DNA of 64,000 nucleotides from Owenia fusiformis. Lineage: Eukaryota > Annelida > Polychaeta > Sabellida > Oweniidae. How positions within the stretch are numbered: position 1 is the stretch's first letter; every line of letters begins with the position of its first letter. Below are positions 1 through 64,000 of the stretch, one piece after another. The position numbers were made by a program, and so were the translations under genes. The notes under the pieces are model-generated. The model made no database searches and was not told the DNA's origin. It saw only the letters and a list, made by a program, of their open reading frames with translations. The DNA lies in NCBI GenBank assembly GCA_903813345.2, contig CAIIXF020000009.1, forward strand, positions 20,795,759-20,859,758. Direction: 5' to 3'.

Positions 1-1758
1 GTTAGTCAACTTGTCAATAGAACCACCTGAGACTTTGACAAAATCTGATCCAGCTAGTCATCCTTATATGACTGTTACACAGCTCCTATTTCCATCTACA
101 GCATAAACAATAAATAATATGAGAAAGCCATGCTTTGTTAGTTTGATTGGTTCCTAAGGGAGATTGCTAGTGAGGGTAGATACTGTTGCTATCAACTCTA
201 TGCGCGGCTGATATAACTCTCTATAAGGGAGCTTATACTAAATCACAATTCCTTAATCCAATTTCAATTAATTTCCCATTTCACTTTGTTTTTTAATAGT
301 TAATAACACATGTACATTAATTGAAACTTCTCATATAAAACAGAATATAAAAAATACAGGATAAGGATAAGTTTTATTAATTTCAATCTATTTATCTCAT
401 TTGATAATATAACAGGCCATTTGGTATTTTTGTATACCTGCTAAAAAAGGTAAAAAAGTAATTACCCAAGTAACATGAGAAAAATTAATTGATTCTAGGC
501 CAGAGTTGCTTTGCTTGCTCCTTACCTTCCATTTGAACGCATTACGTTTTTCTCTATTAATACAAATGTCTTCTTTATGAAGTTGATTGATTTTATCCAT
601 TAGTTCTGAGTAAATATAAACCTCAATTAATGCTATGCTCCATCTACATTCCGTGAAACTTACAAATCGAGTATATTTATACAAAGTAACTGCAAACATA
701 GATATCAAGTACCTTATGATTGATCTTGATGACATAATGTCTTCGTTCTGAATGGCATTACATTTCCATAAGTCCCCACTTTCTAGAGAACTAATCATCG
801 CAATAACCCAAATGCCAGTAGGTAGTTACCAGTTTCCTCACCAGGTGGCTAATTATGGTCAGATAACATGACAAAAATGTAGTAGAAAGTTCCCCAAGAC
901 TTGAATATTCAACAGATTAGTTTTAGTTTCAATTTTTATACAATCTTTATGTGTCTTAAATGATAAGCCACATAAAAGACGTGATTAAAGACAGAAGTGA
1001 AATATACGTGCTTTTAAATGGACTATAGTCTACTCCTGAAATAAGCATTTTTTAACCTTCCCATGTATTCATGGGTAGGTTAAAATTTCACCTGAAGACC
1101 TGAAATCAAGTTGTCAGTTTTTTCTATATTTTTATTAATTGATGTTCAATAGACCATTTAACCAGATGCTGTTTCATTAGCAATGTTTTGTCTCATAATA
1201 CGTCTATCAATATTAATGGATGAAAGCGATATATTATATGTGCTTAAAGGCGAAGATGATAAAATAGAATAATAAATATGCTGAGTGTGCCCTATGCCCC
1301 CCCCCTTATCAGTCTCTTAGACTGTTTTAAAAAGAAAGTGGAGGTGGTACATGATTTGTTTTAAAATTTAATATGTATATTTTAAAGATCTTTGGTAATT
1401 ACATGTACTTTAGGGTTGTTTTGTCTCTGTAATATTGGTAAAGTAAAGCAATGGTCAGTCAGATAACATAAGTACTTAATACAGTGAAAGTGAAAGTGAA
1501 AACATATTCCTTATTAATGATTTTATCCCTCATGTTTGTATCAAGGTGAATCTCAAAATAAGATTAATTTACCTTTAACCTTTTTTAAATTTTAGCATCT
1601 GCATCGAAGCATGAATATTGCATGTCAGCGGTGACATCTTTTAATTGTCTTTATTTCATTTTACTTATTTTGCATGTTGTGTGTTGCTTGATTTAGATTA
1701 TATTTCTTTTATTAGGAATGTTGTGGTAACTTATTATTTCATTTTCATGATATTGCAG
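1..1758. other. AT-rich stretch without a recognised gene (5' intron or flank of the cadherin)
   Basis: I see no exon with coding character here. The cadherin's first recognised EC1 exon starts in phase 1, so an upstream exon with a start codon and signal peptide must exist. I looked for an ATG followed by a hydrophobic run and a phase-1 donor and found none convincing; it probably lies before base 1. The 133-codon open frame on the - strand at 397-798 has no recognisable motif. Confidence 0.5.
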
Positions 1759-1773
1759 TGAGCAGTCAGGGAG
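1759..1773 (+). CDS. CDH23: Candidate 15-nt microexon before EC1 of the cadherin
   Basis: A good acceptor (TTCATGATATTGCAG) and a consensus donor (GAG then GTATGT) bracket 15 nt. Entered in phase 1 after a G it reads V-S-S-Q-G and leaves phase 1. Both EC1 start exons begin with the same V-S-S. Being a multiple of three it could be included or skipped without changing frame. Length, phase and sites fit, but this is a prediction only. Confidence 0.35.
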
Positions 1774-2212
1774 GTATGTAATTACTGTATGCTCCCTTGA
1801 AACATACAGATTAACAATGTGTGAATGCAATTGCTGAATCTTATCATTATTTACACATCTTCATTAACATTAAATATTAATTAAACAAAATCAATTAACC
1901 TATTGTAATTTGATCAAATCTTGATTTCTCACATCTCTCTATTAACATAACTTGCTAACACATATACTCATCTGAGAATGATGCAAAATAGTTTTTATCC
2001 AGTTTTACATGCACATGTAATATTTAGGAACATCACTTTACATTATTTATGCAGTGCTTATACATTTAAATAAGAGAGTAACTAATATCAGCATTCACGT
2101 CCATATTTAGTTTGTTACATCATCAACCTTCATCGGCTAGCATCAATTAGAGAAAAGTTTTCATCATAGTTTTTCTGATGCTTTCATGAGTATTCATAAA
2201 TTTGTATTTCAG

Positions 2213-2242
2213 CTGAAGCCTCGGAGAATAATGATAATGAAT
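2213..2242 (+). CDS. CDH23: Candidate 30-nt microexon before EC1 of the cadherin
   Basis: Acceptor TTTGTATTTCAG and donor AAT/GTATGT bracket 30 nt. Read in phase 1 it gives an acidic, Asn-rich linker (A-E-A-S-E-N-N-D-N-E) and leaves phase 1, compatible with either EC1 start exon. It would lengthen the segment between signal peptide and EC1. Short matches of this kind occur by chance, so confidence is low. Confidence 0.3.
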
Positions 2243-2768
2243 GTATGTTAACAGCACCTCATTTTAGCACTTACTGTGTGACCTTGACCCTTAACAACTC
2301 TTTCTAACCAATAACAATGAATCATTTAATAATGAAGTTTGATTTCAACTTTTATCTGATTTTGAAAACAATCAAGAAAATATAAATTCTGTATTTTTCC
2401 TTTCTGTGTTTTGTGAATAGTCGTAGAATGTTTTCTCTTCTAGTCAACGGGTTGAAAATAGATGAGCACTTCCTGTTTGCTGAGTGAACATATTTAATTT
2501 TTTTTGTTACATGGAATTACATTTAATGTTAATTTTATTCAAGATATGTGTATGTATTTATTTACATGAAGCCCTGTGTTGATGTTGCTCTTTTATGATA
2601 TTCTCCACTTTCCAGTATGATTTATTTCTTAAATACTATGTTTGTTATCAGATTTTTTATTATTCATTTTGTCACACAATTATATCACATATTTTTCTGT
2701 ATCGTATATTAGAATGAAGTTTTAATGTTTATCTCACTGACTCATGTTAATCTTGTTTTATATTCCAG

Positions 2769-2840
2769 TGTCCAGCAACAACCCTCCAAGGTTTATTAAC
2801 TTTCCATCTGTAGCGATACAGCCTGAGGATGCCCCTGCTA
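2769..2840 (+). CDS. CDH23: CDH23 exon, EC1 start, version A
   Basis: 72 nt, phase 1 to 1, acceptor TATTCCAG and donor GTAAGT. It reads VSSNNPPRFINFPS then VAIQPEDAPA, the first strands of EC1, and continues as N-T-V-L-G in the exon at 4381. Human EC1 has the matching N-R-L-P-F-F-T-N ... S-E-D-T-P-V-G. It is one of two alternative exons. Confidence 0.8.
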
Positions 2841-5800
2841 GTAAGTGTATATGTCTAGTTATTATTTTCTCATTTTCTTTTATTCTTTCTTCTGTCTTTC
2901 TGTTTTAGTTTCTAGCCAGAAGCCACCTCGATGGGTTGGTTCTGATCCTTTTGTATATCAAACACCAGAAGATACTCCAAATAGTGAGTTATAAAAGTGT
3001 ACTTACAAGGATAGGTATCTGGGAGCTTTGAATTCCCTTATATTTGAATTCCCTGACATTTTGATCCCCCTACCCATCACTTAAATATGCACTATTCATT
3101 CGAAGAATCCTCACCATAGTTATGTAATCCTCACCATAGTTATGTTATCCTCACCATAGTTATGTAATCCACGCCATAGTTATGTAATCCTCACCATAGT
3201 TATGTAATCCTCACCATAGTTATGTAATCCTCACCATAGTTATGTTATCCTCACCATAGTTATGTAATCCTCACCATAGTTATGTAATCCTCACCATAGT
3301 TATGTAATCCTCACCATAGTTATGTAATCCTCACCATAGTTATGTTATCCTCACCATAGTTATGTTATCCTCACCATAATTATGTAATCCACACCATAGT
3401 TATGTAATCCTCACCATAGTTATGTTATCCTCACCATAGTTATGTTATCCTCACCATAGTTATGTAATCCTCACCATAGTTATGTTATCCTCACCATAGT
3501 TATGTAATCCTCACCATAGTTATGTAATCCACGCCATAGTTATGTAATCCTCACCATAGTTATGTAATCCTCACCATAGTTATGTAATCCTCACCATAGT
3601 TATGTAATCCTCACCATAGTTATGTAATCCTCACCATAGTTATGTTATCCTCACCATAGTTATGTTATCCTCACCATAATTATGTAATCCACACCATAGT
3701 TATGTCATCCTCACCATAGTTATTTTATGTTAGAACACCGGTGTTATACCAGAATCACCCACCTGTCTTTCAAAGAGTCTGTCAGTCAGTCGGCATTAGC
3801 TCCTTAAAATATGCTTTGTCTACATGCTTTAAGAGAATCACTGAACTCCTCAAGTAAACCGGAGCTTGTCATTTGCAGAATGACAATTTTCTTCAAATGG
3901 CCATTTTCTCTGACATCATCGTTGATGCAGTATTGACCAACATTATTAAAACATACAAAACTGCAAAATTGCCTTGTCAACTAACTCTGTATTCCGGGTA
4001 ATATCTCATACAATAGAAAAATGGACGTTAAATAACTTTATTATTCTGCATTACAGAAGGATAGCTCTCAGCCCTCACTTCAAAGGCTTTTATTTTTAAT
4101 TAGTGTCTCAAGATTTCTTTGTTAACATCCTAGGCGTGATTGAATTGTGAAGTCTCTTTAAGTCTATTTATATTATTTTGTTTATGGATTGTTGCAAAGC
4201 TGAAACAAAAAAGGAATTAATATATATTTTCTGAATTAGAATTACTTCCTTTATGCACTGAAAAGGAGTCATTTGAAGAAGGGAAAGCTGTATTTTCAAA
4301 GCAGTTTTTATTGGACTTTTAACACTTGAATCTCCCTTCATGTACAGGCATGTCACCTTTATATTTATATTTTCTTACAGATACTGTTCTTGGTACATTA
4401 TATGCAGAAGATGAAGATAGTTCTCAACTAACATTTGGTATTGTTGGTGACCTAGCACAAAGCATTATAAGACTCGGGCCAACCACTAGTTTAGAAAAAA
4501 TATTTCAATGTGAAATCATCCTAAAAGGGAACTTGGATCGTGAGGTAATGTTTTCATTCTTATATTATCTAATACATGTATCATTATTTCTAGGCAAGGT
4601 TTCATACTTGCCCCAGGGATTGTATTGGGAGTTTAAGAATCTGAAGTAAAGTCAAATATATTTGAGGAGAAGAGGATAATATTACATTAAGTCATATTTT
4701 AGATTCATGAAACTCTGAATTAGGATTATTTTGTGTGTTTAGTGAAATGTATCTGTACTTCATTTTCCATATTATTTGATTATACTTGCAGACTGTCCCT
4801 CGGTATTTCCTTTCTTTCTCAGTATCTGATGGCCCAAACACAGTAAGTACACGGTAATTTATCCATGGTTGTATATCGTAAACAATAATTTCAAATAAAT
4901 ATGAGTGATGCGTCACAACAAATTGAACGGGAAATAAACTGGTGGATGGCATCATAGAAAGCTAAGTGAAAGACATGAGCGTAGTGAGAAGACTGGGAAA
5001 CTTCTGCATCCTTCTTCTATTGGGTACTGAGCTGCATGCCATTCTCTTGCCTTAGCCTCATCAACTAGGTCTTGGTACTCAGCTTTGTTGAGCTGGTGCG
5101 ATATTTTCTGTCATGTCACCATCTGTATCCTCCATCACTGAGAGCTTTAGGGCAACTGCTGAGCAAGGAAGAAACATCCAACTACACTCAATGTATGGCA
5201 AATGACTGTACATTAAATCTAGGGCAACTGCTGAGAATGTAATTTGATGTACAGTCATTTGTCATGCACTGAGGGCAGTCAGATGTTTCTTCCTTGCCCC
5301 AAAATCTGAGGTTTGATGGAGTTGGTAGCAGGTCAGAGAAAGCTCTTAACTACTTTGTACTTTACATTTTCTTAAATTGTACTTTAACTTGCTTTGTTTA
5401 CATATACATGTACTCTGTACTATTATTTCTTAAGCTTGATTTTTTAAATTATTTTTCATTTAGATCCAGAAATCTGCCACCCTGTATGTCACTGATGTGA
5501 ATGACAATGCTCCTTCCTTCACCAACCTGCCCTACAGAGCTAACATTAAAGAGGTATGCTTTAGTTTCGTATGAGCATCTGCTGTTCAAAGAGAAATCAT
5601 TACTTGGATACAATGATGTCATAGTTAGAGAACAGTGAATTTCTGTTAATGACTCTCAGGTCGTCGTAACAAACTTTCTTTTTTTGATCACTAGTAATGA
5701 CATTTTAAGCTTCTTTCCAAACTACGTTTTTCACTTCAACATTCCAAAGTATTATTATAGATTATATAATAAATGTTAATGGCAGCTTAGGGTTGTTTTT

Positions 5801-8800
5801 ACCTTTCTTGAGTCATTTGGGATAACACAACTTGCCATGGTAATATTTCAGACGGCCGAGAATGGGACGTCAGTGTTCAAAGTATCTGCTACTGATCCTG
5901 ACGAAGGCTATGAGGGTAGTGTCGAGTACAGTATGAAGGTGGGTCTCTTGAAATATGTATAAACTCAAGTCTTTTGTATTATACCGTCCTTGGGTAACCT
6001 AACTGGCCAAGGCACAATTACACTGGTTAAGTAAAAGATATAAAACTGTATCTTGTCAATCAATGAAATGTTTAGATAAATGTATAGAAGTGAATTATTT
6101 TGAAAATTGTATTATTTGTATGTTACTGCATATCAAAACAAGGTATATATTATTTTTTGCATTTGAGGTTTTATTTTGGACTAAAATTTTGCAATTGTAA
6201 TGTAAGCATTTTAAGTTGCATGAAAACATCTGTAAATAATGTTAACTTAGTGAATTTTCGTTAAGTGATATGAATGGCTAATACAAACTACGCAGTCACC
6301 ACTGTATTTCCGAAAAATAAAAATAAAAAATGGAAAATAAAGAGAGTTTGAATTATTTCCAGGACAATTCCATTAGTCTTAGTCCAATAGCCAGCCTTTG
6401 CCAAGGAGGATTCACTTTTCAGAAAATTTCAATGGGGCAAAATTTGACAACTTTGCCCCAACATCAATTGAAAAGTGCTCAGAATGGTGGAAAACTGCAT
6501 GATTTTGAAAGAATTTTTCGCTCAAACCCCCCAAAAAACCTGGCTATGAGCCTTATTCCTAAGTCCAGTATTATCAAACGCTCTCATCAGTTCTTTCACA
6601 CTGAACCCCATTTCTCCTTTCCTTCAGTGTTAGTTCAATGTGTAATGTTTTACTGTATTGCACTCAGTCCTTTACAAATCACCCTCCAAAAAGTACATTT
6701 ACAATGACTGCATATGGGGAATGTTTTTTGTAAAATATAAAGAGAGACAACTAACTTGACTTTTCATTCATTTTTAATTCACTCTAGATGATAACAGAGG
6801 TAGGAGGTTTTACATGTTAACCTACTTTACTGTACTGTATTACACCATACTGTACTGTATTGTATTTTAATGTACTGTACTAAACTGTACTTTTCCTTAC
6901 TGTACTCTGTAATGCAAAAATCATTTCATGCTTCGTCTTTGAGAATCACATCATAATGTTTCACAGCATGAAATGATTTGCTGGTAGTAAGTCTTTCTTT
7001 AGCTACCTAGGGAATAGTTTGTCTTCCCTTTTTATTGTAAATTTTACATGTTTGTGAACACATACAATTAGAGATGGCTTGCTGGGGTTTGCTTTTTATT
7101 ATCCCACCGAACGAAGTTCGAGGGGGATATAGAAAAGCTGTCCGTCCGTCCGTCCGTCCGTCCGTCCGTTCGTGTGTCCGGGCAATAACTCAAATACCGG
7201 TTGACGGATTTCATTCAAATTTTATAGGCTGATGCCTTATGGGTGTAGGACCTCTGCTCGAGAAGGAATTTACAATATGGCTGCTTAATTCAAAATGGCG
7301 GCCATTTTTCGGAAAAAATATAATCTTTAATAACTCAAATACTAGTGGATGGATTTGGTTCAAATTTTATATGCTGTTGCCTGGGTACAAAGGAGCCTTG
7401 CTCAAGAAGACATTTTCAAGATGGCCACCAAATTTCGAAATGGCGGCCATTTTTCGTAAAAAAACGTTATCTTTGATAACTCAAATACCATTGAATGGAT
7501 TTGGTTTAAATTTTAGATGCTGATGCCTAGGGACATAGGAGCTCTGCTCGAGAAAGGAGTTTCAAGATGGCAGCTAAATTTCAAAATGGCGGCCATTTTC
7601 CATAAAAAAACATTATCTTTGATAACTCAATTACCATTGAATGGATTTGGTTCAAATTTTACATGATGATGCCTAGGGACATAGGAGCTCTGCTGGAGAA
7701 GGGATTTTTAAGGCGAGAGCTAAATTTCAAAATGGCCGCCATTTTTCATAAAAGAACGTAACCTTTGATCACTCAAATACCAGTTGACGGATTTGGTTCA
7801 AATTCTATATGCTGATGCCTAGAGGCAAAGAAGTTCTGCTCAAAAATGAATTTTCAAGATGGCCACTAAAATTTCAAAATGGCCACCATTTTTCTTAAAA
7901 AATGTAATTAATGATAACTCAAATACCAGTGGATGGATTTGGTTCCAATTTTATATGCTGATGTTTAGGGAAAAATGAGATCTGCTTCAGAAGAAATTTC
8001 AAAGGCGTTAGCTGAATTTCAAAATGGCTGCCATTTTTCATTAAAAAGTAATCTTTGTAAAACCCAAATACCATTAGATGGACATTCTCTGCTAAAGAAA
8101 AAATCTAAAGATGACAGCTGAATTTCAAAATGGCAACCATGTTTCATAGAAACATAATCTTTGATAATTCAAATACCAGTGGATGAATTTGGCTCAAATT
8201 TTTTATCAAAACATGTTTTGTTCGGTGGGATTTGCTACTCCGTGGAGTTGCTGTTTTTCTAGTTATACTAGGTGTGGTATATCAAATTCAGGAATGGTTT
8301 GTGAATCAAGCTTATGGATATGTGACTTAACAAATGTAAATTGTTTCTCAGTGCTTCTATTTTATTTACTGTTTGTCTTTTATGGAATACTTGCTAATTA
8401 TACTTGCTAATGTATAGGGTATCCATTAAGTTTATTTTTATTTACAATGCAAAGTCTGTTTAAAGATACTTTATGGACACCCTATATATTATTATAATAT
8501 TAAGAATTATATATATATATTATCCAGGCATGTTTTAAATATAAGAATGCTCCAAAACAGTATGTCATTAATGGGTATTTGTGCATGGTGGTATATTATC
8601 TAGGTTCATATTTATATTGCCTTTGATGTGACATTCATCATAGTTAATTATCCCATCGAACGAAGTTCCGAGGGATATAGGGAACGCCTCCGTCCGTCCG
8701 TCCGTACGTACGTCCGTACGTACGTCCGTACGTACGTCCATCCGTCTGTCCGTCCGTCCGTCCGTCTGTCCGTCCGGGCAATAACTCAAATACCGTTGGC

Positions 8801-11800
8801 CCGATTTTGTTCATATTTTGTACACATATACCCTATGGGGGTAGAAGTTCTGCTCGAAAGCCGATTTTCAAAATGGCCGCTCATTTTGAAATGGCGGCCA
8901 TTTTAGTGCCGATTTTACAGTAATTTAGGTGTAATATGTAAAACTGTAATAGCAATATGTTTTAAATGTAAAAAAATTATAAAGGACATTAATAATGCTA
9001 CAAATGTAGATATTAAAGAAGCACATGGCAGCAATCTTGAAAAATGGCGGCCTTTACTCGTCATTTTACGATTTTTGCTATAACTCAAAAAATAGTGGAG
9101 CGATTTTGTTCATATTTGGTATGTGCATACTATAAGCATTGCACACTGTCTAAAGACACTTTTGGTAGAAGGCGGCCGTTTTGAAAAAAATTTTGAAAAA
9201 TGGCCGCCATTTTAATGTATGTTACTATAACTCGAAAAGTAGTGGAGCGATTTTGTTCATATTTGGTATGTGAATACTATAAGCATGGCACACTGTCCTA
9301 TGACACTTTTGGTAGAAGGCGGCCATTTTGAAAAAAAATTTGAAAAATGGCCGCCATTTTAATGTATTTTACTATAATTCGAAAAGTAGTGGAGTGATTT
9401 TGTTCATATTTGATATGTGAATACTTTAAGCATGGCACATTGTCTAATAAAACTTTGGGGAGTAGTCGGCCATTTTGAAAAATGGCCACCATTTTTATGT
9501 GTGTTATTTTACAAGTACGTGTGCGATTTTTCAAAAATTTTAGAGGTGGCTACTTAAAAGCACATTATTTCTTCTGATGACAACTTGGCTAGTGAGCAAC
9601 CATTTTGAAAATGGTGGCCTTTCTGGTGTGTTGTTTTATGATATTTGCTATTCGTTTGTAAAAATGCCAGCCATTTCTGTTCGATGGGATTCGCTACGCT
9701 TTGGCGTTGCCGTTGTTCTGGTTTTAGAATATTTTGTAATTTTCTAAGTATATGGATGTTTGAGAAAATTTGGTTCATCAAGCATGACCATATAATATGT
9801 TTAGGTTAGTTTCCTATTATTATATGATAATTAATACCCTATACTATATATTATGCATTTATTGTCATTAAGCAAGATTTGTTGGTTTGGTAGGGAGGGG
9901 GTTGCACTGATTTTTTATTATATCAAGTGCTTACATGAACCTTTTTATTAAAACTTTAATGCTTATTTGAGGTCAATTCCTTCAGGGCATGTGGATGAGT
10001 AAACTGGAGGACCATATGAAATATTTGCTCTATAATCACTGTGTACCTTATTGAGCAATTCTGTATTACTCACTTCAATGGCTTCATACTGTGCACTCGG
10101 TCTTATTATAAATATCATATTATTCATAGAATGATCCAATGACACATTATTTATAGTATATAGTTTTTAGCTCATATTAGTTCGCAAGTATACTATACTG
10201 TATTTGCTTACTAAGCATGTTCATGGTTTTATTTGGTAGAAGAAAAACAAATTTGAGTTAGATTCATATATGGTTTGAGTATTCTTCATCTATGGTGACT
10301 GCCATTTAGCAAAATAGTGCAATATAATTTTCCTGATGTCATTGGACAGGATATCTCCAGCGGAAATTTTTACACTATTTCCTGAAAAGTGGCGGCAGTC
10401 ACTATTTGTTTTTGTTTTTTTATTATATACCTCATATGTACTCTGTAAACAAAAATAAAAAGTCAGTTTCAATATTTAATGTTGAGTGTTGACAGTTTTT
10501 TATTGGCATTTAAAGGCATTTACCATTCAAACTCCAATATTCCTTGATAGCAAGGAAGATGAAAAGTACTATTGAGTGGTCACATGACCTAAATAAACCA
10601 ATGAGCATCTAGAATACACATGGGGTATACAATAATGATTTAATAATGGTGTACTAAATATATATTATTTTTATTTTTTATTTTAGACTCCAACTACAAT
10701 GTTTACAATTCAAAAAATAACTGGAGAGGTTACGCTGAATGGAAATTTGAACTTTGCAGACAAGAGCTTTTATCAACTAGAAATCATGGCACAGGTATGC
10801 TTATGGAATGTTTATACAAATGTTTTTATAATGTGTTATATATTGACAGGGATTTCATTATCATCAGGCAATGGGTGATTTTCTGTTTGATCGCAAAAAT
10901 CACCTGTTGTATTAAAAATATTTGCAATGGTTCCTAATATATTAAAATAATATATTAAATGATAATCTCCGATAGTTTATTCCTGTTGTTTTCATTATTG
11001 ATTTTCGTTTATTGCTTATTATGTTAGATATTCAAATGCAACATCTGACTGAACTGAAATTTTAGGATCGAGGAGTAGAAATCAAACTTAACAGTACAAC
11101 AGACCTGGTGATTAATGTGGAGAATGTACAAAGCAGACCTCCCATCTTCCTCAACAGACCGTATGTCAGTAGTGTCAAAGAAAATGTAGCTGTGGTATGT
11201 TCTCAATTATTTCGAAACGAAAACGTGTGGTTTTAATTTGAGGATGTGGTTAGGGATATAGGTCATACTACCATTCATAAGTTATTCTAGTCACGCTACT
11301 GACCACATGAGTTTAATTATGTAATAAGCTTGCCCATTTTCATTTTTGGTATTCATTCTCTTATTACCACAAACAAACATATCTAAACAACTCTATAGGC
11401 CTCTGGGCACTAAATATGATATAGCATACCGTATAATGTGCAACTTTGACATAATAATGAAGCATAATCAGTTTCTGTGCGATGATAGAGTTAATATATT
11501 CCTATAATCTATTTATTCCAGGAAAAACCTGTGATTCAGGTGACTGCAATGGACAGAGATACAGGTGTTCCTAACCAGGTCAACTATACTATAGTAGGAG
11601 GTCAGTGAATTTATATTATCTCTGCTATTAGTTGCTGCACAAGGCATACCATATTTTACAGTAAAATGTATTTCTACTGAAAAATCACAAAATTGTTTAT
11701 TGACCTTCATCATAGAGAGTTTGCTCTTTCATATTAATGAGTCCTCAATGTCTAAAGGAAAAGTTGCAAATTGTCAATGTATGCCAACTTGTGACTACAC

Positions 11801-14800
11801 TGTATACATGGCTAACACATGGGTCTGAATTGTATATACAATGTAACCACAGCTAAGGAGGAGTTACAGATGAACAATTCAAGTGGTTGATTCTTGTTCT
11901 ATATGGCTTTAACTTATCCCTAATGCTAATGTTAAATACATGGTAAAATGGCAAATTTATGATCATTATATATATTTGATAATAATACATTTGCTTTGCA
12001 GATAATGAGTGGTTCCAGATAGACAATTCCAGCGGCTGGATATCAGTAAAGAGTCACATAGACAGAGAAGAGCAAAGTATCCTGAATAACTTTGGTGTCA
12101 TCGAGTTTGATGTCTTTGTAAGTACATGTATCATTAGTAAACCAAACTGTTGCTGAATTATATATAGTACATGTACATCCGATAAATGATGAAATACCCC
12201 CTGCATTGGTGCAACCTATGACAAATCAAACCAAGATCCACCCCTCAGATAATATCTCAATGAATGTAAATGTACAACATGTTTTACATTTTACATTCAT
12301 ATGTCATCACTAGAAGTGATGACATATTTTTAGTTTCCAAGTTTTTGTGGACAGTGTTCGACGGTTGGCATTTGGAGGTCAGTGTCTGTAACAAATGGCG
12401 GGTGGGGACATTTTGCATGCCTTGCTAATATTTATAATAATAAATGAAAAGATATATTGATAAAATTTGAAAAAAGAGGATGAGACCACATTGTAATATT
12501 CTGTTCTAGGCTCAGGAGGTGACTGACACACCAATGGGGATTACAACAGCTACAGCTAAGGTGACAATCAACATCTTAGATGAGAATGACAACACACCAA
12601 CATTCTCACAGGACTGGTATAATGCAACTGTACAAGAGAACACACAGCTGCATGTTCCTATTACATTCATTCCTGCTGGACTGCAAATGGGAGTCACAGA
12701 CCTGGATGAGGTTAGTTTATTTATTTATTATACAGTTCTCATGGCTTATAGAGGTTGCCATTTGTGTCAACATTTAATATTTTTTCTCTGAGTATTGAAA
12801 GAATTTATAGTATTTTTAACACACATGACAATGATGGCGAATGCGCTAAAAATAATGACATTGAAGGATTTCTAAAAGAAATGAAGAGATTCACCCAATC
12901 TGTGAATTTAATCTATCCATTAAAACCAAATTTCAATGGATAGTGGTACATAATGGACACTGCCCCTTGCCAAATTCAGTTGTTTGTCAAATGATTCTGC
13001 TCGTTTTTCAGGGGGAAAGTGGTACCTTTGATCTAAGTGTTGAGCAGGGCACAGTTGCCTTCACTGTGTTCTCAGTTGAGCCCAACACTGTACGCAATGA
13101 TGCAACATTACTTATTCGGGTAGAAAACTCCACCTATCTTGACTATGAGCAGAGAAAGTCTGTCATGTTCCAGGTGAGAACATAATCACTGGTTTTACAC
13201 TCTTCAAAATAAAATGTTGGAACCTTTTGGAATTTTTCGAGGTTGCAACAATTTGTTGCGGAAATAGATACTACTTATCGTTGAAGAGTGGATTACCAAT
13301 GATAATAGAAATTCATCAATGAATTCTGATAGAAGTATGTGTATGTGGATCAACCTTTAGTAGTGTGAAAGTCAAAGACATAGATGTTTTACTAGGTTAG
13401 ATAAAAGATGTATTTTACTATTTTGTTATTGACTAAATTATTTATTATTCACAATTAGCATTGAAACACAGAATAATTTTTTATATTCCCCTTTCCCAGA
13501 TATGGGCCAAGGAGACAGGAACACCTGAAAAACATGAGAACTTCACTATGGTGTACTTAGAGATTGAAGACATGAATGATAACATTCCTCAGTTCACCAA
13601 GGAGGAGTATAAGACTGAGCTATATGAGAACTCACCCAAGGGGACCAATATAACAACAATTACAGCCACAGATGCTGATTCGGGGGAATTTGGCAAAATC
13701 ACATATTCCATTAGAGGCTCTGGAGCTAACATGTAAGTGCTGCTGTTTCCTCAACTGTTATCACTTGCTACATATAAATATGAGCCTGCCATTATCATAA
13801 ATGTTAATGGTTTATTATATTCAGTTAAACCTGTATATAGTGAACACTTATGGGGTCATAAAGTGTTCACTATAGATAGGTGTTCACTACAGAGAGCAGA
13901 TTTTATACAGGAGTCAATGTAAAATGTGTCTTGAAGTGGTGTATGCTATAGAGAGGTGTCCATTAAGACAAGTTTTACTGTACATAGTATACCGTATTTT
14001 ATTCTAATCTTACTTAATGCACTTGATTTTGTGTTTTAGGTTCCACATCGACCCAGACAGTGGTAACATCAGTGTTACAGTAAAAACTACAACATTATCT
14101 CAAATGTTTCTCCATTAAACATTTAACTATGACTTCAATGTTGTGTTCTAGGTTCCACATCGACCCAGACAGTGGTAACATCAGTGTGACAGTAAAAATT
14201 ACAACATTATCTCAAATGTTTCTCCATTAAACATTTAACTATGACTTCAATGTTGTGTTCTAGGTTCCACATCGACCCAGACAGTGGTAACATCAGTGTG
14301 ACAGTAAAAATTACAACATTATCTCAAATGTTTCTCCATTAAACATTTAACTATGACTTCAATGTTGTGTTTTAGGTTCCACATCGACCCAGACAGTGGT
14401 AACATCAGTGTTGCTGTAGATGCTGACTTGGACCATGACCTCCTGGACAGGGAGAAACAAGACACCTACTACCTTACCCTGCAGGCCAGGGATGGGGGAA
14501 ACCAGCGCAACACTGTACAGCTAGAGATACAGCTGCTGGATGTTAATGACAATGCACCATCTATCAGGAGGAGTAAATATGAAGCATACGTGCGAGAGAA
14601 TCAACCTACTCTTGAACGTCCTGTCATAGTTGAGGTAATTACAATACCAATACAAAGTACATGTACAGCTTTTTTACAATAATGCATGTGCATAAATTCA
14701 GTAGTTGTCAAAGGGTAATCTTCAAGTGCTTATCACTATTAGAGTATTATTAGCACACTCTAGCAGTCGCAAAAAAGACTGGGGTGGGAATATGGAACAA

Positions 14801-17800
14801 AAGGTATGTGAAATACAAGGGATGCTAATTGAGAGCATTTTCATCAGCATATCTTGATAAGTCAATTTAAACCCCACTTAGGCAGCAACACAATAGAATG
14901 AGCTGTGGTTCATTTTGAAGAATGTCCAGCTGAAACAAAGAGGAGTGCATTATTTTTCTCTTGTTTTTAAAGAATGTACACTTGGCAAGCTATCCAAAAT
15001 CAGTGTGGCACAAAAGAAGATTGACTGTCACATGCAGTGCACTAAAGCCTAACTATTCCTCCTAAAAACCAATACTCATAGTTTATCCCTAATGTAAAAA
15101 ATATATTCCTTTTAGGCTGAGGATAAGGACTTGACCCCCAACAATATCATAGAGTACAGTATTATAGAATCATCAGATCCACATCACAACTTCACCATTG
15201 ATAACACTACAGGAAGGATAGACCTCAGTGGGCCTTTGGACTATGATACCATGGACCCACAACTGGATGGTAAGGCCGCATTTTGTGTGGGTATCTCTTG
15301 TGTGATAATTAATAAAGGGTGAAGTTACTAGATGTTACCAGATTTTTAAAGAAGGTGAAAATGTGATTTTTTTGTAAAGTTAATTGCTTTCATAGAAACA
15401 GTTGGAGACTGTTGAACATATTAGCTAGTAAAACCAAATACATGTACAACAAATAATCCAGTACTAATATACAAATATTTCATTTTATTGAAGTGAATAC
15501 CTGTGCATCTTTCACAGTTTATTTCCAACAAAGTTAGAAGTGCTATTGAAAGATCATGTTGTGAAAGTACCAAAGGTATTCACCAAAAACAGAATGAAAT
15601 ATTTGTTTTATTATATAAGCATCATCCCCATTCAATGTTTATTAGCTAGCTCAACAGAATACAAGAAATGTTTAATACTTGTTTTCATTCTCCACTAGGT
15701 AAATATAACTTAGTAGTATTAGCTGTAGACAAGGGTATCCCCCCACTTAACAGTACTGTGGAGGTCCTGGTGAATGTAGAAGATGAAAATGATAACCAGC
15801 CTTACTTCAACTCTACAGAGGGACATAGCGTTAGCATACCTGAGAATACCACAGGAGGAAACAAAACAGGAGGTAATTCTTCTTCTTCTTTATCCAATTT
15901 ACGTGTTAGTGTACTTAACACGATGGCACTTTAATGCTGCCTTTGGTCACTAGATACATTGGTACTGGTAAGGGACCATGAATCATTGAATTACATCATT
16001 ACAGTATTTTGATTGGTTTAAATATTCCAGTTTATACAGTATCAGTTTTTGACTCCGTATGTATAAGGGGGGATTTTATATGTAATTGAATATGAAATGG
16101 AGAATTTTCAATTTTTTGTATTATTGATTCAGTGTACAGTTTTGAAAAATTTAAAAACATTACATTTGAAAAAGAAATACTTTGAAATGATTTGTTTATC
16201 ACTGACAGTTTGTTGTAGAATATTAAAAAGGTTCCATAATTCACATTTTGTTTGTTATTTCAGACACAAAGGTTGCTGTGGTAAAAGCCTATGATGATGA
16301 TAGACCAGGTACACCTAACAGTGACATCATATATCGTATAGACAGTGGCTCGCAGGATAAATATGGCATTGAGGCTAACACAGGGCTCATTTATGTATAC
16401 CCTCGGGCAAACCTTGACCGAGATGCCTTTGGAGAAAGCTACACCCTTCATGTGTTAGCCATAGACAGGGGAACACCACCACAGACTGGATCAACAATTG
16501 TGGAAATTAACATTACTGATATCAATAATAAGATCCCAGAGTTTAATCCAGCCTCAAAAGAGGCAAAAGTTTTTGAAAATGCAACATTGATGACGATCGT
16601 AACTGACTATCCTGCCAGTGATTTAGATTGGAATGCTGACCTTAAGTATGAGATCTTAAAGAATGAGACTGTAGGCCTGAATGAGTTTGGTAGTGATGTG
16701 GATAATGCAGTTGTCAGGGTAGGTTAATGTTTGTTGCAATGTTGTCATAGCTACAAAATCTCCCGAAGGAGAAACGTCTCACCCATGTAGATCTCTTTCC
16801 AGACATCTGATAATAATGAGTTATATAAATTTTTATTTTATAATATTGATAAAATAAACATATTTGAATCTCTTCAATAGTTTACAATTCATGTTCATTA
16901 ATTTACATGTATATCTAATCTACATTATACACCTCATACCTTATTGATGTGTGCTCCAATTATATTTCATTGTTTGTGAATAATTACCCATGTACATGTT
17001 ATTACAGGATCTGTTTGATGTGTACGCCAACAATGGTTCAGTGTATGTGAAAAGTGGGCTTGACAGGGAGGCTGTACAGATAGTTACCCTCACACTACAA
17101 GTCACTGATAAAAATGGTTATTCTCCCAAACTTCAGCAGAACACAGGTAACTATGGCCAAATACCATGTGGTACATTTCTTGTAACACTCGCAAATTAAA
17201 AGTTGCTGAGTTTATTATGTCACCACCAAAAAGTGATGACACATTGTTATGGTCTTATGGTTTTTTTGTGACGGCAGTTGGCAATCAGCGGTTGGCGATC
17301 AACAGTTGGTGATCAGCGGTTGGTGGTTGGCGATTGACTGTTGGCGTCTGTGACAAATTCTTAAAACTTCCAATAACTTAAAAATACTGTTTAGACTGAC
17401 TTTAATTTTTTTTAAATCATCTACAAATAATTTTCAGAAGTTCAAATCTGACTTTACATTTAATATTTGACCTTCAGTGACCTTTTCAAGGTCAGAAAAG
17501 GTCAAAAAGGTCTTTTTGAACTTGCTTCAAATCAACCAAATTTATTTTTGAAAATCATCTACAATTTATCAGAAGTTCAAATCTGACTTTAGATTTGAGA
17601 AAGGACTTTTTCAACTTGCTTCAAATTGACCAATTTTTTCAAAATCATCTAGAAGTTCTCAAAAGTTCAAATATGACTATAGATTCGACCTTTAATGACA
17701 TTCTCAAGGCCAAAAAAAGTATTTGACCTGCAATGACCATCTCAAGGTCAATAAAAGGGTCATTTTTCAGCTTGCTTCAAATTCAAAATCATCTACAAGT

Positions 17801-20800
17801 TCTCAGAAGTTCAAATCTGACATGGTGACATTTTGTTATGTTAATGCCTTGTTGGTCTTTCATTTCAACTGCTTGAAAAAATCACTTTTTGTGTCTACTA
17901 AGTATGTGTATGACTTGTGTATATGTGTATGAGATCTGTATGTAACAGTTTAGATGGATAGGTCAATTTGAAAATGTGCATACCCTCAGTGTCACAGAAT
18001 AGTACATAATAGGCTCTGAATAGGAGAAATGAATATATTATATTGTAGTTTAATGCTGGTAAGGTCTGATTGGACCTCACTAGTAACTGTGGTAGCCTAT
18101 CATAAGAGTTTCACTTTGAAAGCATGAAATTTGATGACTGCTCCAGGTCTGTAGCCAGCTTTTGCCAAAGGAGGTTCACAGGATTTTCAGGAGGGGTTCA
18201 CATTTGACAGCTTTGGCAAAATGGCAATTGAAAAGTGCTCAGAATGGTGAAAACTGCATGATTTTGAAAAAATTTCATTCAAGAATACTGGCTACGAGCC
18301 TGCTGCTCGGTGTTCTCAGTATTATGATTAGTGATGGTTAGACCAAAGATTATCTCTGAGTTTGGATAAAGCTCTCCAGAAACAAAATCCTACTGTTTAA
18401 AAGGAAATATACACACAAATATAACAGCCAATTGAAATATATATTGAAAAAGCTTTATCCAATCATGTTCTGTTCATCTCACCTTATTTTTGTTAAACAT
18501 TTCTCTATGTACATGTAGAAATAAAGGGAGGCTGAGATAATATACAACCATATTAGAATTATTTTGTAGTTGTACAATTTAGTGTCTTATACTTCCACTT
18601 GACTGTTTCTATGCAATGATCAGTGTCTGGGTATTTGTCTTTGAATAACATTGTATGGTAAGGGAAGGCTGGGTTGGATCTTCCAGGGGAAGAACTTTCC
18701 AGCGTTTCATCTGTGTATTCCTTATAGCCTTCAATGTTTAACCTTCCTTCATGAATCATCTTAGTTTTCATCTCGTGTGTGTATACCTTCTCAGCCATCT
18801 GCATTCGTACACATTGAGGATTTTCTGGTTCGATTAAGCATTGTTTAGTCCAGTAGTCAAGTAGTTTGTTGAGCTTTGTGACTTCTCGAACCATGCGGTC
18901 TTCTCCAAAGATTTTAAGTTTTTTCCAGAATGTTTTGTTGTAGTGTTGGAACATAAGAGCATCGGCTTTGTTCCATTTGTTTATTAGACCTTTATAGTGT
19001 TTGTTGGTTATTTCCTCATGTTGGCGTTCTACTTTATTGAAATACACAACATCCTCTAATTCCCAGTTTAGCATACCAGCCAATAAGACAAGACTCTCTT
19101 TCATGTAATCTGTTATCATTATAAAATTAAAATCCCGATCAATTTCAGCAATTTTCTCCTGAATTGCATAATCATCATCCAAATCTGGGAGTTCTAATCC
19201 AAACTCGAACATCATTTCACTTTTGCTTGAAACATTCCAGCCTCCACATAGTTTCGTTGTTGTAAATTCATCTAAGTGATCTAGAAAATAAAACATTTTC
19301 TGAGATTGTTCTATGGTTTTTAATCCGTAGCATTTACCAAATCCATGATAGTTAAAACCAGATGGAAACTGAGTGTGAGGACTTCTTATTGTCGTTGTAA
19401 AGAATGTGTCCTTTGGCATGAGTTTTCTGACACTTGTGTGATATCTCATATGGAAACATAAAACATTGTATTCGTGGTAATTTTCTGAGAGAGGAATAAG
19501 GCACTTCTCCGTAAAAACATTGGGGTAGCATACTCGATGTCGCCAAAATGGCAGTGCTAGTGTAAGGTTAGCGATGTCAGCATGACGGAAGAATATATTC
19601 TGCACTGTACTACTTGCAGTTTTGTGTAGTTTTAAGAAAAATACATTTTTTCGTTTCTGTTTAATGACTTCTTCTGGAGGATCAAGTTGTGGAAATATAG
19701 GTTCATTGATATCTAAACCATTACCATCATTTTCAATGTCTTCATCTTGTCTATGATCTCCAATATCTTCTTCTTTTCCATCTTCAATGTTTTCATCTTT
19801 TCTATCTTCATCAATGTCTTTTTCATTTCTATCTTCTTTATCAGCAGTATCTTGATCATTTTTGTTTTTCAACAATATTGATATGAATCCATCAAGTCTT
19901 TCCTTTTCATCTTCTGCTGAATATTGTACATCCACTTTAAGCTGTTCATTATGTGTAGATTCCTCCCTTGATTGCTGGGATTTTGGTTGGCCAACTGTTT
20001 CCATCAATTCATCAGGCTTGTTGTCAATCTTACTGATGAAAACAAGTAGGAAAACACATATAAATACAAGGAGTAGCATTAGCTGCTTCCTGTTGCAGAC
20101 CATATCCCTCTTGAACATATCTAATATATATAGAAATGTGACTCTATGACGTCTCGGCGGATGTAGAAATCTTCCTAACTGAAGCACATTTGTGCCTTGG
20201 TTCTCCTGCTGAGTAGTTGATGCAACTTATTTTTTATTTTAATATCCAGGTCAATTTTTCAATACTTGGTTTCAATTTAATTTCAATGAGAGTTGTTTCA
20301 TTAGGATAAAATAATTGGTATATGAAAAGGTCAAATTTCATATTATTGGGCGAAAAAAATTGATCAATATTTAAAACAGCAAGCTGGCACACTTTAAGTG
20401 TAATATATCATTTGCCATTTGGAGCATTAGAATAGACTGTGATTAATTTATACCCTTTGTTTCTAATGAAATGGTTGAATTAATGTAACTGACACAATGT
20501 TAGGCTGACCTCTAAATTGTACTTACACATAAGGTACCAGAATCCCAATTGCAAAATTGACATATCATGTATTATAAGAATTATTACTCATCTTTTGAAT
20601 TTAATATACAACCTCTATATTTCAAAAGTCATAGATTGAATCAATGATAATAATGTCTTACAATAATATACATGTAGATAGACTTTGAAATTTTGAGTTG
20701 CTGTTTTCAATAAAGGGTGAAGGGGAATTAGTCTTAAATTCAACCATTTAAGAAATAAGGAAGAGACTTTGATTTTCACATAGTAGATCTCGCTTGCTGT

Positions 20801-23800
20801 GATGGAATATATTTGTATATTTGCAGCTATATTAGTAATTGAGCTGCTAGATGTGAATGACAATCCACCCGAGTTCCAACCTTCAAACATTTACATGGCA
20901 GCTGTTTCTGAGGCATCCAGTGTCGGGGCCACAGTCACCAAGGTGGATGCCCTAGATAGGGATAAGAACAATGGACAGATGGCTTACAGGATTGAAGATG
21001 ACCCGTTTGATACTTTCCAGTTTAAGAATGAATTTAGTGGTAAGACTGTATACATTTGTTCTTCGAAATAATGTAAGATCATTATGATTTTTGATTTTAA
21101 AACTTGCTCTGTAAAATACTCTTATTATCTAACTAAGTGTACCTGTACATACATAAAGAAATTGAAAATCAAAAAATGTTTGTTTACACAAAGGTATCAA
21201 GATGGATACACTTATGTATTATTTATGATGAGGCACTTCCATGGAAAATTATTTTATCAACTTTCTGTATTATTTCAAAGTAATCAATGGCATGTATAAT
21301 CCAGGTGAAATCACACTTAGGAAGTTAGTAGACCATGAAACTCACCATTGGATGAACTTCACTATCATGGCCATAGACTCTGGTACACCTGCACTAAACA
21401 GCACGGCATCTATACATGTGAGAATTGAAGACACAAATGATAACAGCCCTGAGTTCACCATGTTTAACACAAGCGTCATGGTTTGGGAGAATGCTACACT
21501 CGGAACTGAAGTCACAACAGTTGAAGCTGTAGATAAAGATAGTGGGAATTTTGGAACTGTTTGGTATTTGATTACTGGACATGAGGAGAAATTTACCATC
21601 CATAATGAAACTGTGAGTACAACATTTTTTTTTTTATTAATTAATTTATTTGTTAAATTGAAACATTTATAAAGTTTTTACATAATATACAATAATTATG
21701 TCACCACCAAAAGTGGTGACATATTGTTATGGTCTCCGTTTTTTTGCGACGGCGGTTGGCGTCCGGCGGTTGGCGTCCGGCGTCCGGCGTCTGTAACAAT
21801 TTCTTACAACTTCCTATAACTTAACAAATACTGTTTAGACTGACTTCAATTTTTTTCTAAATCATCTACATGTTCTCAGAAGTTCAAATCTGACTTTAGA
21901 TTTGACATTTGACCTTCAATGACCTTCTCAAGGTCAAAAAGGTCTTTTTTCAACTTGCTTCACATTGACTAAATTTTTTTTCAAAATCATCTACATGTTC
22001 TCAGAAATTCAAATCTGACTTTAGATTTGACATTTGACCTTCAAATCTGACTTTAGATTTGACATTTGACCTTCAATGACCTTCTCAAGGTCAAAAAAGG
22101 TCAAAAAGGTCTGTTTTCAACTTGCTTCAAATTGACTAAATTTTTTTTCAAAATCATCTACGTGTTCTCAGAAATTCAAATCTGACTTAAGATTTGACTT
22201 AAGATTTGACATTTGACCTTCAATGACCTTCTCAAGGTCAAAAAAGGTCAAAAAGGTCTTTTTTCAACTTGCTTCAAATTGACTAAAAAATTTTTTCAAA
22301 ATCATCTACGTGTTCTCAGAAATTCAAATCTGACTTTAGATTTGACTTAAGATTTGACATTTGACCTTCAATGACCTTCTCAAGGTCAAAAAAGGTCAAA
22401 AAGGTCTTTTTTCAACTTGCTTCAAATTGACTAAAAAAAATTTTCAAAATCATCTACGTGTTCTCAGAAATTAAAATCTGACTTTAGATTTGACTTAAGA
22501 TTTGACATTTGACCTTCAATGACCTTCTCAAAGTCAAAAAAGGTCAAAAAGGTATTTTTTCAATTTGCTTCAAATTGACTAATTTTTTTTTCAAAATCAT
22601 CTACATGTTCTCAGAAATTCAAATCTGACTTTAGATTTGACATTTGACCTTCAATGACCTTCTCAAGGTCAAAAAAGGTCAAAAAGGTCTGTTTTCAACT
22701 TGCTTCAAATTGACTAAAAAATTTTTCAAAATCATCTGCGTGTTCTCAGAAATTCAAATCTGACTTTAGATTTGACTTAAGATTTGACCTTCAATGACCT
22801 TCTCAAAGTAAAAAAAGGTCAAAAAGGTCTTTTTTCAACTTGCTTCAAATTGACTAAATTTTTTTTCAAAATCATCTACATGTTCTCAGAAATTCAAATA
22901 TGACTTTAGATTTGACATTTGACCTTCAATGACCTTCTCAAGGTCAAAAAAGGTCAAAAAGGTCTTTTTTCAACTTACTTCAAATTGACTAATTTTTTTT
23001 TTCAAAATCATCTACATGTTCTCAGAAATTCAAATCTGACTTTAGATTTGACATTTGACCTTTAATGACCTTCTCAAGGTCAAAAAAGGTCAAAAAGGTC
23101 TGTTTTCAACTTGCTTCAAATTGACTAAAATTTTTTTTCAAAATCATCTACGTGTTCTCAGAAATTCAAATCTGACTTTAGATTTGACTTAAGATTTGAC
23201 ATTTGACCTTCAATGACCTTCTCAAAGTCAAAAAAGGTCAAAAAGGTCTTTTTTCAACTTGCTTCAAATTGACTAAATTTTTTTTTCAAAATCATCTACA
23301 TGTTCTCAGAAATTCAAATCTGACTTTAGATTTGACATTTGACCTTCAATGACCTTCTCAATGTCAAAAAAGGTCAAAAAGGTATTTTTTCATCTTGCTT
23401 CTAATTGACTAAATTTTTTTTTCAAAATCATCTACATGTTCTCAGAAATTCAAATATGACTTTAGATTTGACTTTACATTTGACTTTACATTTGACATTT
23501 GACCTTCAATGACCTTCTCAAGGTCAAAAAAGGTCAAAAAGGTCTTTTTTCAACTTGCTTCAAATTGACTAATTTTTTTTTCAAAATCATCTACATGTTC
23601 TATGAAATTCAAATCTGACTTTAGATTTGACATTTGACCTTTAATGACCTTCTCAAGGTCAAAAAAGATAACATAATATTGTGAGCAACTAGGTGGTGAC
23701 ATTTTGTCATGTTAATGCCTTGTTAATGGTTATAATGGTACTTGCAGGTATACAGAACTTATTGGTTATAGATTTTACTATTTTTAGTTTCCAAATATGT

Positions 23801-26800
23801 ATAAACACTAGTATCATTTAGGAGGAGTACCTTAAGGAAAAACAAGAAATTATTAGTTGTGCATGTAAAATCATATCATACTGGAGAAAATCTATTTGTA
23901 AACCAAGCCTCGGACAAGCCAAATTAAAGCATTCAAGATAACATTCTTAACTTGAGTATATCAGTTTAACATTCATATACCAGGTTGATCAAAAGTACTG
24001 AAGAATTTCATATCACAACATCACATCCTATCGTATTTATATGTACATGAAAATATATATGACTTCAGGGAGTTATCACAGTGGCTGGTGAACTAGACAG
24101 GGAGACCAAGGCTGATTACACCATCAGTGTTGAGGCAAGAGATAGCCCCGACTCTCCCGAGAACGAACAACGTATTACCTCCCGTACAATGATGATCCGT
24201 CTCCGGGACGTCAATGATTTCACTCCCAAATTTGCTAAATCAAATTACAATGCAAGCTCTGTAGCGGAGAATGCTGCTACTGGCACTCAAGTTATCACAA
24301 TCACGGCTATTGATTTAGATGAGGGAGAGAATGCAAGAATTGTGTATTCACTGAATCAAACAAGACAAAATATGACGGCCGGCTTATTTGAAGTTGTTCC
24401 TGATACTGGAACCATAAAAGTTGCGTCAACTCTAAGAACGACACTGGGTTGGGTTTATATGACGCTAGTGGCAACAGATAGTGGTACTCCTGCTCTGTCT
24501 AGCTTCACAACTGTACATGTCTACATTGAAGATGTGAATGATAATGCGCCTGTGTTCACACATCCACCAGCCAATGAAACTATATTTGTCTTAGAGGTAT
24601 TCATTTCTCTCTTATAATTCTCTTCATTAATTTTTAAAATGATTCCTTTCATTTTAAATACTGAAAATTACTCTATATTTACAGATTGACCAAAACATAA
24701 TATCAACTTTAATGTTCTGATTAAGAGTCTCTGCATGAAGTTAACAACCATGCTCATTAAGGACATGCACTTGGAAACAATACTCTTGGCTATATATATT
24801 TGGCTACTACACATGGTGCACATGAAGTCTCTTCAATTTCAGTTTGTGTTAAATGTAAAGAGATTTTATAGTTACCCTGTATTATAGGCGATTTTACTCA
24901 TATGAGATCATACTGAAAACAGAATTCTATAATGGTCTTAATAGAAAAGCTAACCCTGGTTATGCATGTTTATTTTGTGGGGAAACTTATAGAAATTATT
25001 TTCTTTTAGAACATCACAATTGGCAGTTTCATCACCCAAGTGAAAGCAAAGGACAATGACATTGGTGTCAATGGAGAAGTGGAATATACATTCATAAAAG
25101 ATGAACCAATCAAAGATTACAAAAAGTTTAACCTGGACAAAAAGTCTGGGAATATTACACTCAAAGAGCGGATCAGCAGAGAGGACCAGGAAATCTACTT
25201 TGTAAGTAGATATGCATTTATGGGCAGAACTGTCATTAAACAAATCTGTTGTTGTTGTTATTATACCATTTTGCTTTAGAAATACTACAGTGTATGTATA
25301 TACAAGAGACTAAAAACATGTTACCATCAAATCACAATTGAGCACTCACAAGCATTGATTATTTAAAAGCATGCACGTTCGGTCCTATTACAACCCCTTC
25401 AATTTGGATATTGAATGTGAAACCTTATAAAATTTCACTTGAAATCCAATAAAATCACACATATTTTTCTAGTTGTCTATCCTGGCCTCAGACAAGGGTG
25501 ATCCGGTGCGAACAGCTAGAAGACCCCTTAACATAAAAGCAATAGATATAAATGACAACCCACCATCATTTGATCGTAGAAAATACCCAACACCCTATAG
25601 CCTTCAGGTACAAGAGGAAAAGGCCAACATCACTGTTGGTAATCTAAGTCTGGCCACTGATCCTGATGAAGGAGTCAATGCTGAGATATGTTATTACATA
25701 GTTGGTGAGTAAAACATGTGATGAAATATTAAATCATGATTAAGTTTAACTGAAACTTATTTTTTGAGATGTTCCCTGTTGGATGGATTTTGACACTCCC
25801 AAAAAAGCTCATGATTAAAGTGGAGATAATCAAATCTGTTAAAATATTTTCAATGGATGCGAGGCCAGATATGAGTCATGTAATTAATAAGTGATTTGTA
25901 TTAAGCAAAACCTGTTCAAATATACATTCTATAAAAATGTATCTTTCCTAAACATGACATGTGTTACACACAGGTGGAGACCCTCCGAAAGAAAGAGCAA
26001 AATTCCATCTGAACCAAACGAGTGGAATCCTCACATTACAAAACAGCATAGACAGAGAGACTACAGCGCTCGTCACCCTAATTATCAAGGCCAATGAGAA
26101 ACAGCTTCTCTCTGATGGCATCAGAACATGCGACAATCAGGAGTTTGTCAACAAGTCTATAGAATTCAATGAGGAAGATACGAGTTTGTTGAAGGTTCAG
26201 GTAGAGATTCTGGATATTGATGATAATCCTCCAAAGTTTACTAAAACAGGGAAATATTTCACCGCTGGTGTTACTAAGGACACACAAGCTGGGGAGCCTA
26301 TACTAGATTTCAAGGTAGGGGAGATAAAAACTGTATTGTTTCATCACCATCATTACATGTTAAATCAAAATAGAAGTTCAGATGCCTGAATGGCAATAGA
26401 GCCTAATGACAGTAATATTTGAATGTAAAATATTAGTAGTTTATGCTGATCATGTTCCCCTGTTCCAATGCAATTCCACATCATTGTATAGCATTGTAGA
26501 CAAATGTGTAGAATGACTTGTATGTTCTAATCCATCATTTGACTTGACTCCTACTGCATAGCAATATCTAAACACTGCTGTTTATTTCCAGGATTATACA
26601 TTTGACCCAGATATAGGGCAGAACAGTATTATGAGGTTCTACATAGAAGAGCCTATCAATATGACAGGGAGTTTGCGCAGTGAACTGAATGGCGAGAAGC
26701 CGTTCCGTCTAGACCAGAATGAGGGTGTGCTGTACACCAATGTCTTCTTCAAGGACACCATGGTTGGATTCTTTGACTTCTTTGTGTTTGTCAATGGCAC

Positions 26801-29800
26801 CAACCCAGGCCTGGGCAACTTTGATAAAGCTACAGTGTCAGTAAGTATAATGTGCCATCTATATGCACACGGTGGTGTATACAAAGTATATGACAAAAAG
26901 CAGGGCTTTAGCGTGTATCTGTCTAATCATGCCATTCTTTCACTGTCTAATATAGACATGGATTTAGAAGTGGATTTTGTCTTTCTCGTATTATTTGCAA
27001 CTGAACGCTGCATCTTGTATGAATACAGTTTCAATAATCAAAATAATCAAAGATCATTGTATGATATGTATCAGTATATCTATATTCTATGTTTCTTTGT
27101 TCCTTTTTAAGATCTATCTGTTAAATGAGAACCAGCAGGTCAGAGTAGAGTTCCGTTCTACCCCACAAGAGGTGGGACTTATCAAGGATATATTTGCAGA
27201 GTGAGTGCCATTTTCGATATCATCTAATGCCAAAATCTTTATATCTGATGATCCCTTCAGATAAAAGTAAATGACCAGCTACATGCTGGATTTGAAATCA
27301 GCTGGATCTCGAATGTGCTTACTCAGTCGGCATGGTCAGACATCCATGTGACAAACCATTAACATACTTAATATTTATGAGGTTATTGATACAGTCGTCT
27401 CACAAAACATTTTATGTTGCATAAAAAACATTTCCGCATGACTCTTACAAGCACAAAAGTACAAAGTAAAAGAAATATACATGTAAAAAAAAAGAAGAAA
27501 ATGGAAAACACAACAAATCATCATACTTGTTTTGCCCATAGCCAGCTTTTACCAGGAGGGGGAGCTTTTTTCCAGGGGGGAGCTTTTTCACAATTTTGGC
27601 TAAAAATCGTGCAAAAAACTCTCAGAATGGTGAAAAACTGCATGATTTTGAAAGAATTTCTGGCAGGGGGAGCTTCCGTTCCGCTCCCCCAGCTCCCCCT
27701 CTGGCTACGGGCCTGCTTGTATACCATTTAAGATTACTCTAAGATTGCAAACACATAAATAAATGGTGAACCATACACTTTTAGGTTCCTTGGTAACATT
27801 ACTGGTTGGAGGATCAATGTTGATCAGATACAGACTCACAAAGATGCAAAGGGGAATGCTGATGACCTCAAGTAAGTCGATAATGATATGTTATTATGTC
27901 ACCACCATAAGAATGACACATTGTTGTGGTCTCCAACTTTTTTATGGATGGTGTTTGGTGGTTTGTTTCGGCAGTTTGCATTCAGTGTCTGTAACAAATG
28001 GTAGGTGGTGAAATTTTGCATGATAATGCATTGTTTAACATATTTTGATTTTTCAACTTCTGTTATATGAAGTGTGCACGTAATATGAATTTGCAAATTA
28101 AGTCAAATATATCTGAAGTAAATAACATAAAGTAGAATTTTTGTAACGTTTATTGAAATAATTATGATTCCATTTTTGTTTCAGAACTGATATGTTCATC
28201 CATGCCATAGATAAAGATGGAAATATTGTGGATGCTACACTCTTAGTTCAGTAAGTGAAATATATACACGTATCAACTCACATATCAGGTTGATTCAGTA
28301 ATTCAGTTGTTCCAACATCTAGTCCCAATGTGTAACATAATATTCTGAGTAACACAATATACATTATACTATATGTTTTCTAATCAGGGAATTTGATACA
28401 ATAGAATCTGTAAAGATGAAACACCTTTGCTTCCTTAAAATATTGGGAGATGTCTCAGTTTGAATATTGTAAAATAAATCATTGTTGTTTTCAGGAAAGT
28501 AGATGAGAACTCTTTAGCTTTGAATGAGTTCTTCAGGAGATACAATGTTATAAAAGTTGTGGTAAGTTTCTTGAATTATACAACATTTCATTAAAAAAAT
28601 CTCAAACCAAACTGGACTCCCAAATCTTGTCTCGAGATCTTGCGCCCTGTGAATCCCATCGCTTGTCCTTGTAATACAGTACTTATGACAGAATATTTTT
28701 AGAATAGAATAGCATACTTTACATTACATGTATTGCTTAATTTGCTTATGTCTTGTAGGAGAAAGTCCAGGCAGTGAGGGCTGGATCCACAGAGGGTGAT
28801 CTATTGTTGGCCCTCATCCTAGTTTCTGCAGTACTTGGCTTTGTGTGCCTTATATTATGCATTGTATTCCTAACATGTAGGAAAAAGTGAGTATACATGA
28901 TGTAACAATACAGTTTCACTTACTCCTTTACACTCACATAAAAAATAAAATAGATTAATAGATGGTTTTTAGTGGAAAGGTCAGAGAATTTCAAAATTTT
29001 ATCAAAAATGAGTAAGATAGCTCCAGGGAAATTTAGAATTATGATAAATGGCTGGTAAAAGTTGATAAAAATAACACATGTGATTAGGGAATTTCATGCT
29101 TGAATGAGTAAACAAGGTCAAAGTGAGGGAATATCAATATGAAAACGTTGTGGCAACCCTTTACGTTGGATTTGATACAAACGTAGCCTGGCAATAACTA
29201 GTGAATCAGTCCTTAGATGAGTCCAGCTTGTAAGTTGTAAATGTATTTATTTATTCTTCCAGATATAAGAGGAAGATAAGAGCTGCAACTGCAATGGCAT
29301 TTGGTGAGTACCATTCTTCTTTGTCTTTTTGTCCTTTTGCATTATCGTTTTCTCCTAGATGGCAAAGTTCAAATTGTTCAAGTTATTTCTGTAGATCTGA
29401 CATCTTTATGCATGAATATGCACTTGTTTTAGTGGAAAGCAACTGGGTGTTAAATTCTGTGATTCTTAATAACTCTATACTTCACTTTATTGCAACCAGG
29501 AAATATTAATACAGCTTCAACAAATGGTAAGTTATAGAAGTGTAGTTTGTTGTACATGTCTAAATTGTTGTTTTTCTATACTGATCTGTAGCCAGGATTT
29601 TACTGGAGGTCATTTATAGTCACAGAGAACCTCACACTGTCTTTGAGCCAGTTATGTTGTTATGTAGACGGAACTTTCAGTTCACTTATGGGATTAGCCA
29701 TACACTCTTGTTATGGGTCTGTTACTGTTACATTAGAAATACCTGGTAATAGTTATCCCATCGAACGAAGTTCGGAGGGATATAGGGAACGCCTCCGTCC

Positions 29801-32800
29801 GTCCGTCCGTCCGTCCGTCCGTCCGTACGTACGTCCATCCGTCCGTCCGTACGTACGTCCATCCGTCCGTCCGTACGTACGTCCGTCCGTCCGTACGTAC
29901 GTCCGTCCATCCGGGCAATAACTCAAATACCGTTGGCCCGATTTTGTTCATATTTTGTACACATATACCCTATGGGGGTAGAAGTTCTGCTGGAAAGCCG
30001 ATTTTCAAAATGGCCGCTCATTTAAAAATGGCGGCCATTTTAGTGCCGATTTTACAGTAATTTAGGTGCAATATGTAAAACTGTAATAACAATATGTTTT
30101 AAATGTAAAAAAATTATATAGGACATTGATAAAGCTAGAAATGTAGATATTAAAAAAGCACATGGCAGCCATCTTGAAAAATGGCGGCTTTTACTCGTTA
30201 TTTTACGATTTTTGCTGTAACTCAAGAAGTAGTGGAGCGATTTTGTTCATATTTGGTTTGTGAATACTATAAGCATGGCACACTGTCTAATGACACTTTT
30301 GGTAGAAGGCGGCCATTTTTCAAAATGGCCGCCATTTTAACATATTTTACTATAACTCGAAAAGTAGTGGAGCGATTTTATTCATATTTGGTTTGTGAAT
30401 ACTATAAGCATGGCACACTGTCTAATGACACTTTTGGTAGAAGGCGGCCATTTTGAAAAATGGCCGCCATTTTAACGTATTTTACTATAACTCGAAAAGT
30501 GGTGGAGCGATTTTGTTCATATTTGATATGTGAATACTATAAGCAAGGTACACTGTCTAATGACACTTTTGGTAGAAGGTGGCCATTTTGAAAAATGGCC
30601 GCCATTTAAACGTATTTTACTCGGCCTTTACTCGTTATTTTACGATTTTTGCTGTAACTTGAAAAGTAGTGGAGCAATTTTGTTCATATTTGGTATGTGA
30701 ATACTATAAGCATGGCACACTGTCTAATGACATTTTTGGTAGAAGGCGGCCATTATGAAAATTGGCCACCATTTTAAAGTTTGCTATATATTTCGTTTGT
30801 AAAAATGCCAGCCATTTCTGTTCGATGGGATTCGCTACGCTTTGGCGTTGCCGTTGTTCTGGTTTATCATACTAGTAGATCTGTGTTCATTTATCCTAGC
30901 TACTGTAAAAGCCCAAATTTTCAAGGTGCCCTTACTTTCACTATTTTCGCTGAAGAAGCTAGACCGTGAAATTTAAGGCACAGTGAAAATTTGAGTTAAC
31001 ATTGAATTCAATTGGATATTTTCTCAAACAGTGGAACTTAATGCCCATGAAACATTTCAGATTGACAAAATAGTGAAAGTTTTGTGAGCAAAAATTTGGG
31101 CTTTTACAGTATTGGCAACCTTTTATTGGGTATAGGCATACAGTATATGGCTTATAGTTTAGTATTAAAGTGCCATGAGATTTTACGAATTATTTGTTTA
31201 ATATTTTCCAGGCTCAAGAGATGACTTAAATAGATTACATGTACCGGGGACCAATCAGCATAATTATGAGGGGTAAATATAAATTATTTTACAATTAAAC
31301 TCCATGTGTGTGCCCTTAGTTCTAGAGTACTTTAGTTGACTATACCTTGCTTAATTCCTTTGTATTAAATAGCTTATTGCATATCTATACTTTAAAGGCC
31401 CCATGTAAAGTTTGAAAATATGATTTGATCATTCACATATTATTTTTCATCACATGATCAACTATTTGAGACATCTTTTGAATATGTGACTTTTGAAAAA
31501 AGTTGTTCTTATAATTTTCAAATATTTGAATCTCTTGGATCTTAGGACAAAAGTTTAGATCTTTAGATCATCCAGATACTGTTAAAACGCATTCTTTTCT
31601 GTTCTCCATTAAATAGATCTGGCAAAATTTATATTATTTCAACCATTCAGTCCATGATATTTATGTATCATTGATTTTTGGATTCAATGAGAACTTTTTG
31701 TGCTTTTGAGTTAATTTCTTGATTATTTTCCAACCAGTTTTCTCTATATTTTCAACATTTCTCATTGTGTATGACTATAAATTAAACCAAAGTTGTTTAA
31801 ACTTTATATAGGGCCTTTAAGCAAACAATTTTGTTAATGTTAACCATATCAGCTTCCCAGCTGACTTAATTTTTTTTTATTTCTAGTCAGTTTTTATAAG
31901 AGTTTTATTTCTTGTTCTAACAATCCATAGAATCCCAATTGACCAACTACTTCAGAATTGTATTATGTGTTTCTTTTTTTGAAAAGCCCATATTTTTCTC
32001 ACCCTCCCCCCCATTAGCAAAGTCAATGTAGAACTCAACCCCCTCCCTCCCACGATGTTAGCTTCACTCTCTTACATATTTACATCATCACACTGATAAA
32101 TATTTTAAACAGTTTCACTGTAAATGTTTTTCTCTGCTTCACTTTTCTATCTCGTTCCCCTCAATGTTGTACATTGTCAACTTCTCACTGATTAAAATAC
32201 ATAAATAATATATTGATAATGAATAATTTGTAACAATGGGAAAAATACATTAAGTATATTTATAGAAATAATGATATGTTCTGAAATAGATTGTACAACG
32301 CAGTTCATGATTCTGTTGATTGTTAAAGCATTGGGTGTCCTTAACTTTATGTCTGTGTGTTACATAATTGCGTATGTTTGTTACAACCATAATTAACACT
32401 GAGTCACCCTGTAATGACAATATATTTTTTTGAAATAGTTTTCAATTTTAATTATTGATATTGCTATAAAGTATTAAGTATTCTGAAGTTGCAAGAATTA
32501 ATGTCAATGTTACTTTGTAAAAAAGGGGAACACATATTTCGAGGGATTGCATTTGGGGATTGATGAGCAAGTTGTGCTGATAAGGGAAAACTATTTTATT
32601 AAAATATTCAGAATATAAATATATGTTCAGTACAGGGTGTCTCTTAATAGACATGCTTTTTTATTCGATATTTATATTTTCTTTGCCAGCAAAGACGCAT
32701 ATATTCAGGCAAATTACAAAGAAGGACAGACACGTTTCTAGGGGTAATTCACTTCGTTTCAACATTGTGGAATGCTTATTCTTTTTGTATTGCTACACAG

Positions 32801-35800
32801 CATTATTATTGTACATTTTATTTATTATATTTGCATGGTGGCTATTGTATACAGAATACTCATAATTATGGCCAACTTGTACAAGCTTTACATTTATAAT
32901 TAGACTCCAGATGTAAATCTGGAGTCTATTGTTTTCGTCAGTATTCTTATTCTTTATTATTATTCTTTATTATTCTTTCCCAGTTTTCTCGATAACCATA
33001 AGGCTTCCAATAAAGATCATTATTCAGTCAATTTATGTCCAGTATCTAGTTCCTCGGAAATTTCCAAGGTCAAGAACTAGGTCAAATCTTACATTTTCAA
33101 CATTCTGTCATTTATCTTCGTGGTTGTTTATCGTAACTCCTAAATCTTTTTTTCATCACGTAGCTTAGAAAAAGCCAAAGCAAAGATATGACATTAGATT
33201 TTTGATTACGCTTACCGATTTTCAAATATGGCGTCCTTAAAGAAGGTCAAAATGAAAAGTTCTCCAAATTTAACATCTGAGTTATGAATTAAGGGTAGAA
33301 TTTACTCAGGAATCCGAATCTGCAAACCAAATTTCGATCCGACTTCCGGTTCGAAAGTTATGGCGTTTTGAAATTTCGAGAAAAATCGATCTGATAATAT
33401 CCTTATAGAAAGTCAAGAGTAGCGAAGAAAATATAGAAAAAATCATCCATCCTTCCTTCCTATCCTGTCTGATCATATCCTTCCTATCTATCCTTCCTTC
33501 CTATCCTTTCCTTCCTATCCTATCCTTCCTTCCTATTCTATATCCTATCCTATATCCTATCCTATATCTATCCTATATCCTATCGTATATCCTATCCAAT
33601 CCTATCCTTCCTATCCTTCCTTCCTACCCTATACCATCCTATCGTTTCTTCCTATTCTATCCTATCCTTCCTTCCTATTCTGGAAGGAAGGATAGGATAA
33701 GAAGGATAGGAAAGAGGGATAGGACTGGACGACTTGGCTTATTCTGGACGACTTGGCTTATTCTGGACGACTCGGCTATATCCATCTCACCTATCCTATT
33801 CAATCCTATCCTTCTTTCCTATCCTTCCTATCTATCCTTCCTTCCTTCCTTCCTTCCTATCCCATCCTTCCTATTCTGTCCTATCTTATTCTTTCTTCGG
33901 ATTCTATCATATCCTATTCTATCCTTCCTATCCTATCCTATACTATCCTATCCTTTCTTCCTATTCTGTCCTATCCTTCCTATCCTATGAATTCATCCAT
34001 TTATCCATCAATCCATCCATCGGGTTATTCTGGATGACTCGGCTTATTCTGGATGACTCAGCCTATTCTGGATGACTTCGCTATTTTGGATGACTCGACT
34101 ATAATATCCATCCCACCTATCCTATCCAATCCTATCCTTCTTTCCTATCCTTCCTATCCTATCCTTCCTTCTTATCCTATCCTACCCTTCCTATTCTGTC
34201 CTATCTTATTCTTTCTTCGGATTCTATCGTATCCTATTCTATCCTTCATACCCTATACTATCCTATCCTTTCTTCCTATTCTATCCTATCCTTCCTTCCT
34301 ATTCTGTCCTATCCTTCCTCCTATCAATCCATCCATTCATCCATCAGTCCAGCCATCCACCTGCTTATTCTGGATGACTCGGCTTATGCTGGATGACTCA
34401 GCTTATTCTGGATGACTTGGCTTATTCTGGATGACTCGGCTTATTCTGGATGACTCGGCTAAAAAAGGTCTTAATCTGGAGTCTGAAATTGAACTTGTTC
34501 AATTTCCAAAGTCTAGTTATATTATGTTCTGTCTATGTAATTTTATAAGCAAAGATCATCTCCTTAACGTCAGTATAAATTAAAATGAATTATACATTAT
34601 ATAAATAAAATAGCTATGTCTCAAGTGTCTTTTATGAAAATTAGAACTCACAAGGCAGGATTTAGTCATATACATATAGTCACTGTTTTTTCTTCATAGT
34701 AATTAATTCATTTTCATACTTTCTAAATGATTACTTCTGCCCTATATTCATTAAGAAGGAGAAAGAGAATGACCTTTACCCAAGGTGACATCTATTTGAC
34801 TTAGTGCTTAAGTCCAAATGGTTACACATTATGAATTCTTCTGAGGTAATCAATAATCAGCTTTTTGATGGACATCATATATCAGGATTAAATACAAAAT
34901 TCAAGGTCAGACATGATGCAAATATACAGGTACAGAATAAACCACACTGCATATAGAGCCTCTAAAGGAATTTCAAGAAATAGAAACTGATTTAATGATA
35001 AAGAAAACGAAATAAGGAAAGTTGGTGCAAATAATCTAGTTTGTAATATTGAATATATGTTGTACCCTTTGTCACAATTTGTATTCACAATTTGTATTAT
35101 TGTGTGCACATTCATTCAGGTGTCTTGCAGGTTACAGTATGTGTGCCTGTGCAGTACTGCAGCTGTATGTTTTGCAATGTGGTCTTTATTATTTTGTTTA
35201 TAAAAGATAAATTTATGTCTGAGGTATGAGGTTGTGCCCTATGTGTATTACATATTGTTGCCTTTGATGCGTTATGTTTATACATGAAATACATACATTA
35301 CAAGAAGGAACTATGTGTTTTACACATTGCCTGTAATGTGTAACACAAGAAATGTACTAGGAGGAAATTAAACATCCTCCGATCACAGGGCTTCAAAATC
35401 CAGAATATCTTCTTTTTACCAAGTTGGACGCGCCCGATTAAACTGAATCACGTGATCTAATTATGCGCCGATGACGTATACATAATTGCTGTCGCAGTGT
35501 TGCGACAGCCAATCAGATTGTGAGTTCTTAATCGGGGAAATGCTAACTGCTTATAGCAGGGGGAAGAAGTAGGTACGGATTCTGGACACCTGCTTAGGAG
35601 GATGGAAATTAAATAAAAGATAAATTTAAAGGATTTAACTTATGGCAATCTCTCTTTGCTATAGTATAGTTTTAAATTAAATATATATATAAACTGTTAT
35701 CCCAAGAATCAAAGTATTTGTGTCTGTAACATATCAATCAAGTTTTATCTCCACCACATAAATTTTGGCACCAATTGCTGTTTGATTCTTTGATGTACTT

Positions 35801-38800
35801 GACACTTAAGTCTGCTATGTTTAACAGAATGATGTCATTTTAGCTGAAAATATGACCAAAATATCTCATCATAGTTTGAGTGCATGTTACATCGCATATG
35901 TTTAAGTAACATATCATTTGCAATATTGTCATATCAGTGAAAGGCATTTTCGTATCCAGTATCCATCATGCATGTTTTGAGTTTCATATTTCAGCCATTG
36001 TGTTTTCATCTACCACTTCTATCCCAGAGGTCACTGTATTAGTATGATTATGATTCTAGATCATTCTTGACTTTTATTTTATTATTTAGTTATTTTTAAT
36101 CTGTTTTCTGCAAAGGTTATTAATGATTTATAATTCATATGTTAGGATCAGAAGTAAATCTCAAACTATGTATTTAAATTGAAATAATTTTAATTTAATT
36201 AAAATTTGATTTTAACATTTTCTTCCTCGACTGTCTACTTGGGAATCATAAGTTATTTGTTTTTGCATGGGGGTTTAAAAGAATGTAGAATATAAATGTT
36301 GTGAATGAGGAAATAATGTGACTTATATATATTATAATTGTATTTTGCCTTTCATTTACTAAGGGATCTTTGGGTTGTTGTAAGAGGAGGATGTGTTCCT
36401 TGAACCCTCTAGCCAATCAGCTTTCAGTATCTCTATTAGAGTTGTGGGAATCATGGGCCTATAATCTTTATGCTGGAGAGCATGGGGGCTGAAGGGCAAT
36501 TCATAGTTATGTAAAATGTACAAACATACTTATCTATATATGTACTGATTTGTTTACAAATGTTTACTTATTTTCGTTTCAAACACTAACCTGTTTGTCA
36601 TTGAATTTGATTTATTTACTTCTTTGCGAACATGTGCTTGTGTGTCAATGTGATTGCATAGTGGCCATGCGGTAACCACCCTCCCTCTCTCTATTTCCCT
36701 GCCATGTTTTCAAAGAAATGATCAATCATTTATGGAGAGAGGGGCAAGATACCAATAGTGGTATGATATCTTGAATCCTCTGAAGTTCCATAAACTGTAG
36801 TTCCCTGTAGTATAAGGTCATATTTATTGCAGGTTTTAGAGCCACATGGTGTTGTGATTGTGATGATTAGAATGATGCCTCGTTATTTTGTCAATGACTA
36901 TTCAATGTTGTCACATCATTCCATTTTCGCTACATGATAATATTCAACATCGTCATATCATGTTATTCAATACTGTCACATCATATCATATTGTACAATA
37001 TTGTCATGTCATATCATATTATTAAACATTGACACATCATACTGTCATATTCAGTATTGTCAAGTCATATTATTCAGTATTGTATTATTCAATATTGTCA
37101 AATAACATCATTCAATGCTATCACATTATTTCATCCTGTCACATCATATGTTTTAGTTTTTTCTTTCACATCACACTATTCATAAATGTTATCACATTTT
37201 TCAATATTGTTGTGTTGTTTCAGCTCTAATCCTATTTGGATGGAACAATATGATGGGCCCTGGACTGAAGAAATGGATTCCGACAGGTGAATATATTGTT
37301 TATGTACTAGAAAGGTTTGGATATAAGAGTCGATTAATTGTCATGTCTTTAATGTAATAATTCTTGTTTTTTGTTCATAACACTATTTTGATTGAGAGTA
37401 TCTGATTTTCTAGAAACTCATAATAATCTAATTTTTCTATTTTGATTTTTAACTTTATATAAATTACACAGATCTGTACTTTTACTGAAAATTGGATAAT
37501 TGCTAAATCACACCTACATACATGTATTTAAGATCTACGAGATCTACAATTGTTGCATTAATAAGTCTCATTCTCTGCACAGTTTCTATAAAAAGTTTGA
37601 AATGAAACACGGAATTGGTGTGACTCGATTTTAAATTGCAAGTATGAAACAATTATATCCCTTTGAATTGTTTGCATGTGACCTAAAACCAGGCATGCAT
37701 ACATGTAGTTGCCAATTAAGCACTGTGAATCACATTCGTTTGAAATCTAGTTAAATCAGATACTTCATGCCTTTTGATCAGCAATCTATTAACTAAAAGC
37801 ATGAAATCAGTTAAATGATTTAAGATTCTTTGTGCAGTTATTAACAAATATTGATGTCAAATAAAATATATTGATTACTTTAATATGCCAGTCTAACCTT
37901 TGGTTGTTACAATAATACCAACTCTTTACAATATTTTGCATGGACCAGTGTGTAGACTGTTTCTCCTCATCTCTTTATACTGTTATAATATGCCATGACT
38001 TGAACAGAGGAGGCGTTACATAATGATTTGTTGCAATACTCCTTCAATTAGTTTATCTCATTTATAATGTCACCACCACAAGTGGTGACATATTATAATA
38101 AGCTCCAACTTATTTGTTGACTGTATTTGACGGTTGGTGTTCGGCGGTCTGTGTCTGTAACAATTGGCAGGTAGTGACATTTTGCATGTTCATGCCTTGT
38201 CCCCTTGATGTATACAGGGTGTCAAATAAGTCCCGTCCCCCCTGCTACAGCCAAAACCTTAACAGAAGGTACCTAGTGTGATATACCATTGGAAAGATCA
38301 TCCAAAGTTATGTTAACTCAACAACTCTAAAGTATTTTGGATGAAATTTACCTATATTTTTATGATGTCTTTTAAAATTAACGTGCCCTCCTTTAAGTAG
38401 CTTTTTTGCGTCAAAATGACAAGGATATGACCTCAGAAATACATCAAAAAGTTAATCTTTTTCACATTCCACTTGTTACAAAAAGGTTTTCATCACTTTC
38501 CTTGCAACTCTATTTTCTACACATCTAACCCTATCCAGAAATAGGTTAAATTCATTGCCATAAACATATTTAGTCATATTTTGGTCCCATGGCCTTTCTT
38601 ATACATGATTCTTAAAATCGCCAAATTGCCATGTTTCTAGGCATATGGTCACCTCAATTGATACAATGTAAAAATTTCTGATATTGATTGACATGTGTGA
38701 GAGATATGCCAATCAACGTAACTTTGGAAGACCTTTCCAATGATATATCACACTTGGTACCAAATATCTTGGTTTTGGCTGTAGAGGGGGGGGGGACGGG

Positions 38801-40839
38801 ACTTATTTGACACCCTGTAAATATGAATGACTTGTCCATGTTAGCTAGATCGAGAAACTTGACATATTTTCCACTTAAATCTTAATTCTTCAAACCATGT
38901 CATTGCAACTATGAATTAACTATGCAGCCACCTTTCTAAATAAAGAATAATCATTTGTTTTGTTTATCTTGTGATATCTCCAGGAATAAACTAAGAAAAA
39001 GGTAAACCATTATGAAAGATTTTGATATTGTATACATGTTAGATAGTTTCTGTTGTGAACATATTCATGTTCTTATGTACTGTATACATATTATGTTGTA
39101 AGTCACTATATTTAAGCTTATATTTTCTGTATATTTCTTTCTTTCCACATTTTAGCATCAATTTGACTTTCTCTTGGTTTCTGCTGTATTGGAATAGTAG
39201 GCATGGGTCTATGTATCTGTGAAATTATACATATCTCAATATGGATCAAAAAGTGATAAGGGCAACATTTGAAACACAAACATCTGAAATTGCCTGCATG
39301 ATACTTAACCAAATTCAGAAGAATATAGGTCTTATTTTTTCTTTATTAATTACCTTGGGTCAAGTACATTCTCTTCATTACTTTAATGACCAGGGGGCCA
39401 TTAACAGAAACTTTGTAAAGTAAAGAATTCATAAAATCCATTGTTCTGTAACAGGTGACGTCATTATATCCATGGTTACAACAATTCATTCACGAATTTG
39501 TAACTTTATGAAGTTTCTGTTTATAGCCCCCAGATGTGTATGATTTCATGGATCTGGTAACCACTGTTGGGTCAGTCACCATGGTTACCATTATATTCCA
39601 TCTCTGCAGTGTTCAGATTCTTCTTTTCATATCTGAGGTATTGGGCTTTGATCAGTTGTAGTATAAATGTAATATACATAAGATACAGCTTGTTCTATAG
39701 GAAAGAAATTCAGGCCTCAGACTGGTAAACAAACAGTGGTTTTACAGTAGTAAACAAACAGTGGTTTACAGTAGTAAACAAACAGTGGTTTACAGTAGCT
39801 TTCTGAAAATTTAATTAGCTAATGGTTTGTGAAAAAAAGCTTTTTGGCTGATAGCAATAGATGGCAAATATCAGACAGGGGACTGATTAGTCTGGGTTGG
39901 GTGATATTGTCTCACAATCCAAGAACTGCATGAAAATTTGATATGTTATTGAAATAAGAATTTTAATGATATATAGGCATGATCATTGTTTACGATAAAA
40001 GGATGTGGTTGATCTGTGGTTTAAGAGGAAGTGAACATGATTACTTTCTTGTATCCGTGTCTGTATTAGCGATTTGAATATGAAAAATATGTCTGGGGTT
40101 TCTATGTCACCTTTTTGTTGTATATTTATCACTCCTAATATAAAATACAAAAAACTTCTGACATGTTTTTCATATCTTCAGTGTCCTTCATCATAAATAT
40201 AAGGACGTGTTCATGTCTAATAGAACTGGAATATAATTGTTTGTTATAGTTTTTACATGTAGGTATTGCATGTTAAATGAATCTATGATATATGCATACA
40301 TATAATACTACAAACAACAGTTCATTTGTGAAATTTGTTCAGGTTTTCTCCGTTGAAAAACTCATCCAACCGGCATAACAAAAATGATAGTATAATCGTA
40401 TAATTAAAAGTATGTTAAGCATGCTTATCTTTGAAATTTCTTTATTTTCAGTCAAAACAGTCAGAACTCCCTTGATATAAATGTAGTAGACCAGAAAGAC
40501 AAGAAAAACCCTAACATTGCCAAACTCAACCCATATGATGAACAGGAACTAACTTTAAATCTTAATGATGACAATGAGGGAGTTAACGGAGAATGGATGG
40601 TGCCACCCACTTCACAAGGGGTCTATCTGGATGCTGCCTTAAGTGACTTTGACACTATTGATAGTCACAAGAAAAATGGCAGTCCCACAGTGTCAACAGA
40701 GATGCTGCCTAATGCAGTGCCACGAAGAATTGACCTCACTCAAGATGGCCTGGAATTCGACAATCCTGCTTACCAACTTGATGATAGCGTCAAGTTTGGG
40801 ACTAAACGTATGAATGGCATGCAAATCACTGAAATATAG
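2769..40839 (+). CDS. CDH23: Cadherin-23 orthologue, 14 EC repeats (whole span; signal-peptide exon missing)
   Basis: A calcium-dependent adhesion receptor; in vertebrates CDH23 forms the upper part of the hair-cell tip link and binds harmonin inside the cell. Thirty-four exons, from either EC1 start exon (2769-2840 or 2909-2983) to 40452-40839, join in one open frame of about 1,917 codons. Linkers of the DxNDNxP type end EC1 and EC3-EC13; EC2 ends with a non-calcium linker (VENVQSRPP), as does human EC2. EC1-6 resemble human EC1-6 and EC7-14 resemble EC20-27. Shared oddities include a missing DRE in EC11, as in human EC24. Then come a membrane-adjacent region, one TM helix (exon 28759-28886) and a tail with N-P-I-W, a harmonin-N-domain-like helix (YLDAALSDFDTI) and terminal ITEI. 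Vertebrate CDH23 has 27 ECs; fly Cad87A is, as I recall, of similar length to this protein. Confidence 0.9.
2909..2983 (+). CDS. CDH23: CDH23 exon, EC1 start, version B (alternative to A)
   Basis: 75 nt, phase 1 to 1, strong acceptor (TTCTTCTGTCTTTCTGTTTTAG) apart from the first bases of the exon, donor A/GTGAGT. It reads VSSQKPPRWVGSDPF then VYQTPEDTPN and also continues as N-T-V-L-G. It shares VSS, PPR and Q-x-PED-P with version A. Including both would duplicate the first strand of EC1, so use is probably mutually exclusive. The two are separated by only 68 nt. Confidence 0.75.
3106..3723. repeat. 20-bp tandem satellite with higher-order structure
   Basis: About 31 copies of a 20-mer, TATGTAATCCTCACCATAGT, lie in the intron after the alternative EC1 exons. 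Variants (TTATCC for TAATCC, ACGCC, ACACC, ATAAT) recur in the same order. The ACGCC variant recurs at 360 bp and the ATAAT/ACACC pair at 300 bp. This shows duplication of a multi-unit block with later loss of about three units. Confidence 0.95.
4381..4544 (+). CDS. CDH23: CDH23 exon, EC1 middle
   Basis: 164 nt, phase 1 to 0, acceptor TTTCTTACAG, donor GTAATG. It holds A-E-D-E-D-S-S-Q-L-T-F-G-I-V-G, matching human EC1 A-Q-D-M-D-N-D-P-L-V-F-G-V-S-G, and ends with G-N-L-D-R-E, the LDRE calcium motif. This is the best evidence that the repeat is EC1. Confidence 0.85.
4792..4842 (+). CDS. CDH23: CDH23 exon, EC1 (FSVSDGP)
   Basis: 51 nt, phase 0 to 0, acceptor ATACTTGCAG, donor GTAAGT. It reads T-V-P-R-Y-F-L-S-F-S-V-S-D-G-P-N-T, equivalent to human E-F-T-V-E-F-S-V-S-D-H-Q. 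Confidence 0.85.
5164..5300. repeat. Inverted repeat (fold-back), arms about 56 bp
   Basis: GCAAGGAAGAAACATC and CAAATGACTGTACATTAAAT on the left arm return as reverse complements on the right arm (ATTTGATGTACAGTCATTTG and GATGTTTCTTCCTTGC). The central loop is about 25 bp. It lies in the intron between two EC1 exons. A direct repeat (AGGGCAACTGCTGAG) begins the left arm and the loop. Confidence 0.85.
5464..5553 (+). CDS. CDH23: CDH23 exon, EC1/EC2 linker
   Basis: 90 nt, phase 0 to 0, donor GTATGC. It contains Y-V-T-D-V-N-D-N-A-P-S-F, a canonical calcium linker, then the first strand of EC2 ending N-I-K-E. Confidence 0.9.
5852..5938 (+). CDS. CDH23: CDH23 exon, EC2 first half
   Basis: 87 nt, phase 0 to 0, acceptor AATATTTCAG, donor GTGGGT. 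It reads T-A-E-N-G-T-S-V-F-K-V-S-A-T-D-P-D-E-G and on to V-E-Y-S-M-K. The human EC2 counterpart is N-T-P-V-G-T-P-I-F-I-V-N-A-T-D-P-D-L-G. Confidence 0.9.
6384..6565. mobile_element. Short element of the TAGCCAGC...GGCTAYGRGCC family, copy 1
   Basis: Starts CCAATAGCCAGCCTTTGCC and ends TGGCTATGAGCC, roughly inverted ends. The core TGGAAAACTGCATGATTTTG is shared with copies at about 18147-18306 and 27535-27718. About 180 bp, with no coding capacity. It looks like a non-autonomous DNA element. Confidence 0.6.
6822..6990. repeat. TACTGTAC-rich tract followed by an inverted repeat
   Basis: Multiple TACTGTACTGTATT-like motifs run from 6828 to 6905. Then CAAAAATCATTTCATGC pairs with GCATGAAATGATTTGC across about 50 bp (6917-6982). 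It is intronic and non-coding. Confidence 0.6.
7098..8265 (+). mobile_element. Modular element A: CCGT microsatellite plus about eight 'AAAATGGCGGCCATTTT' monomers
   Basis: The left end is TTATCCCACCGAACGAAGTT, followed by (CCGT)n. About eight diverged monomers of 115-130 bp follow. Each has AACTCAAATACCA, GGATTTGGTTCAAATTTT, and a palindromic AAAATGGCGGCCATTTT. The right end is TTCGGTGGGATTTGCTAC, part of which is the inverse of the left end. There is no transposase frame. Copies B (8648) and C (29753) share both ends but carry a different monomer. I take it for a non-autonomous, rolling-circle-like or MITE-like element; the class is uncertain. Confidence 0.75.
8413..8486. mobile_element. 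74-bp miniature element with terminal inverted repeats
   Basis: Left end TATAGGGTATCCATTAAGTT and right end ACTTTATGGACACCCTATA are near-perfect inverse copies. The spacer is about 35 bp. The size and TA ends fit a deleted Tc1/mariner-type MITE. Confidence 0.6.
8648..9726 (+). mobile_element. Modular element B (same family as A, different monomer)
   Basis: The left end ATCCCATCGAACGAAGTTCC leads into a (CCGT)n/(CGTA)n microsatellite. Monomers of about 125 bp follow, containing AGTAGTGGAGCGATTTTGTT, GCATGGCACACTGTC and ATGGCCGCCATTTT. The right end is TTCGATGGGATTCGCTACGC. It closely resembles copy C at 29753. Both strands of the microsatellite are open in several frames; this is not coding. 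Confidence 0.8.
10687..10794 (+). CDS. CDH23: CDH23 exon, EC2 second half
   Basis: 108 nt, phase 0 to 0, donor GTATGC. It reads T-P-T-T-M-F-T-I-Q-K-I-T-G-E-V-T-L-N-G then N-F-A-D-K-S-F-Y-Q-L-E-I-M-A-Q. The usual LDRE is replaced by N-F-A-D-K. A 4.7-kb repeat-filled intron precedes it. Confidence 0.85.
10845..11003. repeat. Dispersed repeat, CAGGGATTTCATTA family, copy 1
   Basis: The left end CAGGGATTTCATTATCA, the AGGCAATGGGTGATTTTC segment and the CACCTGTTGT core match the copy at 49624-49773. In that copy the two ends are inverted repeats. No coding content. Confidence 0.45.
11066..11194 (+). CDS. CDH23: CDH23 exon, EC2/EC3 linker
   Basis: 129 nt, phase 0 to 0. The linker is V-E-N-V-Q-S-R-P-P-I-F in place of DxNDNxP. 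Human CDH23 EC2 also ends non-canonically (T-D-V-Q-D-M-D-P-I-F). EC3 begins L-N-R-P-Y-V-S-S-V-K-E-N. Fewer bound calcium ions and a more flexible EC2-EC3 joint are inferred. Confidence 0.9.
11522..11600 (+). CDS. CDH23: CDH23 exon, EC3 (TAMDRDTG)
   Basis: 79 nt, phase 0 to 1. It contains V-T-A-M-D-R-D-T-G, the DxD calcium motif, and ends V-N-Y-T-I-V-G. The donor is GTCAGT, slightly off consensus, but the frame continues cleanly into the next exon. Confidence 0.85.
12002..12117 (+). CDS. CDH23: CDH23 exon, EC3 (IDREE)
   Basis: 116 nt, phase 1 to 0, donor GTAAGT. It reads D-N-E-W-F-Q-I-D-N-S-S-G-W-I-S-V and contains H-I-D-R-E-E, the DRE calcium motif. Confidence 0.85.
12297..12425. mobile_element. 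TGTCAYCAC-hairpin element, short copy 1
   Basis: The left palindrome ATGTCATCACTAGAAGTGATGACAT is given by its two arms ATGTCATCACT and AGTGATGACAT. It is followed by GTTGGCATTTGG, GTCAGTGTCTGTAACAAATGG and an end with GACATTTTGCATGCCTTG. The same modules occur at 17216, 21696, 27894, 38069 and (3' half) 47725. Confidence 0.65.
12510..12710 (+). CDS. CDH23: CDH23 exon, EC3/EC4 linker
   Basis: 201 nt, phase 0 to 0. It contains N-I-L-D-E-N-D-N-T-P-T-F, then EC4 start W-Y-N-A-T-V-Q-E-N-T. The exon ends V-T-D-L-D-E. Human EC4 has the same E-x-x-V-G-F-A-L-P region with a D-K-D-E motif. Confidence 0.9.
13012..13173 (+). CDS. CDH23: CDH23 exon, EC4 (LDYEQR)
   Basis: 162 nt, phase 0 to 0. It runs G-E-S-G-T-F-D-L-S-V to S-T-Y-L-D-Y-E-Q-R. 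Human EC4 has P-L-D-Y-E-T-V-D-R at the same place. Confidence 0.85.
13500..13732 (+). CDS. CDH23: CDH23 exon, EC4/EC5 linker
   Basis: 233 nt, phase 0 to 2. It contains E-D-M-N-D-N-I-P-Q-F and EC5 A-T-D-A-D-S-G-E-F-G-K-I-T-Y. The last two bases (AT) join the G at 14376 to make Met: G-A-N-M-F-H-I-D-P-D-S-G. Confidence 0.9.
13822..13985. mobile_element. MITE-like repeat, CAGTAAAACYTGT family, copy 1
   Basis: Left end CAGTTAAACCTGT and right end ACAAGTTTTACTG are inverted. The interior has GTGTTCACTATAGA and GGTGTTCACTACAGA, parallel to the copy at 42777-42940. It lies in the intron just before the duplicated splice sites. Confidence 0.65.
14040..14375 (+). repeat. CDH23: Three 112-bp tandem copies of a 3' splice site plus the start of exon 14376
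   Basis: The sequence from the acceptor into the first 40 or so bases of the exon (GTTCCACATCGACCCAGACA...) occurs at 14040, 14152, 14264 and, as the real exon, 14376. The spacing is exactly 112 bp. Each decoy has a usable TTYTAG acceptor but runs into an in-frame stop, about 26 codons in for the first copy. The copies differ by only a few bases, so the duplication looks recent. Confidence 0.95.
14376..14634 (+). CDS. CDH23: CDH23 exon, EC5 body and EC5/EC6 linker
   Basis: 259 nt, phase 2 to 0. It contains L-L-D-R-E-K-Q-D-T-Y-Y-L, A-R-D-G-G and L-L-D-V-N-D-N-A-P-S-I, then EC6 start K-Y-E-A-Y-V-R-E-N-Q-P. Human EC5/6 has I-A-R-D-G-G-G and L-D-V-N-D-N-V-P-T-F ... A-L-R-E-N-E-P-S, a close match. 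Confidence 0.9.
15116..15269 (+). CDS. CDH23: CDH23 exon, EC6 first half
   Basis: 154 nt, phase 0 to 1. It reads A-E-D-K-D-L-T-P-N-N-I-I-E-Y-S-I-I and ends G-P-L-D-Y-D-T-M-D-P-Q-L-D. Human EC6 has A-T-D-E-D-S-P-P-N-N-Q-I-T-Y-S-I-V and R-P-L-D-Y-E-Q. Confidence 0.9.
15699..15872 (+). CDS. CDH23: CDH23 exon, EC6/EC7 linker
   Basis: 174 nt, phase 1 to 1. It contains A-V-D-K-G-I-P-P-L-N-S-T-V and V-E-D-E-N-D-N-Q-P-Y-F (human EC6: D-A-G-N-P-P-L-N-S-T-V, F-D-E-N-D-N-P-P-T-F). After this point the homology jumps from human EC6 to EC20. EC7 begins V-S-I-P-E-N-T-T-G-G. Confidence 0.9.
16264..16718 (+). CDS. CDH23: CDH23 exon, EC7 body and EC8 first half
   Basis: 455 nt, phase 1 to 0. I-Y-R-I-D-S-G-S-Q-D-K-Y and G-L-I-Y-V-Y-P-R-A-N-L-D-R-D match human EC20 (V-Y-R-I-E-A-G-A-Q-D-R-F, G-V-I-R-V-G-N-A-T-I-D-R-E). 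The linker I-T-D-I-N-N-K-I-P-E-F has Asn for Asp at the fifth position. EC8 (D-L-D-W-N-A-D-L-K-Y-E-I-L) matches human EC21 (H-D-L-N-P-K-L-E-Y-H-I-V). Confidence 0.9.
17008..17146 (+). CDS. CDH23: CDH23 exon, EC8 second half
   Basis: 139 nt, phase 0 to 1. F-D-V-Y-A-N-N-G-S-V-Y-V-K-S-G-L-D-R-E parallels human EC21 F-A-V-N-I-N-T-G-S-V-M-V-K-S-P-M-N-R-E. The following intron hosts the sulfotransferase gene. Confidence 0.9.
17216..17858. mobile_element. TGTCACCAC-hairpin element, copy 2, with GTTGGCG and TTCAAATCTGAC repeats
   Basis: The left arm is ATGTCACCACCA and AAGTGATGACA, then repeated GCGGTTGGCGATCA motifs. Four imperfect monomers of TCAAAATCATCTACAAGTTC ... AGAAGTTCAAATCTGAC ... TGACCTTCTCAAGGTCA follow. 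The right end is GGTGACATTTTGTTATGTTA. It is the single-array relative of the large copy at 21696. Confidence 0.75.
18147..18306. mobile_element. Short element of the TAGCCAGC...GGCTACGAGCC family, copy 2
   Basis: It starts CTGTAGCCAGCTTTTGCCAA and ends TGGCTACGAGCCTG, with the shared core AGTGCTCAGAATGGTGAAAA. See the copies at 6384 and 27535. It is intronic, downstream of the nested sulfotransferase. Confidence 0.6.
18559..20118 (-). CDS. Galactose-3-O-sulfotransferase (Gal3ST family), intronless, nested in a CDH23 intron
   Basis: Type II Golgi enzyme that moves sulfate from PAPS to the 3-OH of galactose on glycolipids or glycans. The open frame runs back to 20187, but that first codon is GTG. 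The first ATG is at 20118, giving 519 codons, with a short basic tail and a hydrophobic anchor (L-M-L-L-L-V-F-I-C-V-F-L-L-V-F). An acidic stem of D/E/K repeats spans roughly residues 90-135. The 5'-phosphosulfate loop reads F-L-K-L-H-K-T-A-S-S-T-V-Q (about residues 161-173). A 3'-phosphate segment reads T-I-R-S-P-H-T-Q-F-P-S-G-F (about 243-255). N-glycosylation sites include N-L-T and N-V-S. The length is a little above vertebrate Gal3ST (about 420-490) because of the stem. A lone exon inside a host intron on the opposite strand suggests a retrocopy origin, unproven. The exact acceptor sugar cannot be told. Confidence 0.85.
   Translation of the reverse strand: MFKRDMVCNRKQLMLLLVFICVFLLVFISKIDNKPDELMETVGQPKSQQSREESTHNEQLKVDVQYSAEDEKERLDGFISILLKNKNDQDTADKEDRNEKDIDEDRKDENIEDGKEEDIGDHRQDEDIENDGNGLDINEPIFPQLDPPEEVIKQKRKNVFFLKLHKTASSTVQNIFFRHADIANLTLALPFWRHRVCYPNVFTEKCLIPLSENYHEYNVLCFHMRYHTSVRKLMPKDTFFTTTIRSPHTQFPSGFNYHGFGKCYGLKTIEQSQKMFYFLDHLDEFTTTKLCGGWNVSSKSEMMFEFGLELPDLDDDYAIQEKIAEIDRDFNFIMITDYMKESLVLLAGMLNWELEDVVYFNKVERQHEEITNKHYKGLINKWNKADALMFQHYNKTFWKKLKIFGEDRMVREVTKLNKLLDYWTKQCLIEPENPQCVRMQMAEKVYTHEMKTKMIHEGRLNIEGYKEYTDETLESSSPGRSNPAFPYHTMLFKDKYPDTDHCIETVKWKYKTLNCTTTK
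20827..21039 (+). CDS. CDH23: CDH23 exon, EC8/EC9 linker
   Basis: 213 nt, phase 1 to 1. L-L-D-V-N-D-N-P-P-E-F then EC9 A-V-S-E-A-S-S-V-G-A-T-V and A-L-D-R-D-K-N-N-G-Q-M-A-Y. The counterpart is human EC22 (I-L-E-G-A-T-P-G-T-T-L, V-D-P-D-K-G-L-N-G-L-V-T-Y). Confidence 0.9.
21305..21612 (+). CDS. CDH23: CDH23 exon, EC9 second half and EC10 first half
   Basis: 308 nt, phase 1 to 0. D-H-E-T-H-H-W-M-N-F-T-I-M-A-I-D-S-G-T-P matches human D-Y-E-E-V-H-W-L-N-F-T-V-R-A-S-D-N-G-S-P, a diagnostic string. The linker is I-E-D-T-N-D-N-S-P-E-F, then EC10 A-V-D-K-D-S-G-N-F-G (human A-T-D-A-D-S-G-N-F-A). Confidence 0.92.
21696..23718. mobile_element. TGTCACCAC-hairpin element, large copy with about 13 internal monomers
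   Basis: The left palindrome ATGTCACCACCAAAAGTGGT begins at 21697, followed by GCGGTTGGCGTCCGGCGG. Thirteen monomers average about 144 bp, each with TTCAAAATCATCTACATG, TTCTCAGAAATTCAAATC, TGACCTTCAATGACCTTCTC and AAGGTCAAAAAAGGTCAAAA. The right end is GGTGGTGACATTTTGTCATG. It fills most of the 2.46-kb intron between exons 21305 and 24069. Tandem expansion inside a mobile element explains its length. Confidence 0.85.
24069..24596 (+). CDS. CDH23: CDH23 exon, EC10 second half, EC11, start of EC12
   Basis: 528 nt, phase 0 to 0, the largest exon. G-E-L-D-R-E-T-K-A-D-Y, then linker L-R-D-V-N-D-F-T-P-K-F (Phe where Asn is usual; human has V-N-D-C-R-P). EC11 has A-I-D-L-D-E-G-E-N-A but lacks the DRE (T-L-R-T-T-L-G-W), just as human EC24 lacks it (R-P-L-Q-S-Y-E-K). 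It ends V-N-D-N-A-P-V-F-T-H-P-P-A-N-E-T (human V-N-D-N-R-P-V-F-V-R-P-P-N-G-T). Confidence 0.92.
25010..25201 (+). CDS. CDH23: CDH23 exon, EC12 first half
   Basis: 192 nt, phase 0 to 0. V-K-A-K-D-N-D-I-G-V-N-G-E-V-E-Y-T-F-I parallels human V-Y-A-T-D-K-D-E-G-L-N-G-A-V-R-Y-S-F-L. The DRE equivalent is S-R-E-D-Q. Confidence 0.9.
25473..25704 (+). CDS. CDH23: CDH23 exon, EC12/EC13 linker
   Basis: 232 nt, phase 0 to 1. I-L-A-S-D-K-G-D-P-V-R-T-A-R-R-P-L, linker A-I-D-I-N-D-N-P-P-S-F, then EC13 S-L-Q-V-Q-E-E and A-T-D-P-D-E-G-V-N-A-E-I-C-Y-Y-I. The human counterpart has A-V-D-A-D-E-G-P-N-A-I-V-Y-Y-F-I. Confidence 0.9.
25974..26314 (+). CDS. CDH23: CDH23 exon, EC13 second half and EC14 start
   Basis: 341 nt, phase 1 to 0. 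It contains K-F-H-L-N-Q-T-S-G and S-I-D-R-E-T-T. A long insertion (about 30 residues, with T-C-D-N-Q) precedes linker I-L-D-I-D-D-N-P-P-K-F-T-K. Human EC26 has a similar insertion before E-D-I-N-D-Q-P-P-R-F-T-K-A-E-Y-T-A-G-V. EC14 begins Y-F-T-A-G-V-T-K-D-T. Confidence 0.92.
26592..26840 (+). CDS. CDH23: CDH23 exon, EC14 body
   Basis: 249 nt, phase 0 to 0. D-P-D-I-G-Q-N-S-I-M-R-F-Y-I corresponds to human EC27 D-A-D-I-G-N-N-S-L-V-F-Y-S-I. F-V-F-V-N-G-T-N-P carries an N-glycosylation site. Confidence 0.9.
27112..27200 (+). CDS. CDH23: CDH23 exon, start of membrane-adjacent region
   Basis: 89 nt, phase 0 to 2. I-Y-L-L-N-E-N-Q-Q-V-R-V-E-F-R parallels human I-Y-I-L-R-D-D-Q-R-V-K-I-V-I-N. Confidence 0.9.
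27535..27718. mobile_element. Short element of the TAGCCAGC...GGCTACGGGCC family, copy 3
   Basis: It starts CCATAGCCAGCTTTTACCAG and ends CTCTGGCTACGGGCCTG, with shared core TGAAAAACTGCATGATTTTG. It has a G-rich interior (GGAGGGGGAGCTTTTTTCC) not seen in the other two. Confidence 0.6.
27785..27871 (+). CDS. CDH23: CDH23 exon, membrane-adjacent region
   Basis: 87 nt, phase 2 to 2. F-L-G-N-I-T-G-W-R-I-N-V-D-Q-I-Q-T-H-K-D matches human L-L-S-N-I-T-G-A-I-V-N-T-D-N-V-Q-F-H-V-D. N-I-T is a conserved glycosylation site. Confidence 0.92.
27894..28034. mobile_element. TGTCACCAC-hairpin element, short copy 3
   Basis: ATGTCACCACCATAAGAATG opens it. The GTGTCTGTAACAAATGGTAG segment and GGTGAAATTTTGCATGATAA close it. 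There are no internal monomers. It is intronic. Confidence 0.6.
28185..28250 (+). CDS. CDH23: CDH23 exon, membrane-adjacent region
   Basis: 66 nt, phase 2 to 2. T-D-M-F-I-H-A-I-D-K-D-G-N-I-V-D-A matches human T-E-L-L-I-H-V-V-N-R-D-T-N-R-I-L-D-V. Confidence 0.9.
28495..28561 (+). CDS. CDH23: CDH23 exon, juxtamembrane
   Basis: 67 nt, phase 2 to 0. V-D-E-N-S-L-A-L-N-E-F-F-R-R-Y-N-V-I-K-V-V matches human I-D-E-N-K-E-Q-L-R-N-L-F-R-N-Y-N-V-L-D-V; written with hyphens, this is the best local match in the ectodomain. Confidence 0.92.
28759..28886 (+). CDS. CDH23: CDH23 exon, transmembrane helix
   Basis: 128 nt, phase 0 to 2. After E-G-D comes a hydrophobic run of about 26 residues (L-L-L-A-L-I-L-V-S-A-V-L-G-F-V-C-L and I-L-C-I-V-F-L-T-C), followed by the stop-transfer R-K-K-Y-K-R-K that continues in the next exon. 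Confidence 0.95.
29263..29303 (+). CDS. CDH23: CDH23 exon, start of cytoplasmic tail
   Basis: 41 nt, phase 2 to 1. Y-K-R-K-I-R-A-A-T-A-M-A-F matches human H-K-R-K-L-K-A-I-V-A-G-S-A. Confidence 0.85.
29500..29526 (+). CDS. CDH23: CDH23 microexon (27 nt), cytoplasmic tail
   Basis: Acceptor GCAACCAG, donor GTAAGT, phase 1 to 1: G-N-I-N-T-A-S-T-N. A multiple of three in phase 1/1, so a candidate cassette exon. Human CDH23 has G-N-R-G-F-I-D at this place. Confidence 0.75.
29753..30866 (+). mobile_element. Modular element C (close relative of B)
   Basis: The left end ATCCCATCGAACGAAGTTCG leads into CCGT/CGTA/CCAT microsatellite. About five monomers of 120 bp follow with AAGTAGTGGAGCGATTTT, GCATGGCACACTGTCTAATG and GGCGGCCATTTTGAAAAATG. 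The right end GTTCGATGGGATTCGCTACG matches B base for base over some 50 bases. B and C are highly similar, suggesting recent spread. Confidence 0.8.
30901..31112. mobile_element. MITE with 21-bp terminal inverted repeats
   Basis: TACTGTAAAAGCCCAAATTT at the left and AAATTTGGGCTTTTACAGTA at the right are perfect inverses over 20 bases. About 210 bp, no coding frame. A Tc1/mariner-type MITE is likely; the class is inferred from TA ends only. Confidence 0.8.
31212..31272 (+). CDS. CDH23: CDH23 exon, cytoplasmic tail (VPGTNQHNYEG)
   Basis: 61 nt, phase 1 to 2. S-R-D-D-L-N-R-L-H-V-P-G-T-N-Q-H-N-Y-E-G; human has D-M-P-N-T-N-K-Y-S-F-D-G. This aligns the tail with CDH23 rather than another cadherin. 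Confidence 0.9.
32901..34515. mobile_element. Element with AGACTCCAGAT ends, filled by TATCC and GGATGACTCGGCTTATTCT arrays
   Basis: The left end contains a hairpin (AGACTCCAGAT, then ATCTGGAGTCT). The right end has AATCTGGAGTCTGAAATTG and CCAAAGTCTAG. The interior has three blocks of CCTATCCTTCCTTCC microsatellite (about 33446-33680, 33785-33990, 34110-34325). Each is followed by a minisatellite ATTCTGGATGACTCGGCTT (33725-33780, 34023-34105, 34363-34462). Open frames here are microsatellite artefacts. Confidence 0.7.
35364..35613. mobile_element. 232-bp MITE with 9-bp target duplication
   Basis: The element 35373-35604 has ends CATCCTCC / GGAGGATG and is flanked on both sides by GAAATTAAA. 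It is much less AT-rich than its surroundings. It contains a hairpin, GCTGTCGCA-GTGT-TGCGACAGC, at 35490-35511. A 9-bp duplication fits a Mutator-like origin; an 8-bp hAT site with one extra matching base is possible. Confidence 0.8.
36885..37215. repeat. Degenerate array of TATTCAATATTGTCACATCA units
   Basis: At least ten imperfect units of roughly 25-45 bp carry TTCAA(C/T)(A/G)(C/T)TGTCA(A/C/T)(A/G)TCAT. They run almost to the acceptor of the next cadherin exon at 37224. Confidence 0.7.
37224..37286 (+). CDS. CDH23: CDH23 exon, cytoplasmic tail (SNPIW motif)
   Basis: 63 nt, phase 2 to 2. S-N-P-I-W-M-E-Q-Y-D-G-P-W-T-E-E-M matches human A-N-P-V-W-L-D-P-F-C-R-N. Acceptor TGTTGTTTCAG, donor GTGAAT. 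Confidence 0.9.
38069..38204. mobile_element. TGTCACCAC-hairpin element, short copy 4
   Basis: ATGTCACCACCACAAGTGGT opens it, then GGTTGGTGTTCGGCGGTC, GTGTCTGTAACAATTGGCAG and GTGACATTTTGCATGTTCAT. It sits next to the MITE at 38213. Confidence 0.7.
38213..38819. mobile_element. 607-bp MITE with about 30-bp inverted ends, copy 1
   Basis: The left end TACAGGGTGTCAAATAAGTC runs into CCGTCCCCCC, and the right end is its reverse complement. It has TA ends (probable TA target duplication). The sister copy at 45289 shares its whole length. No intact transposase frame. Confidence 0.9.
39391..39533. mobile_element. Small MITE with CAGGGGGC...GCCCCCAG ends
   Basis: CAGGGGGCCATTAACAGAAA and its near-inverse TTTCTGTTTATAGCCCCCAG bound 142 bp. 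It is inside the last cadherin intron. Confidence 0.65.
39732..39799. repeat. Three tandem copies of about 25 bp
   Basis: TAAACAAACAGTGGTTTTAC and TAGTAAACAAACAGTGGTTT repeat three times with one indel. Confidence 0.85.
40452..40839 (+). CDS. CDH23: CDH23 last coding exon: harmonin-binding-like helix and ITEI end
   Basis: 388 nt, phase 2 to stop (TAG at 40837). The segment S-Q-G-V-Y-L-D-A-A-L-S-D-F-D-T-I parallels human D-R-Y-L-R-A-A-I-Q-E-Y-D-N-I, described as the internal peptide that binds the harmonin N-domain. The C-terminus G-M-Q-I-T-E-I parallels human P-L-E-I-T-E-L, a class I PDZ ligand. Also present are several acidic and Pro/Ser segments and N-P-A-Y, a possible endocytic motif. Confidence 0.93.
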
Positions 40840-41468
40840 AGACGCTTAATGTGATCTATATTGATAAAAGTTCAATGCCAAATATGCTGAGTCATAATTC
40901 CAAGCTGCCATATTGAATTGAGTTAAATATAAATGTGAGACTGGTCGTGATGAAAAGAACTAAAAATGTGCAATCAAAAGTGTAATATATAAACATTGTA
41001 TCTGAGATATGATATATACTCGGAATGTGAGGTATTCATTCAAGCATATTGTATACTTTATTGTATACTTCACTTATTATTGTATACTGTATTGTATACT
41101 GTATCCAGGGGATGTAGAACATGCAAAGTGCTTTATATTTTATATTTATATCAAATGTGGTGCTTTAATTAATCAATCAAAGCACTTGTCAACATTTATA
41201 TGCAGACTTTGCAGTTTTTTCCATCATTTTCATATTTTTTTAGGAGAACAGGGTGTCCATTTGTACTATTTGTTCATCTCTTGTTTAGATCAAAAGTATG
41301 ACTGTTACATCAAGTACTGCTGAAGTAAGTTTAGTTAATATATAATAATACTGACGTACATAATGATGAAAATGATGGAAAGCCTGCAATGGATTACATA
41401 TCACCAAGTAAGCGTACATATCACCAAGTAAGCGTACATATCAGATTATATCTATTCATGTATTTGTA

Positions 41469-41492
41469 AATAAAGAATCGCATTCCAATAAA
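41469..41492 (+). terminator. CDH23: Two AATAAA poly(A) signals for the cadherin
   Basis: AATAAA at 41469 and at 41487, about 640 bp after the stop. They are the first close pair downstream and probably end the main transcript. Confidence 0.55.
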
Positions 41493-42776
41493 AATACATA
41501 CAGTCCACTGATCTGTACATTATTTCTATAAGGTAGTGATTTTGTAGTTTTTCTTACAAGATTTTATGATAGTCGAGGAACTGCCATTTTTCAGAAAAAT
41601 ACTATTTTGTTTGGTTAGATGAGTTCACTTAGGAATTATATAATATCTATTCTATTCTATTGATGATATTGTATTCTTGACTTTTCAGGTAAAACATGGC
41701 AGGACTATTTAAGAGATATGAAATCTGTATTGATTTGTTGATTACCTTTGTTAAGAATTCTGGGATTGAGTAACTTTCTGTGACATTAAGAAATACGTTC
41801 AACATTGTATTGTTTTACCATTTAACATTGTACTGTGATGATTGTATATGAAATGTTTGCAATTAAACAGCTGACCTCTATTGCAGTATAGAATATATAT
41901 AATAAATACAGGTTACATATAGCCAGAGATATTGGAGTGACATATTCCATCGCACAATTTAGTGTCATAGTTCACATTTACTCTGTAGTCGTGAATATGT
42001 AATATCATGCGGTGATGAAATAAGATTATTGACTAAACTTGCATCAACCCCCCTCCCTCCCAACTACCCGAGGTAATATACTCTCTAACACAATATGGGA
42101 CAGAGTGGGAATCAAGTGCATAACCCTTTTGAAGAAACTAATTTTGTACCTTCAAAAGAGAGCTTATTCTACATATATTTGATCCAAAATATCATGTTAT
42201 CACAAGAGTCTAATATCTGTAGTCTCAAGCAGATTAAGTGTGTACTATTATTTGCAAATGTTGCAGTAGACTTGATGTACATGAGATGTTCGACTACATT
42301 CTATTATGTTTCTTTACCCAGGCATAGGAGTAACTTATTAATCAATGATAGAGGTGGCTGTTGATAGATGGCACCATTGTGCTGTAGTGTTCAATTTGTC
42401 TCTCATTCAATAACATGTTTTCAATTCTCTAAAATACATTGCATCAAGAATATCTGAATTGATGATAACCCAGTTCTGACCTATTACCAATTTATAGAAC
42501 CCCTGCCCCCTGGCCAAAAATGCTCTCTGTTTGGCAGTCAAGCTATTTGTAGATGATCAGATCACATTTTATGATTGTATTTCCAGTTATGATTACATAG
42601 CTTTATCAGGTACCAACCATTTGATATATAGGGATCTAAAGTTTGAGTTTCTCTTAAATACTGTATCCAGAATTCTTTTTCATAGTTACCAATTTCAACA
42701 TTTCCAATATATTCTTATCAATCCTGTTTCTCAATTATACCAGATAAATTTACATCATCCCAACCTGCAGTGTAAA

Positions 42777-42940
42777 ATACAGTAAAACTTGTCAAGTGGA
42801 ACACCTCTGGTACCTCTAGAAAGTGTTCCACTTGGGAGGTGTTCAACTTATAGAAGTTCATTTAACATTAAGTCGATTGGTCTTGGGACTCTGAAATTGT
42901 TTCACTAACAGAGGTGTTCAACTGTACAGGTTTCACTGTA
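42777..42940. mobile_element. MITE-like repeat, CAGTAAAACYTGT family, copy 2
   Basis: ACAGTAAAACTTGTCAAGTG at the left and ACAGGTTTCACTGTATGC at the right form inverted ends. The interior repeats GTGTTCCACTTGG and GAGGTGTTCAACT. Its relative is at 13822. Confidence 0.65.
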
Positions 42941-43247
42941 TGCAGTATTCAAAACTATAGAAAAGCGTGAAACCTATATGGACATTGTACTAATAGATTA
43001 CTCATTAATCATCATAGTTGGTATAAAATTCCTCATAGTACAATTGTTCTAAGGTATAATGAGAGAATTCCATCATCATATGATACAAAATAGACTCCAC
43101 TATACATATGTATGTAGTTGTGTAGTGTATAAATGTTCCTAATAGATCTAACCCAATTATATTAAAATTATTTATTTTTGTAACTGTACAAAACATGTTA
43201 ATTATAATGTTTAACATATGAAATGTTGGTATCATTATTAATCAAAT

Positions 43248-43640
43248 ATTCATTCCAAGTTTACAATGAGTAATGGGATACTCATTTCAAGTTTATAATG
43301 AGTAACATTATACTCATTCCAAATTTACAATGAGTAATGGGAAGTTTATAATGAGTAACATGATATTCATTCCAAGTTTACAATGAGTAATGGAATACTC
43401 ATTTCAAGTTTAAAATGAGTAACATTATACTCATTCCAAATATACAATGAGTAATGGGAAGTCTATAATGAGTAACATGATATTCATTCCAAGTTTACAA
43501 TGAGTAATGGGATACTCATTTCAAGTTTATAATGAGTAACATGATACTCATTCCAAGTTTACAATGAGTAACATGATACTCATTCCAAGTTTACAATGAG
43601 TAATATGATACTCATTCCAATTAATAATGAGTAATGTTAA
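43248..43640. repeat. Hairpin-forming minisatellite (ACTCATT ... AATGAGT units)
   Basis: About 12 units of 31-33 bp such as ATACTCATTCCAAGTTTACA followed by ATGAGTAAC. ACTCATT and its inverse AATGAGT alternate throughout, so every unit can fold into a small stem and the array into a cruciform series. Confidence 0.9.
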
Positions 43641-45288
43641 TGAATATTTTTATCAAATTGTAAGGGACCAATATAAACCATTGCAGTTTCCATGATTAAT
43701 TTGTATGCATTAATATAAAGAAAACACTACATTTGAAACTAAAATATTTGGTAGACAACTTTGTGTTGCATAGTATATGCTCTGAATCATTTGTAGAATT
43801 TGAATACTTATTTTTATGCAATACTAATACTCATTATGTGTATTATAAGGAATTCATTTTTAATTTTCATAAGGATTCTTACTTTTAGTACCTTATTTGA
43901 AGGAGTTAGACAAATTAATTTAATTTTCTATAAGCATTATGTGCATTTTTGAAATACTGTATTGTACTGTAATTACACAAGAGAGATGTGTAGAGATATT
44001 TTAATCTTCAATATAAATTGTATGACCACTTCTTTTAGTTCAACTTCTGTGATTTTTGATGAAAAATATGTATTTTTAAGTTGAATATATCCATTCACAT
44101 ATCAGTTTTTATGTTGAGAAACATTTTAAAAGTATTTGAACTTTTTGTCCGTATTGAATTGAACATTAAGGTGGTGAATTGTTGAATTGTAGCATGTTTT
44201 GTCATTATCAGTACATGTGCAGTGTTTAAACAACTTTATAACAAAAATAAACAGATAATAAGAATAAATAAAAAATAGTATGTCTTTTTTATAGATCCCT
44301 TAGATGCGTGCTTTTTAAATGCAAAGTGTCAGGGCATTTTCTCAATGAGGCCTACCAAATATATGGATTTTTGTTCCATCAAATCAGGCTGTGGCGATAC
44401 ATAGAAGGAGCCTATCTGTTTTTGCCATCTTACGAGAATCATCCATTCAAAAATGGTGGCAGTTCTTATAAATAATAAATAAATAATAATGATAAATAAA
44501 TAGATTAAAGTATCATGATTTTATGCTTTTTGCCATAACTCCAAGAATGCAAGCATTATCTTTTGGCAATTCATCTAGTAAAGTCATAATGAAAAATGAT
44601 GGCTCTCACACCTGACAAATATCTGTTGGGGTTTGCTACATTGCATTTATCTAGTTATCCACTGAAAGAAGAAGGCAAGAATCCCTGGAAAAATATGACC
44701 CAACTTTAAAAAACAAAATATTGTTTACTAATCATCTGTGTACTATTAAACAACAAGAAACTGCCAGCTGTTCATTGTCCTTAAACTGGCACAAGGCTTT
44801 TGTTTATTATGAATGTTATATCTACTATACATGTAGGCTTATATCTGGATGTATCTGAGTCTGATGAGTCACTGCGACCTGAACCATAAGCTCATTGATT
44901 TTATAGCTTTGTCATTTATTCATTAAAATATTGATTACGATGTTCCTATATAATTCTGTTATCTTGCAAAAAGTTTAAACTTAATAACTTTGGTTGTTTT
45001 CCTTTTTTGAGCTCTGTTATCAAGTTGTGTGACCTTGTACTTGTAGTGTTAGTTGATTGAACTTGAAGTATCGTAGATCACTCATTGCACATGATTCAAA
45101 ATTTGTCCAACAACAAAGTCAACAATCATATAAATATCATTAATTATTAACTTCAATTCTTCACCTTGAGAATGGCCCTTTAGATGAGGATATTCAACTG
45201 TACATACATGTATATATAAACTTGCTGCGAACCTGGTAGAAAAATCATTTTGTTTTTTATTTCTAGACATATCTTTGAACTTGACATA

Positions 45289-45902
45289 TACAGGGTGTCA
45301 AATAAGTCCCGTCCCCCCTGCTACAACTAAAACCTTAACAGATGGTACCTAGTGTGATATACCATTTGAAAGATCATCCAAAGTTATGTTACCTCACCAA
45401 CTCTCAAGTATTTTAGATGAAATTTACCTGTATTTTTATGATGTCTTTTATAGTTAACGTGCCCTCCTTTAAGTAGCTTTTTGCGTCAAAATGACAAGAA
45501 TATGACCTCAGAAATACGTCAAAAAGTTAATCTTTTTCGCATTCCACTTGTTACAAAAAGGTTTTCACCACTTTCCTTGCACCTCTATTTTCTACACATC
45601 TAACCCTATCCAGAAATTGGTTAATTTCATCGCCATAAACATATTTAGTCATCTTTTGGTCCCTTGACCTTTCTTATACCCGATTCTTAAAATCCTGCCA
45701 AATACGCCAAATTGCCATGTTTCTAGGCATATGGTCACCTCAATCGATACAATGTAAAAATGTGTTAGATTGATTGACATGTGTCAGATATATGCCAATC
45801 AACGTAACTTTGGAAGACCTTTCCAATGATATATCACACTTGGTACCAAATATCTTGGTTTTGGCTGTAGAGGGGGGGACGGGACTTATTTGACACCCTG
45901 TA
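45289..45902. mobile_element. 614-bp MITE with about 30-bp inverted ends, copy 2
   Basis: Same ends and body as 38213-38819, with scattered differences and small indels. Flanked by TA. The matching minus-strand open frames in the two copies are unlikely to be proteins; they lack catalytic motifs. Confidence 0.9.
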
Positions 45903-46663
45903 TTTGAAAAAAACTTCATTTTCAGTTCATTGCTCGCTTCGTGGATTATATTGCCAATGTACATGTGCAGAATACCATTACTATATAATTAGGGTCTACC
46001 TACTGTATGCTAAAAACATAACACATAAGGATTTTGACAAAGGGGTTAGTTGTTGAGTAATGTTGAAAATAATTTTGCTAAATTATGATTTATTGATTTG
46101 TGTTTTTAAATGTTGTCATTTGTGCATTAATTTGTCATTTCTGTATTATTTGCAGTGAACAATTTTATGAGCAAATCAATTGACATGTTACACTTCAAAT
46201 ATAATTTTTTTCTTCAATATATATAAATTTTGACATTTTACTGAACTACTTACAAATGCAAAATGAATGACTGGCACAATAATATTGATTTACAGTAAGA
46301 TGATAAGTATAACATTTAGTTCAATATTTTACCGCATGTGGCGCTTCAAATATTCCAGTGAATGTACACTCGCAGTTCAGTATATGTTTGAAAAGGCATA
46401 CTTTACAACTACTGTAACACCCAATAATTGATTCCAACAAAGAACGGTTATTTCAACCATCTTGCTTCAAGATTTCAGTAACATATGACAAGAAAGCAAA
46501 AAAGTAGAAATACCAAATTGTGCAACGCGCTGAAGTAGAAGTTTGCACGCAGTTTAGGTTTGGGAATTTTTCAACGTTGTTTTTCAGGTCCGTCTTATGA
46601 GCCAAATATCTTCAAGTAAAGCGACTGTCAGCCTCAGTACCACCAGTCAGATCATTCAGGAAG

Positions 46664-46805
46664 ATGTCAGGAGCATCCGCATTTCATCAATTGACTGGCA
46701 GTAAGGCTATACCAAGCAGACGGATCGCTTTACATTCACCTTCGCAACTTCCAGCTGATTATTCAAGCACCCCCGGAGGAACACTATTCTCAACAACTCC
46801 CGGAG
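46664..46805 (+). CDS. EIF4EBP: 4E-BP exon 1
   Basis: 142 nt from ATG (context AAGATGT) to donor G/GTAATA, 47 codons plus one base. It starts [16 protein letters not shown] is the counterpart of the vertebrate RAIP region. [16 protein letters not shown] carries both TOR priming sites (Thr37 and Thr46 in human numbering). Confidence 0.93.
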
Positions 46806-49800
46806 GTAATACACACACTCTTTATAGCAAAGCAATCTATGTATATGTCAATGTAATGAAGTGAAACATTAGATCTGTAGGAGTCATATAACATAGGTTT
46901 CTTGAGAGATAAACAAGGCTGGGAATTATTTTCATCATTCAAGATGGCCGACTGCCATGTGACATTTGTTTTTGTTTTGATCGACATTTACAGCTCATAA
47001 TTTCACAATGCAGGCATGTACTGCATTGTAAGGTTATTAAAATTATGTGTGATATATGTAGTTAGTTTATCGTGTAAATTGCTCAATTCTAATGTTGTTT
47101 CTGTTGATTAAAACCAAGGTATAAAATTGTAAACAAATTTAAAAGGCTGATGCCATTTTCTCCCAAACTACATTTGTCAAGTGTTTTCTCAAATAACCAT
47201 CTAATTTGAAATTTTATTTGAATCACATCTCCAAATGAGTGTTTTATTTTGTATATGAACTCAAGCTTCAGTTATGACAACCTTAGATTGGCAATGTTTT
47301 GAAGGTTGTGTGTATTTTTAAAAGTAGGTCAAGACCTTTGATTTGTTTACATCATCAGCTGATATTACTGAATCAGTGCCTGGGATTGTTATGGACATGT
47401 ATATACTCATAATATAAATGAAACAAGATAATAAGATGAGGTCCAAAATCTAGGTTTGAAGAGTATTCAATGTAAAAATTGTTAATCACGAATCTTTAAA
47501 TAAAAAAATTGCATCTTTTTGTACTCAAGAAACTAAATGAACCTTGCAAAAGAGCCCAACTATATGTTTGAAGACTGGGATAGGATGTTCTGCCTTTTCT
47601 ATCAAATTGCAGTTGATCACTATTCATTTTTTTGTTGAATAATCTCTGCAGAACTCAATATTTCAATTCATTTACAATGTTAAAGCTATGCAGAAAGTTA
47701 TGCTTTCACTTTTGAGAGAAATGTGTTCGGCGTTCGGTAGACATCATCTGTAACAAATGGCATGTGGTGATATTTTGCATGTTAATGCCTTATTGAACTC
47801 ACTTTAACCCTTTGAGACTCCCCCTCCTTTATATATCTCATGTAAACATTACAAGTTGACAGGACATTTTTAATCAAAAGTTTCAAATAAGATCAATAAA
47901 ATTGCATTTTGGCATTAATGTCCCTTGTAAAATTACATAATAAAACAAATACTAGAGTATAAAATGAAAAATGATGGGATGACATGTTGACACATCAGAT
48001 TACTATCTAACAATTTAATCACATGTCAATCTAAGCATACCTGCCAAACTGATTGACTGCCTTATTAAGGCTACTGATGAAAAACACAGTAACGTAGATA
48101 ACAAAATGATTCACGATTGACAAAAAGCTTCACATAATTATCTAGCATCCAAAGTACCAGTGATCTGGAGAGAAAAGATCTACTGTACTCTTGGTTAATT
48201 TTTTGAGTTTCAATTTCGCAAATTTTAAGAAAACACAATTTCCCCACATTACTAAATATTATGGAGTTCACAAGTTCCTCAAGCTCTTTTAACTAAGTTT
48301 AATCTTATGTACGTACCAAATATTTTGTTTGGATAAGATTTACAATTTCTAAATCTTGGTGTACAGAACACTGCACTTCAATTTCTATTACATTATTTTT
48401 GAGAGACAAATGTTTACAAAATGCATCAGAGTCCCAGGTAATAACAAATCCCTGGGATTTTATTGGCGAATTTTGCAGCCGTTTTTTTTTTCGCAATTTT
48501 ACCACAATTTTACCAAAATACTTGGGAGGACAGTACCTCAACATAACTTAGTTAATATTTCTAGTAAATGTTTCTGATCTTTATTCCAAATGAAATATGT
48601 ACATGTATGTGTGCAATTCTACATTTAATTTAGAATTATGGGTAAATCAAGAATATTTCTTTGTGAATTTCTTGAAAAGAACAAACAGAATTGTACATCC
48701 CTGATATTAAATCACATTTTTCAGAGAAGTTTATTATATTATCAAGTCCATTAACTCTATGTTTTTGTAATGTCCAACTGAGTACATAAACTTTTTGTTG
48801 ATCCTATAAAAGTGATCCCAGGGTATTTCAGTATAGAAAACAAATGTAATATCACTAATATATTAACAACTAATTTTTCTTTATTTCAGGAACTAGAATC
48901 ATCTATGACCGTTCATTTCTATTGGGCTGTAGGAACTCTCCACTTGCCAAAAGCCCACCACCAAACCTCCCTAAAATTCCAGGGGTAACCAGCCCCACTA
49001 TTGCAGAGGAGGCCCCACCAGTGAGGCAAAATGGCCATGAAACTATTCAAGAGGAACCTCAAGCAAGTAAAGCAGGTAAGAATGATGGTACATATTATAT
49101 GGAGACAAGAATCATGCTAAACGCAGCTGCATGAACATCTTCCTCATTGTAAATGTGTAGTTTCATATTAATAACTAAGGACTAACTAAAGATGAATATA
49201 ACAAATATTGATCTGAAAAATCTTACATGATTTTAATTCTAAATACAATGGAACTCTTGGAGAAAAATGGATTTTCAGAAAAAGAAACCATCAGAGTCTA
49301 TTGATTATGAAAATTCTTAGATCATGTAGAAATAAAAATGTAAATTAAATGATGAAAGGCTTTATTATCCCACCAAAGTTTTTGTTTGGGATATAGAGAA
49401 TTTTTCAAAATTGTAGTTAGATTCAAAATGTTAGTGTTGATTTTACAGTAAATATTTAACAAAATTAGAATGTTTCTTAACTTTATTTTTGATTTTGTTC
49501 AAAATCTATACTTATCACATTTGTTCAGACTAATAAAAGTTGAGAGATTTTGTTCATAATTCACATTGGAAGCATGACATATTGTCATAATTGGCAATTT
49601 GCCGAATAAAGTGGAGAGCGTGACACATTACAGGAGTTTCATTAGCAGTAGGCAACAGGCGATTTTCACCGGTTGTTTTCACAAAATCGCCTGTTGTTTT
49701 TAGGGACTTTTCAACTTAATTTTGCCCATTGTTTTCATTTATTTAGCCTAAGAAATTCTAGTGAAACCCCTGCATTAGCTTTGACATTTCTTGACGGCTG

Positions 49801-49987
49801 TCATTTTGAGAAGTGATGGCTGGCAGTCTTGTCTGATGCTTGACAAGATGTCCAATGAGATTTGCTAAGTACTCCTTCGCAAATTGGCATTCCCTTTAAT
49901 TTTATCTAGTATAAAGAATAAATTATTTATGTTTAAGCTGGAGCTGCCGCAGGTGATGACCAAGAGCAGTTTGACATGGATATGTAA
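46664..49987 (+). CDS. EIF4EBP: eIF4E-binding protein (4E-BP), three exons, 120 codons
   Basis: Translational repressor: unphosphorylated 4E-BP binds eIF4E and blocks eIF4G; TORC1 phosphorylation releases it. Exons 46664-46805, 48890-49075 and 49953-49987 join in one frame of 120 codons, the usual family length (118-120). Visible elements, in order: the A-I-P-S-R-R segment, two T-P-G-G sites, eIF4E-binding Y-D-R-S-F-L-L, then [10 protein letters not shown] and G-V-T-S-P sites. The C-terminal TOS motif is F-D-M-D-M (human F-E-M-D-I). All functional motifs are present and both introns have phase 1 GT-AG junctions. Vertebrates have three paralogues; nothing here assigns it to one. Confidence 0.95.
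47725..47797. mobile_element. 3' fragment of the TGTCACCAC-hairpin element
   Basis: GTGTTCGGCGTTCGG, ATCTGTAACAAATGGCATG and GGTGATATTTTGCATGTTAA match the ends of the other copies. The 5' hairpin is missing. It lies in 4E-BP intron 1. Confidence 0.55.
48890..49075 (+). CDS. EIF4EBP: 4E-BP exon 2 (eIF4E-binding site)
   Basis: 186 nt, phase 1 to 1, acceptor TTTATTTCAG, donor GTAAGA. It has [12 protein letters not shown] (the Y-x4-L-phi eIF4E-binding motif), [15 protein letters not shown] and an acidic, Gln-rich linker. Confidence 0.95.
49363..49912 (+). mobile_element. Degraded member of the ATCCCACC...element family
   Basis: It begins TTATCCCACCAAAGTTTTTG and GGGATATAGAGAATTTTTC, and ends near GATTTGCTAAGTACTCCTTC. 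The CCGT tract is lost and the monomers are unrecognisable. It appears to contain the inserted repeat at 49624-49773. Confidence 0.5.
49624..49775. mobile_element. Dispersed repeat with inverted ends, CAGGAGTTTCATTAG family, copy 2
   Basis: Left CAGGAGTTTCATTAGCAG and right TCTAGTGAAACCCCTG are inverted. The interior has a stem, CAACAGGCGATTTT / AAAATCGCCTGTTG. It lies in 4E-BP intron 2; copy 1 is at 10845. Confidence 0.7.
49953..49987 (+). CDS. EIF4EBP: 4E-BP exon 3 (TOS motif)
   Basis: 35 nt, phase 1 to stop TAA. Acceptor GAGCTGCCGCAG. It reads [11 protein letters not shown]; the last five residues are the TOS motif that docks Raptor. Confidence 0.92.
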
Positions 49988-52597
49988 CTTACCCACCAAG
50001 CAAACAAACCTTTCGACAGTATCCATAGAAACACCAGTTACCATAGCAACAACCTGTATATTCACATTACAACTAAGCCTAAGCTGAGAGAGAAACTGAT
50101 AAGATTAGAGATGTTAAGACTAAGATCAGAGCTTCAAATTGAAGGAATCAATTTGCCCAAGTATGTGGGATGCTCCAACTGAAGATATTTTGGGATGTAT
50201 TTTTTAAGTGACACGGAGTGATTGTACATATAATGAAAGATGCAAGTGACTTTTTGCCTTCATTTAGATAATCGTGCTATATGCAGTCCAAGGACTTGAA
50301 ATTGGATATGGGCATTACCTTATAACACTTTATTCACTGAATATTTGTTATTAGGTGTCGCTCGAAGTAAGAGAAGTCTCTCTGTAGAAAGGGAGGGACC
50401 AATAGCGGAAACGAGAGCTTTGCTGGACTTGTCAACAGATTTATAATGTCTTTTATGAATCTACACTTATCAGGAACTTCGGGTTTAATTTACCATTTGC
50501 TTAAAATTTTATTTTTATTATAAATGTTTAAAGGTGCAAGTAGGCTAATCGATAATTAACCCTATGAGTGCCCATTTGAAACACCATGCCAAGTATTATC
50601 AGTGGAGGCCAAATGTTTTGAAAATCAAGGATTTGAGGGTTAAAATGCTCAATGGACAAAATACAGTAAGAATTCCACCTTTATGAGCAGGTCAGAGGAT
50701 GTATAGAGAGATGCTTGATATGAAAAATATTACATTTATTGCATTAGGTAGAGCTTCAGTGGGTATAATGGGTCATCAGGGATATTTTAAATCTCAACAG
50801 CATATTTATTCATTGATATTTAGACTTTAACTGCCATCTAGTAATATGTTTTACAAAAATTTTAATGGATGTTTTATACAGTAAAAACTAAGGTGCAATG
50901 ATTATATAACTAGTCTTTAAGAGAGGAATCATGGGTATCGGTATTCTCACATTTTCAATAATGTGTGACTGAGAAAATTGGAACTTCATTTAATATGAAA
51001 TGAAATTACGAATGATATGTAGCCACTATGCATCCTTTGACCTTTGAACATTTCACACTTGAACAGTTGTGACATTTCAATATTTTTGTGCTCAGTTTCT
51101 TTAAATATTTATTATTGCCAAATATTATCTCATTAAGGTTTTGACAAAATGGAAAGCATTTTTATGTATAAAAATTGACTTATTTTCTATAAATATATGG
51201 TACTTGTTAAATCATGTGTTAAATGATTTTTATCAGGGCAGGCTAACATAGGATCTAATGATAGTTAGATAAATCATTTTTTGTCACATTTCCAAAGTAT
51301 TTTGTAACATTTGGAACAGTTTGTTTCCTTGTTCTGTATTAAATTAAAAATGCATCATGTGGTTTTCCTGTTTGCCAGTATTTTATGAATGGGCGTGACC
51401 TTTTTGGGTGAACATTCTAAAGTTGTTCTAATAAATGAATAAACCATGGTTTTAATTGGAAAAAGGAAACTTTTGAGTGACATTGTTTTAGTTGATTGAA
51501 TTCTCACAGAAATCACTTGTGTATTGAATTTCATTAAAAACAAATGTCAAAATGACTGATCATCATTAGATTTTATGCTGGAATTATGTAATGTGTGGAC
51601 CAGTTATAGTTGTAGCGATTAGAGGCAATTGAAACAACACCATTCAAAATTCTCATTAGGCACATTTTGACTGTAACATACATTAAACCAATATGTATAA
51701 ATTACTGTTATAATTTTTATGTAAAATTGAACATCGATAACAATTGTAAAAGGGACTGTGGTACTTAGATAACATATAGAGATGTGAATCCTATTGGTTT
51801 ATATTGTACACCTTTATGTGTATGTGTATTTTAGGTGGATGAATTTAAACTTTGCAGTTAGAGCTATGTATTGAAGTATCTTCAATATTACATAGAGATT
51901 TGTATTAATAATTCCACATGGTCAGAATACTCCACATTATAAATAGTTCACCATCAGTTCTATAATTTATAACCTTCTGAAATTATACCAGAATATTGTA
52001 TATTGTGTGCACCATTTCTGTTGGATGACGCAATTCAAAATGTAAAAACTAGTTTTGATAATGATTGAAATATATGGTGACTTGTCACTTTTCAAACTTA
52101 AATGTTTTGTAGTTTTACATTTAGTGGGCAAGCTTAGGACTGGGCTGGTTCATTGTGCTTCATTTGTTTACAGAGTAACACAAAAGTGAGTCCTGATTAT
52201 TTAGGGTATTAAAAAACATTAAGAATTTTTTTGGTCCACTTTGTGTTTTGCCCTGAAGGATGGCTATGAAAGATTTCTCAGTGACAGGGTACGACAGTGT
52301 ATAATGTGAATGCATTTAATGAAACCCCTTGATAGACTTGTTGAATCTTTCAGTTTTAAATAAATTATTGTATATCATGAAAAATAACAGTGAGCGAAAC
52401 AAAAAAGTGAATGACGTTTTCCTGGCAGAGTTTGGGGTTAGTATGAGGGACATAGTGCCACCAACACATCCATGGTGATTTATGATATCCAAGACCCCTC
52501 TCTTGAGAAAACAGACAAATTCAGATATTGTACATGTTAAATAGTGTCCTTTCAGTGACAAAAAGATCACTCTGTATCCATATTCAAATGTTTACAT

Positions 52598-52744
52598 ACA
52601 GGATGAGCCATGAAATTGTGATCATTTGAAATAGACCAATGAAACTTGGAGGACTGAAAGAACATTGACTGAAAGTGTGATTTTAAACCATGACTGAGTT
52701 AGTAACATTTGTTTGGGTTACCTTTTTTTGCTCACCCCGTATAT
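52598..52744. mobile_element. Possible 147-bp MITE
   Basis: TACAGGATGAGCCATGAAA and the right end TTTTTTTGCTCACCCCGTAT are imperfect inverses (10 of the outer 12 bases). Confidence 0.45.
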
Positions 52745-53183
52745 CAAAATTCTGCTACTGTTTCAACTAAATCTGGACAACTGCTCACTTTCCCATTCAA
52801 CATTAGTATGACTTATGGAAACAGAGTAATATCTTTGTCGTAGCAAATAGATGGCGAGACAGTATAGATAGACAGTAAAGGAAAACAGACTTTTGACAGC
52901 TACCCTTCCAGCTAAACACAAATCAATGACTAACTTTGTAATTCACTCTCCATAAATTATTGGAACACATCCACCCGTTCCAGCTTTAGGCTTTGTCCAG
53001 AGGCAGAGGTGTACATGTGCGAAGTTGAGTGACTCCTCGTGAACAGGTTTATTGTCTACATCAGATCTTTAAATTATCATATAGATGTCACACATTTAAT
53101 AAATCCAATAAAATACACGTAAATACTGTTGGCAGTAAAATACGTACTAGAATACAAATTTACGCATTACATGCGACCTGTAC

Positions 53184-53793
53184 TACAGGGTGACACAAAT
53201 AAGTGCCTACCACATAATGTTGAATAACTTTTTTGTCCATGAATCCTGACTTCTCCTTTTGCACAGCTAAACTAGACTCCATGGAGCAACTCCGCAAGAA
53301 GCTTCAGATGACTAGCTTAAATAAGTGCACTTTTATGACTGTTACGAAGATGTGCTCTAAATGTCGTCCAATCCATTGCAGGCATACCTCTGGATTGTAC
53401 TGGCAAAGTTATTGACAACATTTGTCTATCATGAAAACCCTCCAGATTTATCTCTGAGAGTACTTGAAGGATCATGTATATGGTTAACAAACCCCACAAA
53501 CTATAGAACACCTGAAGAAAGAGATCACCAGAAAGATCAAGGCCATTTCTGGTGGGGAATGTGTTGGGGTCATCAATAACTTTAATTTGCCAATAAAATC
53601 CATGTGTACCTGATATTTTAAAGCGCAACATATAAAGCTCATATAAGTGCATCCAGTTGAACTCGTGGTCTGAAACTTCTTGTTGAGCTGCTCCATATAG
53701 TCTAGTTTTAATGTGCTAAAGTACAAATCAGAAATCATACAGACAAAAAGCCATGCAACATTATGTCGGTGGCACTTTTTGTGTCACCCTGTA
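53184..53793. mobile_element. Fold-back MITE with long inverted arms
   Basis: The ends are TACAGGGTGACACAAATAAG and GCACTTTTTGTGTCACCCTG. The inversion extends far inward: the + strand open frame from 53233 (L-D-S-M-E-Q-L-R-K-K-L-Q) and the - strand frame from 53738 (L-D-Y-M-E-Q-L-N-K-K-F-Q) are diverged copies of one sequence. The arms are therefore about 200 bp. The shared reading frame may be a remnant of a transposase gene, which I cannot name. Confidence 0.85.
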
Positions 53794-53864
53794 TAATGAG
53801 TGAATTCTGAGTATTAATTTTAGGCCCTAAAATAAAAATTGATTGTTGCGAATGGCATGATTTC

Positions 53865-54162
53865 CTCGGGGCTCCAATCTCATCAGTTGCAATGCAATCA
53901 TACTGGGATCGATTCGAGTCGTTCCACTACTGCCCTTTGCGGGGGCTCGTTACCATACTGAATGACTTCCGGTGTCTCCTATGAAACGTTAGTTGACGGG
54001 CAAAAGTGGCCCAGAGAACCCGCCCAATCCCACTACCGGCAACCGGTTGGAACTGCTGCCCGAGTGTCTTGTAGTGCTATGATCTAAAACGCCGTACCTG
54101 TGGCTCGAACGCGGGACCTCCGTATCCTTCCGGTACGCTCGACCACAAAGCAGTCTCTACAC
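53865..54162 (-). mobile_element. tRNA-derived SINE
   Basis: On the - strand an A-box-like TGGTCGAGCGTACC (54131-54145) is followed by a B-box-like GCGTTCGAGCC (about 54102-54112), about right for a tRNA head. A GC-rich body of 240 bp follows, unlike the AT-rich surroundings. It lacks a tRNA acceptor stem, so it is not a tRNA gene. Confidence 0.75.
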
Positions 54163-54487
54163 CATGATATTACTCTGGCCAGGTGTCAAAACTGCTGGAA
54201 TTGTAATAGTTGATAATATTTTACTTGGATGAAAACGAATTAACATGCTCCTGATAATCCTATTTTTGTGTCACCACCAGAAGAAGAAGGTCTTGGTTGG
54301 GTGAATAATCATTCCTTTTGCAAAGTGCGCCAAAATTAGCTGGGGACCAAGTTATAAACTTCGCAAATGTCAGTGCAAGGGGCCAGGTGCACATAATCTC
54401 GATATGGTAAATGTTGTTTTCAACTTTATCTCAGATCAGAGACATTTAAAACAAAACATGTCTCTGCCCAAATGAATGCATGAGTGC

Positions 54488-54655
54488 CTCAGTCACATTT
54501 TCCCTACGTCGGCCGTACGTCGACCGTACGTCGACCCTAGCTTCGCAAAATCAACATAGTAAATGTATTATTTTACTATTTACGGAGGAATTTCCATTGT
54601 TTTCCTCTATATCCCGCCGTACGGTTGCCGTAGATCAAATGTGACCGAGGCATTA
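54488..54655. mobile_element. MITE with TGCCTCAGTCACATTT ends
   Basis: GTGCCTCAGTCACATTTTCC at the left and AAATGTGACCGAGGCATTA at the right are inverses with one mismatch. Inside the left end are three CGTACGTCGACC motifs. Confidence 0.75.
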
Positions 54656-54944
54656 ATAAAATTGTGATATACTCGCACAATACAAAACATACATGAATGG
54701 AATCCTGTGCAATATATATATTTTACGTGCAGTATGATTACTATATCGTGCAGTGATCCAGATCACGACATGTGACATTTGCATTGTTTGAAAATTAAAC
54801 GAAAAGAGAATTCTGTTGTCATTTTGGACAGTATTTTTTGTATATCTAGCTTAATTTGAATCTTAACAGATACGAGCAACAATCTATAGTATATTTAGTA
54901 AATACGTCATTGTAGACATCGTAAAATGTATTCAGTTTCATAAT

Positions 54945-54982
54945 CTAGTATTCATGACTCTCTGTTCCTCCCTGTCCAAGAT
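54945..54982 (-). CDS. CRIP-like gene, last coding exon
   Basis: 38 nt on the - strand, acceptor TGATTTTTCAG, phase 1 to stop TAG. It reads (G/D)[15 protein letters not shown], the counterpart of the conserved CRIP end G-F-G-R-G-G-A-E-S-H-T-F. The match in both sequence and phase makes the exon convincing despite its size. Confidence 0.8.
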
Positions 54983-57179
54983 CTGAAAAATCAAATGAAA
55001 TATTTTATAATCTTTATCGTATGTTTGATATTCATAATCAAATTTGTGTATGAGACAATAAGTCTATAACATTGTATGAATCTCACGCTCTTTAAAATAA
55101 AACATTTTATCCGACGAGAGACATATTATTCTTAACTTCAAAAGTTTAATTTTTTTCAAATTCAAGCACTGTTGCACCAACTTACATGACAATTATAGTA
55201 ACACATATATTATTTTTATACATTTCAAAAATTGTTTGTTCGATGTTACCTCCTTCTGATCCTGGGAGAGCTACCTTACAAGCTAAGTAACAAGTAGGCT
55301 TCTGAAAATAAAAAGCAAAATTGAAACCAATGGCACATACGTCTTGCCATATAATGAAGTATAGTTTCTATAATATGATTGAATAAAGCTGAAATAATAG
55401 ATGTCATCCTTGTCCTTCATCATTTTGCTTGGGCCAGACTGCCAAAGCCTTCCATGTTTATTATTATTATTATTATATCTTGGTTACCGCCATATTTGGC
55501 GAGCAATACCTCATTGGTATATTCCGTATTTTACGTATTTTACACTCGAAGATAGAGCCAGAAACCCCTCCTTGGAGGAGCCCTGTTTTCTTTTATGTGC
55601 ACAGGTACACAGACATACATGTACACACCACAGCCTTTTATACGAGTCGTGAACCACTCAGTCAAACACCCAGAATTACATAACGCACAAACAAACTTGT
55701 CTGAACCGGGAATCGAACCCGGGGCCAAGCGATATTGGTAACCTTGACTCTCTCTGCCACTGAGCCATAGCGGGTGGACTAAACTTGCAATAGTCACTAG
55801 ATTTAATGATTTTTGAAAACGTGTTGGTTGAATCTGTCTGAAACTCGAATGGCAGTTATGGGATGACCCTGACAATATACCTTTTGTGATCACGAACCAG
55901 CAAAACAGTGGAGGGTAACATTTAATGCAGATAAAACTAAGCTCTTGAAAATAACCTTGAAAACCAATAAATTTCAGTACCCAAACATTAGATTAAATAA
56001 TATCATTATCAAAACTGTGGACCAACATACAGTACACATTTAGGTTTGACACTCCAATCTAATATGAAATGGGGACTTCATATAAACAATATTACCAAAA
56101 AGCCAATGAGCGACTATCATTGATAAAGAAAAGTTCATTTCGTTTTAACCTACCCCAAAACATCTATAAACACTTTAGCATGTCCTATATAATAATTGCC
56201 ACTCCTACGAGAACAAATTACTTGAAAAAATCCAAAGGGACGCAGCCATTACATGTTCTGGAGGATATCGACACACTCGCTATGAAAACATCAGTTTTAA
56301 CAGAAGTAGGGGACTCTCTTCAAACTAGAAAGCATCAAAATGTACAACTAAACTTTCTTTCATTTAAAAATAAACTCCAAAAGTCCAAAAGGCGAAGAAA
56401 TAAATTTTACACTTAAAGCAAGGCTGCAATTAACCATGGTCGAATCAGAATGGGTCTAAATGCACTTAACTCCCAGAGGTATTCTTATTACCTCATTACT
56501 TGTTCAAACTAACTGTCCATGTTGATACAAGAAAGACGATGCTGTACATTTCTTCTTAGATTGCCCTCTATATGCTGCCCCAAGGAGAGCACTCGATCAT
56601 GAAAGCGTTAGCAGACACTGCTTCAGTAAACAGAGAATCTCTTGTAAAAATCTTAGTAAAGGGTGATCCAAACCAATCTTTAAATTTCAACCATAAAATT
56701 GTTGACAAGGTGCAGGTATTCATTGATTGTACTCATCGTTTTGTGTGACCACTTACTATTTCATGTATTAAACTAAACATATTTGTATTATGATCCCTAG
56801 GGAGACAAAGTAGCTATCATAACTAAATAAACTAACTAAATAACTAACTAAATAACTAAATAAATATGTTTAGTTTAATTAAAATTAGGTTAATTAAAAT
56901 CAAATGATTTCTCTAAAAAAATCATGAACTTTTTGGTTGTCAAACGAATAAACCAAGGCCCAGTCATTCAGCCTTTGAAAGAGGTACTGAAATACCAGAT
57001 GAAAATTGAACTAGTTAACTACTGAGTAATAAGTTTTGGTGCATTCTTTTATATGAATACTCTATTTCAGCACGGATGGATACATACCTCGGCATGGCCT
57101 CCCGAAGTAAGAGCTTTTTTGCACTCCTCACATTCAAGAGAAGATCTACGCCAGTTTTTGCTAGATGTCACCAGCTCAG
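54945..57179 (-). CDS. CRIP-type LIM protein with altered zinc ligands (5' exon not found)
   Basis: Small LIM-domain protein of the cysteine-rich (intestinal) protein family; relatives are cytoplasmic or nuclear adaptors. Three exons on the - strand join in frame: 57088-57179, 55250-55301 and 54945-54982. The order [10 protein letters not shown] ... L-T-S-G-G-H-A-E, then [14 protein letters not shown], then G-G-T-E-S-H-E-Y follows human CRIP1 A-E-R-V-T-S-L-G-K-D-W ... [30 protein letters not shown]. Oddities: W-H-R-P-C-L-K-C is W-R-R-S-S-L-E-C here, losing His and Cys ligands of zinc site 1. Three residues (H-E-G) are also missing before K-P-T-C. The exon with the N-terminal CxxC was not found; a 9-nt exon-like segment at 62594-62602 (-) has compatible phase but is weak. 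It is either a diverged working paralogue or an early pseudogene; intact splice sites favour the first. Confidence 0.72.
55250..55301 (-). CDS. CRIP-like gene, second recognised exon (KPTCYLAC)
   Basis: 52 nt, - strand, acceptor TTTTTATTTTCAG, donor G/GTAACA (weak), phase 0 to 1. [17 protein letters not shown] carries the last two zinc ligands with the usual C-x3-C spacing. Confidence 0.75.
55456..55779 (-). mobile_element. tRNA-derived SINE with (ATA)n tail
   Basis: The - strand begins CCACCCGCTATGGCTCAGTG (A-box TGGCTCAGTGGC) and has B-box GGTTCGATTCC at 55709-55719. A body of about 230 bp follows, ending in an AAT-repeat tail at 55458-55474. It lies in a CRIP-like intron, same strand. Overlapping open frames are not genes. 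Confidence 0.88.
55885..56870 (+). pseudogene. Remnant of a non-LTR retrotransposon (reverse transcriptase C-terminal part)
   Basis: Translated segments carry [15 protein letters not shown] (55905 on), [14 protein letters not shown] (around 56095) and, after a frameshift, a Cys-rich end with [11 protein letters not shown]. These are typical of the thumb and C-terminal zinc knuckle of CR1/jockey-like LINEs. Stops and frameshifts break it. The 3' tail is a run of AACTAAATAACTAAATAA units (56818-56862), as such LINEs often have. Confidence 0.8.
57088..57179 (-). CDS. CRIP-like gene, first recognised exon (LIM core)
   Basis: 92 nt, - strand, acceptor CTCATTTTAG, donor GAG/GTATGT, phase 1 to 0. 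Only this frame is open. It reads [20 protein letters not shown] and on to [15 protein letters not shown] supplies ligands for zinc site 2, while the preceding R and S replace His and Cys of site 1. Confidence 0.8.
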
Positions 57180-57904
57180 CTAAAATGAGATATTTCTAAG
57201 TGAAATGCAGATATTGGTATGCGCTTGTTCATCCATATGTATTATTACCTCATTTAATTTAAACAGTGGGTCAACCAAAAAATTCTAAAGACAAACGATA
57301 CAAATTCAGCTTTCCACCTTTAATTCAAACAGTTTTTTCAAATGCTTCATGGACTACTCGTTTTATTATCACAATCTCATCATCATTTGCATTAGCACCA
57401 TCACATTTTTTGTCTCCTCATCTCATATCATGTATACCATGTCTAGTTGAAAGCCCATGTGTATACTTATGAAGCTCATCATTTTATATGATCCTTGTAT
57501 TTTCTGCTTGACGAAATACCGTATGAAAGCCAAAAAGGGTAAGGGCATTCTCGGGAGAGCATAACAAACACTACAAGAAAAAGAAACATCAGGTTCATAA
57601 CTAGCCACGTGGACATATAGTCCTCGATATCCCAAACTATTTAATCCAACGCAGAGACACTATGTCCTTATACACATTCCTACCATAAAATCAGGAACCA
57701 AACCATAATTCAAAACAACAACACCATTAAGCCATCCATGCATCCATATGTTCTTTTTTCCTACATTAGGGTACAAGATGAACGATACATCTGTCAGCCT
57801 TGACAAGTAAAGAGTGAACCAAAATCAGGGGGTCCAGGGTCTTCAAGCAGGACTGCATGAAGCAGATTTAATTCAGTTGATAGCTACATTAGCCTAGATT
57901 TGCT

Positions 57905-58640
57905 TTATAGTAGATGGGTTAACTACATTTGGACTTCATTGTATGATGCAAATGTCCGCTTTGGCATGGAAGTTCCTTAGGGCAATAGAAATTAATTTAT
58001 CCAAAGACACAAGCTAGATGGCGCTTTATATTGGAAATATACACATTTTTCAAAATGGCCGCCAAAAATACATCAGAGACAATATATTTGCTTCTGTGCA
58101 TGCTACAATTATAAGATTGGTGTCAAAAAATACAGTGATGTAGTCATAGAATCTATTTTATTAGATCTTGAGTCTTGAAAATTAAAAACTTGGACTTTAT
58201 ATATCAAAATATACGCATTTTCCAAAATGACTGCCAGAAATATAACATAGAAGATATCTTACCTTACGAATACTTACAAATTAAGATATCTTACCTTACA
58301 AAATGTCCCATCTGGCATGGAAATACCTTAGGGCAATAGAAACAAATTTATCCAAAGACACAAGCTAGATGGCGCTTTGTATTTGAAATATACACATTTT
58401 TCAAAATGGCCGCCAAAAAAAACATCAGAGACAATAGCTTTGCTTCTATGCATGCTACAATTATAAGAGTGGTGTCAAAAATACATTAATGTAGTTGTAG
58501 AATCTATTTAATTAGGTTTCGAGTAAATTCAGCACTTGCACTTTATATTCAAAATATATGCATTTTTCAAAATGGCTGCCAGAAATTTAACAAAGATGAT
58601 ATCTTCGCTTCAAAGATTGCTACAATGATAAGAGTGGTGT
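57905..58640. repeat. Left arm of a large inverted repeat (pairs with 60290-60735)
   Basis: It contains TAGTAGATGGGTTAACT, TTTATCCAAAGACACAAGCT, AGATGGCGCTTTATATTGG and three TTTTCAAAATGGCCGCCA-type monomers of about 150-180 bp. All return in reverse complement in the right arm. These are related to the 'AAAATGGCGGCCATTTT' families. Confidence 0.75.
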
Positions 58641-59273
58641 CAAAGTATTAAACAAATACTGGATGACCATGAGGTGGATATGCCAGAATACCTATCCGAG
58701 GAAAAAATACTAGGCGAGGCGAAGTAAAGTAGGCTAAATTCAACATATAAATTCAACATAAACTCAGCTTATTTCCTTCAAAATTAGTTATTTGTTTTTA
58801 CAGTTATTTTAAAGAAAAAAATCATCCCGTCCCTCATCAGAATTTTTAGATAGACAAAAAAGGTAATATAAAAACCGTCATTCCCGTATCAATTTTGAAA
58901 AATAGAAGAAAGAGAAACAACTAATTTAATTACCCTGGCCTAACATAAAATACAAAGCCACTAGCTAGCTCATACAGTATACTTACCCCTTGCAAATTGT
59001 AATTTATTGAATTCACAGTAAACCCATCAATTTAAAAAAAAGAATATTGTTCTCATGGATATATTATTCATGTTAAACTAACTATGAAAATATAAATATG
59101 AAATAATATGTTAGCTTGAAGTCATATATAAGATGAAAATATATGTTCATGCATTTGCATTTTTCCAAAGGGAATATATTCCCATGTAAGTAAATACAGG
59201 TGCAATATATAATTTATATGTATATCTATGTCATCTGTCTATACATGCGCGTATAGTGATACATTTGAACAAG

Positions 59274-59351
59274 ATGATGGTTCTGGAAAGAAATGAGCGT
59301 GGCAGATTTGCTAAAAAGCCACATACACCACAAAAGCAAGACCAATTTGAA
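59274..59351 (+). CDS. Possible first exon of an unknown gene or element
   Basis: ATGATG opens a frame that reads M-M-V-L-E-R-N-E-R-G-R-F-A-K-K-P and on to K-Q-D-Q-F-E, then a consensus donor A/GTAAGT. It is basic and coding-like in composition, but nothing downstream can be joined to it with confidence. It lies between the arms of the inverted repeat, so a transposon origin is possible. Confidence 0.25.
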
Positions 59352-60139
59352 AGTAAGTTCATTATTCTCAAGGGTACACTTCAAGTGAAAGCTTCATTGC
59401 TACAGAGTGGCCTATCATTCTGAGACAAATGTATTATCCAACGATTGTGATTTTCGAAGCTAAAATATAATATCTTGAGCAGATGGAAATACATTCCCAT
59501 GAGATATGTATATATAGTCAAAAGTGATAACTATTTATTGTGTGTAATAAAACGTATCCTTCGCCAACTGCTTTCGTTTGAGATAATTATCATGAAATAT
59601 TTTTAAATTAATTTGTATGTGTGTCATTGATCCTAATCCACCCTGTAGTCTGGTGTTTGTAGAGCATTGCACCTCGTACAACTTATTCTCACAAATATCA
59701 AACCTCATTTACTAATTAATTTTTTGTGTGAATATGAAGAGTCCAAGCATTGCTTTTTTATGTTTACTGTATAGCTATATTTAACCTTGATATCCATGAT
59801 TTTTTAAAACAAAATCTCACCGTTAGATTTCGAGCTATTCATGTTTACTCATTTTTCTAATTGGAAAACAATGCAAATCTCATTTTTTCAAAGGGAAAAA
59901 ATTGAAATTCTAAGACGGTGAAAAATCATTAAAAAATACACAGATTCAGAATCCGGCAAGCATTTTCCCTTATTCCTCTCCGTTAAGAAGTTTTGTAAGG
60001 TGGTGGATCCCTTTAATATAATGTAACCATACAATGACGACATATCTAGTACCTAATAGCTAATGAACTCCTTCTCTGGGACATTTTGAATTTTATGAGG
60101 CATTGATCATAAAATTAATATCATCTTTAATTTAATTGA

Positions 60140-60275
60140 GTTCATATGGCCATACTTTGAAGGAATCCGAAAATAATTGCAAAATCAGATATAAGACAGA
60201 CGATGGACTGACAGACTGACGGACGGAGGGCTTTACTATATCCCCACTGAACTTTCTTCGTTGGTAAAATAAAGA
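60140..60275 (-). mobile_element. 5' end of an ATCCCACC-family element, reversed
   Basis: Read on the - strand: TACCAACGAAGAAAGTTCAG, GGGGATATAGTAAAGC, then CCTCCGTCCGTCAGTCTGTC. This is the same order as in elements A-C. Only the first 130 bases are recognisable. Confidence 0.6.
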
Positions 60276-60289
60276 CTATAAACCTTATC

Positions 60290-60735
60290 AAATGGATTCT
60301 ACCACCCATTAATGTATACTTGGACATCAATCTTACTATTGTAGCATGCATACAAGTGAAGATATCATCTTTGCTACCTCTCTGGCAGCCATTTTGAAAA
60401 AGGTATATTTTTTAATATAAAGAGGAAGTTTCTCATTTTCAAGACACAAACCCACACTAAATTGATTCTTCACCCACAAAATGTATATTTAGGCACCAAT
60501 CGTATCATTATAGTATGCCTAGAAGAAAATATATTGTCTCCGTTGTATTTTTGGCGGCCATTTTGAAAACTGTGAATATTTCCAATATAAAGCGCCATCT
60601 GGCGTGTGTCTTTGGATAAATTTGTTTCTATGGTCCTAAGGTACTCTCATGCCAAAGGAAACGTTTGCATCATAGATTGAAGTCCAGACCCCCTAAAATG
60701 CAGTTAACCCATCTACTATTACGATTCAGTTGTTA
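60290..60735. repeat. Right arm of the large inverted repeat
   Basis: It carries TTTTTGGCGGCCATTTTGAA, AATATAAAGCGCCATCTGGC, GTGTCTTTGGATAAATTTGT and GTTAACCCATCTACTA, the inverse of the left arm in the reverse order. The spacer between the arms is about 1.65 kb. Confidence 0.75.
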
Positions 60736-60810
60736 AACTAAGCTTCAAACAGTTCAATACACATAATACCGAGGGTTAGGAAACTCACCTCTCAATCTCG
60801 GGGGTTCACT

Positions 60811-60912
60811 GGCAAATTTTAGTTTAAAACTGATCGATAAAAGAAAAATGACGAAATTTCTTTAAATTTCGTCATATTTCTATTCTCGATCATTTCAAAG
60901 CTAAAATTTGCC
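60811..60912. repeat. Near-perfect 102-nt hairpin (49-nt arms)
   Basis: GGCAAATTTTAG pairs with CTAAAATTTGCC at the outside and ATGACGAAATTT with AAATTTCGTCAT at the inside, with a loop of about 4 nt. By eye about 43 of 49 positions match. It can be a small palindromic MITE or a hairpin RNA; nothing decides between them. Confidence 0.85.
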
Positions 60913-61540
60913 GACTGGAAGCTGTATTCTTATTCCATACACAAGAAAATTGCATATCTTGTCAATGAAATGGTAAATAAAAAGAAATCTGACCCGATTC
61001 TTGATTTCCTTGGAAAAATCCAAGTATTTCCAACCCCACATTACAAAAATCTACAAGAATGACTGTCATTTTATAAGAATTGTGTGTTCCTCAATGTACT
61101 GGGAATCTGATGAGCCTGTTTCTAGATAAGGAAACACTGTAAAATGATCACAGGCCACCGAGTAAAATCACACCTACCTCTCTCTGGATCAAAAATGGAG
61201 CTCTGCGTCCAGTATCTCGGTTTGTACCAGACGAAAATACTGGACTCGTTTTTACCCCTATAGGATTTGTTATTGACAAACACTCAAGCAATGCTAACTA
61301 TGAGGAAGGCGAGGCAATCATGAAAGTTATCAAAGAATTTATTAAAACCAAGGAAGTACAACTTCCATTTTGGTCTCATCTTTTTCATTTTGCCTCACTT
61401 ATTTTTGGATACTTGTCTATGCCCCTGATGACCGACAAATTAAGTCAGCTAAAATTTTATATTGTGAAATACACATGGCATAGAATGCTCGAAGATGACG
61501 TCTGATAGGGCATATTGAATAAAAATTCATTTAAGAATTT
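60913..61540 (+). pseudogene. Broken open frames of unknown origin, ending with stop and poly(A) signal
   Basis: A frame reading D-W-K-L-Y-S-Y-S-I-H-K-K runs 60913-61065 and stops. A second reads F-I-R-I-V-C-S-S-M-Y-W-E-S-D-E-P. A third, about 120 codons (61143-61505), contains W-I-K-N-G-A-L-R-P-V-S-R-F-V-P and A-N-Y-E-E-G-E-A-I-M-K-V-I-K-E-F and a hydrophobic stretch H-L-F-H-F-A-S-L-I-F-G-Y-L. TGA at 61503 is followed by AATAAA at about 61519. I do not recognise the family. It may be a decayed gene or mobile-element protein; the last part could still be a terminal exon. Confidence 0.3.
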
Positions 61541-61549
61541 TGTTTATAT

Positions 61550-63470
61550 TTTTATGAATGCTGGGGACGCTGTATAAAAACGACAATTTCAAAATATGTA
61601 GATCGGGGAAAGTGTAATGCATAACGCGTCGCTATATACTATTTTCACATTTTTATTGATATTAGGTTTCAACTACAAATATATGATATATTCGAAGTCC
61701 AAAAATGGCTTAGTTTCAGAAATATCACAAATTTAAATTCAAAGATCGTTACAGTTGGACGACACATTGCCTTAACCCATCAGTTTTATGACGTGCACAT
61801 CCGCGTGGGACTATATCTTTACAGCGGGGATTTCAAGTTTTTGTCAGTACAGACATAGAAAGTTGCGGTTCTCATACGCGCGCGTTTTTTAATATTTTCA
61901 TTTGAAACTTGCAGGAACGGTGCTTTGAATCTAGCTCTCTACTCTTTGAAAACGTCATGTATAATCAATACAGTTGAACTATTTATTTTTTGTCGTGAAA
62001 ATATTATTTTTTTAGTTTATTTTTATTTTACAACTTTTTGGGAAAAAATGTAACAAATTTTTATTTCTTGTCATATTTATCCGATATTTTGTCATCATGA
62101 CATTCGAGATTCTTTTTAATGATGGTGCAAATTTCATAACAATTGATGAATTTTTATTATCAGTGTTATGTTTTCCAAAAACGGTGTACCACTGTGCATG
62201 TTTCTTTAATTGACGGCACATTTGCCTTTAATTGGGCGAACGTACAGGTCCCAACGCAATAAGCTTTATTTGATTTAATACACTCAAAAATATAGTTTGC
62301 TATCAAATCGGAATGTTCATAAAACATAAACCTTTCCTTTGTTTTCCCAATTCTAAAAGCAGGCCAAATAAATTATGATAATCGTTTGACTCTCGAGACT
62401 ACAGAACTTGAACTTGAACATACTAAAATCGAAGTTACCTATAGTTACGCTTGTAAAGTTAATTACATGTTTAACGGCCTGCTGAGTGAATGTATCTAAT
62501 CAAATTTGTGACATACCCATAAGATCGTAGATGACAAGTCTAAGTTTAAAATGTAATTTGGATTCGTAAGAAGTATTTCTGTTTTAAACTTACCTTTGCT
62601 GTCTGAAAAAGATCAATATTCATAGACGGGGATGTTGAAACCTATATTTCCTTTGAATGACCTGCATTTGTACTACGAAATGATCCTGTGGAGAAAAATT
62701 GATGAATTCCTAACAGCTAGTTCTAGCAAATCTACTAGATAGTATAAGCTTACTTTCTAAAAGTATTTCAATATTAAAAATATCTATTCAAATGTTTTAT
62801 TTTTAAAATGATCTTGGCTTCCCAATGTGTGACTAATGAAGAATGCTTTTTACCACATCAAACTTAAGACGTGAACTTGACAATTACTCGATATATGTTA
62901 TAACGCAATTTTCTTTCATTTTCTACAAAAATGGTATGTTTTCGAACGGTCACTTATGTTAATCTATGACCGTGGTATGAATGAAAATTAAAGAACTGAA
63001 CCAAGTATTGTCGACTTGTTTGAATTATAAGATTTATTTTGATTGATTTAACCTCTTCTTGAATTTTAAAACGTTTGTCCGAATTACATCTGCTATGGAA
63101 TTAAAGTTCAAATATACCTCAGAATTGCTTATTGAATTAACCTAGCAATTAATTTGAAAATAATTCTTTACATAGGTTATATATCATAGATCATAGATAT
63201 GTAAAAAATAAAAATGTGTTTTGAAAGATGCATTGATAACAAACGTTTTTGCACACGTGCCATTTCCACTTTCAGCCCACTCAAAGCACGAAATCCCGTA
63301 TGACGTAATATAACGAAAATGCGCAGATAATTGATATTTTTTATTTTAATTCAACTCACATTGACCGTTCAGTTATGAACGTGTTTAATGTTCTCATGTT
63401 AAAATAAATATATATGTGGAAAGGCAATGGTTTAAAGCTTATGAAACTGTCAAAATCATAATTCAGTTTT
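61550..63470. other. AT-rich stretch, nothing recognised
   Basis: No exon, RNA gene or clear repeat is seen except the 9-nt exon-like segment at 62594-62602 on the - strand mentioned with the CRIP-like gene. The 69-codon frame at 62012-62221 has no motif. Confidence 0.4.
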
Positions 63471-63479
63471 TAAAATAAG

Positions 63480-64000
63480 ATATTGACATGCATTCACGCA
63501 CATGAAACATTATCTCTTTTTGTGCGATTCAAACATAAAAATCTCATTACAGTTGTACATAAGAACCAATCTTAGCCATGACTTTCTAATAGAAGGAACT
63601 AAATTTGAATCAAAAAATAATTCTGTGTAAAGATGATTCCCCATAGATATAATAAATGTCAAAAAATTTATCAAAAATAAAATACTCACACGCTTTTAAG
63701 CACACATGACCTTTTCCAGTTTTGCTCATTTAATTTACCTTGAAAACCAAGGAGACCGAACGCAATTTCTAAATACAACCTTGATACGTGTACCAGGTCT
63801 ATAATTGCATTTTCTCATGGAAGGAACCAAGCAAAAATTATAAAAATAATTCTGCGTAGAGGTGATGCTTCACAAATAATAGTAATGTCAAAAAATTAAT
63901 TCATTTCTTCAAAATTAAATACTGACACGCATTTACGCACACATGACATTTTCCAGTTTTGCATAATTCATTTACCTTGAAAACCAATGAGACTGGACGC
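63480..64000. repeat. Diverged tandem duplication, unit about 238 bp
   Basis: CACACATGACCTTTTCCAGT...TTACCTTGAAAACCAAGGAG (from about 63701) recurs as CACACATGACATTTTCCAGT...TTACCTTGAAAACCAATGAG (from about 63939). The preceding AATAATTCTGTGTAAAGATG/AATAATTCTGCGTAGAGGTG shows the same spacing. A third, more diverged copy begins near 63485. The array continues past the window end. Confidence 0.8.

Follow-up and report, generated by a model that had tools for sequence, protein, structure and literature searches.

A tandem-duplicated EC1 tip exon, probably used in a mutually exclusive manner, in a CDH23-like cadherin gene of Owenia fusiformis

The CDH23-like gene and its tip exons

The window, a 64,000-nt stretch (C9:20795759-20859758) of the 498-Mb assembly, contains a large cadherin gene (Pfam Cadherin, 3.9e-182) whose first coding exon lies just upstream of it. 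The gene model comprises 33 exons, with exons A and B counted separately; its phases are consistent, it is free of stops, and it encodes at least 1764 aa, in which a signal peptide and ∼14 EC repeats are followed by a membrane-adjacent domain, a TM segment, and the beginning of a cytoplasmic tail (Table 1).

Table 1. Features of the CDH23-like gene and of its 5′ region, in window coordinates.
Feature	Position	Strand	Description
Candidate microexon, 15 nt	1759-1773	+	phase 1/1, VSSQG; would lengthen the N-terminus
Candidate microexon, 30 nt	2213-2242	+	phase 1/1, AEASENNDNE
Exon A	2769-2840	+	72 nt, phase 1/1; putative alternative tip exon, canonical; VSS, then NNPPRFINFPSVAIQPEDAPA
A-B intron	2841-2908	+	68 nt
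Exon B	2909-2983	+	75 nt, phase 1/1; putative alternative tip exon, divergent; VSS, then QKPPRWVGSDPFVYQTPEDTPN
E3, common acceptor exon	4381-4544	+	most of the remaining EC1 (NTVLGTLYAEDED...NLDRE), phase 1/0
E4-E32	4792-29526	+	end of EC1 to EC14, then membrane-adjacent region, TM, start of tail
Membrane-adjacent region	about 26592-28561	+	within E4-E32
TM exon	28759-28886	+	within E4-E32

The affinities of the gene were assessed from both ends of the protein and from its introns. EC1 is closest to that of CDH23, with an extended N-terminus and, as in vertebrate CDH23, no classical Trp at position 2; the best full-length match of EC1-2 was zebrafish CDH23 EC1-3 (5w4t). The membrane-adjacent region, which precedes a TM segment as in CDH23, was found at a single locus in the genome and matched CDH23 (8tri) at 9.8e-22, compared with 0.0027 for PCDH15. 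When the repeats were compared one by one with mouse CDH23, EC1-3 appeared to correspond to mouse EC1-3 and EC7-14 to be collinear with the C-terminal vertebrate repeats. The early introns have phases 1,0,0,0 and agree in phase and nearly in spacing with the human CDH23 introns at c.145 (phase 1), c.288, c.336, and c.429 (phase 0) (PMC6826400); thus, the shared 3′ boundary of A and B falls at the exact end of the human tip exon, at the same phase-1 position. The gene nevertheless encodes only ∼14 EC repeats instead of the 27 of the vertebrate form and is therefore named CDH23-like here. The orthology with CDH23 proposed in an earlier, sequence-only reading is likely in view of EC1, the membrane-adjacent domain, and the introns, with CDHR2/PCDH24 as a possible alternative identity. 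The latter shares an elongated N-terminus and a membrane-adjacent domain with the gene described here and has a calcium site 0 (PMC8691648), but it has 9 EC repeats and gave a weaker EC1 match (39.7 vs 48.3 bits). A mouse PCDH15 membrane-adjacent query had no match in the genome, which is uninformative about a PCDH15 partner.

Three further features of the gene were recorded. A 27-nt microexon of phase 1/1 encodes part of the cytoplasmic tail (29500-29526). A 112-bp tandem repeat (14029-14411; 3.4 copies) duplicates the E14 acceptor and the first bases of that exon. Several 3′ splice sites thus compete, and use of those lying upstream leads into a stop. On the minus strand, an intronless 555-aa galactose-3-O-sulfotransferase-like ORF (18559-20226) lies antisense within the E18-E19 intron.

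The first coding exon (window positions -451..-400) encodes MNHFTIQTAIFMVTIAT followed by a single G and has the donor GTGAGA. Because this signal exon (E1) ends in phase 1 with that G, exons A (VSSNNPPRFINFPSVAIQPEDAPA) and B (VSSQKPPRWVGSDPFVYQTPEDTPN) both start with V-S-S, and the joined products read ...FMVTIAT-VSS-NNPPRF... and ...FMVTIAT-VSS-QKPPRW..., respectively. Both exons have good GT-AG sites, with splice scores within the range of the other exons of the gene, and N-T-V-L-G at 4381 is the splice target of either one. The gene model thereby confirmed what had been read from the bare sequence, namely two adjacent exons of 72 and 75 nt and phase 1/1 with V-S-S starts, a 68-nt intron, and a common N-T-V-L-G junction. 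Under the -3/-1 rule for signal peptidase, V at -3 and S at -1 are suitable residues, and V-S-S fits the end of the signal peptide (-3 to -1), with a predicted cleavage site carried by each exon. The predicted mature N-terminus would be N in the case of A and Q in the case of B, near the start of the solved vertebrate CDH23 tips. The intron between B and E3 contains a minisatellite of 31 copies of a 20-bp unit (3106-3723).

Duplication, constraint, and the short intron

Exons A and B are adjacent, similar in length, equal in phase, and homologous, as in a mutually exclusive pair. Their alignment score was 55, against a mean of 19.7 (sd 4.2) for shuffled sequences, and 0 of 5000 shuffles reached 55, so their likeness is well beyond chance. 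They share 13 of 25 residues (52%) and 55% of their nucleotides, with 60%, 68%, and 36% identity at first, second, and third codon positions, respectively, and nine of the 13 shared residues are encoded by different codons. Neutral decay to the same divergence would be expected to leave a mean of 6.3 shared residues, with 13 reached at P 5e-5, an excess suggesting that both copies have probably been kept as protein; A and B are thus probably ancient duplicates under purifying selection. No further copy of the tip exon was found in the 144 kb examined. Relative to A, B carries N to Q and F to W substitutions and an altered strand, and it lacks the site-0 Asn. Homology, splice sites, and constraint together ruled out B as intronic noise.

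Functional introns shorter than 68 nt occur in some animals; here, the A-B intron was the shortest among about 115 introns examined. The other 31 introns of the cadherin gene are all at least 196 nt, and profile matches to individual exons of myosin, TCP1, and kinesin genes elsewhere in the genome gave estimates of no less than 118 nt for 83 introns (median 318); WD40 exons proved uninformative on intron size. Estimates from profile gaps can overlook very short introns, but the translations of two ambiguous cases revealed no ultra-short intron. Candidate branch points in the A-B intron, predicted with a simple consensus, lie 31 nt (CTCAT, the best) and 41 nt (TTTAT) from the A donor. Both distances fall below the 50 nt under which potential steric interference was considered in human MXE work (PMC5740500). 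With a branch point so placed in an intron of this length, joining of A to B would be disfavoured, and steric exclusion of one exon by the other is likely. Candidates for docking/selector RNA pairing were also sought and rejected: between 2600 and 4381, inverted repeats are few and confined to positions from 3375 onward, and none is near A or B.

The V-S-S motif provides a further line of evidence, in that it is retained in A and B with different codons and depends on the G of the signal exon; B spliced after A would instead begin with I-S-S. The motif in B is therefore most meaningful with the signal exon directly upstream, which fits splicing of E1 to B. E1-A-E3, E1-B-E3, E1-A-B-E3, and E1-E3 are all in frame, so exclusion is not imposed by the reading frame alone. 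Taken together, the short intron, V-S-S, and purifying selection support the proposal that the EC1 tip exon of a CDH23-like gene was duplicated in tandem, in a layout that makes exclusive use likely.

A proposed exon pair and its alternatives

We put at roughly three in four the probability that A and B form a tandem-duplicated, mutually exclusive pair encoding the mature N-terminus and first EC1 beta-strand of the CDH23-like cadherin, and we hold their mutually exclusive use to be just as probable. In such a pair, the signal-peptide exon would join either A or B, and the chosen exon would complete the signal peptide with V-S-S and go on to encode its own mature tip before splicing into the shared EC1 exon at 4381. 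The 68-nt intron, with its branch point about 31-41 nt from the A donor, would disfavour a junction of A with B. Use of A would yield the ancestral tip of the CDH23 type, including the asparagine of site 0, and use of B a different tip; the two may differ in tip chemistry and adhesion.

Three other readings were weighed against this one, and they differ in the role given to B and to the surrounding intron. Exon A might be the sole working tip exon and B a duplicate rarely or never used, given that A resembles the zebrafish CDH23 tip NQPPRF (score 50, P<0.0005) and B does so weakly (score 28, P 0.03); however, the good splice sites of B, its open frame, and an amino-acid conservation far above neutral decay make this unlikely. 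Usual inclusion of both exons one after the other, so that EC1 would carry a doubled N-terminal strand, would preserve the frame because both exons are of phase 1/1, but it is highly improbable: the 68-nt intron is outside the range of this genome, V-S-S in B would become I-S-S, and a second strand-A segment with its own P-E-D-x-P motif would not suit the EC fold as established for cadherin repeats.

Alternative use without strict exclusion, within a complex N-terminal splicing hotspot that has cassette microexons and may skip both tips, is a more serious but still tentative possibility, and it overlaps with the mutually exclusive pair rather than excluding it. A scan of the 4.8 kb from E1 to E3 for phase-1/1 exons returned exactly four candidates, namely A, B, and two microexons. 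Two or more microexon-like candidates arose by chance in 1.5% of Markov simulations, the background being about 0.31 short candidates per 4.78 kb, which corresponds to about 0.2 for the 3.2-kb E1-A intron. The 15-nt candidate, like A and B, begins with V-S-S, as did 0 of 90 background candidates, and with the 30-nt candidate the signal peptide would be cleaved after A-T-A and the N-terminus would gain an acidic extension. Against the hotspot, the microexons have modest statistical support, and one of them has an acceptor score below the range of the known exons of the gene, while the other has a weak donor; both candidates are regarded as leads rather than findings.

Tip function and comparison with known systems

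If A and B are indeed a mutually exclusive pair, the swap would fall on the N-terminal strand of EC1. In CDH23 and PCDH24, calcium site 0 is formed by an N-terminal Asn together with DXDXD and XDX motifs and closes the N-terminal strand (PMC8691648). Here, A supplies Asn and B Gln, whereas the common exons carry D-E-D-S-S in place of DXDXD, and S-D-G, so that site 0 is perhaps weak already. The heterophilic handshake of the tip link involves about 30 residues across EC1-2 of each protein (PMC7870652), and the N-terminal strand is thus only one part of the grip. Exchange of the strand could alter both site 0 and the handshake, and functional switching between A and B is plausible, with a possible effect on partner choice. 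A fuller scheme is put forward as speculative: in a splice-coded switch, each exon would bring a separate signal-peptidase site and a separate mature N-terminus, possibly with microexon extensions, and one isoform would bind in a CDH23-like manner, whereas in the other site 0 would be altered and binding would involve another partner or another homophilic mode. An analogy between the Trp of B and the classical Trp2 strand-swap residue was considered and found unsupported, the B residue following Pro-Pro at the place of the Phe of A.

Splicing is not known to vary the CDH23 tip in vertebrates, and the exon pairs of arthropod N-cadherin (CadN) are not known to exchange the part of EC1 that holds the signal-cleavage site and the mature N-terminus. 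Reviewed vertebrate CDH23 variants arise from alternative promoters and from inclusion of exon 68, with no swapped tip exon (PMC10018040), and the papers searched gave no earlier description of a CDH23-type gene with an exchangeable EC1 tip. Mutually exclusive exons are already known in cadherins; CadN, likewise a large cadherin gene with mutually exclusive tandem exons, has kept such exons for >400 million years, but it is another gene than the CDH23-like one (PMC2655722). If the tip swap is real, cells may choose between two adhesive tips, tip-link-type adhesion would be tunable through splicing, and the locus would offer a natural experiment on the N-terminal residues that determine calcium site 0, the choice of partner, and the strength of the bond.

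Tandem exon alternatives apparently also occur in the muscle myosin heavy chain gene (Mhc) of the same genome; the introns between these alternatives, in contrast, measure about 169-1784 nt, which makes steric exclusion an unlikely mechanism there. In this muscle-type gene (C9:37985001-37995000, minus strand), one exon of about 157 nt (phase 0 to 1), which encodes T[YF]SGLFC..INPY..LPIY..., is present in 12 tandem copies; the copies are mostly diverged and open, and the array resembles a mutually exclusive cluster of very large size. Elsewhere in the assembly, a kinesin motor exon is present in about 18 near-identical tandem copies with a 159-bp period (C2:23266359-23269174), and a WD40 exon in several tandem copies with a 94-bp period (C7:38703569-38704128).
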